Source of the DNA: a bacterium
Lineage (GTDB): Bacteria; Planctomycetota; Planctomycetia; Kolteriales; Kolteriaceae
NCBI GenBank assembly: GCA_019748235.1
Contig: JAIEPU010000197.1
Span: forward strand, 1 to 64,000
Length of the DNA stretch: 64,000 bases
Direction of reading: 5' to 3'
Shown here: one piece after another, positions 1 to 64,000 of the stretch
How the letters are laid out: each line of letters starts with the position of its first letter
Numbering within the stretch: the stretch's first letter is position 1
Program-made: the position numbers and the translations under genes
Notes under the pieces: generated by a model
What the model saw: the letters and a program-made list of their open reading frames with translations, nothing else
The model's database searches: none
Told to the model about the DNA's origin: nothing

Positions 1-244
<244 letters not shown>

Positions 245-320
245 AAGGAAACCGGTCGGCTCTCATACCGACCTACCTTCATCGGCATACGCAAGCAGAG
301 GCTATCCAATATCACAAGGG

Positions 321-358
321 CCCCAGCAGGTTTAACCACCTGCTGGGGTTACTTCGTT
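321..358 (+). terminator. Rho-independent terminator of the 16S rRNA
   Basis: There is a perfect 11-bp stem (321-331 with 338-348) around a 6-nt loop (332-337), followed by a T-rich stretch, TTACTTCGTTTC. It sits 77 nt after the 16S 3' end on the same strand and would end transcription before any 23S gene. Confidence 0.85.
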
Positions 359-564
359 TCTTGACCTCTCATCTCTTCGCCTCGCGATTCACTCCGTCCC
401 TGTCCGCAAGTTGCTGCTATGAACTTGGGCTCCGATCCTCACTGGCCGTCGGATCATGTTGAAGTCAATTCATCTCCAAACACGCGCGACTCACTTCGAC
501 GTCTTTACTGACTAGCGTCATCGATTTACACTCTGCTCAATCAAAGCAAGATTCTCATCTATTT
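359..564. other. Intergenic stretch with no gene seen
   Basis: Between the 16S terminator and the ribosome binding site of the next gene there is no convincing ORF, tRNA or repeat on either strand. It presumably holds the promoter of the small secreted protein at 577, but no clear -35/-10 pair could be assigned. Confidence 0.5.
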
Positions 565-576
565 CAGGAGCTTGAT

Positions 577-975
577 ATGTTTCGCTACATCGCCGTTCTT
601 TGTTTCTGCGTCGCTGGTGTCCAAACATCATTTGGCCAAGACACCACCGTCGCCAATGCACCTCCGGTCGTGGTAAAAACCACTCCGCAATCGGGTGCCA
701 TTGATGTTGATCCCGCGACGAAGGAGATTGTGGTTGTTTTCTCGAAGGAAATGAAGGACGGCTCTTGGTCTTGGTCGACGGCCGGTAAAAACAATTATCC
801 TGAGTCGGACGGAAAACCCACTTATCGTGCGGACAAGAAGTCGTGCGTTCTGCCAGTTAAACTTGAGCCGGGGAAAGATTATGCGATCTGGCTTAACTCC
901 GCGAAGTTCGGCAACTTCAAGGATGCTCATGGCAAGTCTGCAGTCCCATATCTTCTCGTATTTCGAACAAAGTAA
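577..975 (+). CDS. Small secreted protein with bacterial Ig-like domain
   Basis: This 132-residue protein has a typical Sec signal peptide (about residues 1-20, hydrophobic core IAVLCFCVAGV, ending SFGQ). The rest matches the pattern of Big_5/SbsA Ig-like domains: PPVVVKTTPQSGAIDVDP, then a VVVFSKEM strand and closing strands. Such domains are usually single modules of larger surface proteins, so a stand-alone copy is short. AGGAG at 566-570, 6 nt before the ATG, supports the start. The neighbours give no functional hint. It is probably periplasmic or cell-surface; ligand and role are unknown. Confidence 0.8.
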   Translation: MFRYIAVLCFCVAGVQTSFGQDTTVANAPPVVVKTTPQSGAIDVDPATKEIVVVFSKEMKDGSWSWSTAGKNNYPESDGKPTYRADKKSCVLPVKLEPGKDYAIWLNSAKFGNFKDAHGKSAVPYLLVFRTK

Positions 976-1034
976 TAAGTCGGCACGAATTCCGACACGT
1001 CGTTGCGGATCTGATTGCCCAACAACTCGGAATA

Positions 1035-1934
1035 TTATTTCTCACTATCGAGCTGCTTCTTTGCCTTCTTCAATGCGAGCTTCTGCTCAGCCGTGACCTT
1101 GGGATAAGAAAGTTCGAGCGACTGGATCGTGCGGGAAAGAATGTCGGCGACGGCCGCCCGCGCGATGTACTTCCGATCGGCGGGAATTACATACCAGGGA
1201 GCCCAAGGGGTACTCGTCGCTTTGATGGCGTCCTCGTATGCCTCCATATAGTCGTCCCAGTGCTGACGCTCTTCGACATCATGAATCGAAAACTTCCAAT
1301 TTTTGTCAGCCGTGTCGAGTCGCTCAAGAAACCGCTTCTTCTGCTCTTTCTTCGAAACGTTGAGGAAGAATTTGATGATCACCGTCCCGTTTCGAACGAG
1401 GTGCCGCTCGAACGAATTGATGTCCTCGTATCGCTCCTTCCACAGTGTTTTGTTCGGCTTTGCGTTTGGGACCCGTTGATTCGCAACGAGATCTTTGTGG
1501 ACCCTCACGACGAGAACATCCTCGTAATAAGAACGATTGAAAATCCCGATCCGCCCGCGCTCGGGAAGTGCCTTCATGCAACGCCAGAGAAAATTATGAT
1601 CGAGTTCTTCCGTCGTCGGGGTTTTGAAGCTGTAGACCTGGCAGCCTTGCGGATTCACGCCGGACATGACGTGCTTGATCGTGCCGTCTTTTCCAGCGGC
1701 ATCCATTGCCTGAAAGATCACAAGTACCGAATAAGTATCGCTGGCGTAAAGGAGATCTTGCGCCTCGGCGAGTTCCCGAATGTTCTTCTCGAGGATGTTT
1801 CGTGCGGTCTCTTTCAGGAACTCATCACCCAGTGCGGCGAGCGTCTTGGGAACCCAATTCGTTTTGTGATCTCGAAGCCGAAATCGCTTTCCGGGCCGAA
1901 TTAGAAAATGATTGACGATCTTCCCCTCGATCAT
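1035..1934 (-). CDS. Polyphosphate kinase 2 family (polyphosphate:nucleotide phosphotransferase)
   Basis: This 299-residue cytoplasmic protein belongs to the PPK2 family, which transfers phosphate between polyphosphate and nucleoside mono- or diphosphates. The Walker A-like loop QAMDAAGKDG is at about 75-84, the Walker B-like block GIFNRSYYEDVLVVRVH at about 130-146, and a lysine/arginine-rich lid (SKKEQKKRFLER) follows at about 196-207. Its length and the single domain fit the short PPK2 group related to TIGR03709, whose members often act on AMP or ADP; which nucleotide is used here cannot be told. GGAG 8 nt upstream supports the start. The gene is convergent with the Ig-like protein and stands alone. 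Confidence 0.93.
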   Translation of the reverse strand: MIEGKIVNHFLIRPGKRFRLRDHKTNWVPKTLAALGDEFLKETARNILEKNIRELAEAQDLLYASDTYSVLVIFQAMDAAGKDGTIKHVMSGVNPQGCQVYSFKTPTTEELDHNFLWRCMKALPERGRIGIFNRSYYEDVLVVRVHKDLVANQRVPNAKPNKTLWKERYEDINSFERHLVRNGTVIIKFFLNVSKKEQKKRFLERLDTADKNWKFSIHDVEERQHWDDYMEAYEDAIKATSTPWAPWYVIPADRKYIARAAVADILSRTIQSLELSYPKVTAEQKLALKKAKKQLDSEK

Positions 1935-2136
1935 GAGCTCGGCTCCAAGCGAAATGCCATTAGGTCAATCGTGTTCGTGAATCCTTCGACTATAGGCTAG
2001 CTTGAAGTCACGGGGGGAGGGGGAACCAAGGCGATTCTTGGAGTGATACGGACTATGAGAAATGCACGATCTCATTTCGAGAACGATTGCCGGCTCTCAG
2101 TCCGTCTGCGCCATCGGCAAGTCGGGTGACCGGAAT

Positions 2137-2982
2137 CTAATCGTCGTCTTGATCGGACGACGTGGCTCGTTGGGCGGCTTTCAACCGTTTGCCGATCTCA
2201 CGAATGCGATCTCGAACTTCGCGCATCGTTGAAGGTCGATAATCGGGATTGCAACGGATCATCTGGCGTACCAACTCATCTAGTTCGGGGGGGACGGCCT
2301 TGTTGAGCCGATGAAGCGGTGTCACGAAGTTGTCGAACGTTCCCAAGTCCGCTCCGCCACATTGCCGGATCTCGGGCGGTACCCCCCGGCCGGTCAAGGC
2401 ACGGTACATCGTCACGCCGAGATTGAAGGTGTCGGTTTTTCCATTCACGATCTTATTCTGGGCTTGCTCCGGCGCGAGATATTCAAGCGTCCCTTGCACG
2501 CGATCCTTACTCTCTCCTCGCCGCCACGCGAGGCCGAAATCGATGATTTTGACCTCCTTTTGCCGGCCAATCATGATGTTGTCCGGCTTGATGTCGGCAT
2601 GGTAAATCCCTTCCGAATGCATGTACGCCATGCCGTCGGCTACTTTGAAGAAGACGGAGAGAAGCTTCGTGATGGGCAGGCCTGGGCAATCGGCGAGCGC
2701 CATTCCGTCTACATATTCAAGCAAAAGACGAGCCCCCGAAACGAAGAGGAGCTTCTTCTGAAGGTCGATCGCGTGTGCTTTGAGCAAATAAGGATGGTTC
2801 AGGCCGTTCGCGATCGCATATTCGTTCTGTACCTGCTCGACGTACTTTTTGTCCTCGGACGATTCGACTTTCACGATCTTGAGCGCGTAGAACTTCGAGT
2901 CCGCCTCTCGGCGAACCTTATAGATTCGGCTACCAGCCCCCTGGCCGAGCTCGCCGACGATCGTGAACTTGCCGATATCCAT
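2137..2982 (-). CDS. Serine/threonine protein kinase (non-RD, cytoplasmic)
   Basis: This is a Hanks-type kinase of 281 residues that is nothing but the catalytic domain. The glycine-rich loop GELGQGAGSRIYKV is at about 10-23, the ATP-binding Lys is K35 (ALKI), the helix-C Glu is E54, the catalytic loop HADIKPDN is at 128-135, DFG at 148-150 and APE at 170-172. The usual HRD arginine is Ala, so it is a non-RD kinase, a type that often does not need activation-loop phosphorylation. There is no membrane segment or PASTA/sensor domain, unlike many planctomycete kinases. A GTG 33 nt further upstream is in frame, but the ATG used here has GAGG at a suitable distance. The substrate is unknown. Confidence 0.93.
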   Translation of the reverse strand: MDIGKFTIVGELGQGAGSRIYKVRREADSKFYALKIVKVESSEDKKYVEQVQNEYAIANGLNHPYLLKAHAIDLQKKLLFVSGARLLLEYVDGMALADCPGLPITKLLSVFFKVADGMAYMHSEGIYHADIKPDNIMIGRQKEVKIIDFGLAWRRGESKDRVQGTLEYLAPEQAQNKIVNGKTDTFNLGVTMYRALTGRGVPPEIRQCGGADLGTFDNFVTPLHRLNKAVPPELDELVRQMIRCNPDYRPSTMREVRDRIREIGKRLKAAQRATSSDQDDD

Positions 2983-3277
2983 TCGGAAATGCCTCGCATT
3001 ACGAAGGGCCGCCACCTATCTCGACAGTTTACCTTAAGACCCATGAAATAGTTTCTCTCAGTTTTGCTCTCGCAAAAATATTGCGGAGTCAGCCGACAAC
3101 AATCGATTCGTCGAACGGGAGTTTCTCCCGCCGAGACTGGTTTGTTTCCCGTGCATCAAAAGGAACGGAGTCGAATTTCCAGGCGAAAATGAAACAACAG
3201 GCGGATCCATCCGTCAGGCACGCCTCTTGCTTTTCACGACGAGTGGAAATGCTTCGGACCCTCCAGGAGCACCTCTC

Positions 3278-4978
3278 ATGTCCCTCGCCGATACTCCTCT
3301 CCCAGTCCCCGATGGGATGCTTCACCATACAAAATCACCGTCAGAGACTTTTCATTGGCATCAGTTGTTATCGACGCCGAACCCTTTTTATGTCCTCAGC
3401 GCTGCTCTGGTGTTGTTCGGCATTCGCATGTCGCTTCCTGCATCGCCGAGCTTCCATCAGGCAGTAATCATCTTTGCGATACTCGCTCTTTACACACTCT
3501 TGCTGACGGCATGCACCATCGCGGTGACACGAATCCTGCATGTGTGGGACGACGCCCGATCGCTCCTCTTAATACATCCCGTTCTCTTCTTCGCATTCTC
3601 GTCGCTGTTTGATGATCTTCTGATCGTGCGGCCGTTCGATGGTCAGTTGATTCTTTTAATCGGCGCGATCTTTTCGATCGGGTTGAGTGAAGTCGTCTTG
3701 CGCATTCTTCGAATCAAGCTTCGTATCGGCTATCGAGGGGTTTACTACCTGATCTTGATCATGCTCTTCGCTTACCCTTGCATCCTTGGTGCTTTCACTC
3801 GCGATTTTGATCATAAAGCCCATCGCCAAGTCGCGCTCAGTCTCTTCATTCCGATCATGTCGACTCTGTTTCTGCTTTTGATTCCGGCGATCCATAAAGG
3901 CAGGCCCTATGTTGAAGAGAATGGAACTCCGTACGGTTTCCCCTTATTTCCAATGTCACTCTTTGCACTTCTGATGCCGCTCGTGGCATTCAGAGCGTAC
4001 TGGCTTGCGCTCGCGTTCGGCCCGGGAATCAGGAACTCCGTTTGCCTAGAGCCGATGGCGTTCGTTCCGTTTGTCTTCGTCGCTGGGCTACTGCTGATCG
4101 AGCTTGGCGTCGTGACAAGGAATAAGGCGTTCGAATGGCTTTCTCTTAGTGTCGGGCCGGTTTGTCTCTTCCTTTACTCGCTGGAACCACCCGAGTATTT
4201 CGACCGCACCGTCGATATTTGGGCACCCACATTAACTCACACCATTCGATTGTCGCTCTTGTACTACAGTTGGGCTCGTGTGCGAGGAGTGACGGGAAGT
4301 CATGTTTTTCTGCTTATGCTGCTCGCGGCAATCGGATCACTCGATCGGCATGGTTTCCCAGGTATGTCTTCAAAGTGGCATCTCATTCCGTTCGTCACGG
4401 GTGCCATCATCGAACTGGCGATGGCTTTGAAGGGTCGCAGTTGGCCTCACATGATGAGCAGCTGTTTCTTCATGAGTTTGACGGCTGTTCCCATTGTCGC
4501 CAGTCATTGGCATAGGCACATGATTGACGTCCCTGAGGCACAACTCCTGTGGGGCATTGTCACTTTCGCGGCCGTGTGGCTGCTATTCATCACAACGCTT
4601 TTCGATCGTGAAACAGCCTCCTTCCCGCGAGCGATTGCAACGCTGGCGATGATCGGCAGTTTCGGGGGAACGCTGGTTTTGCATCCGAGTGAGTGGCTTC
4701 TGATCGCAGCTTACATCATTGGATTATTCATCTACGGCGTGTTGCTTCGCTACACACCCATTCTTTGGGCGGGGTGCGGTGGTATTGTTCTACTCGTTGC
4801 CTCTCGTTCGCAAGATCTGCTGATGCAACTTCGAAGAACTTTTCTCGGCAACGGCCTCGACTACCTGTTCCTCGGCTTGGCGTTCCTCATCGCCGGCCTC
4901 GTCTTCAGCGCGATCAAGTCGAGGGGAGTAAGGCACCTTGCAAAGCAGACTCATTCTCTCGGTGAGCCAGCGGAGTAG
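3278..4978 (+). CDS. Multi-pass membrane protein, unknown function
   Basis: This 566-residue protein is very hydrophobic, with roughly 13-15 predicted membrane segments spread evenly from about residue 40 to the end, joined by short loops. No transporter, kinase or glycosyltransferase motif was recognised. A histidine-rich short loop (SHWHRHM) occurs about two thirds along, and the C-terminal tail is short and polar. The start was chosen because AGGAG precedes it at a suitable distance; an in-frame ATG 51 nt upstream has no such site. The next gene starts 57 nt downstream on the same strand. It is probably a lineage-specific integral membrane protein. Confidence 0.8.
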   Translation: MSLADTPLPVPDGMLHHTKSPSETFHWHQLLSTPNPFYVLSAALVLFGIRMSLPASPSFHQAVIIFAILALYTLLLTACTIAVTRILHVWDDARSLLLIHPVLFFAFSSLFDDLLIVRPFDGQLILLIGAIFSIGLSEVVLRILRIKLRIGYRGVYYLILIMLFAYPCILGAFTRDFDHKAHRQVALSLFIPIMSTLFLLLIPAIHKGRPYVEENGTPYGFPLFPMSLFALLMPLVAFRAYWLALAFGPGIRNSVCLEPMAFVPFVFVAGLLLIELGVVTRNKAFEWLSLSVGPVCLFLYSLEPPEYFDRTVDIWAPTLTHTIRLSLLYYSWARVRGVTGSHVFLLMLLAAIGSLDRHGFPGMSSKWHLIPFVTGAIIELAMALKGRSWPHMMSSCFFMSLTAVPIVASHWHRHMIDVPEAQLLWGIVTFAAVWLLFITTLFDRETASFPRAIATLAMIGSFGGTLVLHPSEWLLIAAYIIGLFIYGVLLRYTPILWAGCGGIVLLVASRSQDLLMQLRRTFLGNGLDYLFLGLAFLIAGLVFSAIKSRGVRHLAKQTHSLGEPAE

Positions 4979-5035
4979 GAATGTGCTGAGCATCGGAAGT
5001 TCGATCGCTATTTCCCCTCGCGTGGAGATATCAAC

Positions 5036-5374
5036 GTGGAAAGGCCGCTGGTTGTTTATGTGGACGTCGATGAGACATTGATCCGCAATGTGAGTAGCAA
5101 AAGAATTCCAATCGGCGGTGTGATCAAGCATGTCCGGTCGTTGAAAGAACAAGGAGCGATTCTCTACTGCTGGAGCACGGGCGGGGCCGATTATGCGAAG
5201 CAGAGTGCAGATGAAGTCGGCCTTTCGGACTGCTTTGCTGGATACCTGCCAAAGCCGAACGTGTTGATTGATGATCAAGTGGTCAGCGAATGGCGAAGTT
5301 GTATGACGGTGCACCCCTTGAGTTGCGATGAACGAGGTGGCCGCGATTATCGAAAACAACTATTCCGCGAATAA
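5036..5374 (+). CDS. HAD-like domain protein
   Basis: This 112-residue protein opens with VVYVDVDETLI, the HAD motif I (DxDxT/S), in which the first Asp is the usual nucleophile. A later WSTGG segment fits motif II, and PNVLIDDQV near residue 80 fits motif IV acidic residues. It is shorter than typical HAD phosphatases and has no cap domain, resembling small HAD-like proteins related to magnesium-dependent or polynucleotide phosphatases. The start is GTG with GGAG about 8 nt before it; no ATG is available near the motif. Activity and substrate are unknown. Confidence 0.75.
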   Translation: MERPLVVYVDVDETLIRNVSSKRIPIGGVIKHVRSLKEQGAILYCWSTGGADYAKQSADEVGLSDCFAGYLPKPNVLIDDQVVSEWRSCMTVHPLSCDERGGRDYRKQLFRE

Positions 5375-5385
5375 ACGGTTAGCCA

Positions 5386-5619
5386 TTACTCATCAATGAT
5401 CTTTGTCACATCGCTTGAATTGCCGAACCGCTCGAGTGCTAACCCATACCTATCCAACTTGAGTAGCAATCCACCGGTTTCGAAACAGGAATAAGCTTTC
5501 GCGTCTTCTGTTCCGGGCGCAAAGATTTCGACCACCGTCCCGGAGTGCAGATCATCGATCAAAACTTTATCACCAACCGCGATGGGATTGCCCGAATCGG
5601 AGTAGTTCGGACTGATCAT
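5386..5619 (-). CDS. Small conserved-looking hypothetical protein
   Basis: This 77-residue protein has no recognised family. The middle (VGDKVLIDDLHSGTVVEIF) looks like a small beta-barrel or SH3-like fold. AGGAAG 6 nt before the ATG is a good ribosome binding site, and its base use matches its neighbours. It converges with the HAD-like gene at a distance of 11 nt. No signal peptide or membrane segment is seen. Confidence 0.6.
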   Translation of the reverse strand: MISPNYSDSGNPIAVGDKVLIDDLHSGTVVEIFAPGTEDAKAYSCFETGGLLLKLDRYGLALERFGNSSDVTKIIDE

Positions 5620-5846
5620 GACTGCTTCCTGTGTTTAAGTTCGCGAGAGTTTAGTGGATCGAAGATACACCCCGCCGCCAACTGAATGAGAATATAAGAA
5701 CTCAACAGTACGTTATTCATGTTTCTGCATTGGATATAAGGGCGCACTTCGATGTTCCGGCGGTAATGAAAAAAACAGCAGTCGACTCTCCTACGATTGT
5801 TGTTAATGACGTTCAGTTTCGTCAATTCAATCGCATTGTTTAAATA

Positions 5847-5884
5847 CACAAACCCGCGTCTCCATTACGAAACGCGGGTTTGTG
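5847..5884 (-). terminator. Terminator of ilvD
   Basis: There is a 13-bp perfect stem (5847-5859 with 5872-5884) with a 12-nt loop. Read on the minus strand it lies 27 nt past the ilvD stop and is followed by an A/T-rich stretch (TATTTAAAC). The flanking region 5620-5846 is A/T-rich and contains no convincing gene. Confidence 0.75.
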
Positions 5885-5910
5885 TTGTTCAAGTAGAGAA
5901 CGGCGAACGA

Positions 5911-7587
5911 TTACTCGTCCGTCACGCAGCCTTCGGAGGCGCTCTTCACATTCTTGATGTACTTGTAGAGCGTGCCGCGATTGAACTTGTAGGGAGGCAT
6001 CTTCCAGGCGGCTTTACGCTTGGCGAGCTCTTCGTCTGAGAGATCAACGTTGAGCTGATCCGTTTCGGCATCGATCGTGACGATGTCACCATCCTTGACG
6101 AGGGCGATCGGGCCACCTTCTTGCGCTTCGGGGGTGACGTGGCCGATGATGAAGCCGTGCGATCCGCCGGAAAAACGGCCGTCGGTGATAAACGCGACAT
6201 CTTTGCCGAGCCCGATTCCCATGATGGCGGCAGTCGGATTGAGCATTTCCGGCATGCCGGGGCCACCCTTCGGCCCTTCGTAACGGATGATGATCACGTC
6301 ACCCTTCACGATTTTCTTTTGCTCGACCGCGCGAAGCATATCTTCTTCGCAATCATAAACCTTGGCCGGTCCGGAGAAGGAGAGACCCTCTTTGCCCGTG
6401 ATTTTGGCGACGGCGCCGGTCGGGGTCAGGTTGCCCCGAAGGATCCGAATGTGGCCGGTCTTCTTGATCGGCTTTTCTACCGGTTGAACGATGTCCTGTC
6501 CTGCCTTCAGGTCGGGGAGGTTCTCGATGTTTTGGCCGATCGTCTTACCCGTGACGGTAAGGCAGTCGCCGTTGATGTAACCCTTCTGAAGCAGGTAACG
6601 CATGACGCCGGGGATGCCGCCGATGGCGTGCAGGTCTTCCATCACATACTTGCCGCTGGGGCGAAGATCGCAAAGAAGCGGCGTGCGATCCGAGATCTTC
6701 TTGAAGTCATCGATGGTCAGATCAAGACCGACGGCACGGGCGACGGCAAGCAGGTGAAGCACACCATTCGTCGAGCCGCCAATCGCAATCATGGTGGTGA
6801 TGGCGTTTTCAAAGGCCGCCCTGGTCATGATGTCGCGCGGCTTGATGTCTTTCTCGAGCAGTAGCTTGATGGCTTCCCCTGCGCGGAAGCAATCGTCATC
6901 CTTTTCTGGGCTGACGGCGGGAATCGATGCGTTGTAGGGAAGGGCCATGCCGATCGATTCCATGACCGACGACATGGTGTTGGCCGTATACATGCCGCCG
7001 CACGCCCCCGCGCCGGGGCAGCTATTTCGGACGATCGCTTGGCGATCCTTTTCGTCGATGCGGCCCGAGATGAACGCACCGTACGACTCGACGGCCGAGA
7101 CGATGTCGAGGGGCTGTTCCTTATAGCAGCCAGCCTTGATCGTGCCGCCATAGACCATGATCGCGGGGCGATTGAGTCGGCCCGCCGCGATCAGACAGCC
7201 GGGCATGTTCTTATCGCAACCCGGAATACAGATGAGGCCGTCGTACCACTGAGCGCTCATCACGGTCTCGATCGAGTCGGCAATCAAGTCGCGCGACTGG
7301 AGTGAGTAGGACATGCCGTCGGTACCCATCGAGATACCATCGCTGACGCCGATGGTGTTGAAGCGAAGGCCGACCATGCCGACCGACTCGACCCCCTTCT
7401 TGACCTTTGCACCGAGTTCGAGCAGGTGCATGTTGCAGGGGTTGCCTTCCCACCACATGCTGGCGATGCCGACTTGCGGCTTGTTCATGTCCTCTTCTTT
7501 GAGGCCGGTCGCATAGAGCATCGCTTGAGAAACGCCCTGATACTTAGGCTGGGTGATTCTCGAGCTGTAGCGGTTCAGTTCGGTCAT
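5911..7587 (-). CDS. ilvD: Dihydroxy-acid dehydratase
   Basis: IlvD catalyses the third common step of valine, leucine and isoleucine synthesis, dehydrating 2,3-dihydroxy-acids to 2-keto acids with an Fe-S cluster. The 558-residue protein has the family hallmarks: the cluster cysteine region [11 protein letters not shown], the block [18 protein letters not shown] with further cysteine ligands, and near the C-terminus [12 protein letters not shown], which holds the catalytic serine region. The chosen ATG has AAGGA about 6 nt upstream; an in-frame alternative 30 nt earlier lacks this. No other ilv or leu gene is next to it. It is transcribed alone, with its own terminator, downstream of the glutamine cyclotransferase gene (gap 90 nt). 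Confidence 0.97.
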
Positions 7588-7677
7588 GATGGTTCCTTTA
7601 ACCTTCCAGTCGCCCAATGATTGATTTGCGTCGCGATCGAAACCTCGGGTTGTTCGAGTCGCTTGTTTGATTTCACG

Positions 7678-8496
7678 TCAGACTGTGATCTTGATCTCAA
7701 ACAGTTTCGGCCAATTCTTTCCGGTCACGAACAACCGTTTGGCCGCGTCGTCGTACGCGATGCCGTTCAGCACGTCGACACCGCTTTCCGTCGTACTTGT
7801 TTGTCCTGGCTGCCGTCCGGGAAGAAGCCCCGTCAAATCGACCCAGCCGAGAACGTCTCCCGTCCTGGGTGAGATACGAACGACTCGATCCGACTGCCAG
7901 ACGTTCGCGTAGATCTCGCCGTTGATGAACTCGAGCTCGTTGAGTCTCGGCACCCCTTGGCCGTGGTCTCGCACTTTGAGAGTGCTGATGACCCGTTGAT
8001 TCGATGGATCAAGGACGCGGATCGTCGAGGAGCCGTCACTTAAGTACCACACCTTGCCGTCGTGGGTCAGTCCCCATCCTTCGCCAGCGATCGGAAACGA
8101 CTTGATGAATTTGAAGGTGTCCCGCTCATAAATGAAGCCGACGCCATTCTTCCAGGTGAGCTGGACGAGCGTCTCTTTCCAGTTCGTGAGCCCCTCGGCA
8201 AAGTAGTCCGATTTGAGCTTTTGCTCACGAATGATTTTGCCGGTATCGAGCTCGACTTGGCGAAGAGTGGACTGGCCGTAATGCCCTGTGCTCTCGTAGA
8301 GCTTGCCGTCGACGTAAGTCAGCCCTTGAGTGTACGCGGTCGGATCATGCGGGTAGACGGCAACAATCTTATACCCCGCTGCGGGGGCGGCCCCCGCCCG
8401 TGTGATCGACCAGACAGCAGCACCCAGACCCGCCGTGCTTGCCGCTGCCGCCAGCATCCATTGGCGTCGATTCAACGTCTCTCGTCCACTCCCCAA
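7678..8496 (-). CDS. Glutaminyl-peptide cyclotransferase (glutamine cyclotransferase), Tat-exported
   Basis: This 272-residue protein is of the plant-type glutamine cyclotransferase family (PF05096), a five-bladed beta-propeller that converts N-terminal glutamine to pyroglutamate. Family signatures are PHDPTAYTQGLTY at about 49-61, LYESTGHYGQSTLR, WGLTHDG, LNELEFINGEIYANVW and, near the end, LNGIAYD. The N-terminus carries a twin-arginine signal: NRRQW at about 9-13, then an Ala-rich hydrophobic stretch to about residue 38. This predicts export of the folded protein. It is upstream of ilvD on the same strand, but a functional link is unlikely. Confidence 0.92.
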   Translation of the reverse strand: MGSGRETLNRRQWMLAAAASTAGLGAAVWSITRAGAAPAAGYKIVAVYPHDPTAYTQGLTYVDGKLYESTGHYGQSTLRQVELDTGKIIREQKLKSDYFAEGLTNWKETLVQLTWKNGVGFIYERDTFKFIKSFPIAGEGWGLTHDGKVWYLSDGSSTIRVLDPSNQRVISTLKVRDHGQGVPRLNELEFINGEIYANVWQSDRVVRISPRTGDVLGWVDLTGLLPGRQPGQTSTTESGVDVLNGIAYDDAAKRLFVTGKNWPKLFEIKITV

Positions 8497-8611
8497 GATT
8501 CTTTATTCCAACATGTTATAGCAATCGAATGCTTGATCTTCCAAGCGACGGCTCTGCAGTAATTACAAATTGGTCCAGCAACCGGCTGGAGCTGTTCCAT
8601 AAGGCGGTATC

Positions 8612-8726
8612 GGGTGGCCCAGGCAACTTCTTGCCAGGGTTGCGTAGCGACAAGAGGGGAGCAGGGAAAGCCTTCTCGCCCTCCCGTGCCTTTGGCACCC
8701 AGGCAATCGAGTTGCTTGGGCCAACC
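8612..8726. repeat. Structured interspersed repeat, compact copy A
   Basis: This 115-bp element starts GGGTGGCCCAGGCAAC and ends GCTTGGGCCAACC, so its ends are inverted repeats. The left end contains a hairpin around GGCAA/TTGCC followed by TTGCGTAGCGACAA. The right end contains GTGCC-TTT-GGCAC and a second stem closing on CCCAGGCAA/TTGCTTGGG. Only a short G/A-rich and C/T-rich interior separates the ends, unlike the ~205-bp copies near 59.5, 61.5 and 63.7 kb. It lies between the divergent glutamine cyclotransferase and acyltransferase genes. Short ORFs crossing it are artefacts of the repeat. The rest of 8497-8899 holds no gene. Confidence 0.85.
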
Positions 8727-8899
8727 ATCAGACAAGTTAATGGGAGTGGCAAACTGGGTCGGACAAGTCCAAGCCTCCAAAAAACTTCATCTTGGGGCTC
8801 TCTTGATCCAAACAGAGTAAAGGGTTAGGTTCCCTCCTCGATGAATGGAATCCCCTCGCGCGATACAGCCAACGAGGGGGAGCGGAAGGAGTCTGCATC

Positions 8900-9472
8900 A
8901 TGTTTATCAACGATCCCGAATTACTCTCTCGCGGCGGAATGGACCGGCCGATCGCGGTTCACCCGGCTGCCCTCGTCGAATCAATGGAAGTCGGATCGGG
9001 AACGAGAGTCTGGGCTTTCGCACATATCGCCGACGGAGCGGTGGTGGGTGAAGACTGTAACATCTGTGATCACACCTTCATTGAAGCAGGCGCGATTGTC
9101 GGCAACCGGGTGACGCTTAAGTGCGGCGTGCATCTCTGGAACGGCAATGTCATCGAAGACGACGTTTTCATCGGCCCCAACGTCAGCATGTGCAACGATC
9201 CTTATCCGCGCAGCGGCGCGCATCTGAGTGAACATCCCCGCACCGTCATCCGCCGAGGGGCAAGCATCGGGGCAGGGGCCATCATTCTTCCCGGCATCGA
9301 AATCGGAGCCTACGCGATGATCGGTGCCGGCGCGGTCGTCACCCGATCGATCCCGGCGTTCGCACTCGCATACGGCAATCCCGCGCGCGTTCACGGCCGA
9401 GTCGATCGACAGGGCCGGCCCATCGGCAGTCCTCCCGCCCCCAACGCCCTTCGGAGCCGAACCGCGGCGTAA
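8900..9472 (+). CDS. Hexapeptide-repeat (left-handed beta-helix) acyltransferase
   Basis: This 190-residue protein has repeated hexapeptide rungs from about residue 18 to 160, such as IHPxALVE, IADGAVVGEDC, VIEDDVFIGPNV and SIGAGAIILPG, forming a left-handed beta-helix. The pattern with FIGPNVSMCNDPYP and IGAGAVVTRSIPAFALAYGNPAR closely matches sugar-nucleotide N-acetyltransferases of the WbpD/WlbB/FdtC type, which acetylate amino groups on UDP- or dTDP-aminosugars for surface polysaccharide. The ATG is preceded by GGAAGGAG at a good distance. No polysaccharide genes are adjacent, so the exact sugar is unknown. A terminator follows directly. Confidence 0.88.
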   Translation: MFINDPELLSRGGMDRPIAVHPAALVESMEVGSGTRVWAFAHIADGAVVGEDCNICDHTFIEAGAIVGNRVTLKCGVHLWNGNVIEDDVFIGPNVSMCNDPYPRSGAHLSEHPRTVIRRGASIGAGAIILPGIEIGAYAMIGAGAVVTRSIPAFALAYGNPARVHGRVDRQGRPIGSPPAPNALRSRTAA

Positions 9473-9486
9473 TCCATTCGATCTAT

Positions 9487-9519
9487 CAAAAACGCAGTCT
9501 TTTCTGCGGTTTTTGAAGT
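9487..9519 (+). terminator. Terminator after the acyltransferase gene
   Basis: An 11-bp stem (9487-9497 with 9504-9515, one bulged G) with a TCTTTT loop and a T-run inside the 3' arm lies 15 nt after the stop codon. Confidence 0.65.
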
Positions 9520-9585
9520 TGAATGGGCCAACTCTTGCCAGATAGGATTTCATCTCTTGCAACGCTCGCGAGTTGGAGTGCTGAG

Positions 9586-9921
9586 ATGTTCGTAACCCGT
9601 TGTGAACTCGAAATCCGACCAAAGAAATCGTCAGAAGTCGTGCTGAATTTAAAGCTAATTGACGGTCTGTTTAACGATACTTGGGCGGAGTCAGTAGGTG
9701 GCATCAGCGTCTCGGGGGGTGAGGTAGAATTTCGAGGGACCAACAAAGACTCTTCCCTCTTCCAGAATGGTAAGCGAGTTTTCTCGCTGAATGATCTTCC
9801 TCTCCCCGATGCCTGGCGTGTCGGTCAGATCGGTCACGGACATTTTTTAGGGGTGAATCCTCGCCTCAATCGTGCGAATGGTCTCTTCACCTGGAAGATC
9901 ATTGACGTCAGCCATGTCTAG
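9586..9921 (+). CDS. Hypothetical protein
   Basis: This 111-residue protein is not recognised. The sequence alternates hydrophobic and polar residues (TRCELEIRPKKSSEVVLNLK, ISVSGGEVEFRG), suggesting a small all-beta protein, and has no signal peptide or membrane segment. GGAG 7 nt before the ATG supports the start. It ends 185 nt before the ABC-F gene on the same strand. Its 3' end overlaps a possible reverse-strand ORF by 75 nt; of the two, this one is the more likely to be real. Confidence 0.5.
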   Translation: MFVTRCELEIRPKKSSEVVLNLKLIDGLFNDTWAESVGGISVSGGEVEFRGTNKDSSLFQNGKRVFSLNDLPLPDAWRVGQIGHGHFLGVNPRLNRANGLFTWKIIDVSHV

Positions 9922-10095
9922 CCTCGGCCTCATATTCAGCGTCCCCAATCGGGCCAGTATCACTGAACTGGATGCTTCCATTGATAACTCGTGCTCGCGA
10001 GTCGATGGCTCGTAATCGACCGATAGGTACTCGATCCAGCTAAACTCATGGCGGCCAAAGGGAACTGCTCGGGGACGACCTGCATGTTCAAACAT
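9847..10095 (-). CDS. Possible small hypothetical protein, overlapping its neighbour
   Basis: This 82-residue reverse-strand ORF has no recognised domain. In its favour are a very good ribosome binding site (GGAGGT at 10106-10101 on the minus strand, 5 nt before the ATG) and codon choice like its neighbours. Against it are its 75-nt tail-to-tail overlap with the ORF at 9586 and its start lying only 11 nt from the oppositely oriented ABC-F start. It is tentative. Confidence 0.33.
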   Translation of the reverse strand: MFEHAGRPRAVPFGRHEFSWIEYLSVDYEPSTREHELSMEASSSVILARLGTLNMRPRLDMADVNDLPGEETIRTIEARIHP

Positions 10096-10106
10096 ACAAC
10101 ACCTCC

Positions 10107-11999
10107 ATGATCGTTTGCCGTTTGGACCATGTTTCTCGACACTACGCGACCGAGACGATTTTCGACGACCTCTCTTGTCAGGTGGAACTCGGAGATCGAA
10201 TCGGTCTGGTTGGCCCCAATGGAGCGGGGAAAACCACGATGCTGCGCCTGATGGCGGGAACGGATCAGCCGGATACGGGGCGGGTCATCTTTCAGCCCTC
10301 GGTTCAAGTCGCTTACCTTCGGCAATTCCGTGACCTGCCGCCAGGAAAGACGCTTGGGCAGGAAGCCCGTCAGGCGATGAAGCATCTCGAGGATTGGTAC
10401 GCTGAGATGGTCGAGGCGGGGGAGCGAATGGGCTCGGCGCCGACCCCTGAGGAGCGAAAGCGGGCGGCGCAGGTCTACGACAACCGCCAGGAACTCCTTC
10501 GTCAGCATGGCGGATATGATTTCGATCACCGGATCGAGGAAGTCTTGCTCGGCCTCGGATTCACGAGGGACCAGTTCGACCGAGATGTGGCGACGCTGAG
10601 CGGGGGGCAGCAAAGCCGAGTCTTACTCGCGCAGCTTCTCCTTCAATCACCGGATTTGATGCTCCTCGACGAGCCGACCAACCATCTCGACATCGCCACG
10701 ACGCAATGGCTGGAAGAGTACCTCGTTCGTCAGCAGATTGCCGTCGTGGTAGTGAGCCACGACCGGATGTTCCTCGACAATACCGTCAACAAGATCTTCG
10801 AACTGCAAGCCGGCAAGCTGAGTGTTTATCCCGGCAATTACTCGCAATACGCCGAGCTTCGTGCCGAACGACAAAAGGTCGCGGAGCGGCAGGCGACAAA
10901 GCAGGAAGAAGAGATCGCCCGCCTCGAGGAGTTCGTTCGAAAGAACAAGGCAGGCCAACTTTCGAAGCAAGCCAAGTCGCGCGAGAAAATGATCGAGCGA
11001 CTCTCGGGAAACGATGTCGAGAGGATTCGCGATCTCGATGCTCCCGCGATCTTCTTTGGCGAAGCGGCACGCTCGGGTGACATCGTCGTGCAGACAAAAG
11101 ATCTGTCGAAAGGATTTAGTGAGATCCTTTTCGAAAAGGCGAACATCGAGATCGAGCGGGGCCAGCGCGTCGGTATCATCGGTCCCAACGGCGCGGGGAA
11201 GACGACGCTTCTTCGCATTCTTCTTGGTGAAGAACCGCCGACCTCGGGCTCCGCGAAGCTCGGCCATAACGTGCAGGTCGGATATCTGCGTCAAGAGATT
11301 GACGATCTCAATCCAGAAGAGAATTGTCTCGAGGCGGTGCGTCCTTCGTGGAAGCCGACGGAGCCGGAACAGACCTTTCGCGGATTGCTTGCCCGATTCG
11401 GCATCGGTGCCGACTTATGTGAGAACCGCATTCGGACGCTCAGCGGAGGTCAGCGTACGCGGGTCGCGCTCGCGCGGCTCTGCTCGCACGATGTCAACCT
11501 GCTGGTGCTCGACGAGCCGACGAACCATCTCGATCTTTGGGCGGTGCAGGCCCTCGAGGATGCTCTCAAAGATTATGACGGCACGGTGATCGTCGTGAGC
11601 CACGACCGATCGTTTTTGAACGGCGTTTGCGAGCGGCTCTATGTCGTCGATAACAAGCAAGTCCGCTTGATTCCTGGCAATTATGCACGCTATGTCGAGC
11701 TCAAGGAGGCGGAAGAGGCTGCTCTGGCAGCAAAGAACGCGGAGTCGAACAAGCCGAAATCGGCCGTCGCGGCTCCCAAGCGAAAGAGAAAGTTTCCTTA
11801 TCGCAAGGCCGCCGATATCGAGGCGGACATCGCGACGCACGAGGCTGAGATCGAATTGCTGGTGCAGTCGCTTCAGGATCCGGCCATCTACACTGATGGG
11901 CGAAAGCTTGCCTCGGTAACGAAGCAGCAGGAAGAATTGAAAAGCAAACTCGAGCAACTGATGGCACATTGGGAAGAGGCAATGGAGCTCAATAGTTAG
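10107..11999 (+). CDS. ABC-F family ATPase (Uup/EttA-like)
   Basis: This 630-residue soluble protein has two ATP-binding cassettes in tandem and no membrane domain, the defining ABC-F layout. ABC-F proteins bind the ribosome E site and affect translation or antibiotic resistance. Walker A is GPNGAGKT at 36-43 and again near residue 358. LSGGQ is at 164-168 and again near 450. DEPTNHLD is at 188-195 and again near 472. The lysine-rich linker between cassettes (about 245-300) corresponds to the P-site tRNA-interaction motif region. A charged C-terminal segment from about 560 (KRKRKFPYRKAADIEADI) resembles the coiled-coil CTD seen in Uup-type members. No Shine-Dalgarno precedes the ATG. Which ABC-F subfamily it is in is uncertain. 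Confidence 0.95.
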   Translation: MIVCRLDHVSRHYATETIFDDLSCQVELGDRIGLVGPNGAGKTTMLRLMAGTDQPDTGRVIFQPSVQVAYLRQFRDLPPGKTLGQEARQAMKHLEDWYAEMVEAGERMGSAPTPEERKRAAQVYDNRQELLRQHGGYDFDHRIEEVLLGLGFTRDQFDRDVATLSGGQQSRVLLAQLLLQSPDLMLLDEPTNHLDIATTQWLEEYLVRQQIAVVVVSHDRMFLDNTVNKIFELQAGKLSVYPGNYSQYAELRAERQKVAERQATKQEEEIARLEEFVRKNKAGQLSKQAKSREKMIERLSGNDVERIRDLDAPAIFFGEAARSGDIVVQTKDLSKGFSEILFEKANIEIERGQRVGIIGPNGAGKTTLLRILLGEEPPTSGSAKLGHNVQVGYLRQEIDDLNPEENCLEAVRPSWKPTEPEQTFRGLLARFGIGADLCENRIRTLSGGQRTRVALARLCSHDVNLLVLDEPTNHLDLWAVQALEDALKDYDGTVIVVSHDRSFLNGVCERLYVVDNKQVRLIPGNYARYVELKEAEEAALAAKNAESNKPKSAVAAPKRKRKFPYRKAADIEADIATHEAEIELLVQSLQDPAIYTDGRKLASVTKQQEELKSKLEQLMAHWEEAMELNS

Positions 12000-12047
12000 C
12001 TTTGTGCCTTATTGCGTCACGGATATGAATGTTCGCGAGTCACCAGA

Positions 12048-14471
12048 ATGACGGTCCGACCGCCCCGTCCATTAGCACTTGTCGCTTGCGCCTTCGCGAC
12101 GGGGATCGTCGCTGATTCGCTGCTTCCGCTATCGCTTTTGGTGTGGGTCATCCTCCTCGGCGCCATCCTTTTTCTTTACTGGTTCCGTCAACCCGCCCAG
12201 GAGGGTACGGTGCTCCTCCTATGGGCTACGTTGGCCGCTGGTGGCGCATGGCATTACGATCGCACTCAGCTTTTCGCATCGGACGATCTAAGGGCATTTT
12301 CCTCCTCCGAACAACGGCTTTGTCGTGTTCGTGGAATTGTGGAAGGGGAAGTGGTCGTCGTCACCCCTAGTCCCACTGAAAGGATGTTGTCATCGACAAC
12401 TGATAGTCACACACAATTCGTTGTGGTAGTGAATGCCATCGAGAATAACCGCACTTGGCAATCCGCAAGTGGACGGGCGGCGGTATTCGTTCGCGGTGAA
12501 TTGCCGCGCCGTGAAAGTGGAGATGAAGTCGAACTTGTCGGCTGGCTGTCAGTGCCGAACGGGCCGATGAATCCGGGTGAATTCGACTATCGGGCCTTTT
12601 TAGAATCGAAGCGAATCCTCACTTGCATTTTTGTTGAAACGCCCGAAGCGGTGACCGTCATTGGGAGTGGTTCGTGGACTTCATTCGATACTTGGCGCGA
12701 GAAGGCGAGGAATTTCGCCTCGTCCTTGCTTAGTTCGCATCTTTCAGAATCATCTGCTCGGCTTGCGGATTCGCTTGTATTAGGGATTCGATCCTCGCTC
12801 CCGCCGGATGAACTGCTGCCGTTTCTCGAAAGCGGGACGATTCATGTTCTCGTTGTGAGCGGGTTACATGTTGGCCTCATGGCCATGCTCGCCTGGCGGC
12901 TATTCGGCATGACCGGCTTACCGCTGCGATGGCAAGCGGGTTCGACGATACTAGTCATTTTCGCCTACACGTTTCTGACGGGGGCGAATCCACCAGCGGT
13001 TCGCGCGGGTGTATTGGCGGCAATCTTCTTCGGTGAGTATTTACTCGTCCGATCGACGGAACCGGTCAATTCTTTGGCGGCATCGGCGCTCATCGTACTG
13101 ATTGCCGATCCTTCCGATTTGTTTCGACCAGGACCTCAGCTTTCCTTTTTGTGCGCCTTCGTGATTTTGGCAATCATCCCCTTGGTGTGGATTAGACCAC
13201 GAGATTCTCTTCAATCGCCGCCATGGATCGAATGGCTGATTCGGACGACAGCGAATCTCGTTATCAGTTCCTTCATTCTGTGGGTCGTTACGGCACCGCT
13301 GGTGGCGCAGCAGTTTCACCTCTTCGCACCGATTTCGGTTTTAGGATCTGTGATTCTCATTCCCCTCACGACCTTCACGCTTTACATCGCGGTGGCGTTC
13401 TTCGGTTTCTTTTGGTTCCCATTCGTGGGATCGATGTTGGCGTGGAGCCTCGATCGACTGTTATGGCTCACCAGCGAGGTCAGTCGATGGACGGCATCGT
13501 GGGAAGCGCTGAGCGTTTATGTGGCGGGGCCCCCGGCATGGTGGGTCACATGTTGGTATGTGCTGTTGATATTGCCCTGGCTCTGGCCGAGCGTGTGGCC
13601 TCTCCGGAGGGCGCATCTCCTATTTCTTGCCACTTGCTTGACGACGGGAATCGTTGCGGAACTATGGACAAGTCATCCCGATCAGGCGGAATACGATCAA
13701 CTCGCGGTAGGACATGGAAATGCGGGGGTGCTTCGGACTCCGGATGGCCGTTGTGTTTTGTTCGATGCGGGAAGCATTACGGGGCCGAAAGTGACTTCGC
13801 GTGTGATCGCTCCGTTTCTTTGGAACAAACGAGTCGCCAAGATCGATGCGATCATCCTCTCTCATGCGGATATCGATCACTTCAATGGAGTCGTTGAGTT
13901 AGCTCGACGATTTCCGATTCAAGAGGTTTTTCTTCCACCCAGTTTCGCCCGGAACACCGAACCAAGCGTTGCGCTAATCCTCAATGAACTCAGGCGACGA
14001 CAAATTCTCGTCAAGTTTCTTTGGCGAGGGGATGAGGTCTCCTGGGACCGCGTGACTCTTCGAGTGCTTCACCCTCCCGCTACGTTTGATGGCGGCACGG
14101 ACAACGCAGCGAGCCTTGTGATTCGAATTGAGAATGAGGGGCGATCCATTCTTTCCACCGGCGATGTGGAAGGAGACGGACTAGTGAGCTTACTCGGAGG
14201 GTCGCTTGAAGGGACAGATGTGCTGATCGCTCCGCATCATGGAGCGTCTGCGAGCAACACGTCTCAACTTGCGGAAAGGTTGAGGCCCAAAGGGGTGATC
14301 AGCAGCCAGGGACGCGAGGCACGGCGCGCGGGGTCGTTGGATGTCTATCGGCGAGCGGGTGCGAAAGTGTTCGAGACGAATCTATCAGGTTGCGTTTCAA
14401 TCCGATGGCAACAAAAGGATCTACTTATTTCTACTTTTCGAGAGTGTCACCCCTATGTCATTGGAAAGTGA
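12048..14471 (+). CDS. comEC: ComEC/Rec2 family DNA-uptake channel
   Basis: ComEC forms the inner-membrane channel that carries single-stranded DNA into the cell during natural transformation. The protein has about 808 residues. The N-terminus has two or three membrane segments followed by a soluble DUF4131/OB-like domain. The central competence domain begins with the hallmark VSGLHVGLMA and has about eight more membrane segments. The C-terminal metallo-beta-lactamase domain shows LAVGHGNAGVL, FDAGS, SHADIDHFNGV and APHHGAS, the pattern expected if the nuclease-like domain binds metal. The ATG was chosen over an in-frame TTG 36 nt upstream; neither has a strong ribosome binding site. No other competence genes lie nearby. 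Confidence 0.93.
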   Translation: MTVRPPRPLALVACAFATGIVADSLLPLSLLVWVILLGAILFLYWFRQPAQEGTVLLLWATLAAGGAWHYDRTQLFASDDLRAFSSSEQRLCRVRGIVEGEVVVVTPSPTERMLSSTTDSHTQFVVVVNAIENNRTWQSASGRAAVFVRGELPRRESGDEVELVGWLSVPNGPMNPGEFDYRAFLESKRILTCIFVETPEAVTVIGSGSWTSFDTWREKARNFASSLLSSHLSESSARLADSLVLGIRSSLPPDELLPFLESGTIHVLVVSGLHVGLMAMLAWRLFGMTGLPLRWQAGSTILVIFAYTFLTGANPPAVRAGVLAAIFFGEYLLVRSTEPVNSLAASALIVLIADPSDLFRPGPQLSFLCAFVILAIIPLVWIRPRDSLQSPPWIEWLIRTTANLVISSFILWVVTAPLVAQQFHLFAPISVLGSVILIPLTTFTLYIAVAFFGFFWFPFVGSMLAWSLDRLLWLTSEVSRWTASWEALSVYVAGPPAWWVTCWYVLLILPWLWPSVWPLRRAHLLFLATCLTTGIVAELWTSHPDQAEYDQLAVGHGNAGVLRTPDGRCVLFDAGSITGPKVTSRVIAPFLWNKRVAKIDAIILSHADIDHFNGVVELARRFPIQEVFLPPSFARNTEPSVALILNELRRRQILVKFLWRGDEVSWDRVTLRVLHPPATFDGGTDNAASLVIRIENEGRSILSTGDVEGDGLVSLLGGSLEGTDVLIAPHHGASASNTSQLAERLRPKGVISSQGREARRAGSLDVYRRAGAKVFETNLSGCVSIRWQQKDLLISTFRECHPYVIGK

Positions 14472-14857
14472 ATTTGCGAATCGACATTCGTTATGATCGA
14501 AGGCAACGGCTAGTCAAAGTGAACGGGGTTCGGCGAGTTTATTCTTGGCGAGTGTCATTCGAATCGAGTTGAGAAGATAACCCGGAAGCACGAACGAAGA
14601 CGACGAGCCTTCTCAGTCTGAGAGAGCAATCCAGACTTCAGCCGCAACAAAAATTCTTCCGTCTCGTAAAGATTTTGTTTGAATTCCCAAAGCAGGATCG
14701 TTAACTTTTGAAATGTCGGACAGGGATCTGCTTCAGTTTTAACCGCTGAACCACCTGCGAATTGGTGTTCTCCCCCAAACGTTACAGCTTCGGTTTTCAC
14801 AAGCAGTTTGTCCATGCCATAGAGCTTCGGTGTTACCCCTGAGGAGGTTCGCTCACC
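14472..14857. other. Intergenic region upstream of a PEP-CTERM-like gene
   Basis: These 386 nt hold no convincing gene. A 104-codon reverse ORF (14555-14869) overlaps the next gene's start, lacks a ribosome binding site and is probably chance. The region likely contains the promoter and a long leader for the exported protein at 14858; no specific element was identified. Confidence 0.45.
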
Positions 14858-15640
14858 ATGACTTTGCACACATTCGCTCGTGCTATTTGTTTTTCCGGCC
14901 TGCTGGCGATCACCAGCGGAGCTTCTGCCGCCATCATCAATTACGGCGACTACACGGGAACATCGGTCAAATTCATCGGTGTGCAGGAGAGCTCAGGAAC
15001 CGATCCTGTTCCTCTTTTTGGAACTCCTGATGTTGCGGGTAATACGATCGATTTCGATCCCGTTTCATTCAACAGCTTTTCGACGGGTGCAGGTGGCGTC
15101 GACATTACTGACGGTACCCTGTCATTTAAGCTCGCTGCTTTGTCGGGTTCAGTGCTCGACATTCTCCGCCTCCAGGAGCAGGGTGATGTGACGTTGGCCG
15201 GTTTCGGCGGCGCGGGAACGACCGCTTCTATCAGAACGAACGTCTTCATCAACATTCTTGCGGTGGATGGCGTTTCCATCACTCCGGTCAATGTGACGGG
15301 TGGTTTGGTGTTCTCTCCGTCGGGCGGTACTTATGATTTGGCGACTGATGGCGGCGGCGGTCCGTTCTACAACTCGGCTTGGAATGGCGTTTTCGATTTT
15401 GATCTCACTCAGGCCCTTATCGACAACAATGTTCCGTTCATCAACGGTGCGACGTTGATCAGCGTCACCTTCGACAACACCCTCGTGACGACCAGTCAGT
15501 TGGGTACAAGTGCCTTCATCGCGAAGAAGGACGTCCAGGGAATCACCTTCACCGTGGTTCCGGAAGCTCCCTCGATCGTCATGATGTCATTGGCTGCGTG
15601 TGGAGTTCTCTTCATCCGCTCGTCACGACGTTCCGCCTAG
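14858..15640 (+). CDS. PEP-CTERM-like exported protein
   Basis: This 260-residue protein has a Sec signal peptide (residues 1-24, ending GASA). Its low-complexity, beta-rich body is full of Gly, Thr, Ser and Asn, and its tail has the tripartite layout of PEP-CTERM sorting signals: a VPEAPS motif at about 234, a hydrophobic segment (IVMMSLAACGVLFI) and a basic end (RSSRRSA). In known systems this tail is processed by an exosortase; none is in this window. The motif reads PEAP rather than the canonical PEP followed by Ser/Thr. GGAGG lies 10 nt before the ATG, and a strong terminator follows. The role of the body is unknown. Confidence 0.82.
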   Translation: MTLHTFARAICFSGLLAITSGASAAIINYGDYTGTSVKFIGVQESSGTDPVPLFGTPDVAGNTIDFDPVSFNSFSTGAGGVDITDGTLSFKLAALSGSVLDILRLQEQGDVTLAGFGGAGTTASIRTNVFINILAVDGVSITPVNVTGGLVFSPSGGTYDLATDGGGGPFYNSAWNGVFDFDLTQALIDNNVPFINGATLISVTFDNTLVTTSQLGTSAFIAKKDVQGITFTVVPEAPSIVMMSLAACGVLFIRSSRRSA

Positions 15641-15660
15641 TGTTTATCGAAACAAAAATG

Positions 15661-15693
15661 AAAGCCGTGGAGTTGCTCTCCACGGCTTTTTTT
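15661..15693 (+). terminator. Strong rho-independent terminator
   Basis: A perfect 12-bp stem (15661-15672 with 15678-15689), a 5-nt loop and a T7 tract lie 20 nt after the stop of the PEP-CTERM-like gene. The A-run on the other side means it could also serve the convergent fmt gene. Confidence 0.92.
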
Positions 15694-15726
15694 GTTGTGC
15701 TCCCCAACGCGCATTGAGGGAATCGA

Positions 15727-16680
15727 TCACTGCGACGAAGCGAATGTGTCGCCCGCCTGAATTCGGTATCCATTCAGGAACGTGGCGGCATCCATCTCTT
15801 TCTTTCCCGCGGGTTTCAAACGTTGGATCGATACGCCGCAGTCCGACGATGCCACGATCAGCTTCCCTGATTTCGCTTCAACGATCGTTCCGGGGGGAGA
15901 GATGGAAGGCGATGTCTCGACGCCCGCTTTAGTGACCTGAATTCTAAGCGTCTCTCCATTGGGTTTTCGCCAATCGAAGTAAGCAATCGGCCATGGCTGC
16001 ATGGCTCGAATCTGATGACAGATCGCCGTCGCGGTTCGCTTCCAATCGATCAGACCATCTTCCTTGCGAAGACGAGGAGCCTTCGTGACGAGCGATCGGT
16101 CTTGCACAATCACTTCCAATCGTCCCGACGACAATTGATCAATCGCTTCGACGGCGAGTTCGGCCCCTACAATTGAAAGTCGCTTTTCGAGTTCACCGGC
16201 CGTTTCCTCTGGCTCGATGGAAAGCTCGCGTTGCAAGAGAACTCCGCCCCCGTCGAGCTCGGGAGTCATTCGAATAATGGAAATTCCTGTCGTTGCTTCG
16301 CCATGATAGATCGCCCAAGCGACAGGAGCCGCTCCACGGTATTTCGGAAGGAGCGACGCATGAACATTGATCCCGCCAAGTTTCGTCGTGGCAAGCGCAG
16401 CGTTGTTGAGAATTTGCCCGAAGTCGGCCACTACCAAAAGATCGGCTTTTATCTCTGAGAGCCGGGCGATGTAAGCAGGGTCGTTGACACTTTCCGGTTG
16501 TTCGAGGGGCAGATGCAATTCGCGGGCGAGGGAGGCGACGGGGCCGGGGATGATCTCGAGCTTTTTGCCTTGGGGACGATCCGGTCGAGTTACCACTAAC
16601 TTCACCGAGTGACCACTCTCGGCGATGGCTCGAAGCATCGGAGCAGCAAACGGTCCGTTCCCCATCACGACAACGTCCAT
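15727..16680 (-). CDS. fmt: Methionyl-tRNA formyltransferase
   Basis: Fmt formylates initiator Met-tRNA using 10-formyl-tetrahydrofolate. The 317-residue protein has the N-terminal formyltransferase fold (GNGPFAAPMLRAI), the conserved folate-binding and catalytic stretch INVHASLLPKYRGAAP followed by IYHGEATTGISIIRM, and a C-terminal OB-like domain with MQPWPIAYF. The chosen ATG gives the expected N-terminus and has GGAG upstream; a longer in-frame start exists 36 nt earlier. It follows def on the same strand with a 51-nt gap, so the two N-terminal formyl-Met genes probably form one operon. Confidence 0.96.
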   Translation of the reverse strand: MDVVVMGNGPFAAPMLRAIAESGHSVKLVVTRPDRPQGKKLEIIPGPVASLARELHLPLEQPESVNDPAYIARLSEIKADLLVVADFGQILNNAALATTKLGGINVHASLLPKYRGAAPVAWAIYHGEATTGISIIRMTPELDGGGVLLQRELSIEPEETAGELEKRLSIVGAELAVEAIDQLSSGRLEVIVQDRSLVTKAPRLRKEDGLIDWKRTATAICHQIRAMQPWPIAYFDWRKPNGETLRIQVTKAGVETSPSISPPGTIVEAKSGKLIVASSDCGVSIQRLKPAGKKEMDAATFLNGYRIQAGDTFASSQ

Positions 16681-16731
16681 GTCGCACCATACTCCTATTT
16701 GACAACGGTGAATCAATCGCGCCGTCAGTAG

Positions 16732-17316
16732 CTAACCTTCAGCAATCTGTCGCAGATTACTCAACGTCTTTTCGATGTCCACGTCGGCAGGTAGCCTTCC
16801 TTCTTTTTGCGCGAGTCGAAAGCGTCGCTCGAATTCTTTGATGTCGCCACGGTGAGCGAGCTTTGAAATCGTCGAGAAACGATCGACAAATACTTTTCCA
16901 TCCAGGTGATCGATTTCATGCTGCCAAGCTCGGGACGCCAGACCGGTGGCATTGATTCGAAGCATTTCACCCTGAAGATTATAGGCTTCCACCGTCACTT
17001 CCTTGGCGCGACGAACTTTCGCATAAAGACCCGGGAAGCTAAGGCATCCTTCCTCGTCCTCAATCGATCCCTTCTGCGAAACGATAACCGGGTTGATGAA
17101 GATCTCTTCCTTCTTCGGATCGTGCTTCTCGGTATCGATATTCATGATCACGAATCGGTAAGGAAGAGCGACTTGATTGGCGGCCAAACCAATTCCGCCG
17201 GCTTCGTACATCAGCTCAAACATTTGGCCGACTTGCAGCCGTAGAGCCTTATCGACTTGGCGAACCGGTATAGTGGCTGCCAAGAGGGCAGGATGAGGAT
17301 ATTCAACGATCTTCAT
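16732..17316 (-). CDS. def: Peptide deformylase
   Basis: This enzyme removes the formyl group from the N-terminus of new proteins. All three deformylase motifs are present in the 194-residue protein: GIGLAANQV at about 41-49, EEGCLSFPG at about 88-96 (metal-binding Cys) and QHEIDHLDG at about 131-139 (two metal-binding His and the catalytic Glu). The C-terminal extension of about 40 residues (KEFERRFRLAQKEGRLP) is charged and helical. It lies just upstream of fmt. Confidence 0.97.
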   Translation of the reverse strand: MKIVEYPHPALLAATIPVRQVDKALRLQVGQMFELMYEAGGIGLAANQVALPYRFVIMNIDTEKHDPKKEEIFINPVIVSQKGSIEDEEGCLSFPGLYAKVRRAKEVTVEAYNLQGEMLRINATGLASRAWQHEIDHLDGKVFVDRFSTISKLAHRGDIKEFERRFRLAQKEGRLPADVDIEKTLSNLRQIAEG

Positions 17317-17425
17317 GGCTTCTCACGAAGGCGACAATTCCGGCGTTCGACGCCAAGCACTCGCTTGTCCTGATACATTCTGGCGAAGTCGTCGACGTAT
17401 GGCAGAATTGCTGATTCGTGTGAGC

Positions 17426-17806
17426 TTAGACTCCAGCCGGTTCATGCGCGAGGTTCGCGACTCGACGAATCTTGCTGGCGAGAGCCTCGCTCGTGAACGG
17501 CTTGATCAAGTAATCGCTGATCCCGGCCTTGATAGCTTCGATCACGCGATTCTTCTCTGCCTCCGTCGTTACCATGATGATAGGCAGTTTCTGGTCGGTT
17601 TGTCGAATTTGCTTCACCAATTCGAGTCCGTTGATATTCGGCATGTTCCAATCGGTGATCAGAATATCGGGATTGGCATCGGGAAGAAGTCGGAGGGCTT
17701 CCTCGCCATCTTCCGCCTCGATGATTTCACCAAATCCAAGGCGTTCCAGTGTCCTGCGTTGGATCTTGCGCATTGTGCTCGAGTCGTCAACAAGCATGAA
17801 TTTCAT
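17426..17806 (-). CDS. cheY: CheY-like single-domain response regulator
   Basis: This 126-residue receiver domain has no output domain. The acidic pocket is LVDDSS (Asp at about 7-8), the phosphorylation site is the Asp in ILITDWNMP, the switch Thr is in MVTTEAE, and the conserved Lys is in YLIKPF. It closely resembles chemotaxis CheY. GAGG 7 nt before the ATG supports the start. It is transcribed away from the cheW-to-cheB cluster, separated from it by about 490 nt, and is one of two CheY copies here. One may drive the motor and the other act as a phosphate sink. Confidence 0.93.
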   Translation of the reverse strand: MKFMLVDDSSTMRKIQRRTLERLGFGEIIEAEDGEEALRLLPDANPDILITDWNMPNINGLELVKQIRQTDQKLPIIMVTTEAEKNRVIEAIKAGISDYLIKPFTSEALASKIRRVANLAHEPAGV

Positions 17807-18298
17807 TATGCATCCTCACCATCGGGCAATGGAGTCTGGAGATGCGATCGAACCATGTTACGAATGGGACTTCTCTGAGATGTCGCTTCCGCCGGTTGAG
17901 AATTGATGGGGCGGAGTCGTCTTGGAGAGGTCTCTTTGGAACCGTAGCTCGCGTTTTTGGAACTGCAGACACTTTCTCATCGTTACAACCGCGCCAATCC
18001 TTCTGATCAGCCCTGTTCCCAAACTAATAGTAGGTGTTTTCCTCCTCAATTCATTGTCTGCCGACCTAGGCTTTCTGAACTCGGGAGGCACTCAGATAAA
18101 TTCTGTGTGTTTGTCGGGGGACATGCGATTCCTCTCGTTCGTACCGCGGAGCGGAATCGTGAGAACTTCATCGTTAATGGGAACTGATCATCGGCCCGCC
18201 TCTGCCGAAGGTTGTCATCGCTCGAGCACATTCTTGGCGAGTAGAGGTTCCTCGGCTGCGCGGTGTACTCTAAACGTCTACATAACCTGGAGAATTCC
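17807..18298. promoter_or_regulatory. Divergent control region of the chemotaxis cluster
   Basis: These 490 nt separate cheY (minus) from cheW (plus) and hold no convincing gene on either strand. As the only long gap at the head of an otherwise compact cluster, it most likely carries promoters for both directions. No clear -35/-10, sigma-54 or sigma-28 consensus could be assigned by eye. Confidence 0.45.
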
Positions 18299-18805
18299 GT
18301 GGGCGCGGCTATCACACCCCATCGTGTCGGAACGTCGGCACGTTCCGAAGAAGCGGCATCTCAGCAAGTCGTCGGCTTTCATTTGGCCGGCGAAGAGTAC
18401 GGTATCGAGATCACGAAAATCCAGGAAATAATCCTTCCTGGAGAGATCACTCGTATTCCTCAAGTGCCGCATTTCATCGAAGGTCTCATCAACCTGCGGG
18501 GCTCGGTCATCCCGATCATCGATCTGCGCAAACGATTTAATCTTCCTTCGTCCGAGCGGACTGACCAGACGCGGATCGTCGTGGTCAATGTGGGGGAGAA
18601 GACGATCGGTGTGGTTGTCGATGCCGTTACTCAAGTCATTCGAATTAACCGAAATCAAATTGAACCGACGCCTCCCACGGTGTCGGCCGCCGGCAACGAG
18701 CACATCGCCGGTCTTGCGAAGGTCGAGCATCGCATGCTGATTCTTCTCGAGATCGACAAGCTCTTACGGGGCTCCGTCCCGGATCGCCAGGAACAAAACG
18801 CTTAG
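18299..18805 (+). CDS. cheW: Chemotaxis coupling protein CheW
   Basis: CheW links chemoreceptors to the CheA kinase. The 168-residue protein contains one CheW domain (about 27-160) with typical motifs: VVGFHLAGEEYGIEI, LPGEITRIPQVPHFIEGLIN, LRGSVIPIIDLRKRF and VVVDAVTQVI. The start is set at a GTG with CTGGAG just upstream; an in-frame GTG 36 nt earlier has no binding site. It is the first gene of the plus-strand chemotaxis cluster, 69 nt before the receptor gene. Confidence 0.95.
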   Translation: MGAAITPHRVGTSARSEEAASQQVVGFHLAGEEYGIEITKIQEIILPGEITRIPQVPHFIEGLINLRGSVIPIIDLRKRFNLPSSERTDQTRIVVVNVGEKTIGVVVDAVTQVIRINRNQIEPTPPTVSAAGNEHIAGLAKVEHRMLILLEIDKLLRGSVPDRQEQNA

Positions 18806-18874
18806 TGCCCTTTGACTCGCTCATTTTTCAAACGTCTGAATCAATTTCGCTCGAATCACCGAAGAGGACCCGTC

Positions 18875-20992
18875 ATGTCAAACATTCGCACACGTAGTGA
18901 GAACCAGGAAAACGAACTTCTTGACGAACCCGCTGTCATTGCTCAACAAGCCGAGCGGTGGGCGAGCATCGTTGAAGCAGTCGATACCAACATCATCGTC
19001 ACGAACCCGGATCGCAAGATTGCATTTCTAAATGCGAAGGCAAGCGAAACGATCAACCGGCTCGAAGATGAACTTGGCTTCAATGCCGAAGATCTCATCG
19101 GAAGCCCGGTCGAGACATTCTTCGGATCATCGGCAAAGGAACTTCGTTCGAAGATTAAAGATACTCGTCATCTTCCATTGTCTGCGGAAATCAACGTCAA
19201 TGGGTGCCTTTTCGATGTGACAATCTCTTCGATCGTCAGCTCTCAAGGGACCCCCCTCGGGCTTGCCGTCACATTCAACGACCAATCCGTAAGCAATGCC
19301 GACAAGGATGAATTCATTCGTCTGCGTGGAATCGCGGAGAATGCGCCCGTCAACATCATGATGGCGAACACGGACCTCGAGATCATTTACATCAACCCAA
19401 AGAGCAAGGAAACGCTCACCGAAATCGAAGCGGATCTCCCTGTTCGCGTTTCCGAGATTCTCGGCAAGTCGGTCGATATCTTCCACGCCAACCCCGCCCA
19501 TCAGCGGAAGATCCTTTCGAACCCGAAGAATCTTCCTCATCAGGCGGAAATCAAGGTCGGCCAAAACGTTCTCGAACTGCTCGTCAGCCCGACCTACGAC
19601 AACGAGGGGAAATACATCGGGCCGATGGTCACCTGGGAAGTGATCACCGAGCGGAAGAGAACGGAAGCAATCGTCAAAGACCAGCAAGCGGAAATCGACG
19701 CGGTCAGCCGCACCCAAGCGGTCATTCACTTCCAGCCTGATGGAACGATCGTCACTGCGAATGAGAACTTCCTCAATGCCCTGGGCTATCGGCTTGAAGA
19801 GATTCAAGGAAAGCACCACCGCATGTTCTGCGAGGAGTCCTACGTCCGCTCGAGCGAATACCGCGAGTTTTGGGAAAAGATCAACCGGAACGAGTATCAG
19901 GCAGGTGAATTCAAGCGAATCGGAAAGGGTGGAAAGGAGATCTGGATTCAGGCTTCTTACCTCCCCATCCTCGGCGTTGATGGTAAGGTCTCTCGCGTCG
20001 TCAAATACGCAAGCGACATCACCGAGGCGGTTAAGGTCCGTCTTGAAGTGCAGCGAATGCAACAGGAAGAGCTCAAGAAGCAGGAGGAGCTCAAGCAAAA
20101 GGTTGACGATCTGCTGAAGGTTGTTGAACGTGCTGCTAACGGTGACCTGACAGCACAGGTCACGGTGACGGGGACGGACGCAGTCGGTGTTCTCGCCGGC
20201 GGTCTTGGCCGAATGATGACCGACCTTCGTGCGATCATTGAACAAGTCGTACAAAGTGCCGATCAGTTCGCCGAGGGCGCCCAGGTTGTCAGCGAGAGCT
20301 CTTCGAATCTCAGCGAAGGTGCTCAGACGCAGTCAGCCAACGTCGAAGAAATGACGGCATCGGTCGATATGCTCAATCGCTCGATCAAGGAGATCACCGA
20401 AAGTGCCGGACGTGCCGACAAGCTTGCTCGCGAAACGTCTCAGCGTGCTCGCGAGGGGGGCGAAGCGGTTCAAAAGGCGATCGAGGCAATGGGCTTGATC
20501 AAGAAGTCGAGCGAACAGATCAGCGACATCATTCAGGTCATCAGCGAAATTGCCAGCCAAACCAACTTGCTCGCTTTGAACGCAGCCATCGAAGCGGCTC
20601 GAGCCGGTGAGCATGGTCTTGGATTCGCCGTCGTGGCCGACGAGGTTCGCAAGTTGGCCGAACGTTCGAGCGAAGCGGCCAAGGAAATCACGGGTCTCAT
20701 CAAGGAGTCCACACTTCGAGTGGGTGAGGGATCACAACTTTCTAACGCGGCCGGCCAGTCGCTCCGCGCGATTGTCGAGGGGGTTGAGGAAACGGCAGAA
20801 GGTATTTCCCAAATCGCTCACGCGACCGAGTCGCAGGCAACGACCGCTTCCGAAGTGGCTGCCGCCATTCAGAATGTCGGCCGTACGACCGAAGGAAACG
20901 CCACTGCTTCCGAGGAATTGGCGGCCAGCGCCGAGGAGCTTGGCGCTCAGGCGGCCAGCCTTCGCGATCTCGTGTCACGGTTCACGGTGTAA
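18875..20992 (+). CDS. Soluble methyl-accepting chemotaxis protein with three PAS domains
   Basis: This 705-residue chemoreceptor has no signal peptide or membrane segment, so it senses inside the cell. Three PAS domains are seen at roughly 29-135, 145-255 and 275-395; the third ends with the PAC-like [11 protein letters not shown] helical HAMP-like linker (about 405-470) and the signalling domain follow. The receptor hairpin tip, [20 protein letters not shown], is intact. PAS domains in such receptors often bind haem, FAD or other small ligands; the ligand here cannot be told. No CheR-tethering pentapeptide is present at the C-terminus. GAGG 7 nt before the ATG decides the start. It is flanked by cheW and cheR. 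Confidence 0.94.
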
Positions 20993-21010
20993 AAAGGAAA
21001 GTTCTCATCA

Positions 21011-21898
21011 ATGTTAACGGAAGAGCTCAGCCTCACGGAATTCGCCAAGTTCCGCGACTACATCTATGCGACGGCCGGCATCCGCTTAGGAGACCACAAG
21101 CGGCTGCTCGTCAGCAATCGAATACGTCGACGGCTCAAGGCAACGAATCGGGGCGACTTCGGGGAATACTATTCATTCCTCATGTCCCCTGCGGGCAGGG
21201 ATGAGCTCCCTTCCTTTCTCGATGAGATCACCACGAACGAGACGTACTTTTTTCGCGATCGATACCAGTACGACTGGCTCAAATCCAAGTTCGCGCCTGA
21301 GATCGCGGAAGAGGCGAAAAATGGAAAACGGAACAAGTCGCTTGATGTTTGGTCAGCGGCTTGTTCGACCGGCGAAGAGCCGTACTCGATCGCGATGTCG
21401 CTTCTCGATGGACTGAGTTTGCAGAAGGATTGGCGAATTCGGATCATCGGGACGGACTTGAGTAGTGCCGTTCTCGCGACCGGACGACAAGGGATTTACA
21501 ACGATCGATCCTTACAACTCGTCACGGAAGCGGAGAAGAGGCGGTACTTCGATAACTCGAAGGATGACAGCCGTCCCTGGGCGGTGAAAAGTGACGTTAA
21601 GAACACAGTGACGCTTCAATCGCACAACCTTTTGTTGAAGCCCAAGGGTGGTCCTTACGACTGTATCTTCATCAAGAACGTGCTCATCTACTTTGATGAC
21701 GGTTCTCGCTCTGTGGTCGTTGGACATCTTCTGTCGGCACTTAAACCAGGCGGATATCTGGTGGTGGGTCCTTCAGAGGGTATTTTCAAGATGCTGAACG
21801 GCCTCGAAAGGTTACAACCCTGGCTTTATCGAAAACCGATCGCGGCTCAGGCGGCACGTCCTGTCGCGGCCCCTGTTCTCAGGGGTTTCAAGAAGTAA
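21011..21898 (+). CDS. cheR: Chemoreceptor methyltransferase CheR
   Basis: CheR methylates receptor glutamates with S-adenosylmethionine for adaptation. The 295-residue protein has the N-terminal helical domain (LSLTEFAKFRDYIYATAGI; DEITTNETYFFRD) and the SAM-binding Rossmann domain with WSAACSTGEEPYSIAM and FIKNVLIYFD. It begins 18 nt after the receptor gene and has AAAGGAAAG upstream of the ATG. CheB at the other end of the cluster is the opposing demethylase. Confidence 0.96.
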   Translation: MLTEELSLTEFAKFRDYIYATAGIRLGDHKRLLVSNRIRRRLKATNRGDFGEYYSFLMSPAGRDELPSFLDEITTNETYFFRDRYQYDWLKSKFAPEIAEEAKNGKRNKSLDVWSAACSTGEEPYSIAMSLLDGLSLQKDWRIRIIGTDLSSAVLATGRQGIYNDRSLQLVTEAEKRRYFDNSKDDSRPWAVKSDVKNTVTLQSHNLLLKPKGGPYDCIFIKNVLIYFDDGSRSVVVGHLLSALKPGGYLVVGPSEGIFKMLNGLERLQPWLYRKPIAAQAARPVAAPVLRGFKK

Positions 21899-22008
21899 GT
21901 CGAGTTACTCGCAAACAGTGATAACGAACGAATGCAGAGTGGTCTGCCGTTCCGGATTCGCCCGAAAAGCTATCTCGGCCTAATCGGCCGATGAAAAGTG
22001 AGAGAGTT

Positions 22009-25000
22009 ATGTCTGGACCCGATTTCGACGGCGAGATGTTCGGCGAGCTGGTGTCCGATTTTCTCGATGAAGGGACCCAACTTCTCGCCACGATGAATCA
22101 GCGCCTCCTTCACGTCGAGGAAATGCTTCGTGACGGGAAGCATGATGCGATCACCGCTTCGAATAATCTGGAACTCATCAACGAAATTTTTCGGGCGGCA
22201 CACAGTCTTAAGGGAGCCTCGGCCATGCTGGGACTCTCCAATGTCATCGAGCTCACTCACCGGCTCGAAAATGTACTCGACGCGAATCGCTCCGGCCAAC
22301 TTGATCTCAGACGTCCGTTGGTCGACGTTCTTTTCCGGTGCGTCGATCGACTTGAATCAATGATGACTCGCCTTCGTGAAGAGCAGGATTTCGAGATCAC
22401 GAGCGAGGATCACGCATTCTTTACATGGCTTGATGGTGAGCTGGCAGGCGCGATGGGAGCCACCCCCGTGGAAATCGTCCCGGCCGTTGCCGATCGGGAA
22501 GAACCGATTCCGGCGATACAGGAGGAAGCTGACCTCGATTCCAAGATGAATGAGAGTGAGGCGGATTTCTCCTCTGATACAAACGAGTCGTTCTTCGAGG
22601 AGTCGTCCGTTGAAGTCTCGATCGAAGTGAGCCCGCCATTCGAATTCGAAGATGAGGACGACCCCGCGACGGCGATGCTGAATCCCGATGCTTTACCTGT
22701 CGGTGGTGAAGATATCTTTGACGTAAGCAAATACCTTCCTCTCTATCTCGATGAAGCGGATGAGGAGATTGAAGGACTCAATCAGGCGCTTCTGAAGTTC
22801 GAAGAAAATCCATCCGATACGGAATCGTTGGCGGAAGTTTTCCGCATGTCCCACCGCTTGAAAGGCGCTTCGGCGGCAATGGGACTTCACGAGGTCAAGG
22901 AATTGACCCATCAAATAGAAACATATTTCGATCAAATCCGTTCCGGCAGTCGCTCACTTGATGAGCGAATGATCAATGCCATCTTTGAATCGGTGGACGT
23001 GCTCCGTGAGTTTCACCGGGAACTGCGAAACGGCAAGGGGGATCCAACGGCGCTTCAGCAACAAACAGAGTGCATCGTCAACCTCGTGAATCCGCCGGAG
23101 GAGTTGGAGGAAAGTGTCGTTACTCCTATGAACGACGCACCGGTCTCCGTTGCTCCCGCTTGGAACGAGGAAATAGCAGGCCACCGCTTGGTGATCTCAT
23201 TCGATCCGTCGCTCAGTTACTCATCGCTGAAAGCCGCGCTCGTTCTCCACCGGATCGAAACGTCGGGCGAAGTAACGTTCGCGCATCCGACGATGAATGA
23301 GCTTGAATCAGCAGAGACTTGTCTCCATCTGATCGTCGATGTCGCGACCAACCAGTCCGCCGACATCGTCAGACGCTGGGTCGATGTCGATGGAGTCGTG
23401 AATGTCTCGATTGAATCGCACGAAGGATCGAGCGAGATTTCGATCGCCGACGTTCCGATCGCACACATTCAAATGGAGACGCCTGCGGTCAAATTAGTGG
23501 CGGAAACAATCGCGCTTGCACCAAAAGCGGCGGAAAAATCACCTGCTCGACCTGCCAAGGAAACAGCTGCGGAGGCCAATGGATCAAGCAAGGTGGCGGA
23601 GACTCTTCGTGTCGAAATCGAACGGCTCGACCAGCTCATGAATCTCGCCGGAGAATTGGTGATCAACAAAGCGAGGTTCGCCCAGATTGCCAGCGGCTTC
23701 CAAGATATGTTCCGGAATAAAGGGGCTGCTTCCGCGACTCGCGAAATGCGCGATCGGCTCGATGGATTGGCTTCCAAGATGCGTCACGCCAAGGAGGAGG
23801 GACGCGGCGCTGAGGAATTCGATCGCCTGGCCGGCGAGATCGAGCAATTGACCAAGGGGTTCGATTCTCTCCGTGAGGAGATGGATCGGATCAACAAAGG
23901 TCGCCAACAACTTCATGCCCTTGGCGAAGCGATCCACCAACTGACCAGAATTGCGGACGGTATTCAGAAGAGTGTCATGGACACTCGAATGGTGCCGATC
24001 GGTCCTCTTTTCTCACGATTCCACCGCGTGGTCCGCGACGTCGCCCGCGTCGTCGATAAAGAGGTCAAGCTAGAGATCGTCGGTGAAAAGACCGAACTCG
24101 ATAAACGGATGATTGATGAACTGGGCGACCCGCTCATTCATTTGGTGCGAAACGCGGTCGATCATGGACTCGAAACGACCGATCAGCGGGAGCGGGATGG
24201 AAAGCCGCGTGCCGGCACCGTTCGCCTTGAAGCCATGCACCGGGGCAATGCCGTCGTCGTGCAAGTCAAGGATGACGGACGTGGAATCGATCCTGATCGT
24301 ATCCGGCAAAAGGCGCTCGAGAAGGGATTGGCGAATCAAACCGAACTCGACGCAATGTCGGACAAGCAGATTCTTCAGTTTATCTGGCACGCCGGATTCA
24401 GCACTGCCAGAGAGATCACCGATATCTCAGGACGCGGCGTCGGCCTGGATATCGTTCGGAGCAAAATCGAACAACTCAGCGGAACGATCGAAGTCGATTC
24501 AGAGCTTGGTCAGGGAACGCTCTTCACGATTCGACTCCCACTCACACTGGCGATTCTTCCAAGCCTTTTGTCTCGCATTTACGATGAAGTTTACGCGTTC
24601 CCGATCGAATGCGTGGAAGAGATCGTCGCGATACCGGTCAAGGAAATCTACACGATCCAGGGGATTCGGACGATTCGCGTTCGTGGTCGAGTGATCTCGC
24701 TCGTCACGCTGGATGACATCTTCCGCTGGGGGGATGGGCCTCATCCCATGTCGACGGATGACAAGGAGCAGAGGTCATCATCGAAGGAACTTACCATCGT
24801 CATCGTTCAGTCCGCGGGATGTCGCCTCGGTGTCGTGGTCGATTCGCTGATCGGGGAAGAGGACGTCGTCATCAAGTCACTTGCTGAAAACTTTGAGCAC
24901 GTTCGCGGACTCGCGGGAGCCAGTATTCTGGGCGATGGACGTGTGTCGCTTATTCTCGATTTGGCGTCAATGACTGAGCTCGCGCAGCAAGCGTCGGCTC

Positions 25001-25014
25001 GGCTATCGGCATAA
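22009..25014 (+). CDS. cheA: Chemotaxis histidine kinase CheA with two HPt domains
   Basis: CheA autophosphorylates and passes phosphate to CheY and CheB. This 1001-residue version is longer than the usual ~650-700 residues because it carries two HPt (P1) domains. The first has AAHSLKGASAML with His65, the second MSHRLKGASAAMG with His282, and they are separated by an acidic linker (about 150-235). A region of about 150 residues then precedes the dimerisation domain (about 530-640). The ATPase domain follows (N box LIHLVRNAVDHGLE; DDGRGID; SGRGVGLD), and then the CheW-like domain to the C-terminus. No fused receiver is present. An ATG 18 nt upstream is possible but lacks a binding site. Confidence 0.96.
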   Translation: MSGPDFDGEMFGELVSDFLDEGTQLLATMNQRLLHVEEMLRDGKHDAITASNNLELINEIFRAAHSLKGASAMLGLSNVIELTHRLENVLDANRSGQLDLRRPLVDVLFRCVDRLESMMTRLREEQDFEITSEDHAFFTWLDGELAGAMGATPVEIVPAVADREEPIPAIQEEADLDSKMNESEADFSSDTNESFFEESSVEVSIEVSPPFEFEDEDDPATAMLNPDALPVGGEDIFDVSKYLPLYLDEADEEIEGLNQALLKFEENPSDTESLAEVFRMSHRLKGASAAMGLHEVKELTHQIETYFDQIRSGSRSLDERMINAIFESVDVLREFHRELRNGKGDPTALQQQTECIVNLVNPPEELEESVVTPMNDAPVSVAPAWNEEIAGHRLVISFDPSLSYSSLKAALVLHRIETSGEVTFAHPTMNELESAETCLHLIVDVATNQSADIVRRWVDVDGVVNVSIESHEGSSEISIADVPIAHIQMETPAVKLVAETIALAPKAAEKSPARPAKETAAEANGSSKVAETLRVEIERLDQLMNLAGELVINKARFAQIASGFQDMFRNKGAASATREMRDRLDGLASKMRHAKEEGRGAEEFDRLAGEIEQLTKGFDSLREEMDRINKGRQQLHALGEAIHQLTRIADGIQKSVMDTRMVPIGPLFSRFHRVVRDVARVVDKEVKLEIVGEKTELDKRMIDELGDPLIHLVRNAVDHGLETTDQRERDGKPRAGTVRLEAMHRGNAVVVQVKDDGRGIDPDRIRQKALEKGLANQTELDAMSDKQILQFIWHAGFSTAREITDISGRGVGLDIVRSKIEQLSGTIEVDSELGQGTLFTIRLPLTLAILPSLLSRIYDEVYAFPIECVEEIVAIPVKEIYTIQGIRTIRVRGRVISLVTLDDIFRWGDGPHPMSTDDKEQRSSSKELTIVIVQSAGCRLGVVVDSLIGEEDVVIKSLAENFEHVRGLAGASILGDGRVSLILDLASMTELAQQASARLSA

Positions 25015-25047
25015 ACGTATCTTCTTCGTGGGTGCTTCGGAGTAGCC

Positions 25048-25677
25048 ATGGAACAGTTAGCTGGAACGACGTTAAGTGACCGTCAGCTCGAAAGGTTGAC
25101 GACCATCTTTTCGCTGGGTGGAGAGAGCGCATCGCAGGCGATGTCCAAGTGGCTTCGAAGCGATGTCGTGCTCAAAACAGAAGAGGTTCGTCAATGCAAG
25201 CCCTATGAGGCTACGTCGCTACTCGGGCCGCCCGAGGATCTGATCACGGCGTGTGTGCTTAATCTCGAAGGGGGAATCGAGGGAAAACTCGTTCTCGCCT
25301 TTGACGATGAGTCTGGCCTGGCGCTTACGGATTTATTGCTTGGACGTCCGTCGGGAACGGCCCAGGAATGGACGGCGATCGAGGAATCCGCGGCGGCAGA
25401 GACGGCGAATATCCTCGGTTGTGCCTATCTGAATGAACTGTCGCGGCAGATTTCGACCGGGACAGGCAACGATGAGATCGTTCCATCGCCGCCTGAACTT
25501 CAGCATGACTACGCGAGCTGCATGATCGAGTCGCTGCTCATGGAGCAAATGATCGCAAGCGAGGACGTGCTGGTCATTGTCACTGAGTTGACGAGAAACA
25601 CAGCGAAACTGTCATGGCATATGCTGCTGTTGCCTGAACCAGAATCCTTCGCGCGGCTAGCTTCGAACATGAAGTGA
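25048..25677 (+). CDS. cheC: CheC-like CheY phosphatase
   Basis: This 209-residue protein resembles CheC/CheX/FliY phosphatases, which remove phosphate from CheY-P. One active-site helix is clear: ESAAAETANIL at about 113-123 fits the family pattern S/D-x3-E-x2-N. The second pseudo-symmetric helix (DYASCMIESLLMEQM, about 152-166) has the Ser and Glu but Leu where Asn should be. The protein therefore probably has one active site rather than the two of classical CheC. Placement directly before cheD supports the call, since CheC and CheD bind each other in known systems. It follows cheA by 33 nt. Confidence 0.8.
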   Translation: MEQLAGTTLSDRQLERLTTIFSLGGESASQAMSKWLRSDVVLKTEEVRQCKPYEATSLLGPPEDLITACVLNLEGGIEGKLVLAFDDESGLALTDLLLGRPSGTAQEWTAIEESAAAETANILGCAYLNELSRQISTGTGNDEIVPSPPELQHDYASCMIESLLMEQMIASEDVLVIVTELTRNTAKLSWHMLLLPEPESFARLASNMK

Positions 25678-25724
25678 GAATTAGTTCGGAAGTTTCCGTT
25701 GAAAGAAACGATGGAGAGTTGCTC

Positions 25725-26219
25725 GTGCCTACGAGTATGCAATTGAACAAGATGATTGAAGTCCGAATGGGCGAAATTCAGTCGATGGCTGCGCCCGGCG
25801 GACTTCGTGCGATCTTGGGTTCATGTATCGGCGTTTCCCTCTATGACTCCTCACAACGCATCGGTTGCATGGCACATGTGGTGTTGCCTGAAAGCGCTCC
25901 GGGAAAAGAGAACGGATCGTTGGGACGATTCGCGAATACAGCCATTCCCGCCATGGTGGATGAATTGAAATCACTCACGGGAAGTCTGGGACGAATCCGC
26001 GCGAAGATTGCCGGCGGAGCTTCCCTTTTCGCGGCAACTTCTCCGGGACTGAAGATTGGCGAATTGAATATCGCAAAGGTCGAGGAAGTGCTCAAGTCGA
26101 TGGGGATTCCCGTCATCGGTAGACATCTGGGTGGAGATAAAGGACGACGGATCAGTTTCGATCTCGAGTCCGGTGAAGTTATCGTGGAGATACAAGGCAA
26201 GGAAGTGGCTCGTCTGTAA
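25725..26219 (+). CDS. cheD: Chemoreceptor glutamine deamidase CheD
   Basis: CheD deamidates receptor glutamines and is modulated by CheC. The 164-residue protein shows the CheD core: ILGSCIGVSLYD with the nucleophilic Cys, CMAHVVLPES with the catalytic His, KIAGGASLF (the GGA motif) and IGELNI in place of the common IGERN. A GTG start with GGAGAG 6 nt upstream was chosen. A longer in-frame GTG start would overlap the cheC stop, and an ATG lies three codons downstream of the chosen one. Confidence 0.93.
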   Translation: MPTSMQLNKMIEVRMGEIQSMAAPGGLRAILGSCIGVSLYDSSQRIGCMAHVVLPESAPGKENGSLGRFANTAIPAMVDELKSLTGSLGRIRAKIAGGASLFAATSPGLKIGELNIAKVEEVLKSMGIPVIGRHLGGDKGRRISFDLESGEVIVEIQGKEVARL

Positions 26220-26248
26220 TATGCGTTTCTGCACGTTGGGAGAGTTTC

Positions 26249-26614
26249 ATGTCTAAGCGGCTGCTCATTGTCGACGATTCGCTTTTCATGCGCATGGTCA
26301 TCAAGGACTTGGCGCGTGAAGCGGGTTGGGAAGTCGTTGCCGAGGCGACGAATGGAGAGGAAGCACTTCCCCTCTATGATAAATACGAACCCGATCTCGT
26401 CACGCTCGATATGGTGATGCCGAAGATGGGGGGGCTTGAGACCCTCAGAAACATTCGAAGTCATCATCCTCATGCAAAAGTTGTTGTCGTGAGCGCGCTT
26501 GACCAAAAGGAAACGTTGGTCGAAACGATCAAGAGCGGCGCCATCGATTTCATCGTGAAGCCGTTTGAGAAGGAACGGATCTTCGGAGTGCTTGCGAAAG
26601 CGGGAGTCGAGTAA
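26249..26614 (+). CDS. cheY: Chemotaxis response regulator CheY
   Basis: This 121-residue receiver domain has LIVDDSLFMR (acidic pocket), VTLDMVMPKMGG (phosphorylated Asp), VVVVSALDQ (switch Ser) and FIVKPF (Lys). GGGAGAG upstream of the ATG supports the start. It lies between cheD and cheB, so it is the likely direct partner of this CheA and CheC. It is clearly different in sequence from the CheY encoded at 17426-17806. Confidence 0.95.
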   Translation: MSKRLLIVDDSLFMRMVIKDLAREAGWEVVAEATNGEEALPLYDKYEPDLVTLDMVMPKMGGLETLRNIRSHHPHAKVVVVSALDQKETLVETIKSGAIDFIVKPFEKERIFGVLAKAGVE

Positions 26615-26715
26615 GAGTCGAATAGTCAAGTCTCGTTTTATGCGGATCGTTTTCGGTCGCAGACGCGGATATGGGCAACCAAATATCTCTCAACGTCGCT
26701 CTAGGGATTGTAGTG

Positions 26716-27789
26716 ATGCCGTCTCGATGCAGAGTCTTGATCGTCGACGATTCGGCCCTGATGCGCAAGCGTCTGGCATCGCTCATTTCCGCTAGTCAGT
26801 TGGTCGAAGTTTGCGGCTTCGCCCACGACGGTAATGACGCGGTCGCGAAAGTTCGCGAACTCAATCCTGATGTCGTGACTCTTGACGTCGACATGCCGGG
26901 GCGAGATGGGATCGCAACGATTCCGGCTATTCTCGAAGTCAAGCCGATCCCCATCGTCATGGTCAGCAGTCTGACGCAGGATGGAGCAAAGACCACGCTT
27001 GAAGCCTTGAACCAGGGCGCGGTTGATTTCGTCTCCAAGCCAACCGGAATCTCTCCCGATCATCTGCGGCAGTTGCAAGCAGAGCTCGTCGGTAAGATTC
27101 GCGCGGTATCGGGACGTCCTCTCTCGCCTCTTCGCCTGAAGCGTATGACCTCTGCTCCTCCGGTCTGCAAAGAGGTCAAACAATCGGCGGACGTTCCTGC
27201 TCCAGCGCCGGCTCCTTATAGCGAACTACTCATCGCAATCGGAATCTCGACGGGGGGGCCGCCCGCACTTCAATTCGTGTTTGAGAATCTGACTCCTCCC
27301 ATTCCGCCGATCGTCGTCGTGCAGCATATGCCGCCTCATTTCACGGGAGCGTTCAGCCAGCGTTTGAATCAGATCTGTCCTTTCGTGGTGAAGGAAGCCG
27401 CCGAAGGAGACCCCATTCGTCCGAATCAAATCCTCATCGCGGCGGGTGGGCGTCACATGACCGTTCACCGACGAATGGGAAAAGCGTTCGTCAGTCTGGA
27501 TGACGGCGATCTGGTCAGCGGACATCGTCCCTCGGTTGACAAGATGTTCCTTTCCGCGGCAGAGGCATATGGCTCACAGTTGGTCGGCGTCATCATGACA
27601 GGCATGGGTCGTGACGGCGCCGACGGGTGCAAACGGATTCTGGAAAAAGGTGGGCGGACCTATGGACAAGATGCCGCAACCTCTGTCGTTTACGGCATGA
27701 ACAAGGTCGCTCTCCGAGAGGGAGGCGTGCAAAAAGAATTCGCGTTAGCCGAACTCCCAGAAATCATCCACCATCTCGTGCGCGTTTAA
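26716..27789 (+). CDS. cheB: Protein-glutamate methylesterase CheB
   Basis: CheB removes receptor methyl groups when phosphorylated. The 357-residue protein has an N-terminal receiver (LIVDDSALMRKR; VTLDVDMPGRDG; VSKP) and, after a Pro-rich linker, the esterase domain. The catalytic residues are visible: Ser in GISTGGPPAL, His in VVVQHMPPHF and Asp in MTGMGRDGADG. It is the last gene of the cluster. The start used is an ATG preceded by AGGG; an earlier in-frame ATG 45 nt upstream is possible. Confidence 0.95.
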   Translation: MPSRCRVLIVDDSALMRKRLASLISASQLVEVCGFAHDGNDAVAKVRELNPDVVTLDVDMPGRDGIATIPAILEVKPIPIVMVSSLTQDGAKTTLEALNQGAVDFVSKPTGISPDHLRQLQAELVGKIRAVSGRPLSPLRLKRMTSAPPVCKEVKQSADVPAPAPAPYSELLIAIGISTGGPPALQFVFENLTPPIPPIVVVQHMPPHFTGAFSQRLNQICPFVVKEAAEGDPIRPNQILIAAGGRHMTVHRRMGKAFVSLDDGDLVSGHRPSVDKMFLSAAEAYGSQLVGVIMTGMGRDGADGCKRILEKGGRTYGQDAATSVVYGMNKVALREGGVQKEFALAELPEIIHHLVRV

Positions 27790-27907
27790 GTTCTGATCTG
27801 AACGGGCATTACCTCCTTTCCTATTGGACATACCACCCTTTCGCGACTACAACGCTAGCGGTTCACGCAATGAACTTGGCGACGTTCCCTTTTGTCGCTG
27901 ACGATAA

Positions 27908-27948
27908 CTACTTTTCATGACGGTCGACCCCGGCGGCGAGAAAAGTAG
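27908..27948. promoter_or_regulatory. Inverted repeat upstream of the GAPDH gene
   Basis: A perfect 9-bp inverted repeat, CTACTTTTC / GAAAAGTAG (27908-27916 and 27940-27948), with a 23-nt centre containing GGTCGACC, lies 69 nt before the GAPDH start. It could be an operator or an mRNA hairpin; the role is unproven. Confidence 0.35.
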
Positions 27949-28016
27949 GATGTACTCTTAGCGGAAGGCTCACGAGCAGAACGTGATCACCCGCAACATA
28001 CTTGGGAGAAACGCAA

Positions 28017-29030
28017 ATGGCGATTCGAGTGGGGATCAACGGGTTCGGTCGAATTGGTCGTCTCGTGACGCGAGTTCTGTCCAGACGTTCCAGCGAGTTT
28101 GATGTTGTCGCAATCAATGACCTCAGCGATGCTAAGATGGCGCGCCTCTTGTTCAAATATGACAGCACGCATGGACCGTACCCCGGCGATGTAAGCCTTG
28201 ACGGTACCACTCTCTCGATCAACGGCAAGAAGACGCAGCTCCTCAGCGAACGAGATCCGGCGAGCCTTCCTTGGGGCAAGCTCGGCGTTGATGTCGTCCT
28301 CGAATCGACCGGTATCTTCACCGATCGCCCCTCGCTTGAAAAGCACCTTGCCGCTGGCGCGCCCAAGGTCGTATTGAGTGCTCCCGCCAAGAGCGCCGAC
28401 TCGGTCGATGCGACCGTCGTTCTCGGCGTGAACGACAAGACGATCACCCCGGCGATGAAGCTCGTCAGCAATGCCTCCTGCACGACGAATTGCCTCGCTC
28501 CAATGGCGAAGGTCATTCATGAAAATTGGGGAATCGTCAGCGGGCTCATGACGACGGTTCACTCGTTCACCAACGATCAGCGCGTTCTGGATTTCGTTCA
28601 CAGCGATCCTCGTCGTGCTCGTGGTGCCAGCCAAAACATCATCCCGACATCGACCGGCGCCGCCAAAGCGGTCGGCCTCGTCATTCCCGAACTCAAGGGG
28701 AAGTTGACCGGCATTTCGATGCGAGTTCCAACCCCCACGGGAAGCGTCACCGACCTTGTCGCCAACGTGAGCAAGCCGGTTACCGCCGAGGAAATCAACG
28801 CAGCCATCAAGGCGGCCGCTGACGGGCCCCTTAAGGGGATCATTGAGTACACCACCGATCCGATCGTTTCCTCGGACATCGTTGGTAACACCCACTCATG
28901 TATTTTCGACAGCGAGTACACGATGGTGATCAACGGTACGATGATCAAGGTCATCGGCTGGTACGACAATGAAATGGGTTACTCGAACCGAACGGCAGAC
29001 ATTCTGAAGCTGATCGCCAATACGAAGTAG
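28017..29030 (+). CDS. gap: Type I glyceraldehyde-3-phosphate dehydrogenase
   Basis: This glycolytic enzyme oxidises glyceraldehyde-3-phosphate to 1,3-bisphosphoglycerate. The 337-residue protein has the NAD-binding start [13 protein letters not shown], the catalytic [11 protein letters not shown], the His in [10 protein letters not shown] and the C-terminal [17 protein letters not shown] before the ATG fixes the start at this codon rather than at one 15 nt upstream. It heads a set of plus-strand sugar-phosphate genes with pgk and rpe. Confidence 0.98.
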
Positions 29031-29056
29031 TCCCCCACTTGATTTCGCAACAAACA

Positions 29057-29091
29057 TGGGCCGGCGAGAGTGATAGCTTTCGACCGGCCCA
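29057..29091 (+). terminator. Hairpin between gap and pgk
   Basis: TGGGCCGG (29057-29064) pairs with CCGGCCCA (29084-29091), with further pairing inside across one bulge. No T-run follows, so it may be an attenuating or mRNA-stabilising hairpin rather than a full terminator. Confidence 0.4.
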
Positions 29092-29235
29092 ACGCACGCA
29101 CCAGCCGTGGTTCGTGTATCTTGTGAAGTAGAGCTTTCGCGGTTCTCCGAGCGGGACTTTTGAATAAAAGCAAACTCGGGCGGACGCGGAGAGTGACGAT
29201 TTGCTGGTCACCGATTGACAGGGAGCAGACAGGCC

Positions 29236-30426
29236 ATGGCAAAGAAGACGATTCGAGACATTGATGTGGCCGGCAAAAAGGTCTTCGTTCGCGTCGACTT
29301 CAACGTTCCCACGGACGACGATGGAACGATTACCGATGATCGTCGCATTCGTTCCGCGATCCCGACTATTAAGCTCGTTCTCGAAAAGGGGGGATCGGCA
29401 ATCCTCGCCAGTCACATGGGGCGACCTGTCGGTGATCCCGCGAAGGATGCACCGTATAAGCTCAATGGCGTGGCGGATCGGCTTCGACAACTGCTCCCTG
29501 GCGTGGCAGTTCTCAAGTCGGATGAAGTGGTTGGGCCAAAAACGGAAAAGCTCGCGGCGGATTTAAAGCCGGGGCAAATTCTGATCATCGAGAATCTTCG
29601 CTTCCACAAAGGAGAGAAGAAGGGAGATGTCGGCTTCGCGAAGCAGATTGCCTCGCTTGCGGATATTTATGTGAACGACGCGTTTGGCACCTGCCACCGT
29701 GAAGATGCGTCGATGCTCGCCGTTCCGCAGCAGTTCCCCGCCGGCGCGCGGGTTGTCGGACTGCTGGTTGAAAAGGAACTCCAGATTCTCGATCAGCTTC
29801 TCGGTTCGCCGAAGAAGCCGATGATCGCGATCATGGGAGGGGCGAAGGTCTCCGACAAGATCAACGTCATTGAGGCTCTTCTTCCCAAGATCGATCAACT
29901 TCTCATCGGCGGAGCGATGACTTACACCTTCCGTAAAGCGCTCGGTGAATCGGTGGGTAATTCGCTTGTTGAAAATGACAAGTTAGATCTCGCAAAGGAT
30001 TTGCTTGCCAAAGCGGGGAAGAAGCTAGAACTCCCTGTCGATCATGTCGTCTCTGACAAGTTTGCTCCCCCGCAAGAGGTGAAGGTCGTCGAAGGAGACA
30101 TTCCCGATGGTTGGCTGGGACTCGACATCGGTCCCAAGACGATTGCGAATTATGGTGCGGCCATTGGTAAGGCGGGGACGGTCGTTTGGAACGGTCCGAT
30201 GGGTAAATTCGAAGATGAGCCATTCCAGGCGGGAACACGCGGCATTGCCGAGGCGATGGCATCGAGCTCCGCAGTCACGGTGGTCGGCGGTGGCGAAAGT
30301 GCCGAAGCGGTCCAGCGATTTGGGCTCGATTCCAAGATCACCCATGTCTCTACCGGGGGTGGGGCGTTTCTGGAATACATCGAAGGGAAGTCGTTTGCCG
30401 CTCTGGGAGCGATCGACGACAAGTAA
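29236..30426 (+). CDS. pgk: Phosphoglycerate kinase
   Basis: Pgk makes ATP from 1,3-bisphosphoglycerate in glycolysis. The 396-residue protein has the N-terminal signature VFVRVDFNVP, the substrate-binding ASHMGRP and ENLRFHKGE, and the nucleotide-binding VVWNGPMGKFE and VVGGGESAEAV near the C-terminus. The ATG is preceded by GGGAG at 10 nt. It follows gap by 205 nt, a gap that contains a hairpin. Confidence 0.98.
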   Translation: MAKKTIRDIDVAGKKVFVRVDFNVPTDDDGTITDDRRIRSAIPTIKLVLEKGGSAILASHMGRPVGDPAKDAPYKLNGVADRLRQLLPGVAVLKSDEVVGPKTEKLAADLKPGQILIIENLRFHKGEKKGDVGFAKQIASLADIYVNDAFGTCHREDASMLAVPQQFPAGARVVGLLVEKELQILDQLLGSPKKPMIAIMGGAKVSDKINVIEALLPKIDQLLIGGAMTYTFRKALGESVGNSLVENDKLDLAKDLLAKAGKKLELPVDHVVSDKFAPPQEVKVVEGDIPDGWLGLDIGPKTIANYGAAIGKAGTVVWNGPMGKFEDEPFQAGTRGIAEAMASSSAVTVVGGGESAEAVQRFGLDSKITHVSTGGGAFLEYIEGKSFAALGAIDDK

Positions 30427-30497
30427 CGGCATGGGATCGTTTCGTATAATGCGTGATCGAAGCACGACTTTCATTCGGAAAGTCGTCGGAGAGATCA

Positions 30498-31205
30498 ATG
30501 GCCAGTACCCGCCAAGAACGTTTAACTCGGTTTGACGACGGACAAGCCCGAATCGTCCCATCGCTTTTGAATTGCGATTTCGGCATTCTTGCTGCTGAGA
30601 TCGACGATGCCAAGCGGTGTGGTGCCGATGTTATCCATTGGGACGTCATGGATGGAGTTTTTGTCCCAAACTTCAGTTACGGCCCCGTTTTGATCGATTC
30701 CCTTCGCCCGCAGTCGGACATGATTTTCGACGTTCACCTAATGGTCCAAGATCCGCTTAGGTATTTAGACAATTACTTGGAGGCCGGGGCGGATCTCATC
30801 ACCGTTCATACCGAGGTTTTGGACGACCCCAGGGAAACGCTCCGTGCCATTCGGAAGAGGGGAGCCAGAGCAGGGCTCGCACTGAATCCACCCACGCCGA
30901 TCGAGAAAATTCTCCCCTGGCTCGACGAATTGGACCATGTCTTGGTCATGAGCGTCATGCCCGGTTTTGGTGGACAAAAGTTCGATTCTTCGGTTTTGTC
31001 TAAAGTGAGATCTATCAGTAACTTAAGGAATGACATCTGGGTCGAGATTGACGGCGGTATCAATAAGAGCACGGTCGAAGTTGCCTCGGAGGCAGGAGTT
31101 CGCCTGTTCGTTGTTGGATCTGCTTTCTACAACGCCGACAATCGAGCTGAGGCATTCGGTGATCTCAGTCGCCTGATGCAACGAGGCCGATCCAATCGAG
31201 GATAA
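30498..31205 (+). CDS. rpe: Ribulose-phosphate 3-epimerase
   Basis: Rpe interconverts ribulose-5-phosphate and xylulose-5-phosphate in the pentose phosphate pathway. The 235-residue TIM barrel has IVPSLLNCDFG, WDVMDGVFVPNFSYGP with the metal-binding His and catalytic Asp, FDVHLMV, VMSVMPGFGGQKF and EIDGGI with the second Asp. GGAGAG 6 nt before the ATG decides the start. It follows pgk by 71 nt. Confidence 0.97.
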   Translation: MASTRQERLTRFDDGQARIVPSLLNCDFGILAAEIDDAKRCGADVIHWDVMDGVFVPNFSYGPVLIDSLRPQSDMIFDVHLMVQDPLRYLDNYLEAGADLITVHTEVLDDPRETLRAIRKRGARAGLALNPPTPIEKILPWLDELDHVLVMSVMPGFGGQKFDSSVLSKVRSISNLRNDIWVEIDGGINKSTVEVASEAGVRLFVVGSAFYNADNRAEAFGDLSRLMQRGRSNRG

Positions 31206-31214
31206 GCACGTCTT

Positions 31215-31766
31215 ATGGGACAGGTGTTCCTGGCGAAGTCGGCGACGACCGATTTCGATGAACAGGATCGAATCGTCGGCACGCTGAACGTTCCGATCAA
31301 CGTTCGAGGGCAGGCTGAAGTAGCCGAAATGGCAAGGGAACTTGCTGGCGTGCCCATTGACACCGTTTACTCGACGCCGAGCACATCGGCCCGAGAAACC
31401 GCTCATCTTTTGGGGAAGCAACTTGGTGCCAAGGTCAAGGACCTGGAGGAGTTGCGCAATCTCGACTTCGGACTTTGGCAAGGTTTGCCGGTCGCAGAGG
31501 TGCAGCGAAAACACAAGAAACTCTACACGAAGTGGAAAGAAAGCCCCTGCGAAGCCTGCCCCCCCGCCGGGGAGGAAATCGCCCAGGTATTCGAGCGGGT
31601 GGAAAAAGTCCTCGGACCGATCATTCGGAAAAATTCATTTCGAGGAATCGTCATCGTTGCCCCTGATCCGCTCCGCAAGGTCATTCGCTGTTTTTTGACG
31701 GAACGGAAGGTGGATAACGTCCTGCTCCAAGCCGCCAGCTCGCCTGTCGAAAAAATCAGTGTTTGA
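31215..31766 (+). CDS. Histidine phosphatase-fold protein lacking catalytic residues
   Basis: This 183-residue protein aligns along its length with the phosphoglycerate-mutase/histidine-phosphatase family: IVGTLNVPINVRGQAEV after the first motif, VYSTPSTSARETAHLLG, and ELRNLDFGLWQGL. The catalytic RHG at the N-terminus is replaced (residues 7-10 read AKSA). The second catalytic His, normally in a VSHGG segment, is replaced by VAPDPL. Both active-site histidines are therefore missing. It is probably an inactive binding or regulatory relative, possibly of metabolic signalling. It begins 9 nt after rpe with no strong binding site of its own, suggesting co-transcription. Confidence 0.82.
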   Translation: MGQVFLAKSATTDFDEQDRIVGTLNVPINVRGQAEVAEMARELAGVPIDTVYSTPSTSARETAHLLGKQLGAKVKDLEELRNLDFGLWQGLPVAEVQRKHKKLYTKWKESPCEACPPAGEEIAQVFERVEKVLGPIIRKNSFRGIVIVAPDPLRKVIRCFLTERKVDNVLLQAASSPVEKISV

Positions 31767-31888
31767 TGCTCTTGAAGAGTGCGGTAGCCTGCAGCGAGAG
31801 TTGGGCGGTCGTCGCCCGGCCTGAATTGCTAAGATAAGGGGGGCCCAGCCGGGACTCCCCCGACGGCCGCCAAGGTGATCGCAGCAGG

Positions 31889-32776
31889 ATGAGTACCGCG
31901 CGAATGAATCAGGAATCGCTAGAGACGGGCGATAAGTCGAGCGGCAATCAACGCAGACCCAAGCGCGGAGTTCCCGAGGGACTCTTTCTGCGGTGTCCCG
32001 GTTGTGGAGCGACGCTCTACAAAAAGGATGTCGAGCGCAATCAAAACGTCTGCCCCGAATGCGACCATCACTTCTACATCAGTGCGCGTGATCGCATTAC
32101 CCATCTCGTCGATTCCGACAGCTTCGAGGAATGGTTCGACAACTTGCGCTCGGTTGACCCGCTCGCGTTTGTCGATCGCAAGTCGTACAAGGATCGATTA
32201 GTCGACGAGAGGAAGCGGACGAAGCTCAACGAAGCGATCGTCTGCGGCCGAGCATTCGTTCGAGGCCGTCCATTCGTTGCCGCTATCACCGACAGTGCTT
32301 TCAGCATGGGCAGCATGGGCTCGGTTGTCGGCGAGAAGCTTGTTCGTTCCATCGAGAAAGCGACTGAGCTTCGCTTACCACTCGTCATCATCAGTGCCAG
32401 CGGTGGTGGGGCGCGCATGCAGGAAGGGATTCTTTCCCTCATGCAGATGGCCAAGGTTTCTGCCGCTCTCGCGAAGTATGACGATGCGGGTGGTCTTTAC
32501 GTTTCTGTTCTGACCAATCCGACGATGGGTGGCGTCGCGGCAAGCTTCGCCTCCCTAGGTGACATAACACTCGCGGAGCCGAAGGCGCTGATCGGCTTTG
32601 CCGGGCCACGCACCATCTGGGCAACGGTCCGACTTGAGTTGCCCAAGGGGTTCCAAACCAGCGAGTTCCTTCTCGCGCACGGATTCGTCGACCGAATCGT
32701 GCATCGGCGAAGTCTTCGTGACGAGTTGGCGAATATCTTCGATTATTGCCGACTGAAGCCGAAGCCGTCGAAGTAA
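31889..32776 (+). CDS. accD: Acetyl-CoA carboxylase carboxyltransferase subunit beta
   Basis: AccD, with AccA, transfers carboxyl from biotin to acetyl-CoA in fatty acid synthesis. The 295-residue protein has the N-terminal zinc finger (CPGC, then CPEC 15 residues later) at about 36-59 and the crotonase-like carboxyltransferase fold with [27 protein letters not shown] and [12 protein letters not shown]. The start is uncertain, as two ATGs lie five codons apart. No accA is in the window. Confidence 0.96.
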
Positions 32777-32781
32777 GGGGG

Positions 32782-33222
32782 CTATTCCATCACCTGAACA
32801 GGGATCGAAAAGAACCTCAGGTTCCCCGCGCATGATTCGAACGGGACAGGCTCACCTCCCGAAAGAACTAGACCGTGCATCTTCGGGGGTTGAAACCATT
32901 CCGGCCGATTTCTGTGATGCTCTTGATCCAAAGCGAATTTCTCTTGAGTGTCATAACATTGACACTCGACAAGATGCGCCCTTCCGATGATCCCCCGCCG
33001 ATATTCGGTGAACTCACGTAGATGATCGGGGACAAGGCTCCACCCCTCGTCGCGCGGATCGGGATCGCGGCCAGTGTGAATGTAGATGAGTCCGCGCCGC
33101 GTCGTTCCCCACTTCCTGATTTCGATCGACTTGATTCCGAAGACGACTAATGTCGCCCAGGGTTGCTTGATGGATAAGGCGATTCGCCGCGAGTTCGAGG
33201 ATACAGACTCATCGTGTGACAT
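32782..33222 (-). CDS. ASCH domain protein
   Basis: This 146-residue protein contains an ASCH (PUA-like) domain: ALSIKQPWATLVVFGIKSIE, followed by RRGLIYIHTGR and IIGRAHLVECQCYD. ASCH proteins are thought to bind RNA or modified nucleotides, and some hydrolyse N4-acetylcytidine; the activity here is unknown. The ATG has AGGAT upstream; the in-frame TTG six nt earlier is less likely. It converges with accD with only 5 nt between the stops. Confidence 0.82.
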   Translation of the reverse strand: MSHDESVSSNSRRIALSIKQPWATLVVFGIKSIEIRKWGTTRRGLIYIHTGRDPDPRDEGWSLVPDHLREFTEYRRGIIGRAHLVECQCYDTQEKFALDQEHHRNRPEWFQPPKMHGLVLSGGEPVPFESCAGNLRFFSIPVQVME

Positions 33223-33264
33223 GTTCAATATCCTAGATTGCTTTGGAGCGATGACATCATGTTG

Positions 33265-35337
33265 TCACTGCAACAGCGGCAGACCCATTTGCTTGCGGAC
33301 TCGATTCGCTTCTTCTTTGGAAACATCGTACAGCAGAATGGAATATCCGATCGATGGCTCGATTTTCGGCGTGAACTGTTGGAAGTAAGCGTATGATTCT
33401 CTGGGAATCTCCACCATCCATGACCCTGGAATAGCAGCGCCGCCTAGTTTGCCGCGGTAGTTCACAAATTGCCTAAGCGGGCAGGGCGTATGAAATCTCA
33501 TCCCTCGTTCGAAATTGACGCTCATCGCATACTTGCCCGGAAGGGGGCCCCAGGTCATGGGATCACTTTTCTTTTCCCACGGGAGCAGTTGATCATCACT
33601 CACTTGCCGTAGGTCGCGGGGAGCCAATTGATAGTTATTGATTCCTTCGAATTCGGGGGAAATCGTTCCCGCATAGCCAATGCGGACATCATTCTTCCAT
33701 TCGGGATGTTGATCGAGCCACTGGGCCAGTCCTCGTAGGTCCTGACCCCAGTCGATGTTGCTGTCGATCAGATGGAATCGTCCCTGAGATGGGCCGCCGA
33801 CAACTTCATTGAAGTAGGAGAGTTCATGCGGATGAATTCGTGCGATGACCCCCACATTCCAAGCTAAGGCGATCCCCGTGACCCAATAGACCCATCTCGG
33901 GCGGCCGGTCGCGACGAGGGAACCGGCCAGGACGAAGAGAAACGGGAGCGATGCCAAGACATAACGAAGACCGAGATTAATGTCGGTCAGAAAGCTCATC
34001 GCCAGGATCGGAACGAACGCGAGGCACACAAGCGGGATGATTGATCGCTTAGCCGGTCGATAGATTGCCATAGTGATCGCGATAACAATAAGCACCATCG
34101 TCGACAGTGGGGATTTAACTGCGAGCGCATAGAAGTAGTAATACCACCAGCCCCGTCGACTGAAGATCGACGTCGGTGCATCCGCGCTCGGGAGCGGTGG
34201 AGCGAACTCTCCCCGCAGATACATGGGATATTTTCCCTCCGCCTCGAACTTCTGCTCGTCGAAACCGGCAACGAAATGGTACGGAAGCGGACATGGAACA
34301 TACGCGAGCGCGGTTCCTTGAAATCGATTGACCCTGGCTTGCCATACTCTTCGGTACGTCAAATTATTCGACTCCGGCGCGGGAGCGTCCTCGAATCGTC
34401 TCGCACGCGTAAGCGACTCACTCAGAAATGGAAATGTTCCGAGCGGCGTTCCCACCCCCTCGAACAAATACCCCATGTCAATCACGATGAAGCTGAGGAG
34501 CACCATCGCGCCATATCCTAGGCACGACTTCAAGATTCCTTGCGTAGGATGAGGCTCGCTCTTCGTCGGGTTTTGCAAGCTCTGCTTTCTCGATCGTACT
34601 CGTTCCCAACCGATAAAGGCGAGAAGCCAAAAGGCAAAGATGAAGTAGAGCCAAAGGGAACTGAATTTCACGAGCTGCGCCAGTCCGAGCGCTGCGGTGG
34701 CAACGCCGAATCGGTTCCAGGTCGGTCGTTCCAACCAGCGCGAGAAAACGAAACAAGCGATGAATCCCGCGCTCGTTGCGGCAAGGTCAGTCGTGATGAG
34801 TCCCGCATGCGCGAGAATATTCGGGGAAAAGGTCCAGAGCGTCGCCGCGAGTAGTCCTGACCAACGGCCGAACCAACTTGCCCCCCACCAGTAAAGAAAG
34901 GGAATCGTCAGCATCGACCAAACGGCAATCGCATAACGTCCATAGGTAAAGGAGTCGATGTATCGCTCGCGGGATTCTTCTTTCGTGGCATTTGCGGCAA
35001 TGACCTCAAACGCGAATGCCCAATGATTGGCGGGTTCGTGAAACTTCCAAGTTCGATCATAAAGCAGATCAGGATGAGTCGGCCATGCGGCCGCTGCTGC
35101 GACTAATCGAGCGAGCGGTGGGCTGTGCCGATACATTCGAAACGTTTGTTTCTCGAGATAAGTTTGACCCGCGGGAAGGTGAGCCACTTCGTCAAGCGTC
35201 GGTGTCGAACGAATGATCTCATCGCGCACGAGCAGAAAATGCGCAGCCATCAGAAGAGCGAGTAAAGCGATCGTCCACCGTGAAGAGGGGGGAGCGACCG
35301 TGCTCGGTGGGATCGCTGAATCAGATTTTGAGTTCAT
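33265..35337 (-). CDS. GT-C family membrane glycosyltransferase (family 39-like)
   Basis: This 690-residue integral membrane protein has the layout of ArnT/PMT-like GT-C enzymes. After the first membrane segment comes an acidic loop, STPTLDEVAHLPAG, matching the DE-containing first luminal loop that holds the catalytic Asp. About ten more membrane segments follow and a periplasmic C-terminal part (SNIDWGQDLRGLAQWL). Such enzymes move sugars from polyprenyl-phosphate carriers to lipids or proteins on the outer face of the inner membrane. The substrate is unknown. It lies between the ASCH gene and an SDR gene on the same strand, 16 nt from the latter. Confidence 0.85.
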   Translation of the reverse strand: MNSKSDSAIPPSTVAPPSSRWTIALLALLMAAHFLLVRDEIIRSTPTLDEVAHLPAGQTYLEKQTFRMYRHSPPLARLVAAAAAWPTHPDLLYDRTWKFHEPANHWAFAFEVIAANATKEESRERYIDSFTYGRYAIAVWSMLTIPFLYWWGASWFGRWSGLLAATLWTFSPNILAHAGLITTDLAATSAGFIACFVFSRWLERPTWNRFGVATAALGLAQLVKFSSLWLYFIFAFWLLAFIGWERVRSRKQSLQNPTKSEPHPTQGILKSCLGYGAMVLLSFIVIDMGYLFEGVGTPLGTFPFLSESLTRARRFEDAPAPESNNLTYRRVWQARVNRFQGTALAYVPCPLPYHFVAGFDEQKFEAEGKYPMYLRGEFAPPLPSADAPTSIFSRRGWWYYYFYALAVKSPLSTMVLIVIAITMAIYRPAKRSIIPLVCLAFVPILAMSFLTDINLGLRYVLASLPFLFVLAGSLVATGRPRWVYWVTGIALAWNVGVIARIHPHELSYFNEVVGGPSQGRFHLIDSNIDWGQDLRGLAQWLDQHPEWKNDVRIGYAGTISPEFEGINNYQLAPRDLRQVSDDQLLPWEKKSDPMTWGPLPGKYAMSVNFERGMRFHTPCPLRQFVNYRGKLGGAAIPGSWMVEIPRESYAYFQQFTPKIEPSIGYSILLYDVSKEEANRVRKQMGLPLLQ

Positions 35338-35353
35338 AAGGGTATTGATGTTC

Positions 35354-36115
35354 TCACGATGTGACCACGCCGCCGTTTACATTGAAAGTCTGTCCCGTCA
35401 AAAACGATGCCTCCTCCGATACCAGGAACGCAACTGTCGATGCGACGTCTCCTGGCAATCCCCAACGCGACAGAATTGCCTCGCGCGTCGCCCGCTCTTG
35501 CCACAAGAGGGAGGCATTCTCACCCCACGCCGTTTTGATCCATCCCGGCGCGACGCAATTGACTCTGATCGACGGAGCGAGTGTTTTGGCCAGACTCCGA
35601 GTAAACGAGGCGATCCCTCCCTTCACGGCCGCGAAGAGTTCACCACTATCACCTTCCATCCCCGTCGCCGATTGATCCCAACCGGTGGTGACAATTACCC
35701 CGTGTCCCCGCTCTTTCATCCGCTTACCGATCGCACGGCAAGTAAGAATCGTTCCCCAAAGATCGACTTTCGTGATGAGTTCGAGCTTCTCTTCGAATGA
35801 AAGTTTCGCCTGGCTCCCCGTCAGCAAGTCCGCGCCAGCCAGATGGGCCCACGCATCGATCATACCTCCCGCGTTCCGCCAACATTTGTCGACAAGTGAT
35901 TCGCAAGCGGCGGGATCTGCCAAGTCTGCCTGAACGACAAACGATTTTCGGCCGCGCGATTTGATCTGATCGGCTACTTCCTCAGCCGCACGTTGGGCTT
36001 TCCGGCAGTGAATGCCGACGTTCCACCCCAGTTCCGCGAGTCGGAGCGCGGTTGCACGTCCGATACCGCTACTGGATCCGGTAACCATGACCCATTTCGA
36101 GTCTGAGAAACTCAT
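35354..36115 (-). CDS. Short-chain dehydrogenase/reductase with altered active site
   Basis: This 253-residue Rossmann-fold protein has the SDR cofactor motif VTGSSSGIGRA (TGxxxGxG), a DLAD segment for adenine binding and the C-terminal GQTFNVNGG typical of FabG-like members. The catalytic Tyr-x3-Lys is replaced by Phe-Ala-Ala-Val-Lys (in ELFAAVKGG), and the catalytic Ser region reads VTTGWDQS. The usual proton donor is therefore missing; the protein may be a non-catalytic or mechanistically altered SDR. The start used is the ATG in front of the fold; an in-frame start 48 nt upstream overlaps the divergent gene. It ends 16 nt before the glycosyltransferase gene. Confidence 0.88.
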   Translation of the reverse strand: MSFSDSKWVMVTGSSSGIGRATALRLAELGWNVGIHCRKAQRAAEEVADQIKSRGRKSFVVQADLADPAACESLVDKCWRNAGGMIDAWAHLAGADLLTGSQAKLSFEEKLELITKVDLWGTILTCRAIGKRMKERGHGVIVTTGWDQSATGMEGDSGELFAAVKGGIASFTRSLAKTLAPSIRVNCVAPGWIKTAWGENASLLWQERATREAILSRWGLPGDVASTVAFLVSEEASFLTGQTFNVNGGVVTS

Positions 36116-36142
36116 CGACTCTTTATCTCTCCCGATGCCCTT

Positions 36143-36934
36143 GTGACCCCCGAATGGTACCATTCCCCTTACGAGACAGCACGGCTCTTGGCCGAATCTC
36201 TCGTGACGAAACAGGTCCGGGGGCCTTCAGTAGGGGACGCGTTCTTGGCGAGTGGAAATTGGAAACTGATTGAAAATGGAGCTACTTCGGAATCGGAAGG
36301 TTTTTCTGGTCGGGCCCTCCGAGCCCCTCACGGAGCGTGGCCCACGCTCGTCTTCGAGGGCGAATTGGGTGGGGAATGGAGCCTCGTCTTGGGGAAACTC
36401 TCATTTCGTCCCCAGCATTCGTCGGCCAATGAGGCGTTTCCGACCCCCAGTACCTTCCTGGTGCAGGAACCTTATCTGATCGTTCCCCAAGCCGTCGCTT
36501 CGGATGTCGGCTTGCGAATGATCGTGCAATTCCTGGCCGAGCCGACAAGTATCACCATGGACGTGCGGTTGGAAACGATCGCCCCCCTCGACAATGTGTC
36601 ACTGGCCCTTGATCTTTCATGGGGAGAAGTCACCCTGCATCCGAAGTCAGAGGGATGCAAACCGTCCGCCCATCAGTTCTCTCGGAGAGAATCGTCGTGG
36701 TTCGACGTCATTCACGGGGAGGGCTCCGTCGGTGCGGTGGTGACTGATCTTGGTGAAGGAGGCTATGTCGAGCGACAAGCAGATTCATGGCGATTGGTGA
36801 TGTTCGATCAGCCTCTGGAGAAAGGAGTCATTCTCGTCGGAAGGTTCGGAATCATTCGCAGGGCCTCCAACGAGGATTTAGTTTCATTCCGAAAGAACCA
36901 CGAAAAACAGCTCGAACGGCCGACATTTCTTTGA
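36143..36934 (+). CDS. Hypothetical protein
   Basis: This 263-residue protein has no recognised domain, signal peptide or membrane segment. The sequence is rich in beta-strand patterns (WSLVLGKLSFRP, ITMDVRLETIAP, VSLALDLSWGEVTLHP), suggesting a beta-sandwich. The start is GTG, 27 nt from the divergent SDR start, so the two genes share a control region. Function is unknown. Confidence 0.65.
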   Translation: MTPEWYHSPYETARLLAESLVTKQVRGPSVGDAFLASGNWKLIENGATSESEGFSGRALRAPHGAWPTLVFEGELGGEWSLVLGKLSFRPQHSSANEAFPTPSTFLVQEPYLIVPQAVASDVGLRMIVQFLAEPTSITMDVRLETIAPLDNVSLALDLSWGEVTLHPKSEGCKPSAHQFSRRESSWFDVIHGEGSVGAVVTDLGEGGYVERQADSWRLVMFDQPLEKGVILVGRFGIIRRASNEDLVSFRKNHEKQLERPTFL

Positions 36935-37136
36935 ACCGAATGACTCTTCGGCCCTCGGCGGTTGATTGCTGTATAAAGAAGGATCGAGAGTGAAAAAGAG
37001 GGGAAAATCGTCTGATCGGCGATCCCAAAGGTGCTGTTTCACGTAGTAGTTGATAGTTGACTCAGTCGGCTGGGGTGCTCGATAGAGGTTGGTTTGCGTC
37101 TGGGTCGTGTCGTTTTGTCCAAAGGGTTTGCCATTT

Positions 37137-37907
37137 ATGTCGGGTTCCGCGAATCCTCCCGCAGCCTCTGACCGTCCATCGATGAGCGGGTTTTCTGCCC
37201 GGAAAGATGAATTTGTTTATCGGCCAATCAGCGTGATGGCGGTTTTGTGCCTCGTCGCGTCATTGTTTGCTCTCCTCTCCTTCGTCAGCTTGTACATGAT
37301 TCCCGTGGCAGTGATCATTCTCATCGTAAGCGTGGTGACGTACATTCGTCTCGAGCGATCCCGAAACGAATATGCCGGCCAAGTCCTCGCCGGCTTAGCG
37401 GTGGTCATTACGTTGATCGGCACCGTTGGCGCTGGAACGGCGCATGCCGTGACGTTCTACGCGTACAGTAACGAGGCGCGCGGAGTGGCTGATCAATACC
37501 TGGCAGCTCTTTTAGCGGACAACCTCGAAGAGGCCTTCCTACTCCGAACCGATCCTCAATCCCGCGCTTCGGTCAGTGACGACGTGACGGACTTGGTGAA
37601 AACCTACAACAAGTCGTACGAGAACTTCAAGAAGGAGGCGGTGACGAAAACGCTCCGGGCAGGGGGAGCTAACTCGATCGTCGAATTCAAGAGTGCGACC
37701 GACTTCTATCCATTCAACGGATTGAGTATGGTCGGCCTCCATTATCAAGTGCAGCTTGCGACGGAACCGAAGAAAAAATACAACGTCGTGCTCGGCATCG
37801 TCGGCGGGGTGAGTGAAGCGGGGGACTGGGAAGGTCGTCAATGGTACATTCAATCGAATGAATCGATCGATGAAGTCCCACCAACGTCGCAGGGGCCAAG
37901 CAAGTAG
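37137..37907 (+). CDS. Membrane protein with DUF4190-like segments and soluble C-terminus
   Basis: This protein has 256 residues from the chosen ATG. Residues about 32-120 hold three membrane segments separated by a short basic loop (RLERSRNEYAG), like the DUF4190 pattern of small planctomycete membrane proteins. The C-terminal ~135 residues are soluble, begin with a helical ADQYLAALLADNLEEAF segment and may form an NTF2/DUF-like sensor fold. No catalytic motif is seen. It precedes the MoxR gene by 35 nt, suggesting co-transcription. Confidence 0.7.
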   Translation: MSGSANPPAASDRPSMSGFSARKDEFVYRPISVMAVLCLVASLFALLSFVSLYMIPVAVIILIVSVVTYIRLERSRNEYAGQVLAGLAVVITLIGTVGAGTAHAVTFYAYSNEARGVADQYLAALLADNLEEAFLLRTDPQSRASVSDDVTDLVKTYNKSYENFKKEAVTKTLRAGGANSIVEFKSATDFYPFNGLSMVGLHYQVQLATEPKKKYNVVLGIVGGVSEAGDWEGRQWYIQSNESIDEVPPTSQGPSK

Positions 37908-37942
37908 CCCATCTCTCTTGTGGAACCAAAGGAGCGGTTGAC

Positions 37943-38953
37943 TTGGGAGTATCGATCGAGGAGAGAGCCTCTTCATTCCGCGCGATGTATGCTCAGGTTC
38001 GTCGTGAGATCGGCAAAGTCGTCGTCGGACATGAAGAGACGGTTCAGGGAGTGCTAACCTCTCTCTTCGTCGGCGGGCACGTGCTCCTCGAAGGCGTTCC
38101 CGGACTCGGAAAAACTCTCCTCGTTCGCACGCTGGGGGAAGTCCTTGATTTGCAATTCAAGCGAATCCAGTTCACTCCCGACTTGATGCCTGCCGACATC
38201 ATCGGCACCAATGTCATTTCGACGGACATTAACGGAAATCGTTCTTTCACGTTTCAGCCCGGACCGATCTTCACCCAGATTTGCTTAGCCGACGAAATCA
38301 ACCGAGCCACGCCGAAAACCCAGTCCGCGCTCCTCGAGGCAATGCAAGAACACTCCGTCACCGTCGGAGGAACGGTTCACCACCTGGAGGAGCCCTTTTT
38401 CGTTCTTGCCACGCAAAACCCCATCGATCAGGAGGGGACGTATCCCCTTCCCGAGGCCCAGCTCGATCGGTTCTTTCAGAAACTGATCGTGACCTATTCG
38501 AGTCGAGAAGAAATTGGTGCAATTCTCGATCGAACCACGTCTGGAGAAACCCCGACTGCCAGTCGTGTGATGTCAGGAGCGCAGATTCGAGAGTACCAAG
38601 CTCTCATTCGCGAGGTGCTATTGGCGCCGCACGTAAAGGACTATGCGATCCGAATTATTCTGGCGACGCATCCGGGCGGTGAATTCGCGGTGGAAGAAAC
38701 GAATCGATACGTTCGCCTCGGTTCAAGCCCTCGTGGCGCGCAGGCGGTTACCCTCGCCGCGAAGGTGCGAGCGCTCATCGACGGTCGATTCAACGTCAGC
38801 TTTGAAGATATTCAGCATGTCGCGAAGGCCTGTCTCCGCCATCGGTTGCTCCTCAATTTCGAGGCACAAGCCGAGGGGATCGAGGCGGACCAGATCATTT
38901 CCACGATTCTCACTCGAACTCCGACTCGCTCGGAAACGGTAGCAACCCGCTGA
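37943..38953 (+). CDS. MoxR-family AAA+ ATPase
   Basis: This 336-residue AAA+ ATPase of the MoxR/RavA group is predicted to act as a chaperone in maturing metal or VWA-containing complexes. Walker A is GVPGLGKT at about 51-58, Walker B is CLADEIN, followed by TQSALLEAMQEH and sensor 1 in VLATQNPIDQEGTYPLPEAQLDRF, the last being highly typical of MoxR. The start is TTG with GGAG about 8 nt before it. The DUF58 and VWA genes that usually follow moxR are absent; the nearest VWA gene is 20 kb away. Confidence 0.93.
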   Translation: MGVSIEERASSFRAMYAQVRREIGKVVVGHEETVQGVLTSLFVGGHVLLEGVPGLGKTLLVRTLGEVLDLQFKRIQFTPDLMPADIIGTNVISTDINGNRSFTFQPGPIFTQICLADEINRATPKTQSALLEAMQEHSVTVGGTVHHLEEPFFVLATQNPIDQEGTYPLPEAQLDRFFQKLIVTYSSREEIGAILDRTTSGETPTASRVMSGAQIREYQALIREVLLAPHVKDYAIRIILATHPGGEFAVEETNRYVRLGSSPRGAQAVTLAAKVRALIDGRFNVSFEDIQHVAKACLRHRLLLNFEAQAEGIEADQIISTILTRTPTRSETVATR

Positions 38954-39109
38954 TCGCGCGAATAAAAAATGCAATTCTGCCCATCCGATAATCACGCTCG
39001 CGTGAACATCTGTGCTCTCGGCGGAAAAACTCCTCTTCGCCCGTCTCGGACGGCGTGGTATGAACGTTTTGGGTAGATCTTCTACCAAAGCACCAGGATG
39101 GAGCCAGCT

Positions 39110-42025
39110 ATGCGTCACGGATGGACCGCAATCACTTTCCTTTCCCTCTTTGTCATGCCTGTTTCCATTCTGCGTGCGGAAGCGGTGGACCCCTCAGACG
39201 CCACCCTTTACGGCGTCGATTTCATTGATGCCCAGGAAGGATGGGCTGTGGGCGAGCAGGGAACCGTCTGGCATACGATCGATGGCGGAAAGACGTGGGA
39301 TCGTCAGAACATTTCGACGACCGCCACGTTGACGACCGTCCGTATGGACGCTCCCTGGAGTGGGATGATTGGCGCGCGCGAAAGCCTACCCTTTGCTCCC
39401 GGTAGTACCGGGCAAGTTTACCGGACCCGAAATGGAGGCGTCGCGTGGACTCCTACGGTGGAAAAACCTCCGTTCGGCGGCGTTCGTCATTTGTGGGTGG
39501 GAGAACAGGGGAAGGGGCTTGCCGTCGGTGAATCGTCCGACGTTCATCCCTCCGGCATCACGGTAACCAGTGACGGCGGAGCGACCTGGATTCCCCTTCG
39601 TGGTCCGATCGATCTTGGATGGACCGCCTCACTCGCACTCGATGAAGACCACCTGTTGTGCGCGAGCCCAAACGGTCACGTGATGCTGTTTCACGATCTT
39701 GAACTCAGTCGAGATTTAGATCTTCAGATGCCCGAGGGATGTGCGGTCCGATCTTTCGTCAGAGGAGGAGGACGAATCTGGGCGGTGGGAGATCGTTGTC
39801 AAGTCTTCAGCAGCGGTGACAGCGGAATGAGTTGGCACCGCGTGGAACTTCCCATTCCCAAGGAAGTTGGTGAAGTCTTGGATCTCTCCTCGATTGCCGC
39901 ACAGGGCACACACGTTTGGATGGCGGGGCGGCCCGGCTCGGTGGTAATTCATAGCGGCAACTCAGGTCAAACTTGGGAAGTGCAAAAGACCGGCACGCCG
40001 ATGCCTCTCTTTGGGATGGAATTCATCAACGAGTCGTGCGGCTGGGGGGTCGGCGCGATGGGAACGATCATCGCCACCAAGGACGGCGGGCAGACTTGGA
40101 CGACGCAGCGGCAAGGAGATCATGTCGCTTCCGTGCTTTGGATTACCGCACATCCCGAGAACGCGCCGCTCGATGGCGTCGCCCGACTAGGTGGAAAAGA
40201 GGGCTATCGAAACGTCGTATTGGCGCTCTGTCCCCCCTCCGCTGATCTGTTGCATCCTGGTAGTTCATGTGTTGATGCTCGCTTCAGCGAAGCGATTCGA
40301 TCTGCTGGTGGAACGCACGCGGAGACTTCACGTTCTTTCACACGGCCTCGTCCCGTGATGAAACCTTGGCTGGCGAAAAAAGTCGGAACTCCGACGACGT
40401 CTGATGCGCGATCGACGGACCAAGTTGAGCGAGACCTCGTGCTCGCTCTTCGTCTCTGGCAACCAACGGTCGTGATTCTCGATCCAGCGGCTCCCAACGA
40501 GAACGAATGGAATCCCGGGACACTTTTGGTGGAGATAATGGAGTCCGCCTTCGACAAAGCCGCGGATCCAAATGTCTATTCAGAGCAATTGAGCGTGCTC
40601 GGGCTGGGAGCTTCTTCCGCGCAGAAACTCCTCGCGGTTCAGTCGGAGGAAAAGAACGCGGATACCCTCTTCGCCGTCGCGAAAAGAGGCCAAAAGGAGG
40701 ACATCGGGACACTTGCTCTCGCGGCGCTCGCGCAAGCGCGATTGCATGTCGCTCCCCGATCTGTCCGAGAAATGATTCCGCTGCAGACACTTCGTTCGAA
40801 GTCGAAAGATCACTCGTCGATCTTCGCCGGAATTGATTTCATTGCGCCCGATTCTTCCGGACGACGAGCGGCAACGCTCGTTCGGCCAGATGCACCTGAC
40901 CGAGAGGAATTGCTCCTGACGGTCGACGTGAGTGAATTTCCAAGCAATCCGCAGGAACAGCGAACGATCTTGGACGACCTATTGCAAAAAGGGGGGGATC
41001 CACTTCCCGCCGGCTGGGCACTGTATGAATTGTCACAACAACTTGTGGCAGGCAATCGGCCCGCCGATGCCAAGCGAATGCTCGACTATCTGATCATTCG
41101 TTTTCCAAATCATCCGTATGCAACGCCCGCATATCGCCGGCTCATCACTCAGCAAGCGAGTGACGAGGTCCACTGTGTTGATGGGAAGGCCGTTCCGCGC
41201 GATGCGGAGTCGCGGCAGCGCGAATTGCGGTTGGCACTTGCCTACGGACGAAAGCTTCAAGAGGATCGACACATCCTGGCCCGTGATCCCGGCATGTCGA
41301 TTCTGCTGGCATCGGCCGCGCGTCGCTTGGGGCAAGATGATCTCGCTCGGAACTTCCTGTCATTCGCCGAGGAGTCCTCACTCCGTTGGAACCCCATCGC
41401 TTTGCTCGAATCGGAACGGCTGGGAAACACGCCGCATTCCGCTTCGCACTCGCGAATCTGCGAAGCGGTATCGACTCCACTGACCATTAACGGACAAATG
41501 AACGATACATGCTGGGACGGGAAGAATTGTTTGACGTTGAGCAGCGGGGACAACGTCGTTGACCCTTCATTCAAGACAGAAGTGAAGCTTCGTTACGACG
41601 ATAATTACCTTTACATCGGGGCGGACTGTAAGGCATTGGCTCCGGTGCCGGGGGACCGGCTGGTCGTTTCACTCGATATCGATCGAGACTATACGACTTT
41701 CGTCGAGTATTCCGGTGATCGCGTCCAATGCATCAACCCCGCGGGCACACGAGAAATGAAAGCAGAAGGGGTGGTGGTTCAACGCCAACAGTCCGATAAG
41801 GGGTGGTGCATGGAGATGGCGATACCCCTCTCCTCGCTTGTCGCTTCTCGGGAGTTATTGAAAAAGGATGCGTGGGGAATTGATGTCCGTCGATACATTC
41901 CCGGAATAGGAATGATGACGGCGACTCATGACCGAAACGCTGCCGTGGCGAAGGGAGAGCCATGTCCTCTCATCGAGTTCAACGACGATGCCGATAGCCA
42001 GCCGGCGCCGCTCCGCGCTAACTGA
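39110..42025 (+). CDS. Large secreted protein: Ycf48-like propeller, central region, CBM9-like C-terminus
   Basis: This 971-residue protein has a Sec signal peptide. Residues about 25-340 form a beta-propeller with repeated BNR/Ycf48-like turns (TIDGGKTWDRQ, TSDGGATWIP, SGDSGMSWHRV, TKDGGQTWTT). A central region from about 345 begins VLWITAHPENAP, faintly like the AHPDD motif of LmbE/PIG-L deacetylases but without its metal ligands. A helical, TPR-like part covers about 600-780. The C-terminal ~170 residues resemble a CBM9/DOMON-like sandwich (TPLTINGQMNDTCWDG; LYIGADC). It may be a surface protein that binds polysaccharide or assists assembly; this is inference. GGAG 6 nt before the ATG sets the start. 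Confidence 0.8.
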   Translation: MRHGWTAITFLSLFVMPVSILRAEAVDPSDATLYGVDFIDAQEGWAVGEQGTVWHTIDGGKTWDRQNISTTATLTTVRMDAPWSGMIGARESLPFAPGSTGQVYRTRNGGVAWTPTVEKPPFGGVRHLWVGEQGKGLAVGESSDVHPSGITVTSDGGATWIPLRGPIDLGWTASLALDEDHLLCASPNGHVMLFHDLELSRDLDLQMPEGCAVRSFVRGGGRIWAVGDRCQVFSSGDSGMSWHRVELPIPKEVGEVLDLSSIAAQGTHVWMAGRPGSVVIHSGNSGQTWEVQKTGTPMPLFGMEFINESCGWGVGAMGTIIATKDGGQTWTTQRQGDHVASVLWITAHPENAPLDGVARLGGKEGYRNVVLALCPPSADLLHPGSSCVDARFSEAIRSAGGTHAETSRSFTRPRPVMKPWLAKKVGTPTTSDARSTDQVERDLVLALRLWQPTVVILDPAAPNENEWNPGTLLVEIMESAFDKAADPNVYSEQLSVLGLGASSAQKLLAVQSEEKNADTLFAVAKRGQKEDIGTLALAALAQARLHVAPRSVREMIPLQTLRSKSKDHSSIFAGIDFIAPDSSGRRAATLVRPDAPDREELLLTVDVSEFPSNPQEQRTILDDLLQKGGDPLPAGWALYELSQQLVAGNRPADAKRMLDYLIIRFPNHPYATPAYRRLITQQASDEVHCVDGKAVPRDAESRQRELRLALAYGRKLQEDRHILARDPGMSILLASAARRLGQDDLARNFLSFAEESSLRWNPIALLESERLGNTPHSASHSRICEAVSTPLTINGQMNDTCWDGKNCLTLSSGDNVVDPSFKTEVKLRYDDNYLYIGADCKALAPVPGDRLVVSLDIDRDYTTFVEYSGDRVQCINPAGTREMKAEGVVVQRQQSDKGWCMEMAIPLSSLVASRELLKKDAWGIDVRRYIPGIGMMTATHDRNAAVAKGEPCPLIEFNDDADSQPAPLRAN

Positions 42026-43007
42026 ACAGATCGCTGGTCCAGCCGACACCCTCTATATCGGAGTGGATGAAGCAGGATACGGGCCGAACATTGGCCCCCT
42101 CGTCGTTTCCTCGACCGCCTTTCGTGGGCCGTCTCTCCTAGACACGCTCGATTGGTGGAAAGTTCTTCGAAAAACGGTGTGCCGCGCGGGCAAAACTAAA
42201 AACAAGTACATCATTGATGATTCCAAAGCCGTTCTCGGTTCTCCATCAGGGCGAGCATCGCTGGATCATTCGGTCGGGTCGATGCTCCGTCTGGTCGCGT
42301 GTCCTAGCCTTCGTTTGAGGGATCTCATTACATTCCTCTCCCCGACTGATGCGGAGCACCTCTGCGCCGAGCATTGGTACGGGGAATCAGATTCTCATTC
42401 CGACGAGGATGAGGATTCGTCGAAAGAAATTCGGCATGAACGTTTACAGGATGGGATGACGGTCGCGCAGTTATCATTTGACTCCCCGATGGTGCGAGTC
42501 TTGTTTCCGTCGAAATTCAACGAAGCGTTGGACCGTCATCCCACCAAGGCAGACGTGGAATGTGAATTGATTCTTGACATTCTCGGCCGGCGGTTGGCCA
42601 TGTTGCCGGTCGACTGCAAACAGGTCGTCATCACGGTGGATCGCCTGGGGGGACGTCGATACTACCGAGAGATCGTCGAGTCGATCGCGGTGGACGCGTT
42701 CGTGTTGACGGTCGAGGAACAAGTCGACTTGAGCATCTATCGCTTTACCTGCGAAGGGCGGGAGGTCGAGATTCGCTTCCGAGTGCAGGGAGATTCTCAT
42801 TCGCTGCCGGTGGCTGCCGCATCAATGATCGCAAAGTATGTGCGGGAACGGTGCATGGACCAGTTCAATGAGTTTTGGAATCGACAGCTTCCTGGACTTC
42901 AGCGGACGGCCGGCTACCCCGGCGATTCCAAGCGATTCCTGGCCGAAATTGAACATCTCCTCCATGATCTTGGCATACCCATGAACTCTTTCTGGCGCAT
43001 TCGTTGA
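41988..43007 (+). CDS. Ribonuclease HII-like protein, divergent
   Basis: This protein has about 339 residues. The N-terminal motif YIGVDEAGYGPNIGPLVV matches RNase HII (GVDEAGRGPLAGPV) with the catalytic Asp-Glu-Gly kept. A Ser-Lys pair (DDSKAV), VITVDRLGGRRYY and RVQGDSHSLPVAAASMIAKY, which carries the later acidic residues and the AAASIxAK signature, are also present. Compared with ordinary RNase HII (~200 residues) it has an insertion of about 100 residues with an acidic run (SHSDEDEDSSKE). The usual GRGP arginine is Tyr. The start is uncertain and the gene overlaps its neighbour by about 40 nt. It may cut RNA-DNA hybrids or have a new role. Confidence 0.82.
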   Translation: MPIASRRRSALTEQIAGPADTLYIGVDEAGYGPNIGPLVVSSTAFRGPSLLDTLDWWKVLRKTVCRAGKTKNKYIIDDSKAVLGSPSGRASLDHSVGSMLRLVACPSLRLRDLITFLSPTDAEHLCAEHWYGESDSHSDEDEDSSKEIRHERLQDGMTVAQLSFDSPMVRVLFPSKFNEALDRHPTKADVECELILDILGRRLAMLPVDCKQVVITVDRLGGRRYYREIVESIAVDAFVLTVEEQVDLSIYRFTCEGREVEIRFRVQGDSHSLPVAAASMIAKYVRERCMDQFNEFWNRQLPGLQRTAGYPGDSKRFLAEIEHLLHDLGIPMNSFWRIR

Positions 43008-43121
43008 TCAATTGCTCGGTGGGATGGATTTGGTGAGTCTTCTAAAAGTAGCCTATGAGTATCAATTGATTAGCGCTGTTTACTTATCAACCTTTCCCAT
43101 CAAATGACGTAGAACGAATGG

Positions 43122-43820
43122 ATGCCGTCTACATCAAGCAATTCTATCTCGGTTCCCATCCTCGAAGCACGCAACTTGGGTTGGTTTCTCGACGATCAGC
43201 ATCGATGGCTTTGGCGGCGGATCGACCTCGCGATTCATTCGGACGACCGCATGTCTCTTGCCGGACCTTCGGGCGCGGGAAAGTCGATGTTCCTTCGCGC
43301 GTTGGCTTTTCTCTCGCCGGTCGCTGAAGGAAGCGTCTTGTGGAATGGAATGGCTCTCGCCCCACACGTTGTTCCTGAATTTCGCTCGCGCGTCTGTTAT
43401 GTGCCGCAGCGCGCCATGCTTGTTGAAGGGACGGTTGGCGACAATCTTGCGTTGCCCTATCAGTTCAAGAGTCATTCTCATCAGGTCCGTGATGATTCCA
43501 TCTGGCGCCGCTGGCTCCAGGATCTGGGACGTGACATCTCTTTTCTCGACCGGCGTTCGGATGAGCTATCAGGGGGCGAAGCTCAGATAGTCGCCCTCAT
43601 TCGGGTGCTTCAATTTCGTCCCGAGATACTTCTGCTTGATGAGCCAACCTCAGCAATGGATCCAAAATCGGCTGAGGCGGTGGAATCTTTGATGGTCAAA
43701 CAATGCGATGAAACAGGGACTGCCTTTCTTTGGGTCACGCATGATGAACGACAGGCCGTTCGTGTCGCAACGACTCAGCTCGAAATTCGTGAAGGCGAAA
43801 TGCGTGAGGTGATCGCATGA
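43122..43820 (+). CDS. fetA: ABC transporter ATP-binding protein, FetA-like
   Basis: This 232-residue ATPase has Walker A GPSGAGKS, a Q-loop in CYVPQRAML, signature LSGGEAQ, Walker B ILLLDEPTSAMD and the switch His in WVTHDE. It overlaps the following permease by ATGA, so the two form a transporter. In E. coli the homologous FetA-FetB pair (formerly YbbL-YbbM) exports iron under oxidative stress. The substrate here is assumed by homology only. Confidence 0.9.
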   Translation: MPSTSSNSISVPILEARNLGWFLDDQHRWLWRRIDLAIHSDDRMSLAGPSGAGKSMFLRALAFLSPVAEGSVLWNGMALAPHVVPEFRSRVCYVPQRAMLVEGTVGDNLALPYQFKSHSHQVRDDSIWRRWLQDLGRDISFLDRRSDELSGGEAQIVALIRVLQFRPEILLLDEPTSAMDPKSAEAVESLMVKQCDETGTAFLWVTHDERQAVRVATTQLEIREGEMREVIA

Positions 43821-44611
43821 AAACCGGTGTGATCGATCTCTCGATCCTTCAAGTAGGCTTTGCGATGCTGCTCCTTGGCATGGCGGGATTACTCAGCGTT
43901 TTCATGCAGCTTGGACTCGAACGCCGTATCGCCTGGGGTGCATTGAGAATGGTGCTTCAACTTTCGGCGGCGGGTCTACTGTTGCAAGTCGTTTTCGAAT
44001 TACGGCAGCCGATCGCCGTCGCGGGACTCGTACTCATGATGACCCTTATCGCGGGGCACGCCGCTTCTCGGCGCAGCCGATTTCGGTATCCCCGAATGTT
44101 TCTCGATGCGTTCATCGCGATGATGCTTGGAAGCTGGAGTGTCGGAATCTTCTTATTGCTTGTGGTCGTTCAGGCGACACCCTGGTGGTTGCCGCAATAC
44201 GCGATCCCGCTTTTAGGGATGATTCTCGGTAATTCGCTCGATGGTGTCGCGCTTGGCCTCGACCGATTGACGGAAACTCTTCGTCGCGATCGACATCTCG
44301 TCGAGATGAAGCTGAGTCTTGGAGCGACTCGATGGGAGGCCGTTCGCTCCATCGTGCAAGAGGCCGTCCGGACGGGGATGACGCCGGTATTGAACTCGAT
44401 GACCGTCATCGGACTGGTGAGCATTCCCGGGATGATGACGGGTCAAATTCTTGCGGGCGCCGATCCGGTGGTTGCCGTCAAATATCAGATCGTCATCATG
44501 GTGGTCATCGCATCGGCGGTATCCATCGGGACGATGTCCGTCTGCTTTCTCGGTTACCGACGGATTTTCAATAAGTTCCACCAGTTCAATCCGAGATTAC
44601 TCCAACCATGA
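43817..44611 (+). CDS. fetB: ABC transporter permease, FetB-like (UPF0014)
   Basis: This 264-residue membrane protein of the UPF0014/FetB family has about seven membrane segments. Family features are RMVLQLSAAGLLLQVVF, IPLLGMILGNSLDGVALGLDR, ELxLSLGATRWEAVR-like coupling helix and the strongly conserved LNSMTVIGLVSIPGMMTGQI. It is encoded with its ATPase by a 4-nt overlap. It is likely an inner-membrane exporter, perhaps of iron. Confidence 0.93.
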   Translation: MKTGVIDLSILQVGFAMLLLGMAGLLSVFMQLGLERRIAWGALRMVLQLSAAGLLLQVVFELRQPIAVAGLVLMMTLIAGHAASRRSRFRYPRMFLDAFIAMMLGSWSVGIFLLLVVVQATPWWLPQYAIPLLGMILGNSLDGVALGLDRLTETLRRDRHLVEMKLSLGATRWEAVRSIVQEAVRTGMTPVLNSMTVIGLVSIPGMMTGQILAGADPVVAVKYQIVIMVVIASAVSIGTMSVCFLGYRRIFNKFHQFNPRLLQP

Positions 44612-44623
44612 GTCGTCATCCGA

Positions 44624-46735
44624 TCATGCATCTCGCTGAACAATTTTGAAACCGGTTCGGCGCTTGAATCGTTCGGCAATATCCTCGAATTCGAAATCGA
44701 TTTCCGAGCCGTCTCGATCGATGGAACGGGAGATGTGGAATTCATCGGGATCGCGCAACACTTGAGCTCTCGATGTTAGATCCGTGCCAAGCATCTTGCT
44801 TGCAATCTGGCAAAGCTCATGATCGGACACGGTCCCCACGATGCGAACGCTCCAGCCGGTCCGATTCTCGAATTCCCGCAAACGTTCCGTGTAATTGGTC
44901 TCCGCAGAATTTGGGAACGAGAATTCGAGTTGGCAGACACCTTCTTCCGGATAAAAGCCAAAACGGTGAAGACCGCTCGTCGCTGGAAACTGCTCTCGAA
45001 GAAATGCAGAGGCAATGGCGATGGACTGCCGGTGCGTCGTCGCGGGAATCGCCGCAAGATTATCCTTTGGCGTGATGTGAAGTAAGTGAGGACGCTTGGC
45101 ATCCGGCACGAAATATCTCTGCCAGTCTTGGTAGACGGCGGTATGCAGTTCTTTCCGATCTTCGTCGGAAATGGGAATCGGCCCACGCCAAATCTCGGCG
45201 AGTTCCTCGAAGGTGATCCAAGGAACACGTGGCTCGATGCCGACCAGCCACTCGTGAAATGCCGAAAGATCGAGAGGACGCTCTTCGTTCGGATCCCACG
45301 GGGGCCAAGCGGCCAGGGGATCGAGTCTAGCAGCCGACGGCTTGGGGCGTTCCAAGAGGTTATTGAATTCGTAACTTCCGCCATTCTCGGGAAGAATGAC
45401 TTCGGCTCGGCAAACAGCCATCAGACTTTGGGCCAGCGCTTGCCGTGCCCCCCCTTCGCCGTGGACGGGGAGGATGATGTCCGCTCGCAATTTACCGGCG
45501 ACGCTGGTCAATTCGCCATTGTCAGCATGTGCCGAGAGCTCGAAACTTTCGACGTCGCACGCCACTTCCGTTCGAATTCCACCCAGTTTGAAGTAGCGCG
45601 GGCCTTTTTCCTTTTCAGCGGCCAGATCAAGCAGGGCTTGTCCGGGTGACTCTTCGTCCTGATAGCCGGTGATGAGAACGAGGTTTTCCGGTCGGCCGAT
45701 CCAATGGCGAGCATAAAAATGGCTCGCCCCACCTTGCAGCATTCCGCTCGAGGCGACGACCACGCATGGCGGACCAAGAGCCACGGACTCTCGTTCCTTC
45801 TGATCGTGTATGCGATAGATGGGCAAGTCCTCGGGGAAAAGGGGGTCGAGACCTTCCTCCCAACGACGACGGCAGGTGGGTGATAAGAATTCAGGGAATC
45901 TGTTGTAAACCCGAGAGATCGCGCGCACCATTCCATCGCCGTAGACAGGTATTTCTGGTAAGTCTCCCGCTCGCATCGCCTCCGCGAGAATGATGAGAAC
46001 CTCTTGCGCTCTGCCCAGCGCGAATGTTGGAAACAGAACGTGACCACCTGCCTCAATGCATTTTGAAACGCGCGCGATCAGTCGTTTCTCTTGTGTCGGA
46101 CGATGGGCGTGCAGTCGATCCCCGTACGTGCTCTCGAGGATCAAAATGTTCGGGTGGATGGCGGGAACGAACACGCCAGGAACGCTTCGCTGATCGAAGA
46201 CCGAAATATCGCCTGAGAAGAGAATCGATTGCTTCCCGTCCGAGATCTCAATCATCGCGGCGCCGAGGATGTGCCCCGCGGGGAACCACGTCACTTTCAC
46301 GCCGCCGATCCGTTGTCCTTTTCCCCAAGGAACCACTTCAAAGCGCGCGATGACTCCGCTCACGGCAGAGGGTGGGAAGTGGGGTAATTCGCCGTCCCCT
46401 TGCCGGTACTGCTGAACGATACGCTGAGAATCTTGAAGCATGACCTTCGAGATGGCGAGCGTTGGTTCGGTGCCGTAGATCGGGCAGTCAGGATCGAGAT
46501 ATGCTTCGAGCGCAGGAAGTGCGCCAATGTGATCGGTGTGCGCGTGTGTGAGAAGAATCGCTTCGACCGGCGGACCATTTTCCAGAAACGAAAAGTCAGG
46601 AAGCAATTGGCCGGGTGGGGCGTTCATCCGTTGGCCGCAATCGATGAGAAATCGCGTTTCGTCCATGTCAAGGACGGCGCAGGAAGCGCCGATCTCGTCC
46701 GCGCCCCCCAGAAAGGTAATCCGAATTTTCGTCAC
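44624..46735 (-). CDS. Metallo-beta-lactamase/beta-CASP RNA-processing protein with C-terminal extension
   Basis: This 703-residue protein has the metallo-beta-lactamase motifs THAHTDHIG, FPAGHILGAAM, LFSGDIS and a beta-CASP domain (ESTYGDRLH, GGHVLFPTFALGRAQE, ASSGMLQGGASHFY, SAHAD, PVHGE). Residues up to about 470 match CPSF73/YSH1- or RNase J-like nucleases, which act on RNA. The remaining ~230 residues have no clear family and may bind RNA or partners (DEFHISRSIDRDG near the end). The start is GTG with a weak binding site. Its stop is 13 nt from the convergent fetB stop. Confidence 0.92.
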   Translation of the reverse strand: MTKIRITFLGGADEIGASCAVLDMDETRFLIDCGQRMNAPPGQLLPDFSFLENGPPVEAILLTHAHTDHIGALPALEAYLDPDCPIYGTEPTLAISKVMLQDSQRIVQQYRQGDGELPHFPPSAVSGVIARFEVVPWGKGQRIGGVKVTWFPAGHILGAAMIEISDGKQSILFSGDISVFDQRSVPGVFVPAIHPNILILESTYGDRLHAHRPTQEKRLIARVSKCIEAGGHVLFPTFALGRAQEVLIILAEAMRAGDLPEIPVYGDGMVRAISRVYNRFPEFLSPTCRRRWEEGLDPLFPEDLPIYRIHDQKERESVALGPPCVVVASSGMLQGGASHFYARHWIGRPENLVLITGYQDEESPGQALLDLAAEKEKGPRYFKLGGIRTEVACDVESFELSAHADNGELTSVAGKLRADIILPVHGEGGARQALAQSLMAVCRAEVILPENGGSYEFNNLLERPKPSAARLDPLAAWPPWDPNEERPLDLSAFHEWLVGIEPRVPWITFEELAEIWRGPIPISDEDRKELHTAVYQDWQRYFVPDAKRPHLLHITPKDNLAAIPATTHRQSIAIASAFLREQFPATSGLHRFGFYPEEGVCQLEFSFPNSAETNYTERLREFENRTGWSVRIVGTVSDHELCQIASKMLGTDLTSRAQVLRDPDEFHISRSIDRDGSEIDFEFEDIAERFKRRTGFKIVQRDA

Positions 46736-46915
46736 CCGTGTTTATCTCGATCTATTGCCGCTCAGGCAGCGACGCTAACCTATTTCACTGGAGATCACGG
46801 CCGAAGTCTGATTGATGGCGACTTTTCGAAGAAGGTGCACCGCAAAAAGAACTCGACGCTGATTCGCGCGGTTGACATGCTCATGTCAAATCGACTGATG
46901 CCATTCTACGATCGA

Positions 46916-47716
46916 TCATTCAAACCAAAAGCGGCCCCCGTCCAGAAAGTTCTGTACGCCTCGTCGGGTGCTCTCACTGTGCATGACCGGCAACGTGTTT
47001 TTCGCTTCGAGCCTCAACGCCTCTTCGATGGGTAAATCAAATCCGTGAATGGCCGAAGCGAGGTCCGCGCGGAGACAATCCTGCGGCAGCTCACAGAGCT
47101 GCCGTGCCATATGCAGCGCCCGCTCGCGCGATTGACCAGGAGGTACGACCTCCCAAACCAACCCGATTTGCATCGCCCGTTCGGTGGAAATGCGTTGGCC
47201 GGTAATGATCAAGGGAAGAGCCGTCCCCCAACCGAGAAGTCGCGGTAGATAAACCGTCCCTCCGTCGACAAGCGGAACTCCCCATCGTCGACAAGCGACA
47301 GAGAAAGTTGCCGCTGGTTCGGCGATCCGGATGTGACCGTGACAGAAGAGCTCGAGGCCGCCGGCATACGTGTAGCCTTGGCTGGCGGTGATGACCGGCT
47401 TTCCTTGCACGATGCGGGTTCCACCCATCGGCCCTTGCCGGCGGTCGTCAGGAATATTCGTCCCTGAACTCAAGCTCGCAAGTGATTCCAGTCCCTTCAA
47501 ATCGGCTCCAGCGCAGAACGCTTTATCCCCCTCGGAGCGAAGAATCGCGACCCAAAGGCCGTCATCTTCCCAGTAGCGCCGCCAAAGCTCGGCAAGTATG
47601 TCCGCGGACTCTCCATCGATCGCGTGGTGAACATCGGGACGGTTGAGCACAATTTCGAGAATGCTTCCTTCCCCGACCGTATGAACAATGTCGTAGACCG
47701 GAGGCCTGGTCATCAT
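46916..47716 (-). CDS. Enoyl-CoA hydratase/isomerase family protein
   Basis: This 266-residue crotonase-fold protein has AFCAGADLKGL (oxyanion hole region), YAGGLELFCHGHIRIAE with the first catalytic Glu, and VDGGTVYLPRLLG. The second glutamate of true hydratases, normally in an FGxPE segment, is replaced; the stretch reads TFSVACRRWG. It may therefore be an isomerase or a different acyl-CoA enzyme. AGGAG lies before two adjacent ATG codons. The next gene on the strand is the metallo-beta-lactamase, 180 nt away; those 180 nt hold no gene. Confidence 0.9.
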   Translation of the reverse strand: MMTRPPVYDIVHTVGEGSILEIVLNRPDVHHAIDGESADILAELWRRYWEDDGLWVAILRSEGDKAFCAGADLKGLESLASLSSGTNIPDDRRQGPMGGTRIVQGKPVITASQGYTYAGGLELFCHGHIRIAEPAATFSVACRRWGVPLVDGGTVYLPRLLGWGTALPLIITGQRISTERAMQIGLVWEVVPPGQSRERALHMARQLCELPQDCLRADLASAIHGFDLPIEEALRLEAKNTLPVMHSESTRRGVQNFLDGGRFWFE

Positions 47717-47804
47717 CCTCTCCTATGCTCGCATCAGTTCGAGCGAAATCAATCGTTCTCAGCATACTCGATGATGGAGATGCGTTCCGCGAATGGATGA
47801 AAAA

Positions 47805-48581
47805 TCAATCGATCGGCTTTCCGATCTGACGCATCACTTCCTTCATGTCCTCCCAGACGTCTCTTTTGGCAGCGGGATTACGAAGCAGATAGGCCGGATG
47901 AAGCGTGATGATGAAAGGGATGCCGTTGTATTCGCGGATACTCCCCCGAAGCTTGGTGATCGCCACCTTTTCCGGTTTCTCGCGGAGTAAATGGGCGGCG
48001 GCAAACTTACCGAGAGCCACCATCATCTTTGGTCGGACGAGCGCGAGCTGTTGCTCGAGGTAGGGGCGGCAATTCTCAATCTCTTCAGGCATCGGATTGC
48101 GATTGCCGGGCGGGCGGCATTTCAGAATGTTGCAAATGTAAACTTCCTCGCGCTTAAGCTTACAAGCTTCAATGATCTTCGTGAGGAGTTGACCCGCCTT
48201 GCCGACGAACGGTGTACCAGACGCATCTTCGTCCGCTCCCGGTGCTTCGCCGAGAAAACAGATATCGGCGAGCGGGGTACCGTCCGAAAACACGGTTTGA
48301 GTTCGTGTATCGGCCAACTCGGTGCATCGAGTGCACCCAGCCACTTCATGGCGAAGGACGACGAGTTGAGCGACACGCTCGTTCGGAGTCAGAAGAGGTA
48401 GAGGATTGACGATTACGCTTTCGTTATTTTGGATGGAGGAAGTGACGGATTTCGGGTTCGACTGAGTTCGCTTCCCACCTCGTTTACTCGTGGCCGGGAC
48501 GGCTCGGCTCTTATCGACATATTCAAGACCGGCCCGCTGAAGCGATTCGACCTTTTGCCGCCAGTTCTTCGGTGGGCTCAT
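47805..48581 (-). CDS. Uracil-DNA glycosylase, family 4 (Fe-S)
   Basis: This base-excision repair enzyme removes uracil from DNA. The 258-residue protein has a basic, poorly conserved first ~70 residues, then the family-4 signs: CTRC and two later Cys (ICNILKCRPPGNR, ENCRPYL) binding the Fe-S cluster, motif GEAPGADEDASGTPFVGKAG, and LHPAYLLR with the catalytic-region His. AAGGA upstream supports the ATG used; a GTG 21 nt earlier is in frame. Its family is widespread in bacteria lacking or supplementing Ung. Confidence 0.95.
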   Translation of the reverse strand: MSPPKNWRQKVESLQRAGLEYVDKSRAVPATSKRGGKRTQSNPKSVTSSIQNNESVIVNPLPLLTPNERVAQLVVLRHEVAGCTRCTELADTRTQTVFSDGTPLADICFLGEAPGADEDASGTPFVGKAGQLLTKIIEACKLKREEVYICNILKCRPPGNRNPMPEEIENCRPYLEQQLALVRPKMMVALGKFAAAHLLREKPEKVAITKLRGSIREYNGIPFIITLHPAYLLRNPAAKRDVWEDMKEVMRQIGKPID

Positions 48582-48716
48582 GCTCTCATCCTTACTGAAC
48601 ACTTCCGAGAACTTATTCCAGCGGACGTTCTAGTGGAGCAGTCATCGAATGGAAAACGAATGCTCGTATGTCGAATTGTACTCGAATAGCCACTTACCAG
48701 AAATTGCGACTTGGCT

Positions 48717-49523
48717 TTAGCCACCCAATTCTCGGGCCCGTCGTGATGCCGCATCAACCGCGTCGATGAACGCGGAGCGGACGGCTCGCTGCTCCAAAAT
48801 GGCGAGCCCAGCAATCGTCGTCCCGGCGGGACTAGTGACCATATCCTTGAGGGCGCCCGGATGGATTCCGGTTTCCAGTACCATCTTCGCAGCGCCGAGT
48901 ACGGTCTGGGCAGCCAGCGCCGTTGCGACATCACGTGCAAGTCCGGCTTTCACTCCCCCATCGCTCATCGCTTCGATCACTTGATAGATGTATGCAGGTC
49001 CGCTTCCCGAAAGACCGGTGACGGCATCCAAGAGTGGCTCGCTGACGCGATGGGCGACACCCACACTTTGGAAAAGCTTTTCCACAAGCTCGGCGTCTTG
49101 TTTTGTCGCTTTGGCGCCGGCGGCAATACCACTCGCTGCCTCGCCCACGAGGCAGGGGGTATTGGGCATTACCCGAACGATTCGGCGCTCTGCTCCGAGC
49201 AATTCAGATAGCTTGCTCGTGGAGATGCCGGTCACGATGGAAACAATGAGATGTTTATCGTTAACCGCGGAAGCAATTTCTTGAAGCAGCGTGCCGATCG
49301 ATTGTGGCTTGACGGCCAAGATGAGGACACTTGCCTTTTGACAAACTTCGAGATTCGATGTCGTGACCGCCGCCCCTATTTCATCGCGCAAGGCTTTTCG
49401 GGCGGGTTCGAAAAGGTCGCTGCCGATAATGTCGGCAGGCTTCACGACTCCCGAGCGGACGAAGCCGCGCGCGAGCGCTTGTGCCATTTTTCCACAGCCA
49501 AGAAAGCCGATCGTCGTCGCCAC
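48717..49523 (-). CDS. proC: Pyrroline-5-carboxylate reductase
   Basis: ProC makes proline from pyrroline-5-carboxylate with NAD(P)H. The 268-residue protein starts directly with the cofactor fold TIGFLGCGKMAQALARGF and continues with VKPQ, RVMPNTPCLVGEAA and the C-terminal helical domain AVTGLSGSGPAYIY and HPGALKDMVTSPAGTT. The GTG start is preferred: AAGGA lies 7 nt upstream and the length then fits the family. Longer in-frame starts would overlap the next gene. Confidence 0.95.
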   Translation of the reverse strand: MATTIGFLGCGKMAQALARGFVRSGVVKPADIIGSDLFEPARKALRDEIGAAVTTSNLEVCQKASVLILAVKPQSIGTLLQEIASAVNDKHLIVSIVTGISTSKLSELLGAERRIVRVMPNTPCLVGEAASGIAAGAKATKQDAELVEKLFQSVGVAHRVSEPLLDAVTGLSGSGPAYIYQVIEAMSDGGVKAGLARDVATALAAQTVLGAAKMVLETGIHPGALKDMVTSPAGTTIAGLAILEQRAVRSAFIDAVDAASRRARELGG

Positions 49524-49602
49524 GAATCTGTCCTTACTGATGGAGCTATTAGAAGACTGCCGCGCGAATGATGCCATCGCCGTGGCGGTCTCTATGGTTT
49601 TA

Positions 49603-50307
49603 TCAGGAAATGCGAGGGGCGGAACTCCAGAGATAGCCGATTCCGACGCGAAGGTTCCCAAGATAAGGATTCAGCGTCCAGAGAGCCGTCACCGCGAGAA
49701 TGAAATGAGACAGCCACAGGGCTGGTAGGTTCTGATACCGTCGGAACCATTCACACCAGAAAAAACCGCTCACCAGCGTGAGAGCCATCAACCCGATATT
49801 CGGCGTGTGTAGCAATGAAAACGTCAGGGCAGAGGCGGCGGAAACGCTCCAATCGTCTCGATCGAGGAGAATTCGCAGTCTGGGAACGAGCACCACTTGA
49901 AGCAGAAGCTGCTGGATTCCCTCTTGTGTCCAGTTCTTCGAGGCCCAGCGTCCCAGTTCCGGCATTTGACCGATCGAGCCGAGGCACCAACCGACCAACG
50001 TCCCCAGTGTCACCGCTCCGAGAGTGAATGCGGCCAGTGACGTGGCGCCATCGAACCAACCTTTTCGCGGGGCGAGCCCAAATTCTCGCAAGGTGGGGCG
50101 CTGGTGCCAGACGATTGCTCCGATGAGCATTCCGCAAAGGACCGTGTTCAGCGTGCGAAAGAACTTCGGGAAAATGAATCGGCTGTCCGTCCAGAGGATA
50201 AAAAGTAGAGCCGTCATCACGACGATGAGCTCAAGCATCGCTTGATGCCGCCTCGTGTCGACCCATTGACGATTCAACAAAGTGGTGACCTGCTGCATGA
50301 CGCGCAT
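49603..50307 (-). CDS. CPBP/Abi-like membrane protein without the catalytic Glu pair
   Basis: This 234-residue protein has five to seven membrane segments. The arrangement FSLLHTPNIGLM and WLSHFILAVTALW resembles motifs 2-3 of CPBP intramembrane proteases (FxxxH and HxxxN/B). Motif 1, normally EExxxR, is here LQVVLVPR with no glutamate pair, so proteolysis is doubtful. No function can be assigned. It lies upstream of proC, facing the sulfite reductase gene across a 378-nt gap. Confidence 0.7.
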   Translation of the reverse strand: MRVMQQVTTLLNRQWVDTRRHQAMLELIVVMTALLFILWTDSRFIFPKFFRTLNTVLCGMLIGAIVWHQRPTLREFGLAPRKGWFDGATSLAAFTLGAVTLGTLVGWCLGSIGQMPELGRWASKNWTQEGIQQLLLQVVLVPRLRILLDRDDWSVSAASALTFSLLHTPNIGLMALTLVSGFFWCEWFRRYQNLPALWLSHFILAVTALWTLNPYLGNLRVGIGYLWSSAPRIS

Positions 50308-50685
50308 CCCTAAACTCTTTGCAGAGCTTGCCCTGGGATAAAAGAGGCTGAAAATTAGGTCAAGTGGGAAAGAGGGGCCGACCGGGGGCGAGAGATTAAT
50401 AACTTAACAGGAAGTGACGGACTCTCGTGCGGCAAACATCCGCACTATGCCCAATACCAGGAATAAGTTAGATAAAGGTCTCTCGTCCCACCCATGGGAT
50501 GGGCCGTAATCCGAACACTTGAGCGGGTTTGCCCAATTCGTGCGATGGCGTGATCCTCGCCCGAGGGAAAACTGTCGTTTCATTCGGTAGCTTATTTCCC
50601 GACCTTACGGGCGAATGGGGATTTGAGATCGTCCGCCCCCGTGGTGAATTGAATCGCTGGGCATGTGAAGCGAAGGAGAGAAAAG
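50308..50685. other. Divergent intergenic region upstream of sulfite reductase
   Basis: No gene is supported in these 378 nt. The region contains a short palindrome around CCCATGGG near 50500 and several G-rich runs. Likely promoters for cysI (plus) and the CPBP-like gene (minus) lie here; no riboswitch consensus was recognised. Confidence 0.4.
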
Positions 50686-52371
50686 GTGTCGAAACAGTCC
50701 GTCGAAGTGATCAAAGAAGAGTCCAACTACCTTCTCGGTACGCTTCCGGAGCAGTTGGCATCAGACGTGGATCACTTTGACGATGATGCCAAGCAACTTC
50801 TCAAGTTCCACGGTGTCTATCAGCAAGAGGATCGAGATTCTCGCAAGGAACGAAAGAAGCAGAATCTCGGCCCCGCATTCATCATGATGGTCCGAAGTAA
50901 GCTTCCGGGAGGAAAACTGACTCCCGAGCAATGGCTGGCTCACGATGAGCTGTGTGACAAGTACGCGAACGGCACTTTCCGCCTTACTAGCCGTCAATCG
51001 ATTCAATTTCACGGCATCATCAAGAGAAATCTTCGTCAGCACATAAAGGAGATGAACGAGGCGCTGATCAGCACGCTGGCGGCATGCGGCGACGTCGAGC
51101 GAAACATCATGTGCTGCCCCGCTCCGGTGAAGAACAATCCCGTTTATGACGAGATTCAAGCGCTGACCGATCGCCTCGCGGAGCATTTGGCGCCGCGGAC
51201 TCCCGCCTATCACGAAATCTGGATCAACGGCGAGAAGCAGATCGCCCACTATAGCGGCGAGGTGATCGAGCCGATTTATGGCAAACATTACCTGCCACGA
51301 AAGTTCAAGACGGCCGTCGCGCTTCCTGAAGATAACTGCGTCGACGCATTGGCCAATGACTTGGCAATCATCGCCAAACACTCCAACGGAAAGATCGAGG
51401 GGTACAACATCTACGCCGGCGGCGGAATGGGAATGACCCACGGCATGGAGAAGACTTATCCCCGTCTGGCCACTCCCGTTTGCTTTGCAACTCCCGAGCA
51501 AGTGGTTGACGTGTCGGTCGCGGTGATCAAGGTACAGCGAGATTACGGTAATCGCGAGGATCGACGAAATGCTCGCCTCAAGTACACGATCGATCGGCTT
51601 GGCCAAGAGAAGTTCAATTCACTTGTCTCGGAATACTTTGGCGCGCCGCTTCCCCCAGTAACGGGCGAAGGCGTATTCGGGTATGACAACCACCTCGGCT
51701 GGCATGAGCAGGGGGACGGGAAATGGTTCGTCGGCGTGCATATCCATTCGGGGCGGGTGGCGGATAACGAACGAGGTCGCATTCGTTCCGGCCTTCGGGA
51801 GATCGTCCAGAAGTTCCGCCTGCCGATTCGACTCACGGCGCAGCAGAATCTTCTCTTCTGTGACATCGACCCGTCACAAAAACAAGAAATCGAATCGATG
51901 CTCGACAAGAACGGCATGGGAACCGCCCGGCACTTGACGAATCTCTACAAGGATTCGCTCGCGTGTGTGGCGATGCCTACCTGTGGGTTGGCACTCGCCG
52001 AGAGTGAACGAGCACTCTCCGATATTCTTGGCATCGTGCAGTCGGAACTCTCCCAACTGGGACTTGCCGACGAGGACATTGTCTTTCGCATGACCGGCTG
52101 CCCTAACGGTTGTGTTCGGCCCTTCAACAGCGACATTGGGTTGGTTGGTCGAAGCCCCGGCAAATACGTCATCTTCCTCGGCGGGAACAAACTCGGCACG
52201 GAACTCTCGTTCCAGTATCGGGACCTCGTGCCGGTGAGTGAAATCGGCTCGACTCTTCGCGGACCACTCCTCTACTTCAAAGAGAATCGGCGAGACGGTG
52301 AACGCTTTGGCGATTTCTGCCGACGTATCGGTAAGGAAAAGCTTCTCGAAGTCTCGGCCGTGCCTGCCTGA
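50686..52371 (+). CDS. cysI: Assimilatory sulfite reductase, siroheme subunit
   Basis: This enzyme reduces sulfite to sulfide for cysteine synthesis. The 561-residue protein has two nitrite/sulfite-reductase half domains. Siroheme and Fe-S binding cysteines are in ACVAMPTCGLALAESER and RMTGCPNGCVRP; the N-terminal half has FRLTSRQSIQFHGI. It matches the length of CysI-type hemoproteins; no flavoprotein CysJ is adjacent, so the electron donor may be ferredoxin. The GTG start sits after AAGGAGAG; an ATG 21 nt upstream is in frame. It overlaps the next gene by one base. Confidence 0.96.
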   Translation: MSKQSVEVIKEESNYLLGTLPEQLASDVDHFDDDAKQLLKFHGVYQQEDRDSRKERKKQNLGPAFIMMVRSKLPGGKLTPEQWLAHDELCDKYANGTFRLTSRQSIQFHGIIKRNLRQHIKEMNEALISTLAACGDVERNIMCCPAPVKNNPVYDEIQALTDRLAEHLAPRTPAYHEIWINGEKQIAHYSGEVIEPIYGKHYLPRKFKTAVALPEDNCVDALANDLAIIAKHSNGKIEGYNIYAGGGMGMTHGMEKTYPRLATPVCFATPEQVVDVSVAVIKVQRDYGNREDRRNARLKYTIDRLGQEKFNSLVSEYFGAPLPPVTGEGVFGYDNHLGWHEQGDGKWFVGVHIHSGRVADNERGRIRSGLREIVQKFRLPIRLTAQQNLLFCDIDPSQKQEIESMLDKNGMGTARHLTNLYKDSLACVAMPTCGLALAESERALSDILGIVQSELSQLGLADEDIVFRMTGCPNGCVRPFNSDIGLVGRSPGKYVIFLGGNKLGTELSFQYRDLVPVSEIGSTLRGPLLYFKENRRDGERFGDFCRRIGKEKLLEVSAVPA

Positions 52372-53090
52372 TGCTTGAGATACTTCTCGATGATTCTCCC
52401 TGTCTCGCCGTCAATAAGCCAGCGGGGCTCCTCACGCAGGGGCCTCCGTCGGTCGGTTTGACGCTTGAAATAATGGTGAAGCAATACCTGCGCGAGTTAC
52501 TTCAAAAGTCCGGCAATGTGTATCTTGGAGTACCGCATCGACTGGACCGCGCGGTCAGCGGAGTCGTCATCTTCTCACGCAACAGTAAGGGGGCCGCGCG
52601 ACTGGCGGAACTCTTTCGTGATCGACGCGTGACCAAGACGTACTGGGCGATTCTCGAAAGGTGTCCCGAACCGCTCGAGGGGACACTGATCGACGGCATA
52701 CAAAAACTCGAAGGGGTCGCGTATGCGGAGCTCGTCCCCGTTGGAACTCCAGAGTCTAAAGAAGGTCGTCTTTCCTACCGGGTGATCGGGGAAGTCCCCG
52801 GAGGTTGGTTCGTCGAAGTACGGCCAGAAACCGGTCGCTTTCATCAGATTCGTGTACAGTTCGGCGGCCGAGGCTGTCCTGTCGTCGGGGATGTTCTTTA
52901 CGGCGCCACATCGGCGATCGACGTGGAAGAGGCGGGCTGGATTGACGATGGTTCTGAGGCCGCTCCCACACCCATCGCGCTCCATTCGCGAAAGCTAGAG
53001 TTGCCGCATCCCGTTCGGTTCGAACCGATCAGCGCCGTGGCTCCTGCTCCCCGTTATTGGACAGAAAGAAAATGGCTCCCCGAAGGATGA
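52371..53090 (+). CDS. RluA-family RNA pseudouridine synthase
   Basis: This 239-residue protein has the RluA core: PCLAVNKPAGLLTQ, the catalytic PHRLDRAVSGVVIF with the Asp nucleophile, KTYWAI and ETGRFHQIRVQF. There is no S4 domain. Members isomerise uridines in rRNA or tRNA; the target here is unknown. The start ATG shares its A with the stop of cysI, so translation is coupled. A link with sulfur metabolism is not expected. Confidence 0.93.
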   Translation: MLEILLDDSPCLAVNKPAGLLTQGPPSVGLTLEIMVKQYLRELLQKSGNVYLGVPHRLDRAVSGVVIFSRNSKGAARLAELFRDRRVTKTYWAILERCPEPLEGTLIDGIQKLEGVAYAELVPVGTPESKEGRLSYRVIGEVPGGWFVEVRPETGRFHQIRVQFGGRGCPVVGDVLYGATSAIDVEEAGWIDDGSEAAPTPIALHSRKLELPHPVRFEPISAVAPAPRYWTERKWLPEG

Positions 53091-53154
53091 CCAAAGCGTT
53101 GTCGAATCCATCTCCATGTATTCTTTTCCGGTGAGACAGAGTTCGGCGGATGTG

Positions 53155-54009
53155 CTACGGCCGCTTTTCCGGCAGGGGATGCAATTCCAATTTGCGGAAG
53201 AAGATTTCCGCACCTTCAGTTTGCACGAGAATCCTTCCTCGGTTCGGAAAGACTTCAAGTGCGCGATTCACGACGACGCCGTTGACGACATAGGTGAGCT
53301 TGCTGCCGTCACAATAAACTTCGAGCTTCGTCCATTCTTTCCCTGGGCTTTCCACATCCTCCTTGCCACGAAATCCAATCACATCCTTCCAATCGGGGTC
53401 GCGTCCATACCAATTGATTCGCCCTGAGGTGAACCGCTTCTTTTCACCTCCCGCTTTCCAGACAGACTCTCCATCTCGGTCTTTCGTCACTTCACACCAT
53501 GCGGAAACGTCGAGTTTTTTACCGGTTTCATCGATACCTTGGACGACGAGGATGTCACCGACACCTCCTTCGATGATCTGGCATTCGAGAGAGGTCATCC
53601 AAGGACCGGGCTTTCCATTGCTCCCGCCATACCCTCCATCAGGACCATAAGCATGAAGTAAAATTCCGCTATCGCGGGCGGCTTTCTCTCTGTTGCCCCA
53701 AGTTTTCTCTCCCCAATGAAATTCCGCGATCAGGTGATAATTCGCGAAACTATGATTCGTGGTGATCGCGCCGAGGCCGTCTCCCGAAATTCGAAGAATG
53801 CCATCCTCTCCGACGGTGAAAACCTTTCGAGGATCATCTTTGCCCGAATCGGTGAGCCACGTGTACCAGCCAGTCAAATCCCGCCCGTTGAAGAGCTTGA
53901 TCGGTTCTTTCGGCTCAATCGGGTTTTCGAAAGTCCCAGCTTCCTCACCATGGATCGGCATCGAAGCGAGCAGAATGAGCGAAGTGACGACTAGAATTCG
54001 TTGTCCCAT
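53155..54009 (-). CDS. Secreted DUF1080 (3-keto-disaccharide hydrolase-like) protein
   Basis: This 284-residue protein has a Sec signal peptide (ILVVTSLILLASM...HGEE) and one DUF1080 domain that begins with the family mark LFNGRDLTGWY and continues YHLIAEFHWGE, GILLHAYGP and WTKLEVYCDG to LEVFPNRGRI. DUF1080 is a concanavalin-like sandwich greatly expanded in planctomycetes; some members act on 3-keto-glycosides. It is exported and monocistronic. Confidence 0.92.
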   Translation of the reverse strand: MGQRILVVTSLILLASMPIHGEEAGTFENPIEPKEPIKLFNGRDLTGWYTWLTDSGKDDPRKVFTVGEDGILRISGDGLGAITTNHSFANYHLIAEFHWGEKTWGNREKAARDSGILLHAYGPDGGYGGSNGKPGPWMTSLECQIIEGGVGDILVVQGIDETGKKLDVSAWCEVTKDRDGESVWKAGGEKKRFTSGRINWYGRDPDWKDVIGFRGKEDVESPGKEWTKLEVYCDGSKLTYVVNGVVVNRALEVFPNRGRILVQTEGAEIFFRKLELHPLPEKRP

Positions 54010-54612
54010 GATCAAAAGCCTTCACGAAGATGAATCAAACCGGGTCCGAGTAATGAGTAAACCGAATTGACAACATAGTGCCAAACGAAAACGGAGTGAT
54101 TCCTTTAACGTTCAATGGAAGAGTGAGTTGCTGTCCCATCCGCCTTCCAAGTAGATTCCAGTTGGTACATTCGCTAATTGGCAGGTGCCACGCTGAACGT
54201 GTCACGTTGCGAGGAAAGATTGTAATCTCCGTGACTTAAAATCCTCGTTGAAGGTCTCGTGAGTCACATCGTGAGGGAGTCGGATGGAGAGTCGAAATCA
54301 TTAAAGCTGAAAATGATTTCGGTCATTTGCTTCACCGATCAAACACCTTTACCCTTTCCGATCCGTTGAAATCTCTTGAAGATTGGCGCTAACCGTCCAC
54401 CTAGGGAAGTAGATCAATCAAGCGGGACCGGTTCTTATATTGATATCCTCCGAAATGAGGTTTTCAGTTGACATTTCATGCCGATTGGAATTAACCTGCA
54501 AACTCTTACTTTGTTTCGAACCAACCTAAGTTGGCTCACCCAAGTTTTTCCTGCGTTGTTTCTACCGCTAGTTTTAACTGCATGCTTTCATTCGATGAGG
54601 AGGTCGCCCCCC
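54010..54612. other. Long intergenic region upstream of a PEP-CTERM-like gene
   Basis: About 600 nt lie between the divergent DUF1080 gene and the exported protein. An in-frame extension of the downstream ORF reaches 54478, but the strong ribosome binding site argues for 54613. No other gene, tRNA or repeat was found. The A/T content rises near 54440-54480, where a promoter may lie. Confidence 0.45.
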
Positions 54613-55476
54613 ATGCGTTGTTCCCAATTCCGCACCCTTGCGCTTGCGTTCGCTGCCGTTGGAGTTCTTGCAGGATCGAATCCTGTCGTTGCTTCCGTGA
54701 CGTATTCAAATGCCGACGTTTCGCTTCAAGTCAATGGAGGAGAGGCGAACAACGGAACCGTGCCGGCCGACGGCTACTTCAATTACCAATTGATCAACGT
54801 TGGCGTTGAGACGACTTGGTCGATTGATCCTCTTCTGATTTTGCCAACGGGCCAAGTGATCAATCTGGCCAATGGATTAGCAGGCGGCTTCGGATCACCC
54901 GTTGACAATGGAGGAGTAGCGCAGAGCACAGCGGTCATTAGCAACGAACTGACCGTCGAGGCGAATACGACCCTGAACAACCTGCTGGCCAGCACCACGT
55001 TCAACTTCATCACCGATGGTTCACTCGAAGGCTATAAGCTAGTGTTTTATGCGGAGAACGATATTCCCCCCTCAGATTCGAATATTGCCGGCACTTTCGG
55101 ATCGCTTGCCGGAGGCGACTTGATTCTACTCCAGGCGAACTTTATCCCTGGGGGAATCGTCGTCGGATTGCTCGGCGGGGGGCTTTACAACGCGCAGTTG
55201 TCGCTCTATGGGTCAGGTCTCTGGACAGGTTTCGGAACCGCGCTGGAAAGCGGTGACCTCTCCGTGCTGTCGTCTGATGGTTCGAACTTCGTGAACGGCC
55301 CCGGCGATCTTGGATTGGCGCTTGGATTCGATCTTTCAGGGACGGGGGGCGCCTCTCTGGTTGTTAATTATGTTGCGATTTCTGTGCCTGTGCCCGAGGT
55401 GGGTACGTTTGCCTATCTTGCCGTGGCGATCGGAGCATTCGGTGGTTATCGCATTTTCAAGCGTCGTTCTCTCTAA
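54613..55476 (+). CDS. PEP-CTERM-like exported protein
   Basis: This 287-residue protein has a signal peptide (RTLALAFAAVGVLAGSNPVVA), a Gly/Asn/Leu-rich beta-type body and a PEP-CTERM-like tail: PVPEVGT, a hydrophobic helix (FAYLAVAIGAFGGYRIF) and KRRSL. GAGGAGG 9 nt before the ATG is the best ribosome binding site of the area and sets the start. A terminator follows. Like the protein at 14858 it is a lone gene with a long leader. It is probably anchored to or released at the cell surface after exosortase action; the body is not recognised. Confidence 0.82.
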   Translation: MRCSQFRTLALAFAAVGVLAGSNPVVASVTYSNADVSLQVNGGEANNGTVPADGYFNYQLINVGVETTWSIDPLLILPTGQVINLANGLAGGFGSPVDNGGVAQSTAVISNELTVEANTTLNNLLASTTFNFITDGSLEGYKLVFYAENDIPPSDSNIAGTFGSLAGGDLILLQANFIPGGIVVGLLGGGLYNAQLSLYGSGLWTGFGTALESGDLSVLSSDGSNFVNGPGDLGLALGFDLSGTGGASLVVNYVAISVPVPEVGTFAYLAVAIGAFGGYRIFKRRSL

Positions 55477-55506
55477 TTCGCTCGGCTTAACGTAATCGAA
55501 TCGCTA

Positions 55507-55540
55507 AGGGCTGGGATAAATCTCCCGGCCCTTTTGTTTG
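55507..55540 (+). terminator. Terminator of the second PEP-CTERM-like gene
   Basis: A 10-bp stem (55507-55516 with 55523-55532, one G-T pair) with a 6-nt loop and a TTTGTTT tail lies 30 nt after the stop codon. Confidence 0.82.
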
Positions 55541-55560
55541 GCCGCCGACCAAGCCGGCTC

Positions 55561-56565
55561 TCACGGACTTGGTGGAGCAAGCTGGAAGCTGAATTGATTG
55601 TCGACTGAAGTGTTCGTGCTTTTGAGTGTCGGCGAGTAATCGTGAACCTTGACCGACTTGCCATCCTCTTGGATCTCGAGCAGGCGAAGCCAGCCGTTTC
55701 CACCATTCTTGAGCATTTGATAATTGACGAGCATCTGATGTACCGGCTGCCCGGCAGCCCCCTCTGTCACTAAGTAGCCAAGCCCGTCATTGAGCACGTG
55801 ACCGTTGATGGTCATCACGAAGTTCGGATACTTTGACACAAGCTTTTCCCAAAGTTCCTCCCCGTCATTGACACCTCCCTCGAGTTTCGCCACGCCGTAG
55901 GAGTGGGGATTCCACGTTTGATCCTTTCCCTTTTTCTTCCAGTCGTACCGTGTTCCATCGGAAAACACGAACGCATGTGTGATCAGGATCACGGAACGAT
56001 CGGGATATTTCGTCACCACCTCATTCGCCCAGCGAACGATGTCGTTTCGTGGACCGAACTCAAGGGAAATGATCAACCACTTTCTTCCAGCGGCTTCCAG
56101 AAGGTGGTACGTGTTGTCTGACCGCTCCGGTTCTTTGTCATAGCTTCCGCCGAATGTCTTAGTCTTCGCCATTTTTGAAATGGGGAAGTATTCATTGAAG
56201 GGCGTTTCCCGCGTGGTTGATCGGCCGCCTGGGCCGTAGTCGTGATTTCCGACCGCCATGAAATACGGAATCTGGCCGTCCAGTAAACTCATCGACTTCC
56301 GCGCCACTTCCCACTCTTTGATCGCATTGGTGTTTGTAATGTCACCCAGATGCAAGACCGCCGCGATGTTTCGCTTCTCCTTCTGCTCCACGATCCAACG
56401 AGTCTGGGCTTCATAGATCTCGGGATGATGTTGGCTGTAGTTTTGCGTATCAGGCAAGACGACGAACGTCGTGACGTTGTTTCCCACGGGGGGCTCGCCG
56501 GGGACAATGTCGGCTTGAGCGGTGATCGTCGTTGACAAGATGGCAACGATTAGAAACGTTCGCAT
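55561..56565 (-). CDS. Secreted calcineurin-like metallophosphoesterase
   Basis: This 334-residue protein has a signal peptide (residues 1-18) and a dimetal phosphoesterase domain with all motifs: LPDTQNY, HLGDITN, VGNHDYGPGG, LITHAF and TINGHVLNDG. It resembles the exported metallophosphatases common in planctomycetes; the natural substrate (phosphomonoester, diester or nucleotide) is unknown. It lies 104 nt after the TolQ-like gene on the same strand. Confidence 0.92.
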   Translation of the reverse strand: MRTFLIVAILSTTITAQADIVPGEPPVGNNVTTFVVLPDTQNYSQHHPEIYEAQTRWIVEQKEKRNIAAVLHLGDITNTNAIKEWEVARKSMSLLDGQIPYFMAVGNHDYGPGGRSTTRETPFNEYFPISKMAKTKTFGGSYDKEPERSDNTYHLLEAAGRKWLIISLEFGPRNDIVRWANEVVTKYPDRSVILITHAFVFSDGTRYDWKKKGKDQTWNPHSYGVAKLEGGVNDGEELWEKLVSKYPNFVMTINGHVLNDGLGYLVTEGAAGQPVHQMLVNYQMLKNGGNGWLRLLEIQEDGKSVKVHDYSPTLKSTNTSVDNQFSFQLAPPSP

Positions 56566-56668
56566 GGTCCGTTCCCACTTCTATTCGATGGTTCAAATCA
56601 ATCGATAGGCAGAAGATGCCGTTCATTCCTAACCGTGGAAGAAAGCCGAAGTCTAAAGGCGACTGCGT

Positions 56669-57445
56669 CTAACTCTTTTGTCCACGTCGCAACGCACGGT
56701 TCCGTTTGAAGTTGTTGAAGACTTGTTCCGCGACGAGTCCGACTTCACTAGCGAGTTGCTCGACACGCGCTCGATAGATCGCATACGCGCCAAGCGCCGG
56801 GATGCCGACGACAAGTCCTTCTACTGTCGTCACGAGCGCGAGATACACTCCACCCGCTAGATCGGAAGCGACGGCCGCGCCGTGGGTCTCCGCAATTGTC
56901 TTGAAGGCGAGCAAAATCCCGTACACCGTCCCGAGCAATCCGAGCATGGGGGCAAGGTTCGCAATCAGCGCGAGGTATTCCACCTTTCGAAAGAGTCGCG
57001 ATGCTTGCTCGTGGCTCGCATCCTCCATAGCCTTTTCAACCGCGCGATAGCCAAGCCTGACTTCCTGCAGCCCCGCCAGAACGACGTAGGAAAAGTAGCT
57101 TGGCTGTTGCTTGCAGAGAGCTTCCGCCTGAGCATACTCACCGGCAGTGATCTGTCGGTGCAATTCAGCGGGGAGTGTTTTGGGAATGAGCGCCCCTCGC
57201 CGAATTGTGATGGCATGTTCAATGATCAACGCCATGCCCGCCACGCTAAGGAGAATGATGATCGCGCCGATCGAGCCGCTCGCCTCGATCAACGTCCAGA
57301 CGGTCGCGGGGGGAGCTGTTTCTGAACTGTTGGCTGGTTTTTCACCCTCGACCTCTTGCGCGTGGAGAGGCGTTAACGTCATCAGACTGAAGAGGCAAAC
57401 GAATGTGACGAAGCGGATCCATCCGCGGCCGTGACGATCAGCCAT
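56669..57445 (-). CDS. MotA/TolQ/ExbB proton channel family protein
   Basis: This 258-residue protein has a signal-peptide-like first segment, a second membrane helix (GSIGAIIILLSVAGMALIIEH), and the C-terminal family domain LIANLAPMLGLLGTVYGIL and VYLALVTTVEGLVVGIPAL. These proteins form proton-driven stators for Tol, TonB or flagellar systems. It overlaps the upstream TPR gene by 8 nt and belongs with the VWA gene. No ExbD/TolR partner lies next to it, which is unusual. Confidence 0.92.
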   Translation of the reverse strand: MADRHGRGWIRFVTFVCLFSLMTLTPLHAQEVEGEKPANSSETAPPATVWTLIEASGSIGAIIILLSVAGMALIIEHAITIRRGALIPKTLPAELHRQITAGEYAQAEALCKQQPSYFSYVVLAGLQEVRLGYRAVEKAMEDASHEQASRLFRKVEYLALIANLAPMLGLLGTVYGILLAFKTIAETHGAAVASDLAGGVYLALVTTVEGLVVGIPALGAYAIYRARVEQLASEVGLVAEQVFNNFKRNRALRRGQKS

Positions 57446-58448
57446 TGGGTTTTCCCTTGTCCGGCAATCCTGCCAACTCGTTTTGTGCCTTCGTTGCCCA
57501 ATTGGAGCCGGGGTAAACCTGCACGACTTCTTTCAGGATCTTCTCCGCATCCTTGTCGAAGCCGGCTTGCTTGCTGGCGAGGCCCCCTTGCAGAAGAGCC
57601 TCGGCCGCGAGATCGGATCCGGGGTCGTAGACGTAAGGTATCCAAAGAAAGGCGAGGGCCGCCTCTTTATCTTGTCCCGCCTGTGCGAGAGCAGAGGCAT
57701 AGGCAAACTGCGGCCCGGTTCGAATGACCGAAGGCATTTTCTCAATCGCGGATTTCATCCGAGCGAGTTGATCGGGGGCCGCCTTCTCCGGCAGATTCCG
57801 CCAAAGCTGAGCGCGTGCCAAGAGGCCGACGCGCTGATCGACGGTTTGAAGCTCATCGAGAACGGTGCGGGGATCGCCGGTCGGAGTGCTGTTGAGAAGC
57901 CAGCTTGCCGCGAGCAGTTTGGCGATCGGCTTGGAATCGGTGAGCCATTGCTTCGCGAGGGTCAGGCTGGAATCGGAAATGTTCTCATCCTTCGTCCAGA
58001 CCAGCGGTGCGAGGAGAAGGACATCGACATCTTTTCGATCTTCGAAAATCGGCAAAAAGATTCGAGCGGCCTCGTCAAGCTGCCCCTTACGGCGAAACGC
58101 CTTGATCAGGCCTGCGCGAATCTGGTGAAGCGCCCACGGCCTCTTCTCTGATGCGAGGGCCTTTTGGAAAGCGGCAATTGCCTTGTCATCGTCACGCCGA
58201 TGGAGCGCGTCGGTTCCTTCGAGTTGGGCGGGTGATCGCTGAGCTTCCACCTTCTTTATGTCGGCGAGCGGGTAACGGACCTCTCGCTGAGATTCGAGGC
58301 GAATGCTCAATCCGCGTTCGTCCCACTCCAAAATCTCTCCCGCGATGCGGGCGCCGTTGTTAAGAACCACCGCCTCGGCAGCAACAAGCGGACCGGCGGC
58401 AAGCAGAAGAATTAGGGCGAAGAAGCGGGTCAAATAACCGATCGGCAT
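57438..58448 (-). CDS. Secreted tetratricopeptide-repeat protein
   Basis: This 336-residue protein has a signal peptide (FFALILLLAAGPLVAAE), a short SH3-like N-terminal region (VLNNGARIAGEILEWDERGL; Hfq-like or DUF-type strand pattern) and helical repeats with TPR spacing over about 85-330 (DKAIAAFQKALASEKRP, AAEALLQGGLASKQAGF, KILKEVVQVYPGSNWA). TPRs mediate protein contacts. It starts 7 nt after the VWA stop and overlaps the TolQ-like gene by 8 nt, so the three are one operon. Confidence 0.87.
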   Translation of the reverse strand: MPIGYLTRFFALILLLAAGPLVAAEAVVLNNGARIAGEILEWDERGLSIRLESQREVRYPLADIKKVEAQRSPAQLEGTDALHRRDDDKAIAAFQKALASEKRPWALHQIRAGLIKAFRRKGQLDEAARIFLPIFEDRKDVDVLLLAPLVWTKDENISDSSLTLAKQWLTDSKPIAKLLAASWLLNSTPTGDPRTVLDELQTVDQRVGLLARAQLWRNLPEKAAPDQLARMKSAIEKMPSVIRTGPQFAYASALAQAGQDKEAALAFLWIPYVYDPGSDLAAEALLQGGLASKQAGFDKDAEKILKEVVQVYPGSNWATKAQNELAGLPDKGKPNG

Positions 58449-58455
58449 GCGTTCG

Positions 58456-59457
58456 TTACTCCGTGGAGGCCGGGTTCCCAACCGAGGGACCGAAGCCCAT
58501 CACATTCAAATAACTGTAAGTTCCGTCATTGTCGGCCGACAGTCGCCGGAGCGGTTTGTTCGATGACAGATTCGGCCCGTTGCCGAACTCGATCGAGAAG
58601 ACGGTCGCCGGAATACGGGCTTGCCGGTTCAGCGTCGTCAGCTTGTTCACGTCCTCGTCGGACAACATGTCCGCGTCCGTCAGATAGTAAACCACTTCTG
58701 GCTTCAAGCCGAAAGCGAGAACAAGCGGCTTGACGTGATTCGTCCCTCCTTCAGGAAGGATTTTACTGATCTCTTTCTTTGCCCTCGACTTGTTGATTTG
58801 AGTCGCTTCGACGAGCTTGCCATCCCCCAGTGGGATCAAAAATGCCTCGGTGTTGTAAAACACGACCTGAAACTTGCTCTTCTCCTCGAGCTGATCAATC
58901 GCCTGATAGAGCTCTTGCTTGGCAAGCTCGAGCGTTCCCCGGTGAGACATGCTAGCCGAACGATCGATGACAAAAACAAAACTGGTGCCGGTCGCTTCCA
59001 CCTTCCAAAAGGTGGTCTTACTCATCGCACTAGAAGGAGCACTCGTCACCTTCGGCAAGTTGGTTCCTTCCGCCGAGGATGCCCCTCCCGCGATCAAGAT
59101 AAGGGGCGTTTCCAAATGGGGTAGGGGAGTGTCCCCCTTCGTCCCTGGTGAATCCGGCTGGACCTTGTCGAACTCCGTGTCCGGAGATTCTTTCGCTTGC
59201 GGGCGCTCGTGATAGGTCTGCTCAGGGTTTTTGTAAACGACCTCGCTGTCCTGTTCGCTTTTGAGGATGATGCCGACCTCTCGCGCGTCGCTGTCATCTT
59301 TCACAGGAAGCCCTCGCGCGATGCGAGGAATGCTAATCAACAGAGCCGCGAGAATGCTGGCATGAAATAGAATCGATAGCAGCCACGTTGGGATCAATAG
59401 TTTCCCCGCCCGACGCGTCGGGTCCGCCGCTGCCAATCGATCGAATAACTCGCTCAT
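58456..59457 (-). CDS. Membrane-anchored VWA-domain protein
   Basis: This 333-residue protein has a cytoplasmic N-terminus, one membrane helix (LLSILFHASILAALLISI, about 24-41), a Pro/Glu-rich periplasmic linker and a C-terminal von Willebrand A domain from about 155. The VWA metal site is intact (FVIDRSASMS), with later TNHVKP and YYLTDADML segments. The layout resembles a TonB/TolA-like protein whose end is a VWA domain. It is first in the operon with the TPR and TolQ-like genes. A structured repeat begins 36 nt upstream of its start, and the start has only a weak binding site. Confidence 0.9.
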   Translation of the reverse strand: MSELFDRLAAADPTRRAGKLLIPTWLLSILFHASILAALLISIPRIARGLPVKDDSDAREVGIILKSEQDSEVVYKNPEQTYHERPQAKESPDTEFDKVQPDSPGTKGDTPLPHLETPLILIAGGASSAEGTNLPKVTSAPSSAMSKTTFWKVEATGTSFVFVIDRSASMSHRGTLELAKQELYQAIDQLEEKSKFQVVFYNTEAFLIPLGDGKLVEATQINKSRAKKEISKILPEGGTNHVKPLVLAFGLKPEVVYYLTDADMLSDEDVNKLTTLNRQARIPATVFSIEFGNGPNLSSNKPLRRLSADNDGTYSYLNVMGFGPSVGNPASTE

Positions 59458-59492
59458 TCCGAAGTCTCAAATAGTACTAGAACCGGTCTCTT

Positions 59493-59695
59493 GGGTGGTC
59501 CCGATAACTTGTTATCAGGGTTGCGAAGCAACAAGAGGGGGAGATTCTTTAACTGTGACCCCCTCGAACATTCGAGTTGCCGCATCCTCAATGTTGAGTG
59601 GGCGAGTGTTGATCAATTATGAAAATCCTTTCTTGCGAACGATCCGCGCCCTCTTGTGCCTTCGGCATCCAGGCAACGAGTTGCCTGGACCACCC
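59493..59695. repeat. Structured interspersed repeat, full copy B
   Basis: This 203-bp element starts GGGTGGTCCCGATAAC and ends TTGCCTGGACCACCCC. The left arm folds as GATAAC/GTTATC, then GTTGC-GAA-GCAAC. The right arm folds as GCC-TTC-GGC, then CCAGGCAAC/GTTGCCTGG. The interior shares a core beginning TCGAGTTGCCGCATCCTCAA with copies C and D. It lies between the divergent VWA and AhpD-like genes. Confidence 0.9.
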
Positions 59696-59720
59696 CGAAT
59701 AGGAGAGTTAATCTTCCGAT

Positions 59721-59770
59721 GGGTGGCCCCGACAACTCGTTGTCGGGGTTGCGAAGCAACAAGAGGGGGG
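59721..59770. repeat. Structured repeat, lone left arm
   Basis: These 50 bp match only the left arm of the element (GACAAC/GTTGTC stem, then GTTGC-GAA-GCAAC and a G-run). They are joined to copy B by a 25-bp linker starting CGAATAGGAGAGTTAATC that is nearly identical to the linker before copy C. The right arm is missing. The remaining bases to 60016 hold no gene. Confidence 0.8.
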
Positions 59771-60016
59771 GCTCATGAGCTGATTCATCCGTTCCAACTT
59801 ATCGCCCCCGCGACATCACACCTCTTTATCTTACGCTTTCCAGGCGAAAACCTGTTCAGCAATTCGATCATCCTGATTCGGCTTGGCTGTCAATGGTGCG
59901 AGTTATCCGTTGCCGCTCGGGGTTGGCGAAGCCGGGGGCGGAAATATCCGGGCGGATTGCTATCAAAGCGAGGGTCGGCCACCGCTGCTCCTCCCAATCA
60001 ATAGAGGGAATCCGAA

Positions 60017-60544
60017 ATGAGTCGTATCAAGCCGCTCGAATACGAAGAGGCCTCCCCCGAATCGAAGAAGCTTTGGGACGATCAGATCGCCCGGTACGGC
60101 CGCATTACCAACATGAAGCGGACGCTTGCCCGTTCGGCTCCGGCGCTCTCGGCCTATATGGAATGGTACACACTGAAAGACACCGTCACTCCGTTCCTCG
60201 GCGATCGGCTCACGTATCTTTTTTCGCATGCGATCTCGACCCAATCGAACTGCCTGATTTGCGGCACCTTCTTTCGAAGGATTCTCATCGATGCCGGCGA
60301 AAATCCCGACGATCTCAAGCTCAGTGAGCGCGAGCAACTCGTCGTCGATTTCGGCGCACTCATCTCAAAGAACGCGTGGGATATTTCTGATCCTTTCTTC
60401 GACCGATTGAAGAAAGAGTTCAGCGATGATCAGATTCTGGCGATGACCGCCTTTGCCGGGCTGATGGTCGCGACCAACATCATCAACAATGTGCTGCATG
60501 TCGACTTGGACGAGTATCTTCTCCCCTATGCGAAGAAAGGTTAA
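60017..60544 (+). CDS. AhpD-like/carboxymuconolactone decarboxylase-family protein
   Basis: This 175-residue helical protein resembles AhpD/CMD-family peroxidase-type proteins. The region HAISTQSNCLICGTFFRR at about 74-91 has a CxxC pair (Cys-Leu-Ile-Cys) where AhpD carries its redox cysteines. The usual His two residues after the second Cys is Thr, which lowers confidence in peroxidase activity. AGAGGGA precedes the ATG. The SDR gene starts 2 nt after its stop, so the two form an operon, perhaps a small redox pathway. Confidence 0.82.
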   Translation: MSRIKPLEYEEASPESKKLWDDQIARYGRITNMKRTLARSAPALSAYMEWYTLKDTVTPFLGDRLTYLFSHAISTQSNCLICGTFFRRILIDAGENPDDLKLSEREQLVVDFGALISKNAWDISDPFFDRLKKEFSDDQILAMTAFAGLMVATNIINNVLHVDLDEYLLPYAKKG

Positions 60545-60546
60545 TC

Positions 60547-61353
60547 ATGGACCTCGGCCTCAAGGGGAAAGTCGTTTTCATTACCGGCGCGGCGCACGGC
60601 CAAGGGCGAGCGACCGCGCTTGCCTTTGCGAAAGAGGGGGCCCACGTCGCCGCTCTCGATGTCGCCAAGCAACTCGCTTACCCGACTTATGCGCTCGGAA
60701 CGAATGATGAATTGAATACGCTCGCCAAAGAGTGTGAAACGCTCGGCGTTCGATGTGTCCCCCTCGTAGCGGATGTGCGTGATGAAAAGGGAGTGGCCGC
60801 GGCTGTCGATAAAGCGGTTCGTGAACTGGGCCGAATCGACATTCTCTTCAACAACGCTGGCATCTGCTTTTATGGACTTTCGCATGAACTGACCGAGGAG
60901 GCGTGGGATGCCATGCTCGACGTGAATTTGAAAGGGGCATGGATCGTCGGCAAGCACGTCATCCCGCACATGATCCGTCAAAAGTCGGGAGTGATCGTTA
61001 ATAACTCGTCCATTGCCGGCATGCGGGGGATGAATCGTCTGAGCCATTATGCCGCGTCGAAGTTCGGATTGATCGGCCTGACGAAGTCATGGGCGATCGA
61101 GCTCGCCCCGCACGGCATTCGTTCTCTCTCCATTCATCCGACCGGTGTCAACACACCGATGAATGACGGCCTAGCGGCGATGGAGGGTGCGACTCCGCTG
61201 GAAATCGCGGAGCGCTCCGCGGGGAACCTGCTCCCCGTTCCCTGGCTCGAGCCATCGGACGTCGCGAGTTCCGTTCTGTTTCTAGCCTCAGACCATTCCC
61301 GATACGTCACCGGCTCTCAACACGTCATCGACGCCGGCCTGCTGACGCGGTAG
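60547..61353 (+). CDS. Short-chain dehydrogenase/reductase
   Basis: This 268-residue SDR has an NAD-binding VFITGAAHGQGRATALAFA, LFNNAG, catalytic NSSIAG and YAASK (Tyr-x3-Lys intact), and C-terminal GSQHVIDAG. The TGAAHGQGR variant and an insert after the second strand resemble the SDR group often linked with mycofactocin or carveol-type alcohols, but no mycofactocin genes are here. It is encoded with the AhpD-like protein. The substrate is unknown. Confidence 0.92.
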   Translation: MDLGLKGKVVFITGAAHGQGRATALAFAKEGAHVAALDVAKQLAYPTYALGTNDELNTLAKECETLGVRCVPLVADVRDEKGVAAAVDKAVRELGRIDILFNNAGICFYGLSHELTEEAWDAMLDVNLKGAWIVGKHVIPHMIRQKSGVIVNNSSIAGMRGMNRLSHYAASKFGLIGLTKSWAIELAPHGIRSLSIHPTGVNTPMNDGLAAMEGATPLEIAERSAGNLLPVPWLEPSDVASSVLFLASDHSRYVTGSQHVIDAGLLTR

Positions 61354-61434
61354 GTGAATCGTCTCCGGGTGGAGTGGGCAACCACTTGTGGTTGGCATGT
61401 TCAAGCCAAGCATTCGCTTTCCAAAATGTCGACC

Positions 61435-61452
61435 GGGTGGCCTGGGCCATCC
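61435..61452. repeat. Structured repeat, collapsed copy
   Basis: The 18-bp GGGTGGCCTGGGCCATCC joins the outer tip of a left arm to that of a right arm, as if the interior were deleted. A 24-bp linker (CGAATAGGGGAATCAATC...) joins it to full copy C, matching the linker at 59696-59720. Confidence 0.7.
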
Positions 61453-61476
61453 GAATAGGGGAATCAATCTTCCAAT

Positions 61477-61684
61477 GGGTGGCCCCGGCAACTCGTTGCC
61501 GGGGTTGCGCAGCAACGAGAGGGGAACATGAGAGAATTGAGACGTATTCGATCATTCGAGTTGCTGCAGCCTCAATACTGAGTTGGTGAGCGTTGATCGA
61601 TCGTCGAGAGCATCGTTCGTTGCGAATGAATCGCCCCCTCTTCTGCCTTCGGCACCCAGGCAAACGAGTTGCCTGGGCCACCCC
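61477..61684. repeat. Structured interspersed repeat, full copy C
   Basis: This 208-bp element starts GGGTGGCCCCGGCAAC and ends GCCTGGGCCACCCC. The left stem is GGCAAC/GTTGCC and the second hairpin GTTGC-GCA-GCAAC. The right arm has GCC-TTC-GGC and CCCAGGCAA/TTGCCTGGG. Its interior shares the core TTCGAGTTGCTGCAGCCTCA with copies B and D. It lies after the SDR gene. Confidence 0.92.
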
Positions 61685-62076
61685 AAATGTAAATGTGGGA
61701 TGGTTCTCCGACAGGAGGAGTCCGAACCTCCATCCTCACGCAAGCGTGAGACATGCCACCCGAGCTTGACCCAAAAGTCGGCTGGAAATCTTCCTGCCGA
61801 CGGAGTCGTCGGGGCGGGAGGTTCTCCCTGTGCGGGGACTATTTTCAAAACGAATTCGAGTGCCGGATTCGTTGTTAGACATTGAAAATGAATTAGTTAT
61901 GATCGAAAGAGTGTGTTGATGCACGGCTTGGGCACCGGACTTGCGTTCGGTCAGGATTCGCGGACCTCGCCTCTCCTTAAAAAACGCCCCTCGCTCAATC
62001 GATTTGCGGGATTCGTTCGGTAAAGAAACAACGCGACCTCGTTCGCGATCATTAGAAGGTAGAAGGAACCCCTCCG
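61685..62076. other. Leader region of the DUF1559 gene, with hairpins
   Basis: No gene is supported here. Two hairpins are visible: CTCACGC-AA-GCGTGAG at 61735-61750, and an 11-bp stem with one mismatch (GTCGGC...GCCGAC) at 61777-61801. Neither is followed by a T-run. The rest presumably carries the promoter of the pseudopilin-like gene. Confidence 0.5.
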
Positions 62077-63516
62077 ATGAAAGTTGCGGTGAAAGGGAAA
62101 GCTCCTCAGCGGGGATTTACGCTGATCGAGCTCCTGGTGGTGATCAGTATTATCGGCATTCTGGCATCGCTGATTTTGCCCGCCGTGGTCAATGCCCGCC
62201 GGCAAGGCCGACGCGTTCAGTGCCTTAACAATATGACCAACATCGGCAAAGGCATGTTTGCATACGTCTCGTCCAAGAATCGTTTTCCTGCGAGCGGTTA
62301 TTGGAACGTAGTGACGGAGGAGAGCGAACGACAGGTTATAACGCCAGACCCTAATGATCCTGATTTACTTGACAGGACTTTACTTCCGGCACAATGGAAC
62401 TTCAGCACATCAGCTGTTCAAAGTGCAGCTACTCAAGACGATTCCGGTGGGACGACTAAGGGGATGAAGTATTCGTGGGTCGTTGAATTGTTAAGTTTTA
62501 TCGGATCACAAAGTATTTACGATGCCTGGGATTTTAGCAGTACTCCAAGCTCTGCATCTGGTGCGGGTGGCAATAAGGGTTATTATTTGGACTCAACTCC
62601 TGGAACGGCCAAACGAGGTAATTTTGACTTGAGCAATACTTACCTAGAAGTTTTAGTTTGCCCCGAGGATGTAACCTCCCAACAGGGAAGCGGTTCAATA
62701 AGTTATGTCGTCAACGGAGGTTTTTCCCCACACTGGCTAGTAAGTATTCCGATGATGGCCACCGGAACTTCGACGCTTCGGCCCTCTATAAATACTAGCA
62801 CGAAGCAGATTAATTGGCATCGAGAGAATTTACGCAATATGGGTCTAATGTTCCTGGATACGACACAAGGGCAGACAAGCGCGCATCGCTTTCATACACT
62901 CGAATCCGTTCGGGACGGAGTTTCTTACACCGCAATGCTGTCGGAAAACATTAACGTTGGTCCGGGATCGCAGTATGGTGGCGGAGTTATTACAAATAGT
63001 AACTGGGCCTGCCCGTTTCCTTATAATACATCCTTCTTCGTTAATCCTGTTGCGGTTTTCGGTAGTGTCGTTTTGGGTGGCACCGATACCTTTGGGGAGA
63101 GTGTTTCCGCGGTTAGCATCGATAATGTTGCTCAACCGGCGGGTAAGTACTATTATCTCGGAGCTAATAACAGGGGGTCATTAGCCCCCCCCGTAGTTTC
63201 CGACGCATCATCAAATCAAGGAGGAATTAATGGCGACATCACGGGCATCAACGAAGGGCAGTTCCCGTATCCCAACAGCATGCATCCGGGCGGTGTGCAT
63301 GTGGTGATGTGTGATGGCAACGCTAGATTTATTCCAGAGAATATTTCTGGCGAGGTTTGGGCTCGTCTAATTACCCCAAATGGGGGAGCCGTTCAAATGG
63401 GGAACTTGGATCCAAGACTTAGACTCAATTTTGAAACTCAACCCACGGGAAATACGGGTTACACGACTGGCAATCGCCAAGTGCCGCTGAGTGAAGGTGA
63501 TATTCCCTCGGGCTAA
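62077..63516 (+). CDS. DUF1559 protein with prepilin-type N-terminus
   Basis: This 479-residue protein has a type IV prepilin-like leader ([20 protein letters not shown]; cleavage after the Gly, then methylated Phe) and a hydrophobic stem helix, followed by the DUF1559 (SBP_bac_10) domain. The domain ends with the H-x9-DG motif [17 protein letters not shown]. Planctomycetes encode dozens of these; they probably form pseudopilin-like surface or periplasmic structures of unknown role. AAGGA before the ATG fits. The middle (about 62300-63200) is clearly more A/T-rich than both ends, with TTA and AGT codons rare elsewhere here. A terminator follows. Confidence 0.95.
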
Positions 63517-63569
63517 TGTCGCCTGAGGCTGACAAGCAAGGTCCGACCATCTGTTGGACAACCTCGAAG

Positions 63570-63610
63570 TCCGCTCCGGCAACGCATCCCGGAGCGGATT
63601 TTCGTTTCTT
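63570..63610 (+). terminator. Terminator of the DUF1559 gene
   Basis: A perfect 10-bp stem (63570-63579 with 63589-63598), a 9-nt loop and a TTTTCGTTTCTT tail lie 53 nt after the stop codon. Confidence 0.9.
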
Positions 63611-63640
63611 GAGGAAACAGTTCAGATCACCTGGTTTTTC

Positions 63641-63848
63641 GGGTGGCCCCGGCAACTCGTTGCCGGGGTTGCGCAGCAACAAGAGGGGGACATTCTTTAG
63701 CCGTGATGCAAACGAACACTTGAGTTGCCGCAGCCTGAGTGTTGAGTTGGTGAGTGTTGATTGATCAATGATGAGCATCGTTTCTTGCGGACGAACCGCA
63801 CCCTCTTGTGCCTTCGGCACCCAGGCAAAAAAGTTGCCTGGGCCACCC
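63641..63848. repeat. Structured interspersed repeat, full copy D
   Basis: This 208-bp element is nearly identical to copy C at both arms (GGGTGGCCCCGGCAAC start, GCCTGGGCCACCC end). The core is TTGAGTTGCCGCAGCCTGAG. The last hairpin loop is A-rich (CCCAGGCAAAAAAGTTGCC). It lies downstream of the DUF1559 terminator. Confidence 0.92.
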
Positions 63849-64000
63849 GCCTATGATCGACGAGTTAGGCTCCCTTCCAATTCCACTTCCGACCCGGCGA
63901 ATAGACTCGCGAAGAGAAGTGGTGGCCGGTAAGGTGTAAGCCTTGAAATTGATGGTAAGACATTCCAAAGTGGCTACGGCGATCGGATGGACGTCTTCTG
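63849..64000. other. Window end, no gene seen
   Basis: There is no ORF of note in the last 152 nt. A 7-bp inverted repeat (CCACTTC/GAAGTGG) is at 63893-63922. A reverse ORF that runs into repeat D is an artefact of the repeat. Confidence 0.4.

Follow-up and report, generated by a model that had tools for sequence, protein, structure and literature searches.

The window, by which we mean the whole 64,000-nucleotide stretch analysed here, carries three consecutive genes on its minus strand: a VWA force-transducer protein (58456-59457; 333 aa; ORF, Pfam and AF2), a TPR protein (57438-58448; 336 aa; AF2 fold) and an ExbB/TolQ-type channel protein (56669-57445; 258 aa; Pfam MotA_ExbB). An earlier note on this DNA had described three overlapping or adjacent genes, and the open reading frames agree: 7 bases separate the VWA stop from the TPR ATG, and 8 bases are shared by the TPR and ExbB frames. 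The TPR frame was taken to start at its ATG, while the ORF listing begins the same frame at TTG 58481. An unrelated metallophosphoesterase gene comes after ExbB, and no ExbD gene adjoins the VWA-TPR-ExbB triad in the window. The triad is internal to a contig of 71,797 bases; the genome as a whole is a draft of 326 contigs with a completeness of 89.8%, and motor genes may therefore be missing from its assembly. The order VWA-TPR-ExbB is repeated in both family relatives (G001 and G002).

Divergently upstream of the VWA gene lie a carboxymuconolactone-decarboxylase-like and a short-chain-dehydrogenase-like gene (by eye), found at 60017-61353 of the window and at 6482-8176 of the G001 stretch (L013), and not seen in the G002 stretch. 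Short intergenic repeats occur at 59518-59531, 59746-59759, 61502-61515, 63666-63679 and neighbouring positions. With at most two mismatches, TTGCTTCGCAACCC has 7 matches in the window against 0.53 expected, and CAACTCGTTGCCTGG has 5 against 0.09. Several repeats of these types are bunched upstream of the VWA gene and resemble a dispersed REP-like element.

AF2 models were built from the window proteins aligned with relatives out of 80 titled loci. The VWA protein shows three parts in its model, namely an anchor helix (residues ~24-41), a structureless linker of about 100 residues modelled with low confidence (~44-143) and a confident C-terminal VWA domain (~145-322). Pfam VWA_3 (PF13768) matches this protein with 34.1 bits against a cut-off of 27, and the model matches the solved VWA proteins inter-alpha-inhibitor heavy chain 1 (E 6.1e-11) and 4fx5 (E 1.1e-10). 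The anchor helix contains the Ser-x3-His motif of TonB and TolA as S28-x3-H32, and together with the Pfam match this supports the TonB/TolA-like, membrane-anchored VWA protein of the earlier note. Among 40 VWA proteins S28 is kept in 39 and H32 in 37, and the only other positions upstream of residue 145 kept in at least 85% of them are M1, P113 and position 123; in the chosen VWA alignment both motif residues are invariant (33/33). The chosen alignments (A2 and A3) hold 31 and 32 of the 80 titled loci, plus the window protein. In the register of the longer SHLS motif S28, H32 and L39 are aligned, and the final Ser is at 42, not 43. Inspection of the sequence found no Asp or Glu within helix residues 24-41. 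In the domain itself, D165-x-S167-x-S169, T239 and D261, which we take to be the VWA metal-site pattern, are all five present in 40/40 proteins, and none of the six Pfam matches with E up to 1 was a TonB or TolA model for a C-terminal domain. Elsewhere (L102, G104) a VWA gene at 4509-5585 stands 5' of ExbB-ExbD-ExbD on the same strand, and its helix has Ala and Gln in place of the Ser-x3-His pair; judged from the sequence, a different mode of coupling is possible there.

The channel protein matches Pfam MotA_ExbB (PF01618) with 89 bits against a cut-off of 22.9 and has an N-terminal signal peptide apparent by eye, as expected for the proton-channel protein with a signal peptide that had been proposed. 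Its T173, T207 and P216 align with T148, T181 and P190 of E. coli ExbB, and S67 in TM1 was paired with E. coli S34 by eye only. In a set of 83 ExbB proteins, which takes in paralogues down to 280 bits, T173, T207 and S67 are each kept in 83 and P216 in 82. Glu176 of E. coli ExbB is important; its counterpart is Leu202 in the window protein and usually Gln, Leu or Lys across the family. If S67 is placed by eye as S34, then E. coli Trp38, a TonB-contacting residue, corresponds to Met71 in the window protein and in most of the family to Val or Ala. Since neither position is kept as in the E. coli Ton system, the docking surface and the pore differ partly from those of E. coli.

The TPR protein, modelled with a mean pLDDT of 92.5, starts with a short hydrophobic helix (by eye an apparent signal peptide), followed by a five-strand barrel at ~25-68 (SH3/Sm-like by eye) and a helical-repeat solenoid at ~73-326, consistent with the apparently secreted TPR partner described before. 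Pfam TPR models match it below their cut-offs only. The nearest solved structures are generic TPR proteins (BamD and consensus TPR; best E 3.5e-4, poor superposition), from which no function follows.

The absence of an ExbD beside the triad, already remarked upon in the earlier note, is real: PF02472 finds five ExbDs in the genome, one on contig C137, two on C300 and two on C181. The C181 pair (L021) scores 67 and 70 bits and retains the membrane Asp. The five best matches of its ExbD1 are ExbD1s encoded within the operon (37-40% identity), and likewise the best five of its ExbD2 are operon ExbD2s (35-42% identity). Its neighbour of 843 aa matches the gene that other genomes carry after ExbD2; we use the name BIGT for this TPR-like gene of about 840 residues that often follows ExbD2. 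For BIGT, Pfam TPR models exceed their cut-offs in G001 and in the window genome, while nothing matched the Blastopirellula protein in the Pfam search. The search for an unlinked exbD that had been recommended thus found ExbD1-ExbD2-BIGT blocks in the window genome and also in G001 (C38, L069) and G002 (C1 near 6.167 Mb, L074). A divergent gene only 124 bases ahead of the C181 pair leaves no room for a hidden ExbB; in G001 about 220 bases of contig remain ahead of ExbD1, and an ExbB there is not excludable by position.

In a tree of 77 ExbD sequences, all 77 of which keep the aspartate, the three ExbD1s of the family form one clade (99/92) within a clade holding 25 operon ExbD1s (98/89), and the three ExbD2s form another (100/98) within a clade holding 25 operon ExbD2s (100/98). 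The remaining 13 ExbDs of the window genome, G001 and G002 fall outside both. The idea of a machine working without ExbD therefore fails, and we rejected an ExbD-free motor, because the ExbD1-ExbD2 pair has been relocated to C181 and both its best matches and the tree place it in the operon clades.

PF01618 matches in seven places of the window genome: C137, C300, the window, C180 and, remotely (34-37 bits), C322, C179 and C204. The ExbB-like genes on C137 and C300 each adjoin their own ExbD, and that on C180 adjoins a MotB-like gene (by eye). Among the motor genes of C137, C300, the window, C180 and C181, those left unpartnered are the window ExbB and the C181 ExbD pair. We considered alternative ExbB partners on C180, at G001:C4:16370 and at G002:C1:25326, and rejected them for the MotB-like genes (by eye) alongside. 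The separate ExbB-ExbD pair of the same genome (C137:1-5191, L019) is preceded by a TPR-like protein of 952 residues and followed by a truncated gene encoding a hydrophobic segment and a proline-rich stretch, possibly TonB-like.

Of 297 genomes searched in the class, 240 gave VWA matches (E <= 1e-10); ExbB matches (E <= 1e-20) were obtained in 140/148 genomes, many of the latter being paralogues. Genes were labelled by profiles grown from the window and own-genome proteins, and the loci, picked from the VWA and ExbB match lists and the 80 titled loci, are not a random sample. We defined a triad as VWA and TPR frames on the strand of ExbB and ending at most 3.5 kb upstream of it. By this definition the order VWA-TPR-ExbB was found at 57 loci with 54 distinct ExbBs among the stretches examined, in support of reading the three genes as one conserved set. 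Four distinct ExbBs with less than 1.2 kb downstream were dropped (one shows one ExbD, three show two). Of the other 50, 46 have ExbD directly behind ExbB (two ExbDs in 42, one in 4) and four have none. The common order in the class is hence VWA-TPR-ExbB-ExbD1-ExbD2, often with BIGT; Blastopirellula marina, for one, has all six genes in a single operon (L137). The four exceptions are the window genome, G001, G002 and one Mariniblastus record (L150), and all of them carry an ExbD1-ExbD2-BIGT block elsewhere, with no recognisable ExbB beside it.

The Mariniblastus block is on C83 (L198). Its ExbD pair was identified not from the tree but from the adjoining BIGT and from profile scores, which at 234 bits for ExbD1 and 169 for ExbD2 are well above those of the other ExbDs of that genome. 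In a second Mariniblastus record (L183) all six genes stand together in one operon, indicating that the split in this genus is probably recent and independent. In the family of the window genome, the split most simply dates before the divergence of the three genomes. ExbD is thus non-adjacent merely by rearrangement, an outcome that the earlier note had itself set beforehand as telling against its proposal.

Other breakages are found in the class. VWA-TPR is apart from ExbB-ExbD-ExbD in G011, G143 and G058, and 10 kb away from it in G123, and VWA is apart from TPR-ExbB-ExbD-ExbD in G145 and G115. The neighbourhood analysis suggested in the earlier note, made here across the class, therefore has two sides, as the triad order recurs but the three genes separate in some other genomes; free separation was the second outcome that the note had named as telling against its proposal. 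Eight stretches with an ExbB match have no VWA, TPR or ExbD labels (L088, L091, L093, L096, L097, L098, L099 and L103). Four of these (L088, L091, L093 and L099) hold the lone ExbB of G084, G127, G072 and G093, respectively, and in these genomes the profiles of operon ExbD1 and ExbD2 give the highest scores for ExbDs located elsewhere; no ExbB was found within the 3.4 kb examined around them. The displaced ExbDs are followed by BIGT in G093, and the ExbD1 and ExbD2 types are on two contigs in G127. In L097, L098 and L103, and probably in the similar L096, the ExbB-type gene is directly behind two large GTPase-like genes (by eye). No ExbD label is present in the first three stretches, and, unlike the window, these loci (probably also L096) are genuine candidates for an ExbB that lacks ExbD.

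A second arrangement, ExbB-ExbD-ExbD-gap-VWA, is seen in L064-L067, Aquisphaera (L118) and Paludisphaera (L146). No TPR or BIGT homologues were found in L064-L067 at E <= 1e-10, nor in the larger plus-strand frames of L064-L066 at E <= 10. The next gene in L065 (9204-11873) and L064 (9690-12347) encodes a large membrane protein, proton-pyrophosphatase-like by eye.

Several sets lack a labelled motor gene in the stretch. VWA-TPR-BIGT stands without one in L133 and L135, and in L107 the only ExbB-ExbD-ExbD set is lower-scoring, divergent and 2.5 kb off. BIGT adjoins VWA without a labelled motor gene in L015, L016 (G002) and L152, which links it to VWA and not just to ExbD. L015 belongs to the window genome: a second VWA protein with a Ser-x3-His helix (C293:777-1877) is followed there by a BIGT-like gene truncated by the contig end. 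A further BIGT-like piece of the same genome (C45:1-1704, L206) is possibly the remainder of it.

Force transducers of this kind are already known. The available portions of a recent paper (PMC12204202, Mol Biol Evol 2025) describe vWA force transducers with a TolQ-like gene and two TolR-like genes, including some from Planctomycetes, and the system can no longer be regarded as a new variant of the Tol/Ton theme, as the earlier note had it. It belongs with the first of the families described in those portions: the vWA domain is C-terminal, the linker disordered, the TPR and tolQ-like genes adjoin, and the tolR/exbD pair is present elsewhere in the window genome. It differs in that this pair is encoded apart, together with BIGT; that VWA comes first in order, not last; and that a large sixth protein, BIGT, is present where the text there, as far as available, names one TPR gene. 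What the present analysis contributes is the division of the operon, the observation that other lineages too have a break between ExbB and ExbD1, and a sixth part, BIGT, that travels with the rest.

The ExbB/ExbD-type motor, pore threonines, ExbD aspartate and Ser-His docking motif are shared with Ton (TonB-ExbB-ExbD) and Tol (TolA-TolQ-TolR). Unlike these, the system has a VWA in place of the TonB/TolA C-terminal domain and two different ExbDs, with TPR and BIGT added. By its available description (PMC9389320), the AglR-AglQ-AglS gliding motor of Myxococcus xanthus likewise has one channel protein and two different MotB/ExbD-like proteins, but nothing here points to gliding. The N-terminal signal-peptide-like segment and the extension before TM1 of the window ExbB are reminiscent of the long Serratia marcescens ExbB with its cleaved signal peptide, which, unlike the window protein, serves a TonB/HasB system (PMC9008036, part of the text). 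Beside PMC12204202, no other paper on the system was among the literature matches listed, and no phenotype of any member of the machine was found in the literature searched. In two essential-gene studies, on Planctopirus limnophila and Verrucomicrobium spinosum (PMC10632474, PMC12283558), the main text mentions neither ExbB, ExbD, TolQ, von Willebrand and biopolymer nor TolR or Tol-Pal. For Rhodopirellula baltica, PMC2754498 reports salt induction of exbB (RB12053) and exbD (RB12055), which may or may not belong to the VWA operon.

Taken together, the window triad very probably supplies the first half of a proton-driven envelope machine with six genes (VWA, TPR, ExbB, ExbD1, ExbD2 and BIGT), whose operon is split between ExbB and ExbD1 and has its second half on C181. 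From the Ser-x3-His helix, the kept pore threonines and the ExbD aspartate, the VWA protein is expected to dock laterally on a motor made of ExbB and ExbD. In the complex that these parts would form, an ExbB pentamer may surround two different ExbD subunits, a mixed axle moved by proton flow. Through its Ser-His helix the VWA protein would bind the outer face of ExbB, in the way that TonB (S16/H20) and TolA (S18/H22) contact the exterior of the ExbB/TolQ pentamer (PMC12215075, in part). Force might then pass along the linker, which would carry the VWA domain through the periplasm to a partner gripped via its metal site, with TPR and BIGT as putative periplasmic adaptors.

Three other explanations have to be weighed. 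The VWA protein could replace ExbD by inserting its membrane helix into the ExbB pentamer, as may be suspected where no ExbD gene is adjacent in the window, G001 or G002. A second vWA family without a tolR/exbD gene is indeed described in the available part of PMC12204202, but it consists mostly of vWA pairs with an Asp in the membrane helix and no SHLS motif. The window helix has the opposite features, namely the side-docking Ser-x3-His and an absence of acidic residues, and these speak against a helix of the pore type; the displaced ExbD pair moreover retains its Asp, and we regard such a replacement as very improbable.

Somewhat less improbable, though still unlikely, is that the C181 pair serves another ExbB and that the window ExbB is an idle or structural remnant. 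The triad and the pair do sit on different contigs, and ExbDs might be shared, since Ton and Tol motors cross-complement (PMC12215075, in part). Nevertheless, the other strong-scoring ExbB-like genes have partners of their own (the remote ones on C322, C179 and C204 aside), the window ExbB retains the pore threonines and proline, and the tree links the C181 pair to the ExbDs of this operon. That the missing ExbD is an artefact of draft assembly or binning would be conceivable for a genome in 326 contigs, but the triad lies inside its contig with another gene after ExbB, and G002, a single contig, shows the identical split, by which fragmentation is excluded; this explanation hardly deserves credence.

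On the split-operon reading, which we prefer, the TolQ/ExbB motor that seemed to lack ExbD is no exception, and the case is instructive about split operons instead. Of lasting value are the recurrent ExbB/ExbD1 break, BIGT as a sixth gene and the VWA-BIGT sets without a motor. Relatives of the VWA protein are present in most genomes searched in the class. For knock-outs in tractable planctomycetes, definite targets are offered by the half of the operon that was displaced, by BIGT and by the docking residues that are conserved. More speculatively, VWA-TPR-ExbB and ExbD1-ExbD2-BIGT may be two re-assorting modules. The ExbB/ExbD1 junction is broken in this family, in Mariniblastus and in the lone-ExbB genomes; on this view the breaks would be repeated and independent and would suggest selection for separate control. 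Motor-less VWA-BIGT and VWA-TPR-BIGT sets, for instance that on C293, might then plug into a shared motor of which BIGT would be a periplasmic part. If so, one proton motor would drive several VWA transducers.
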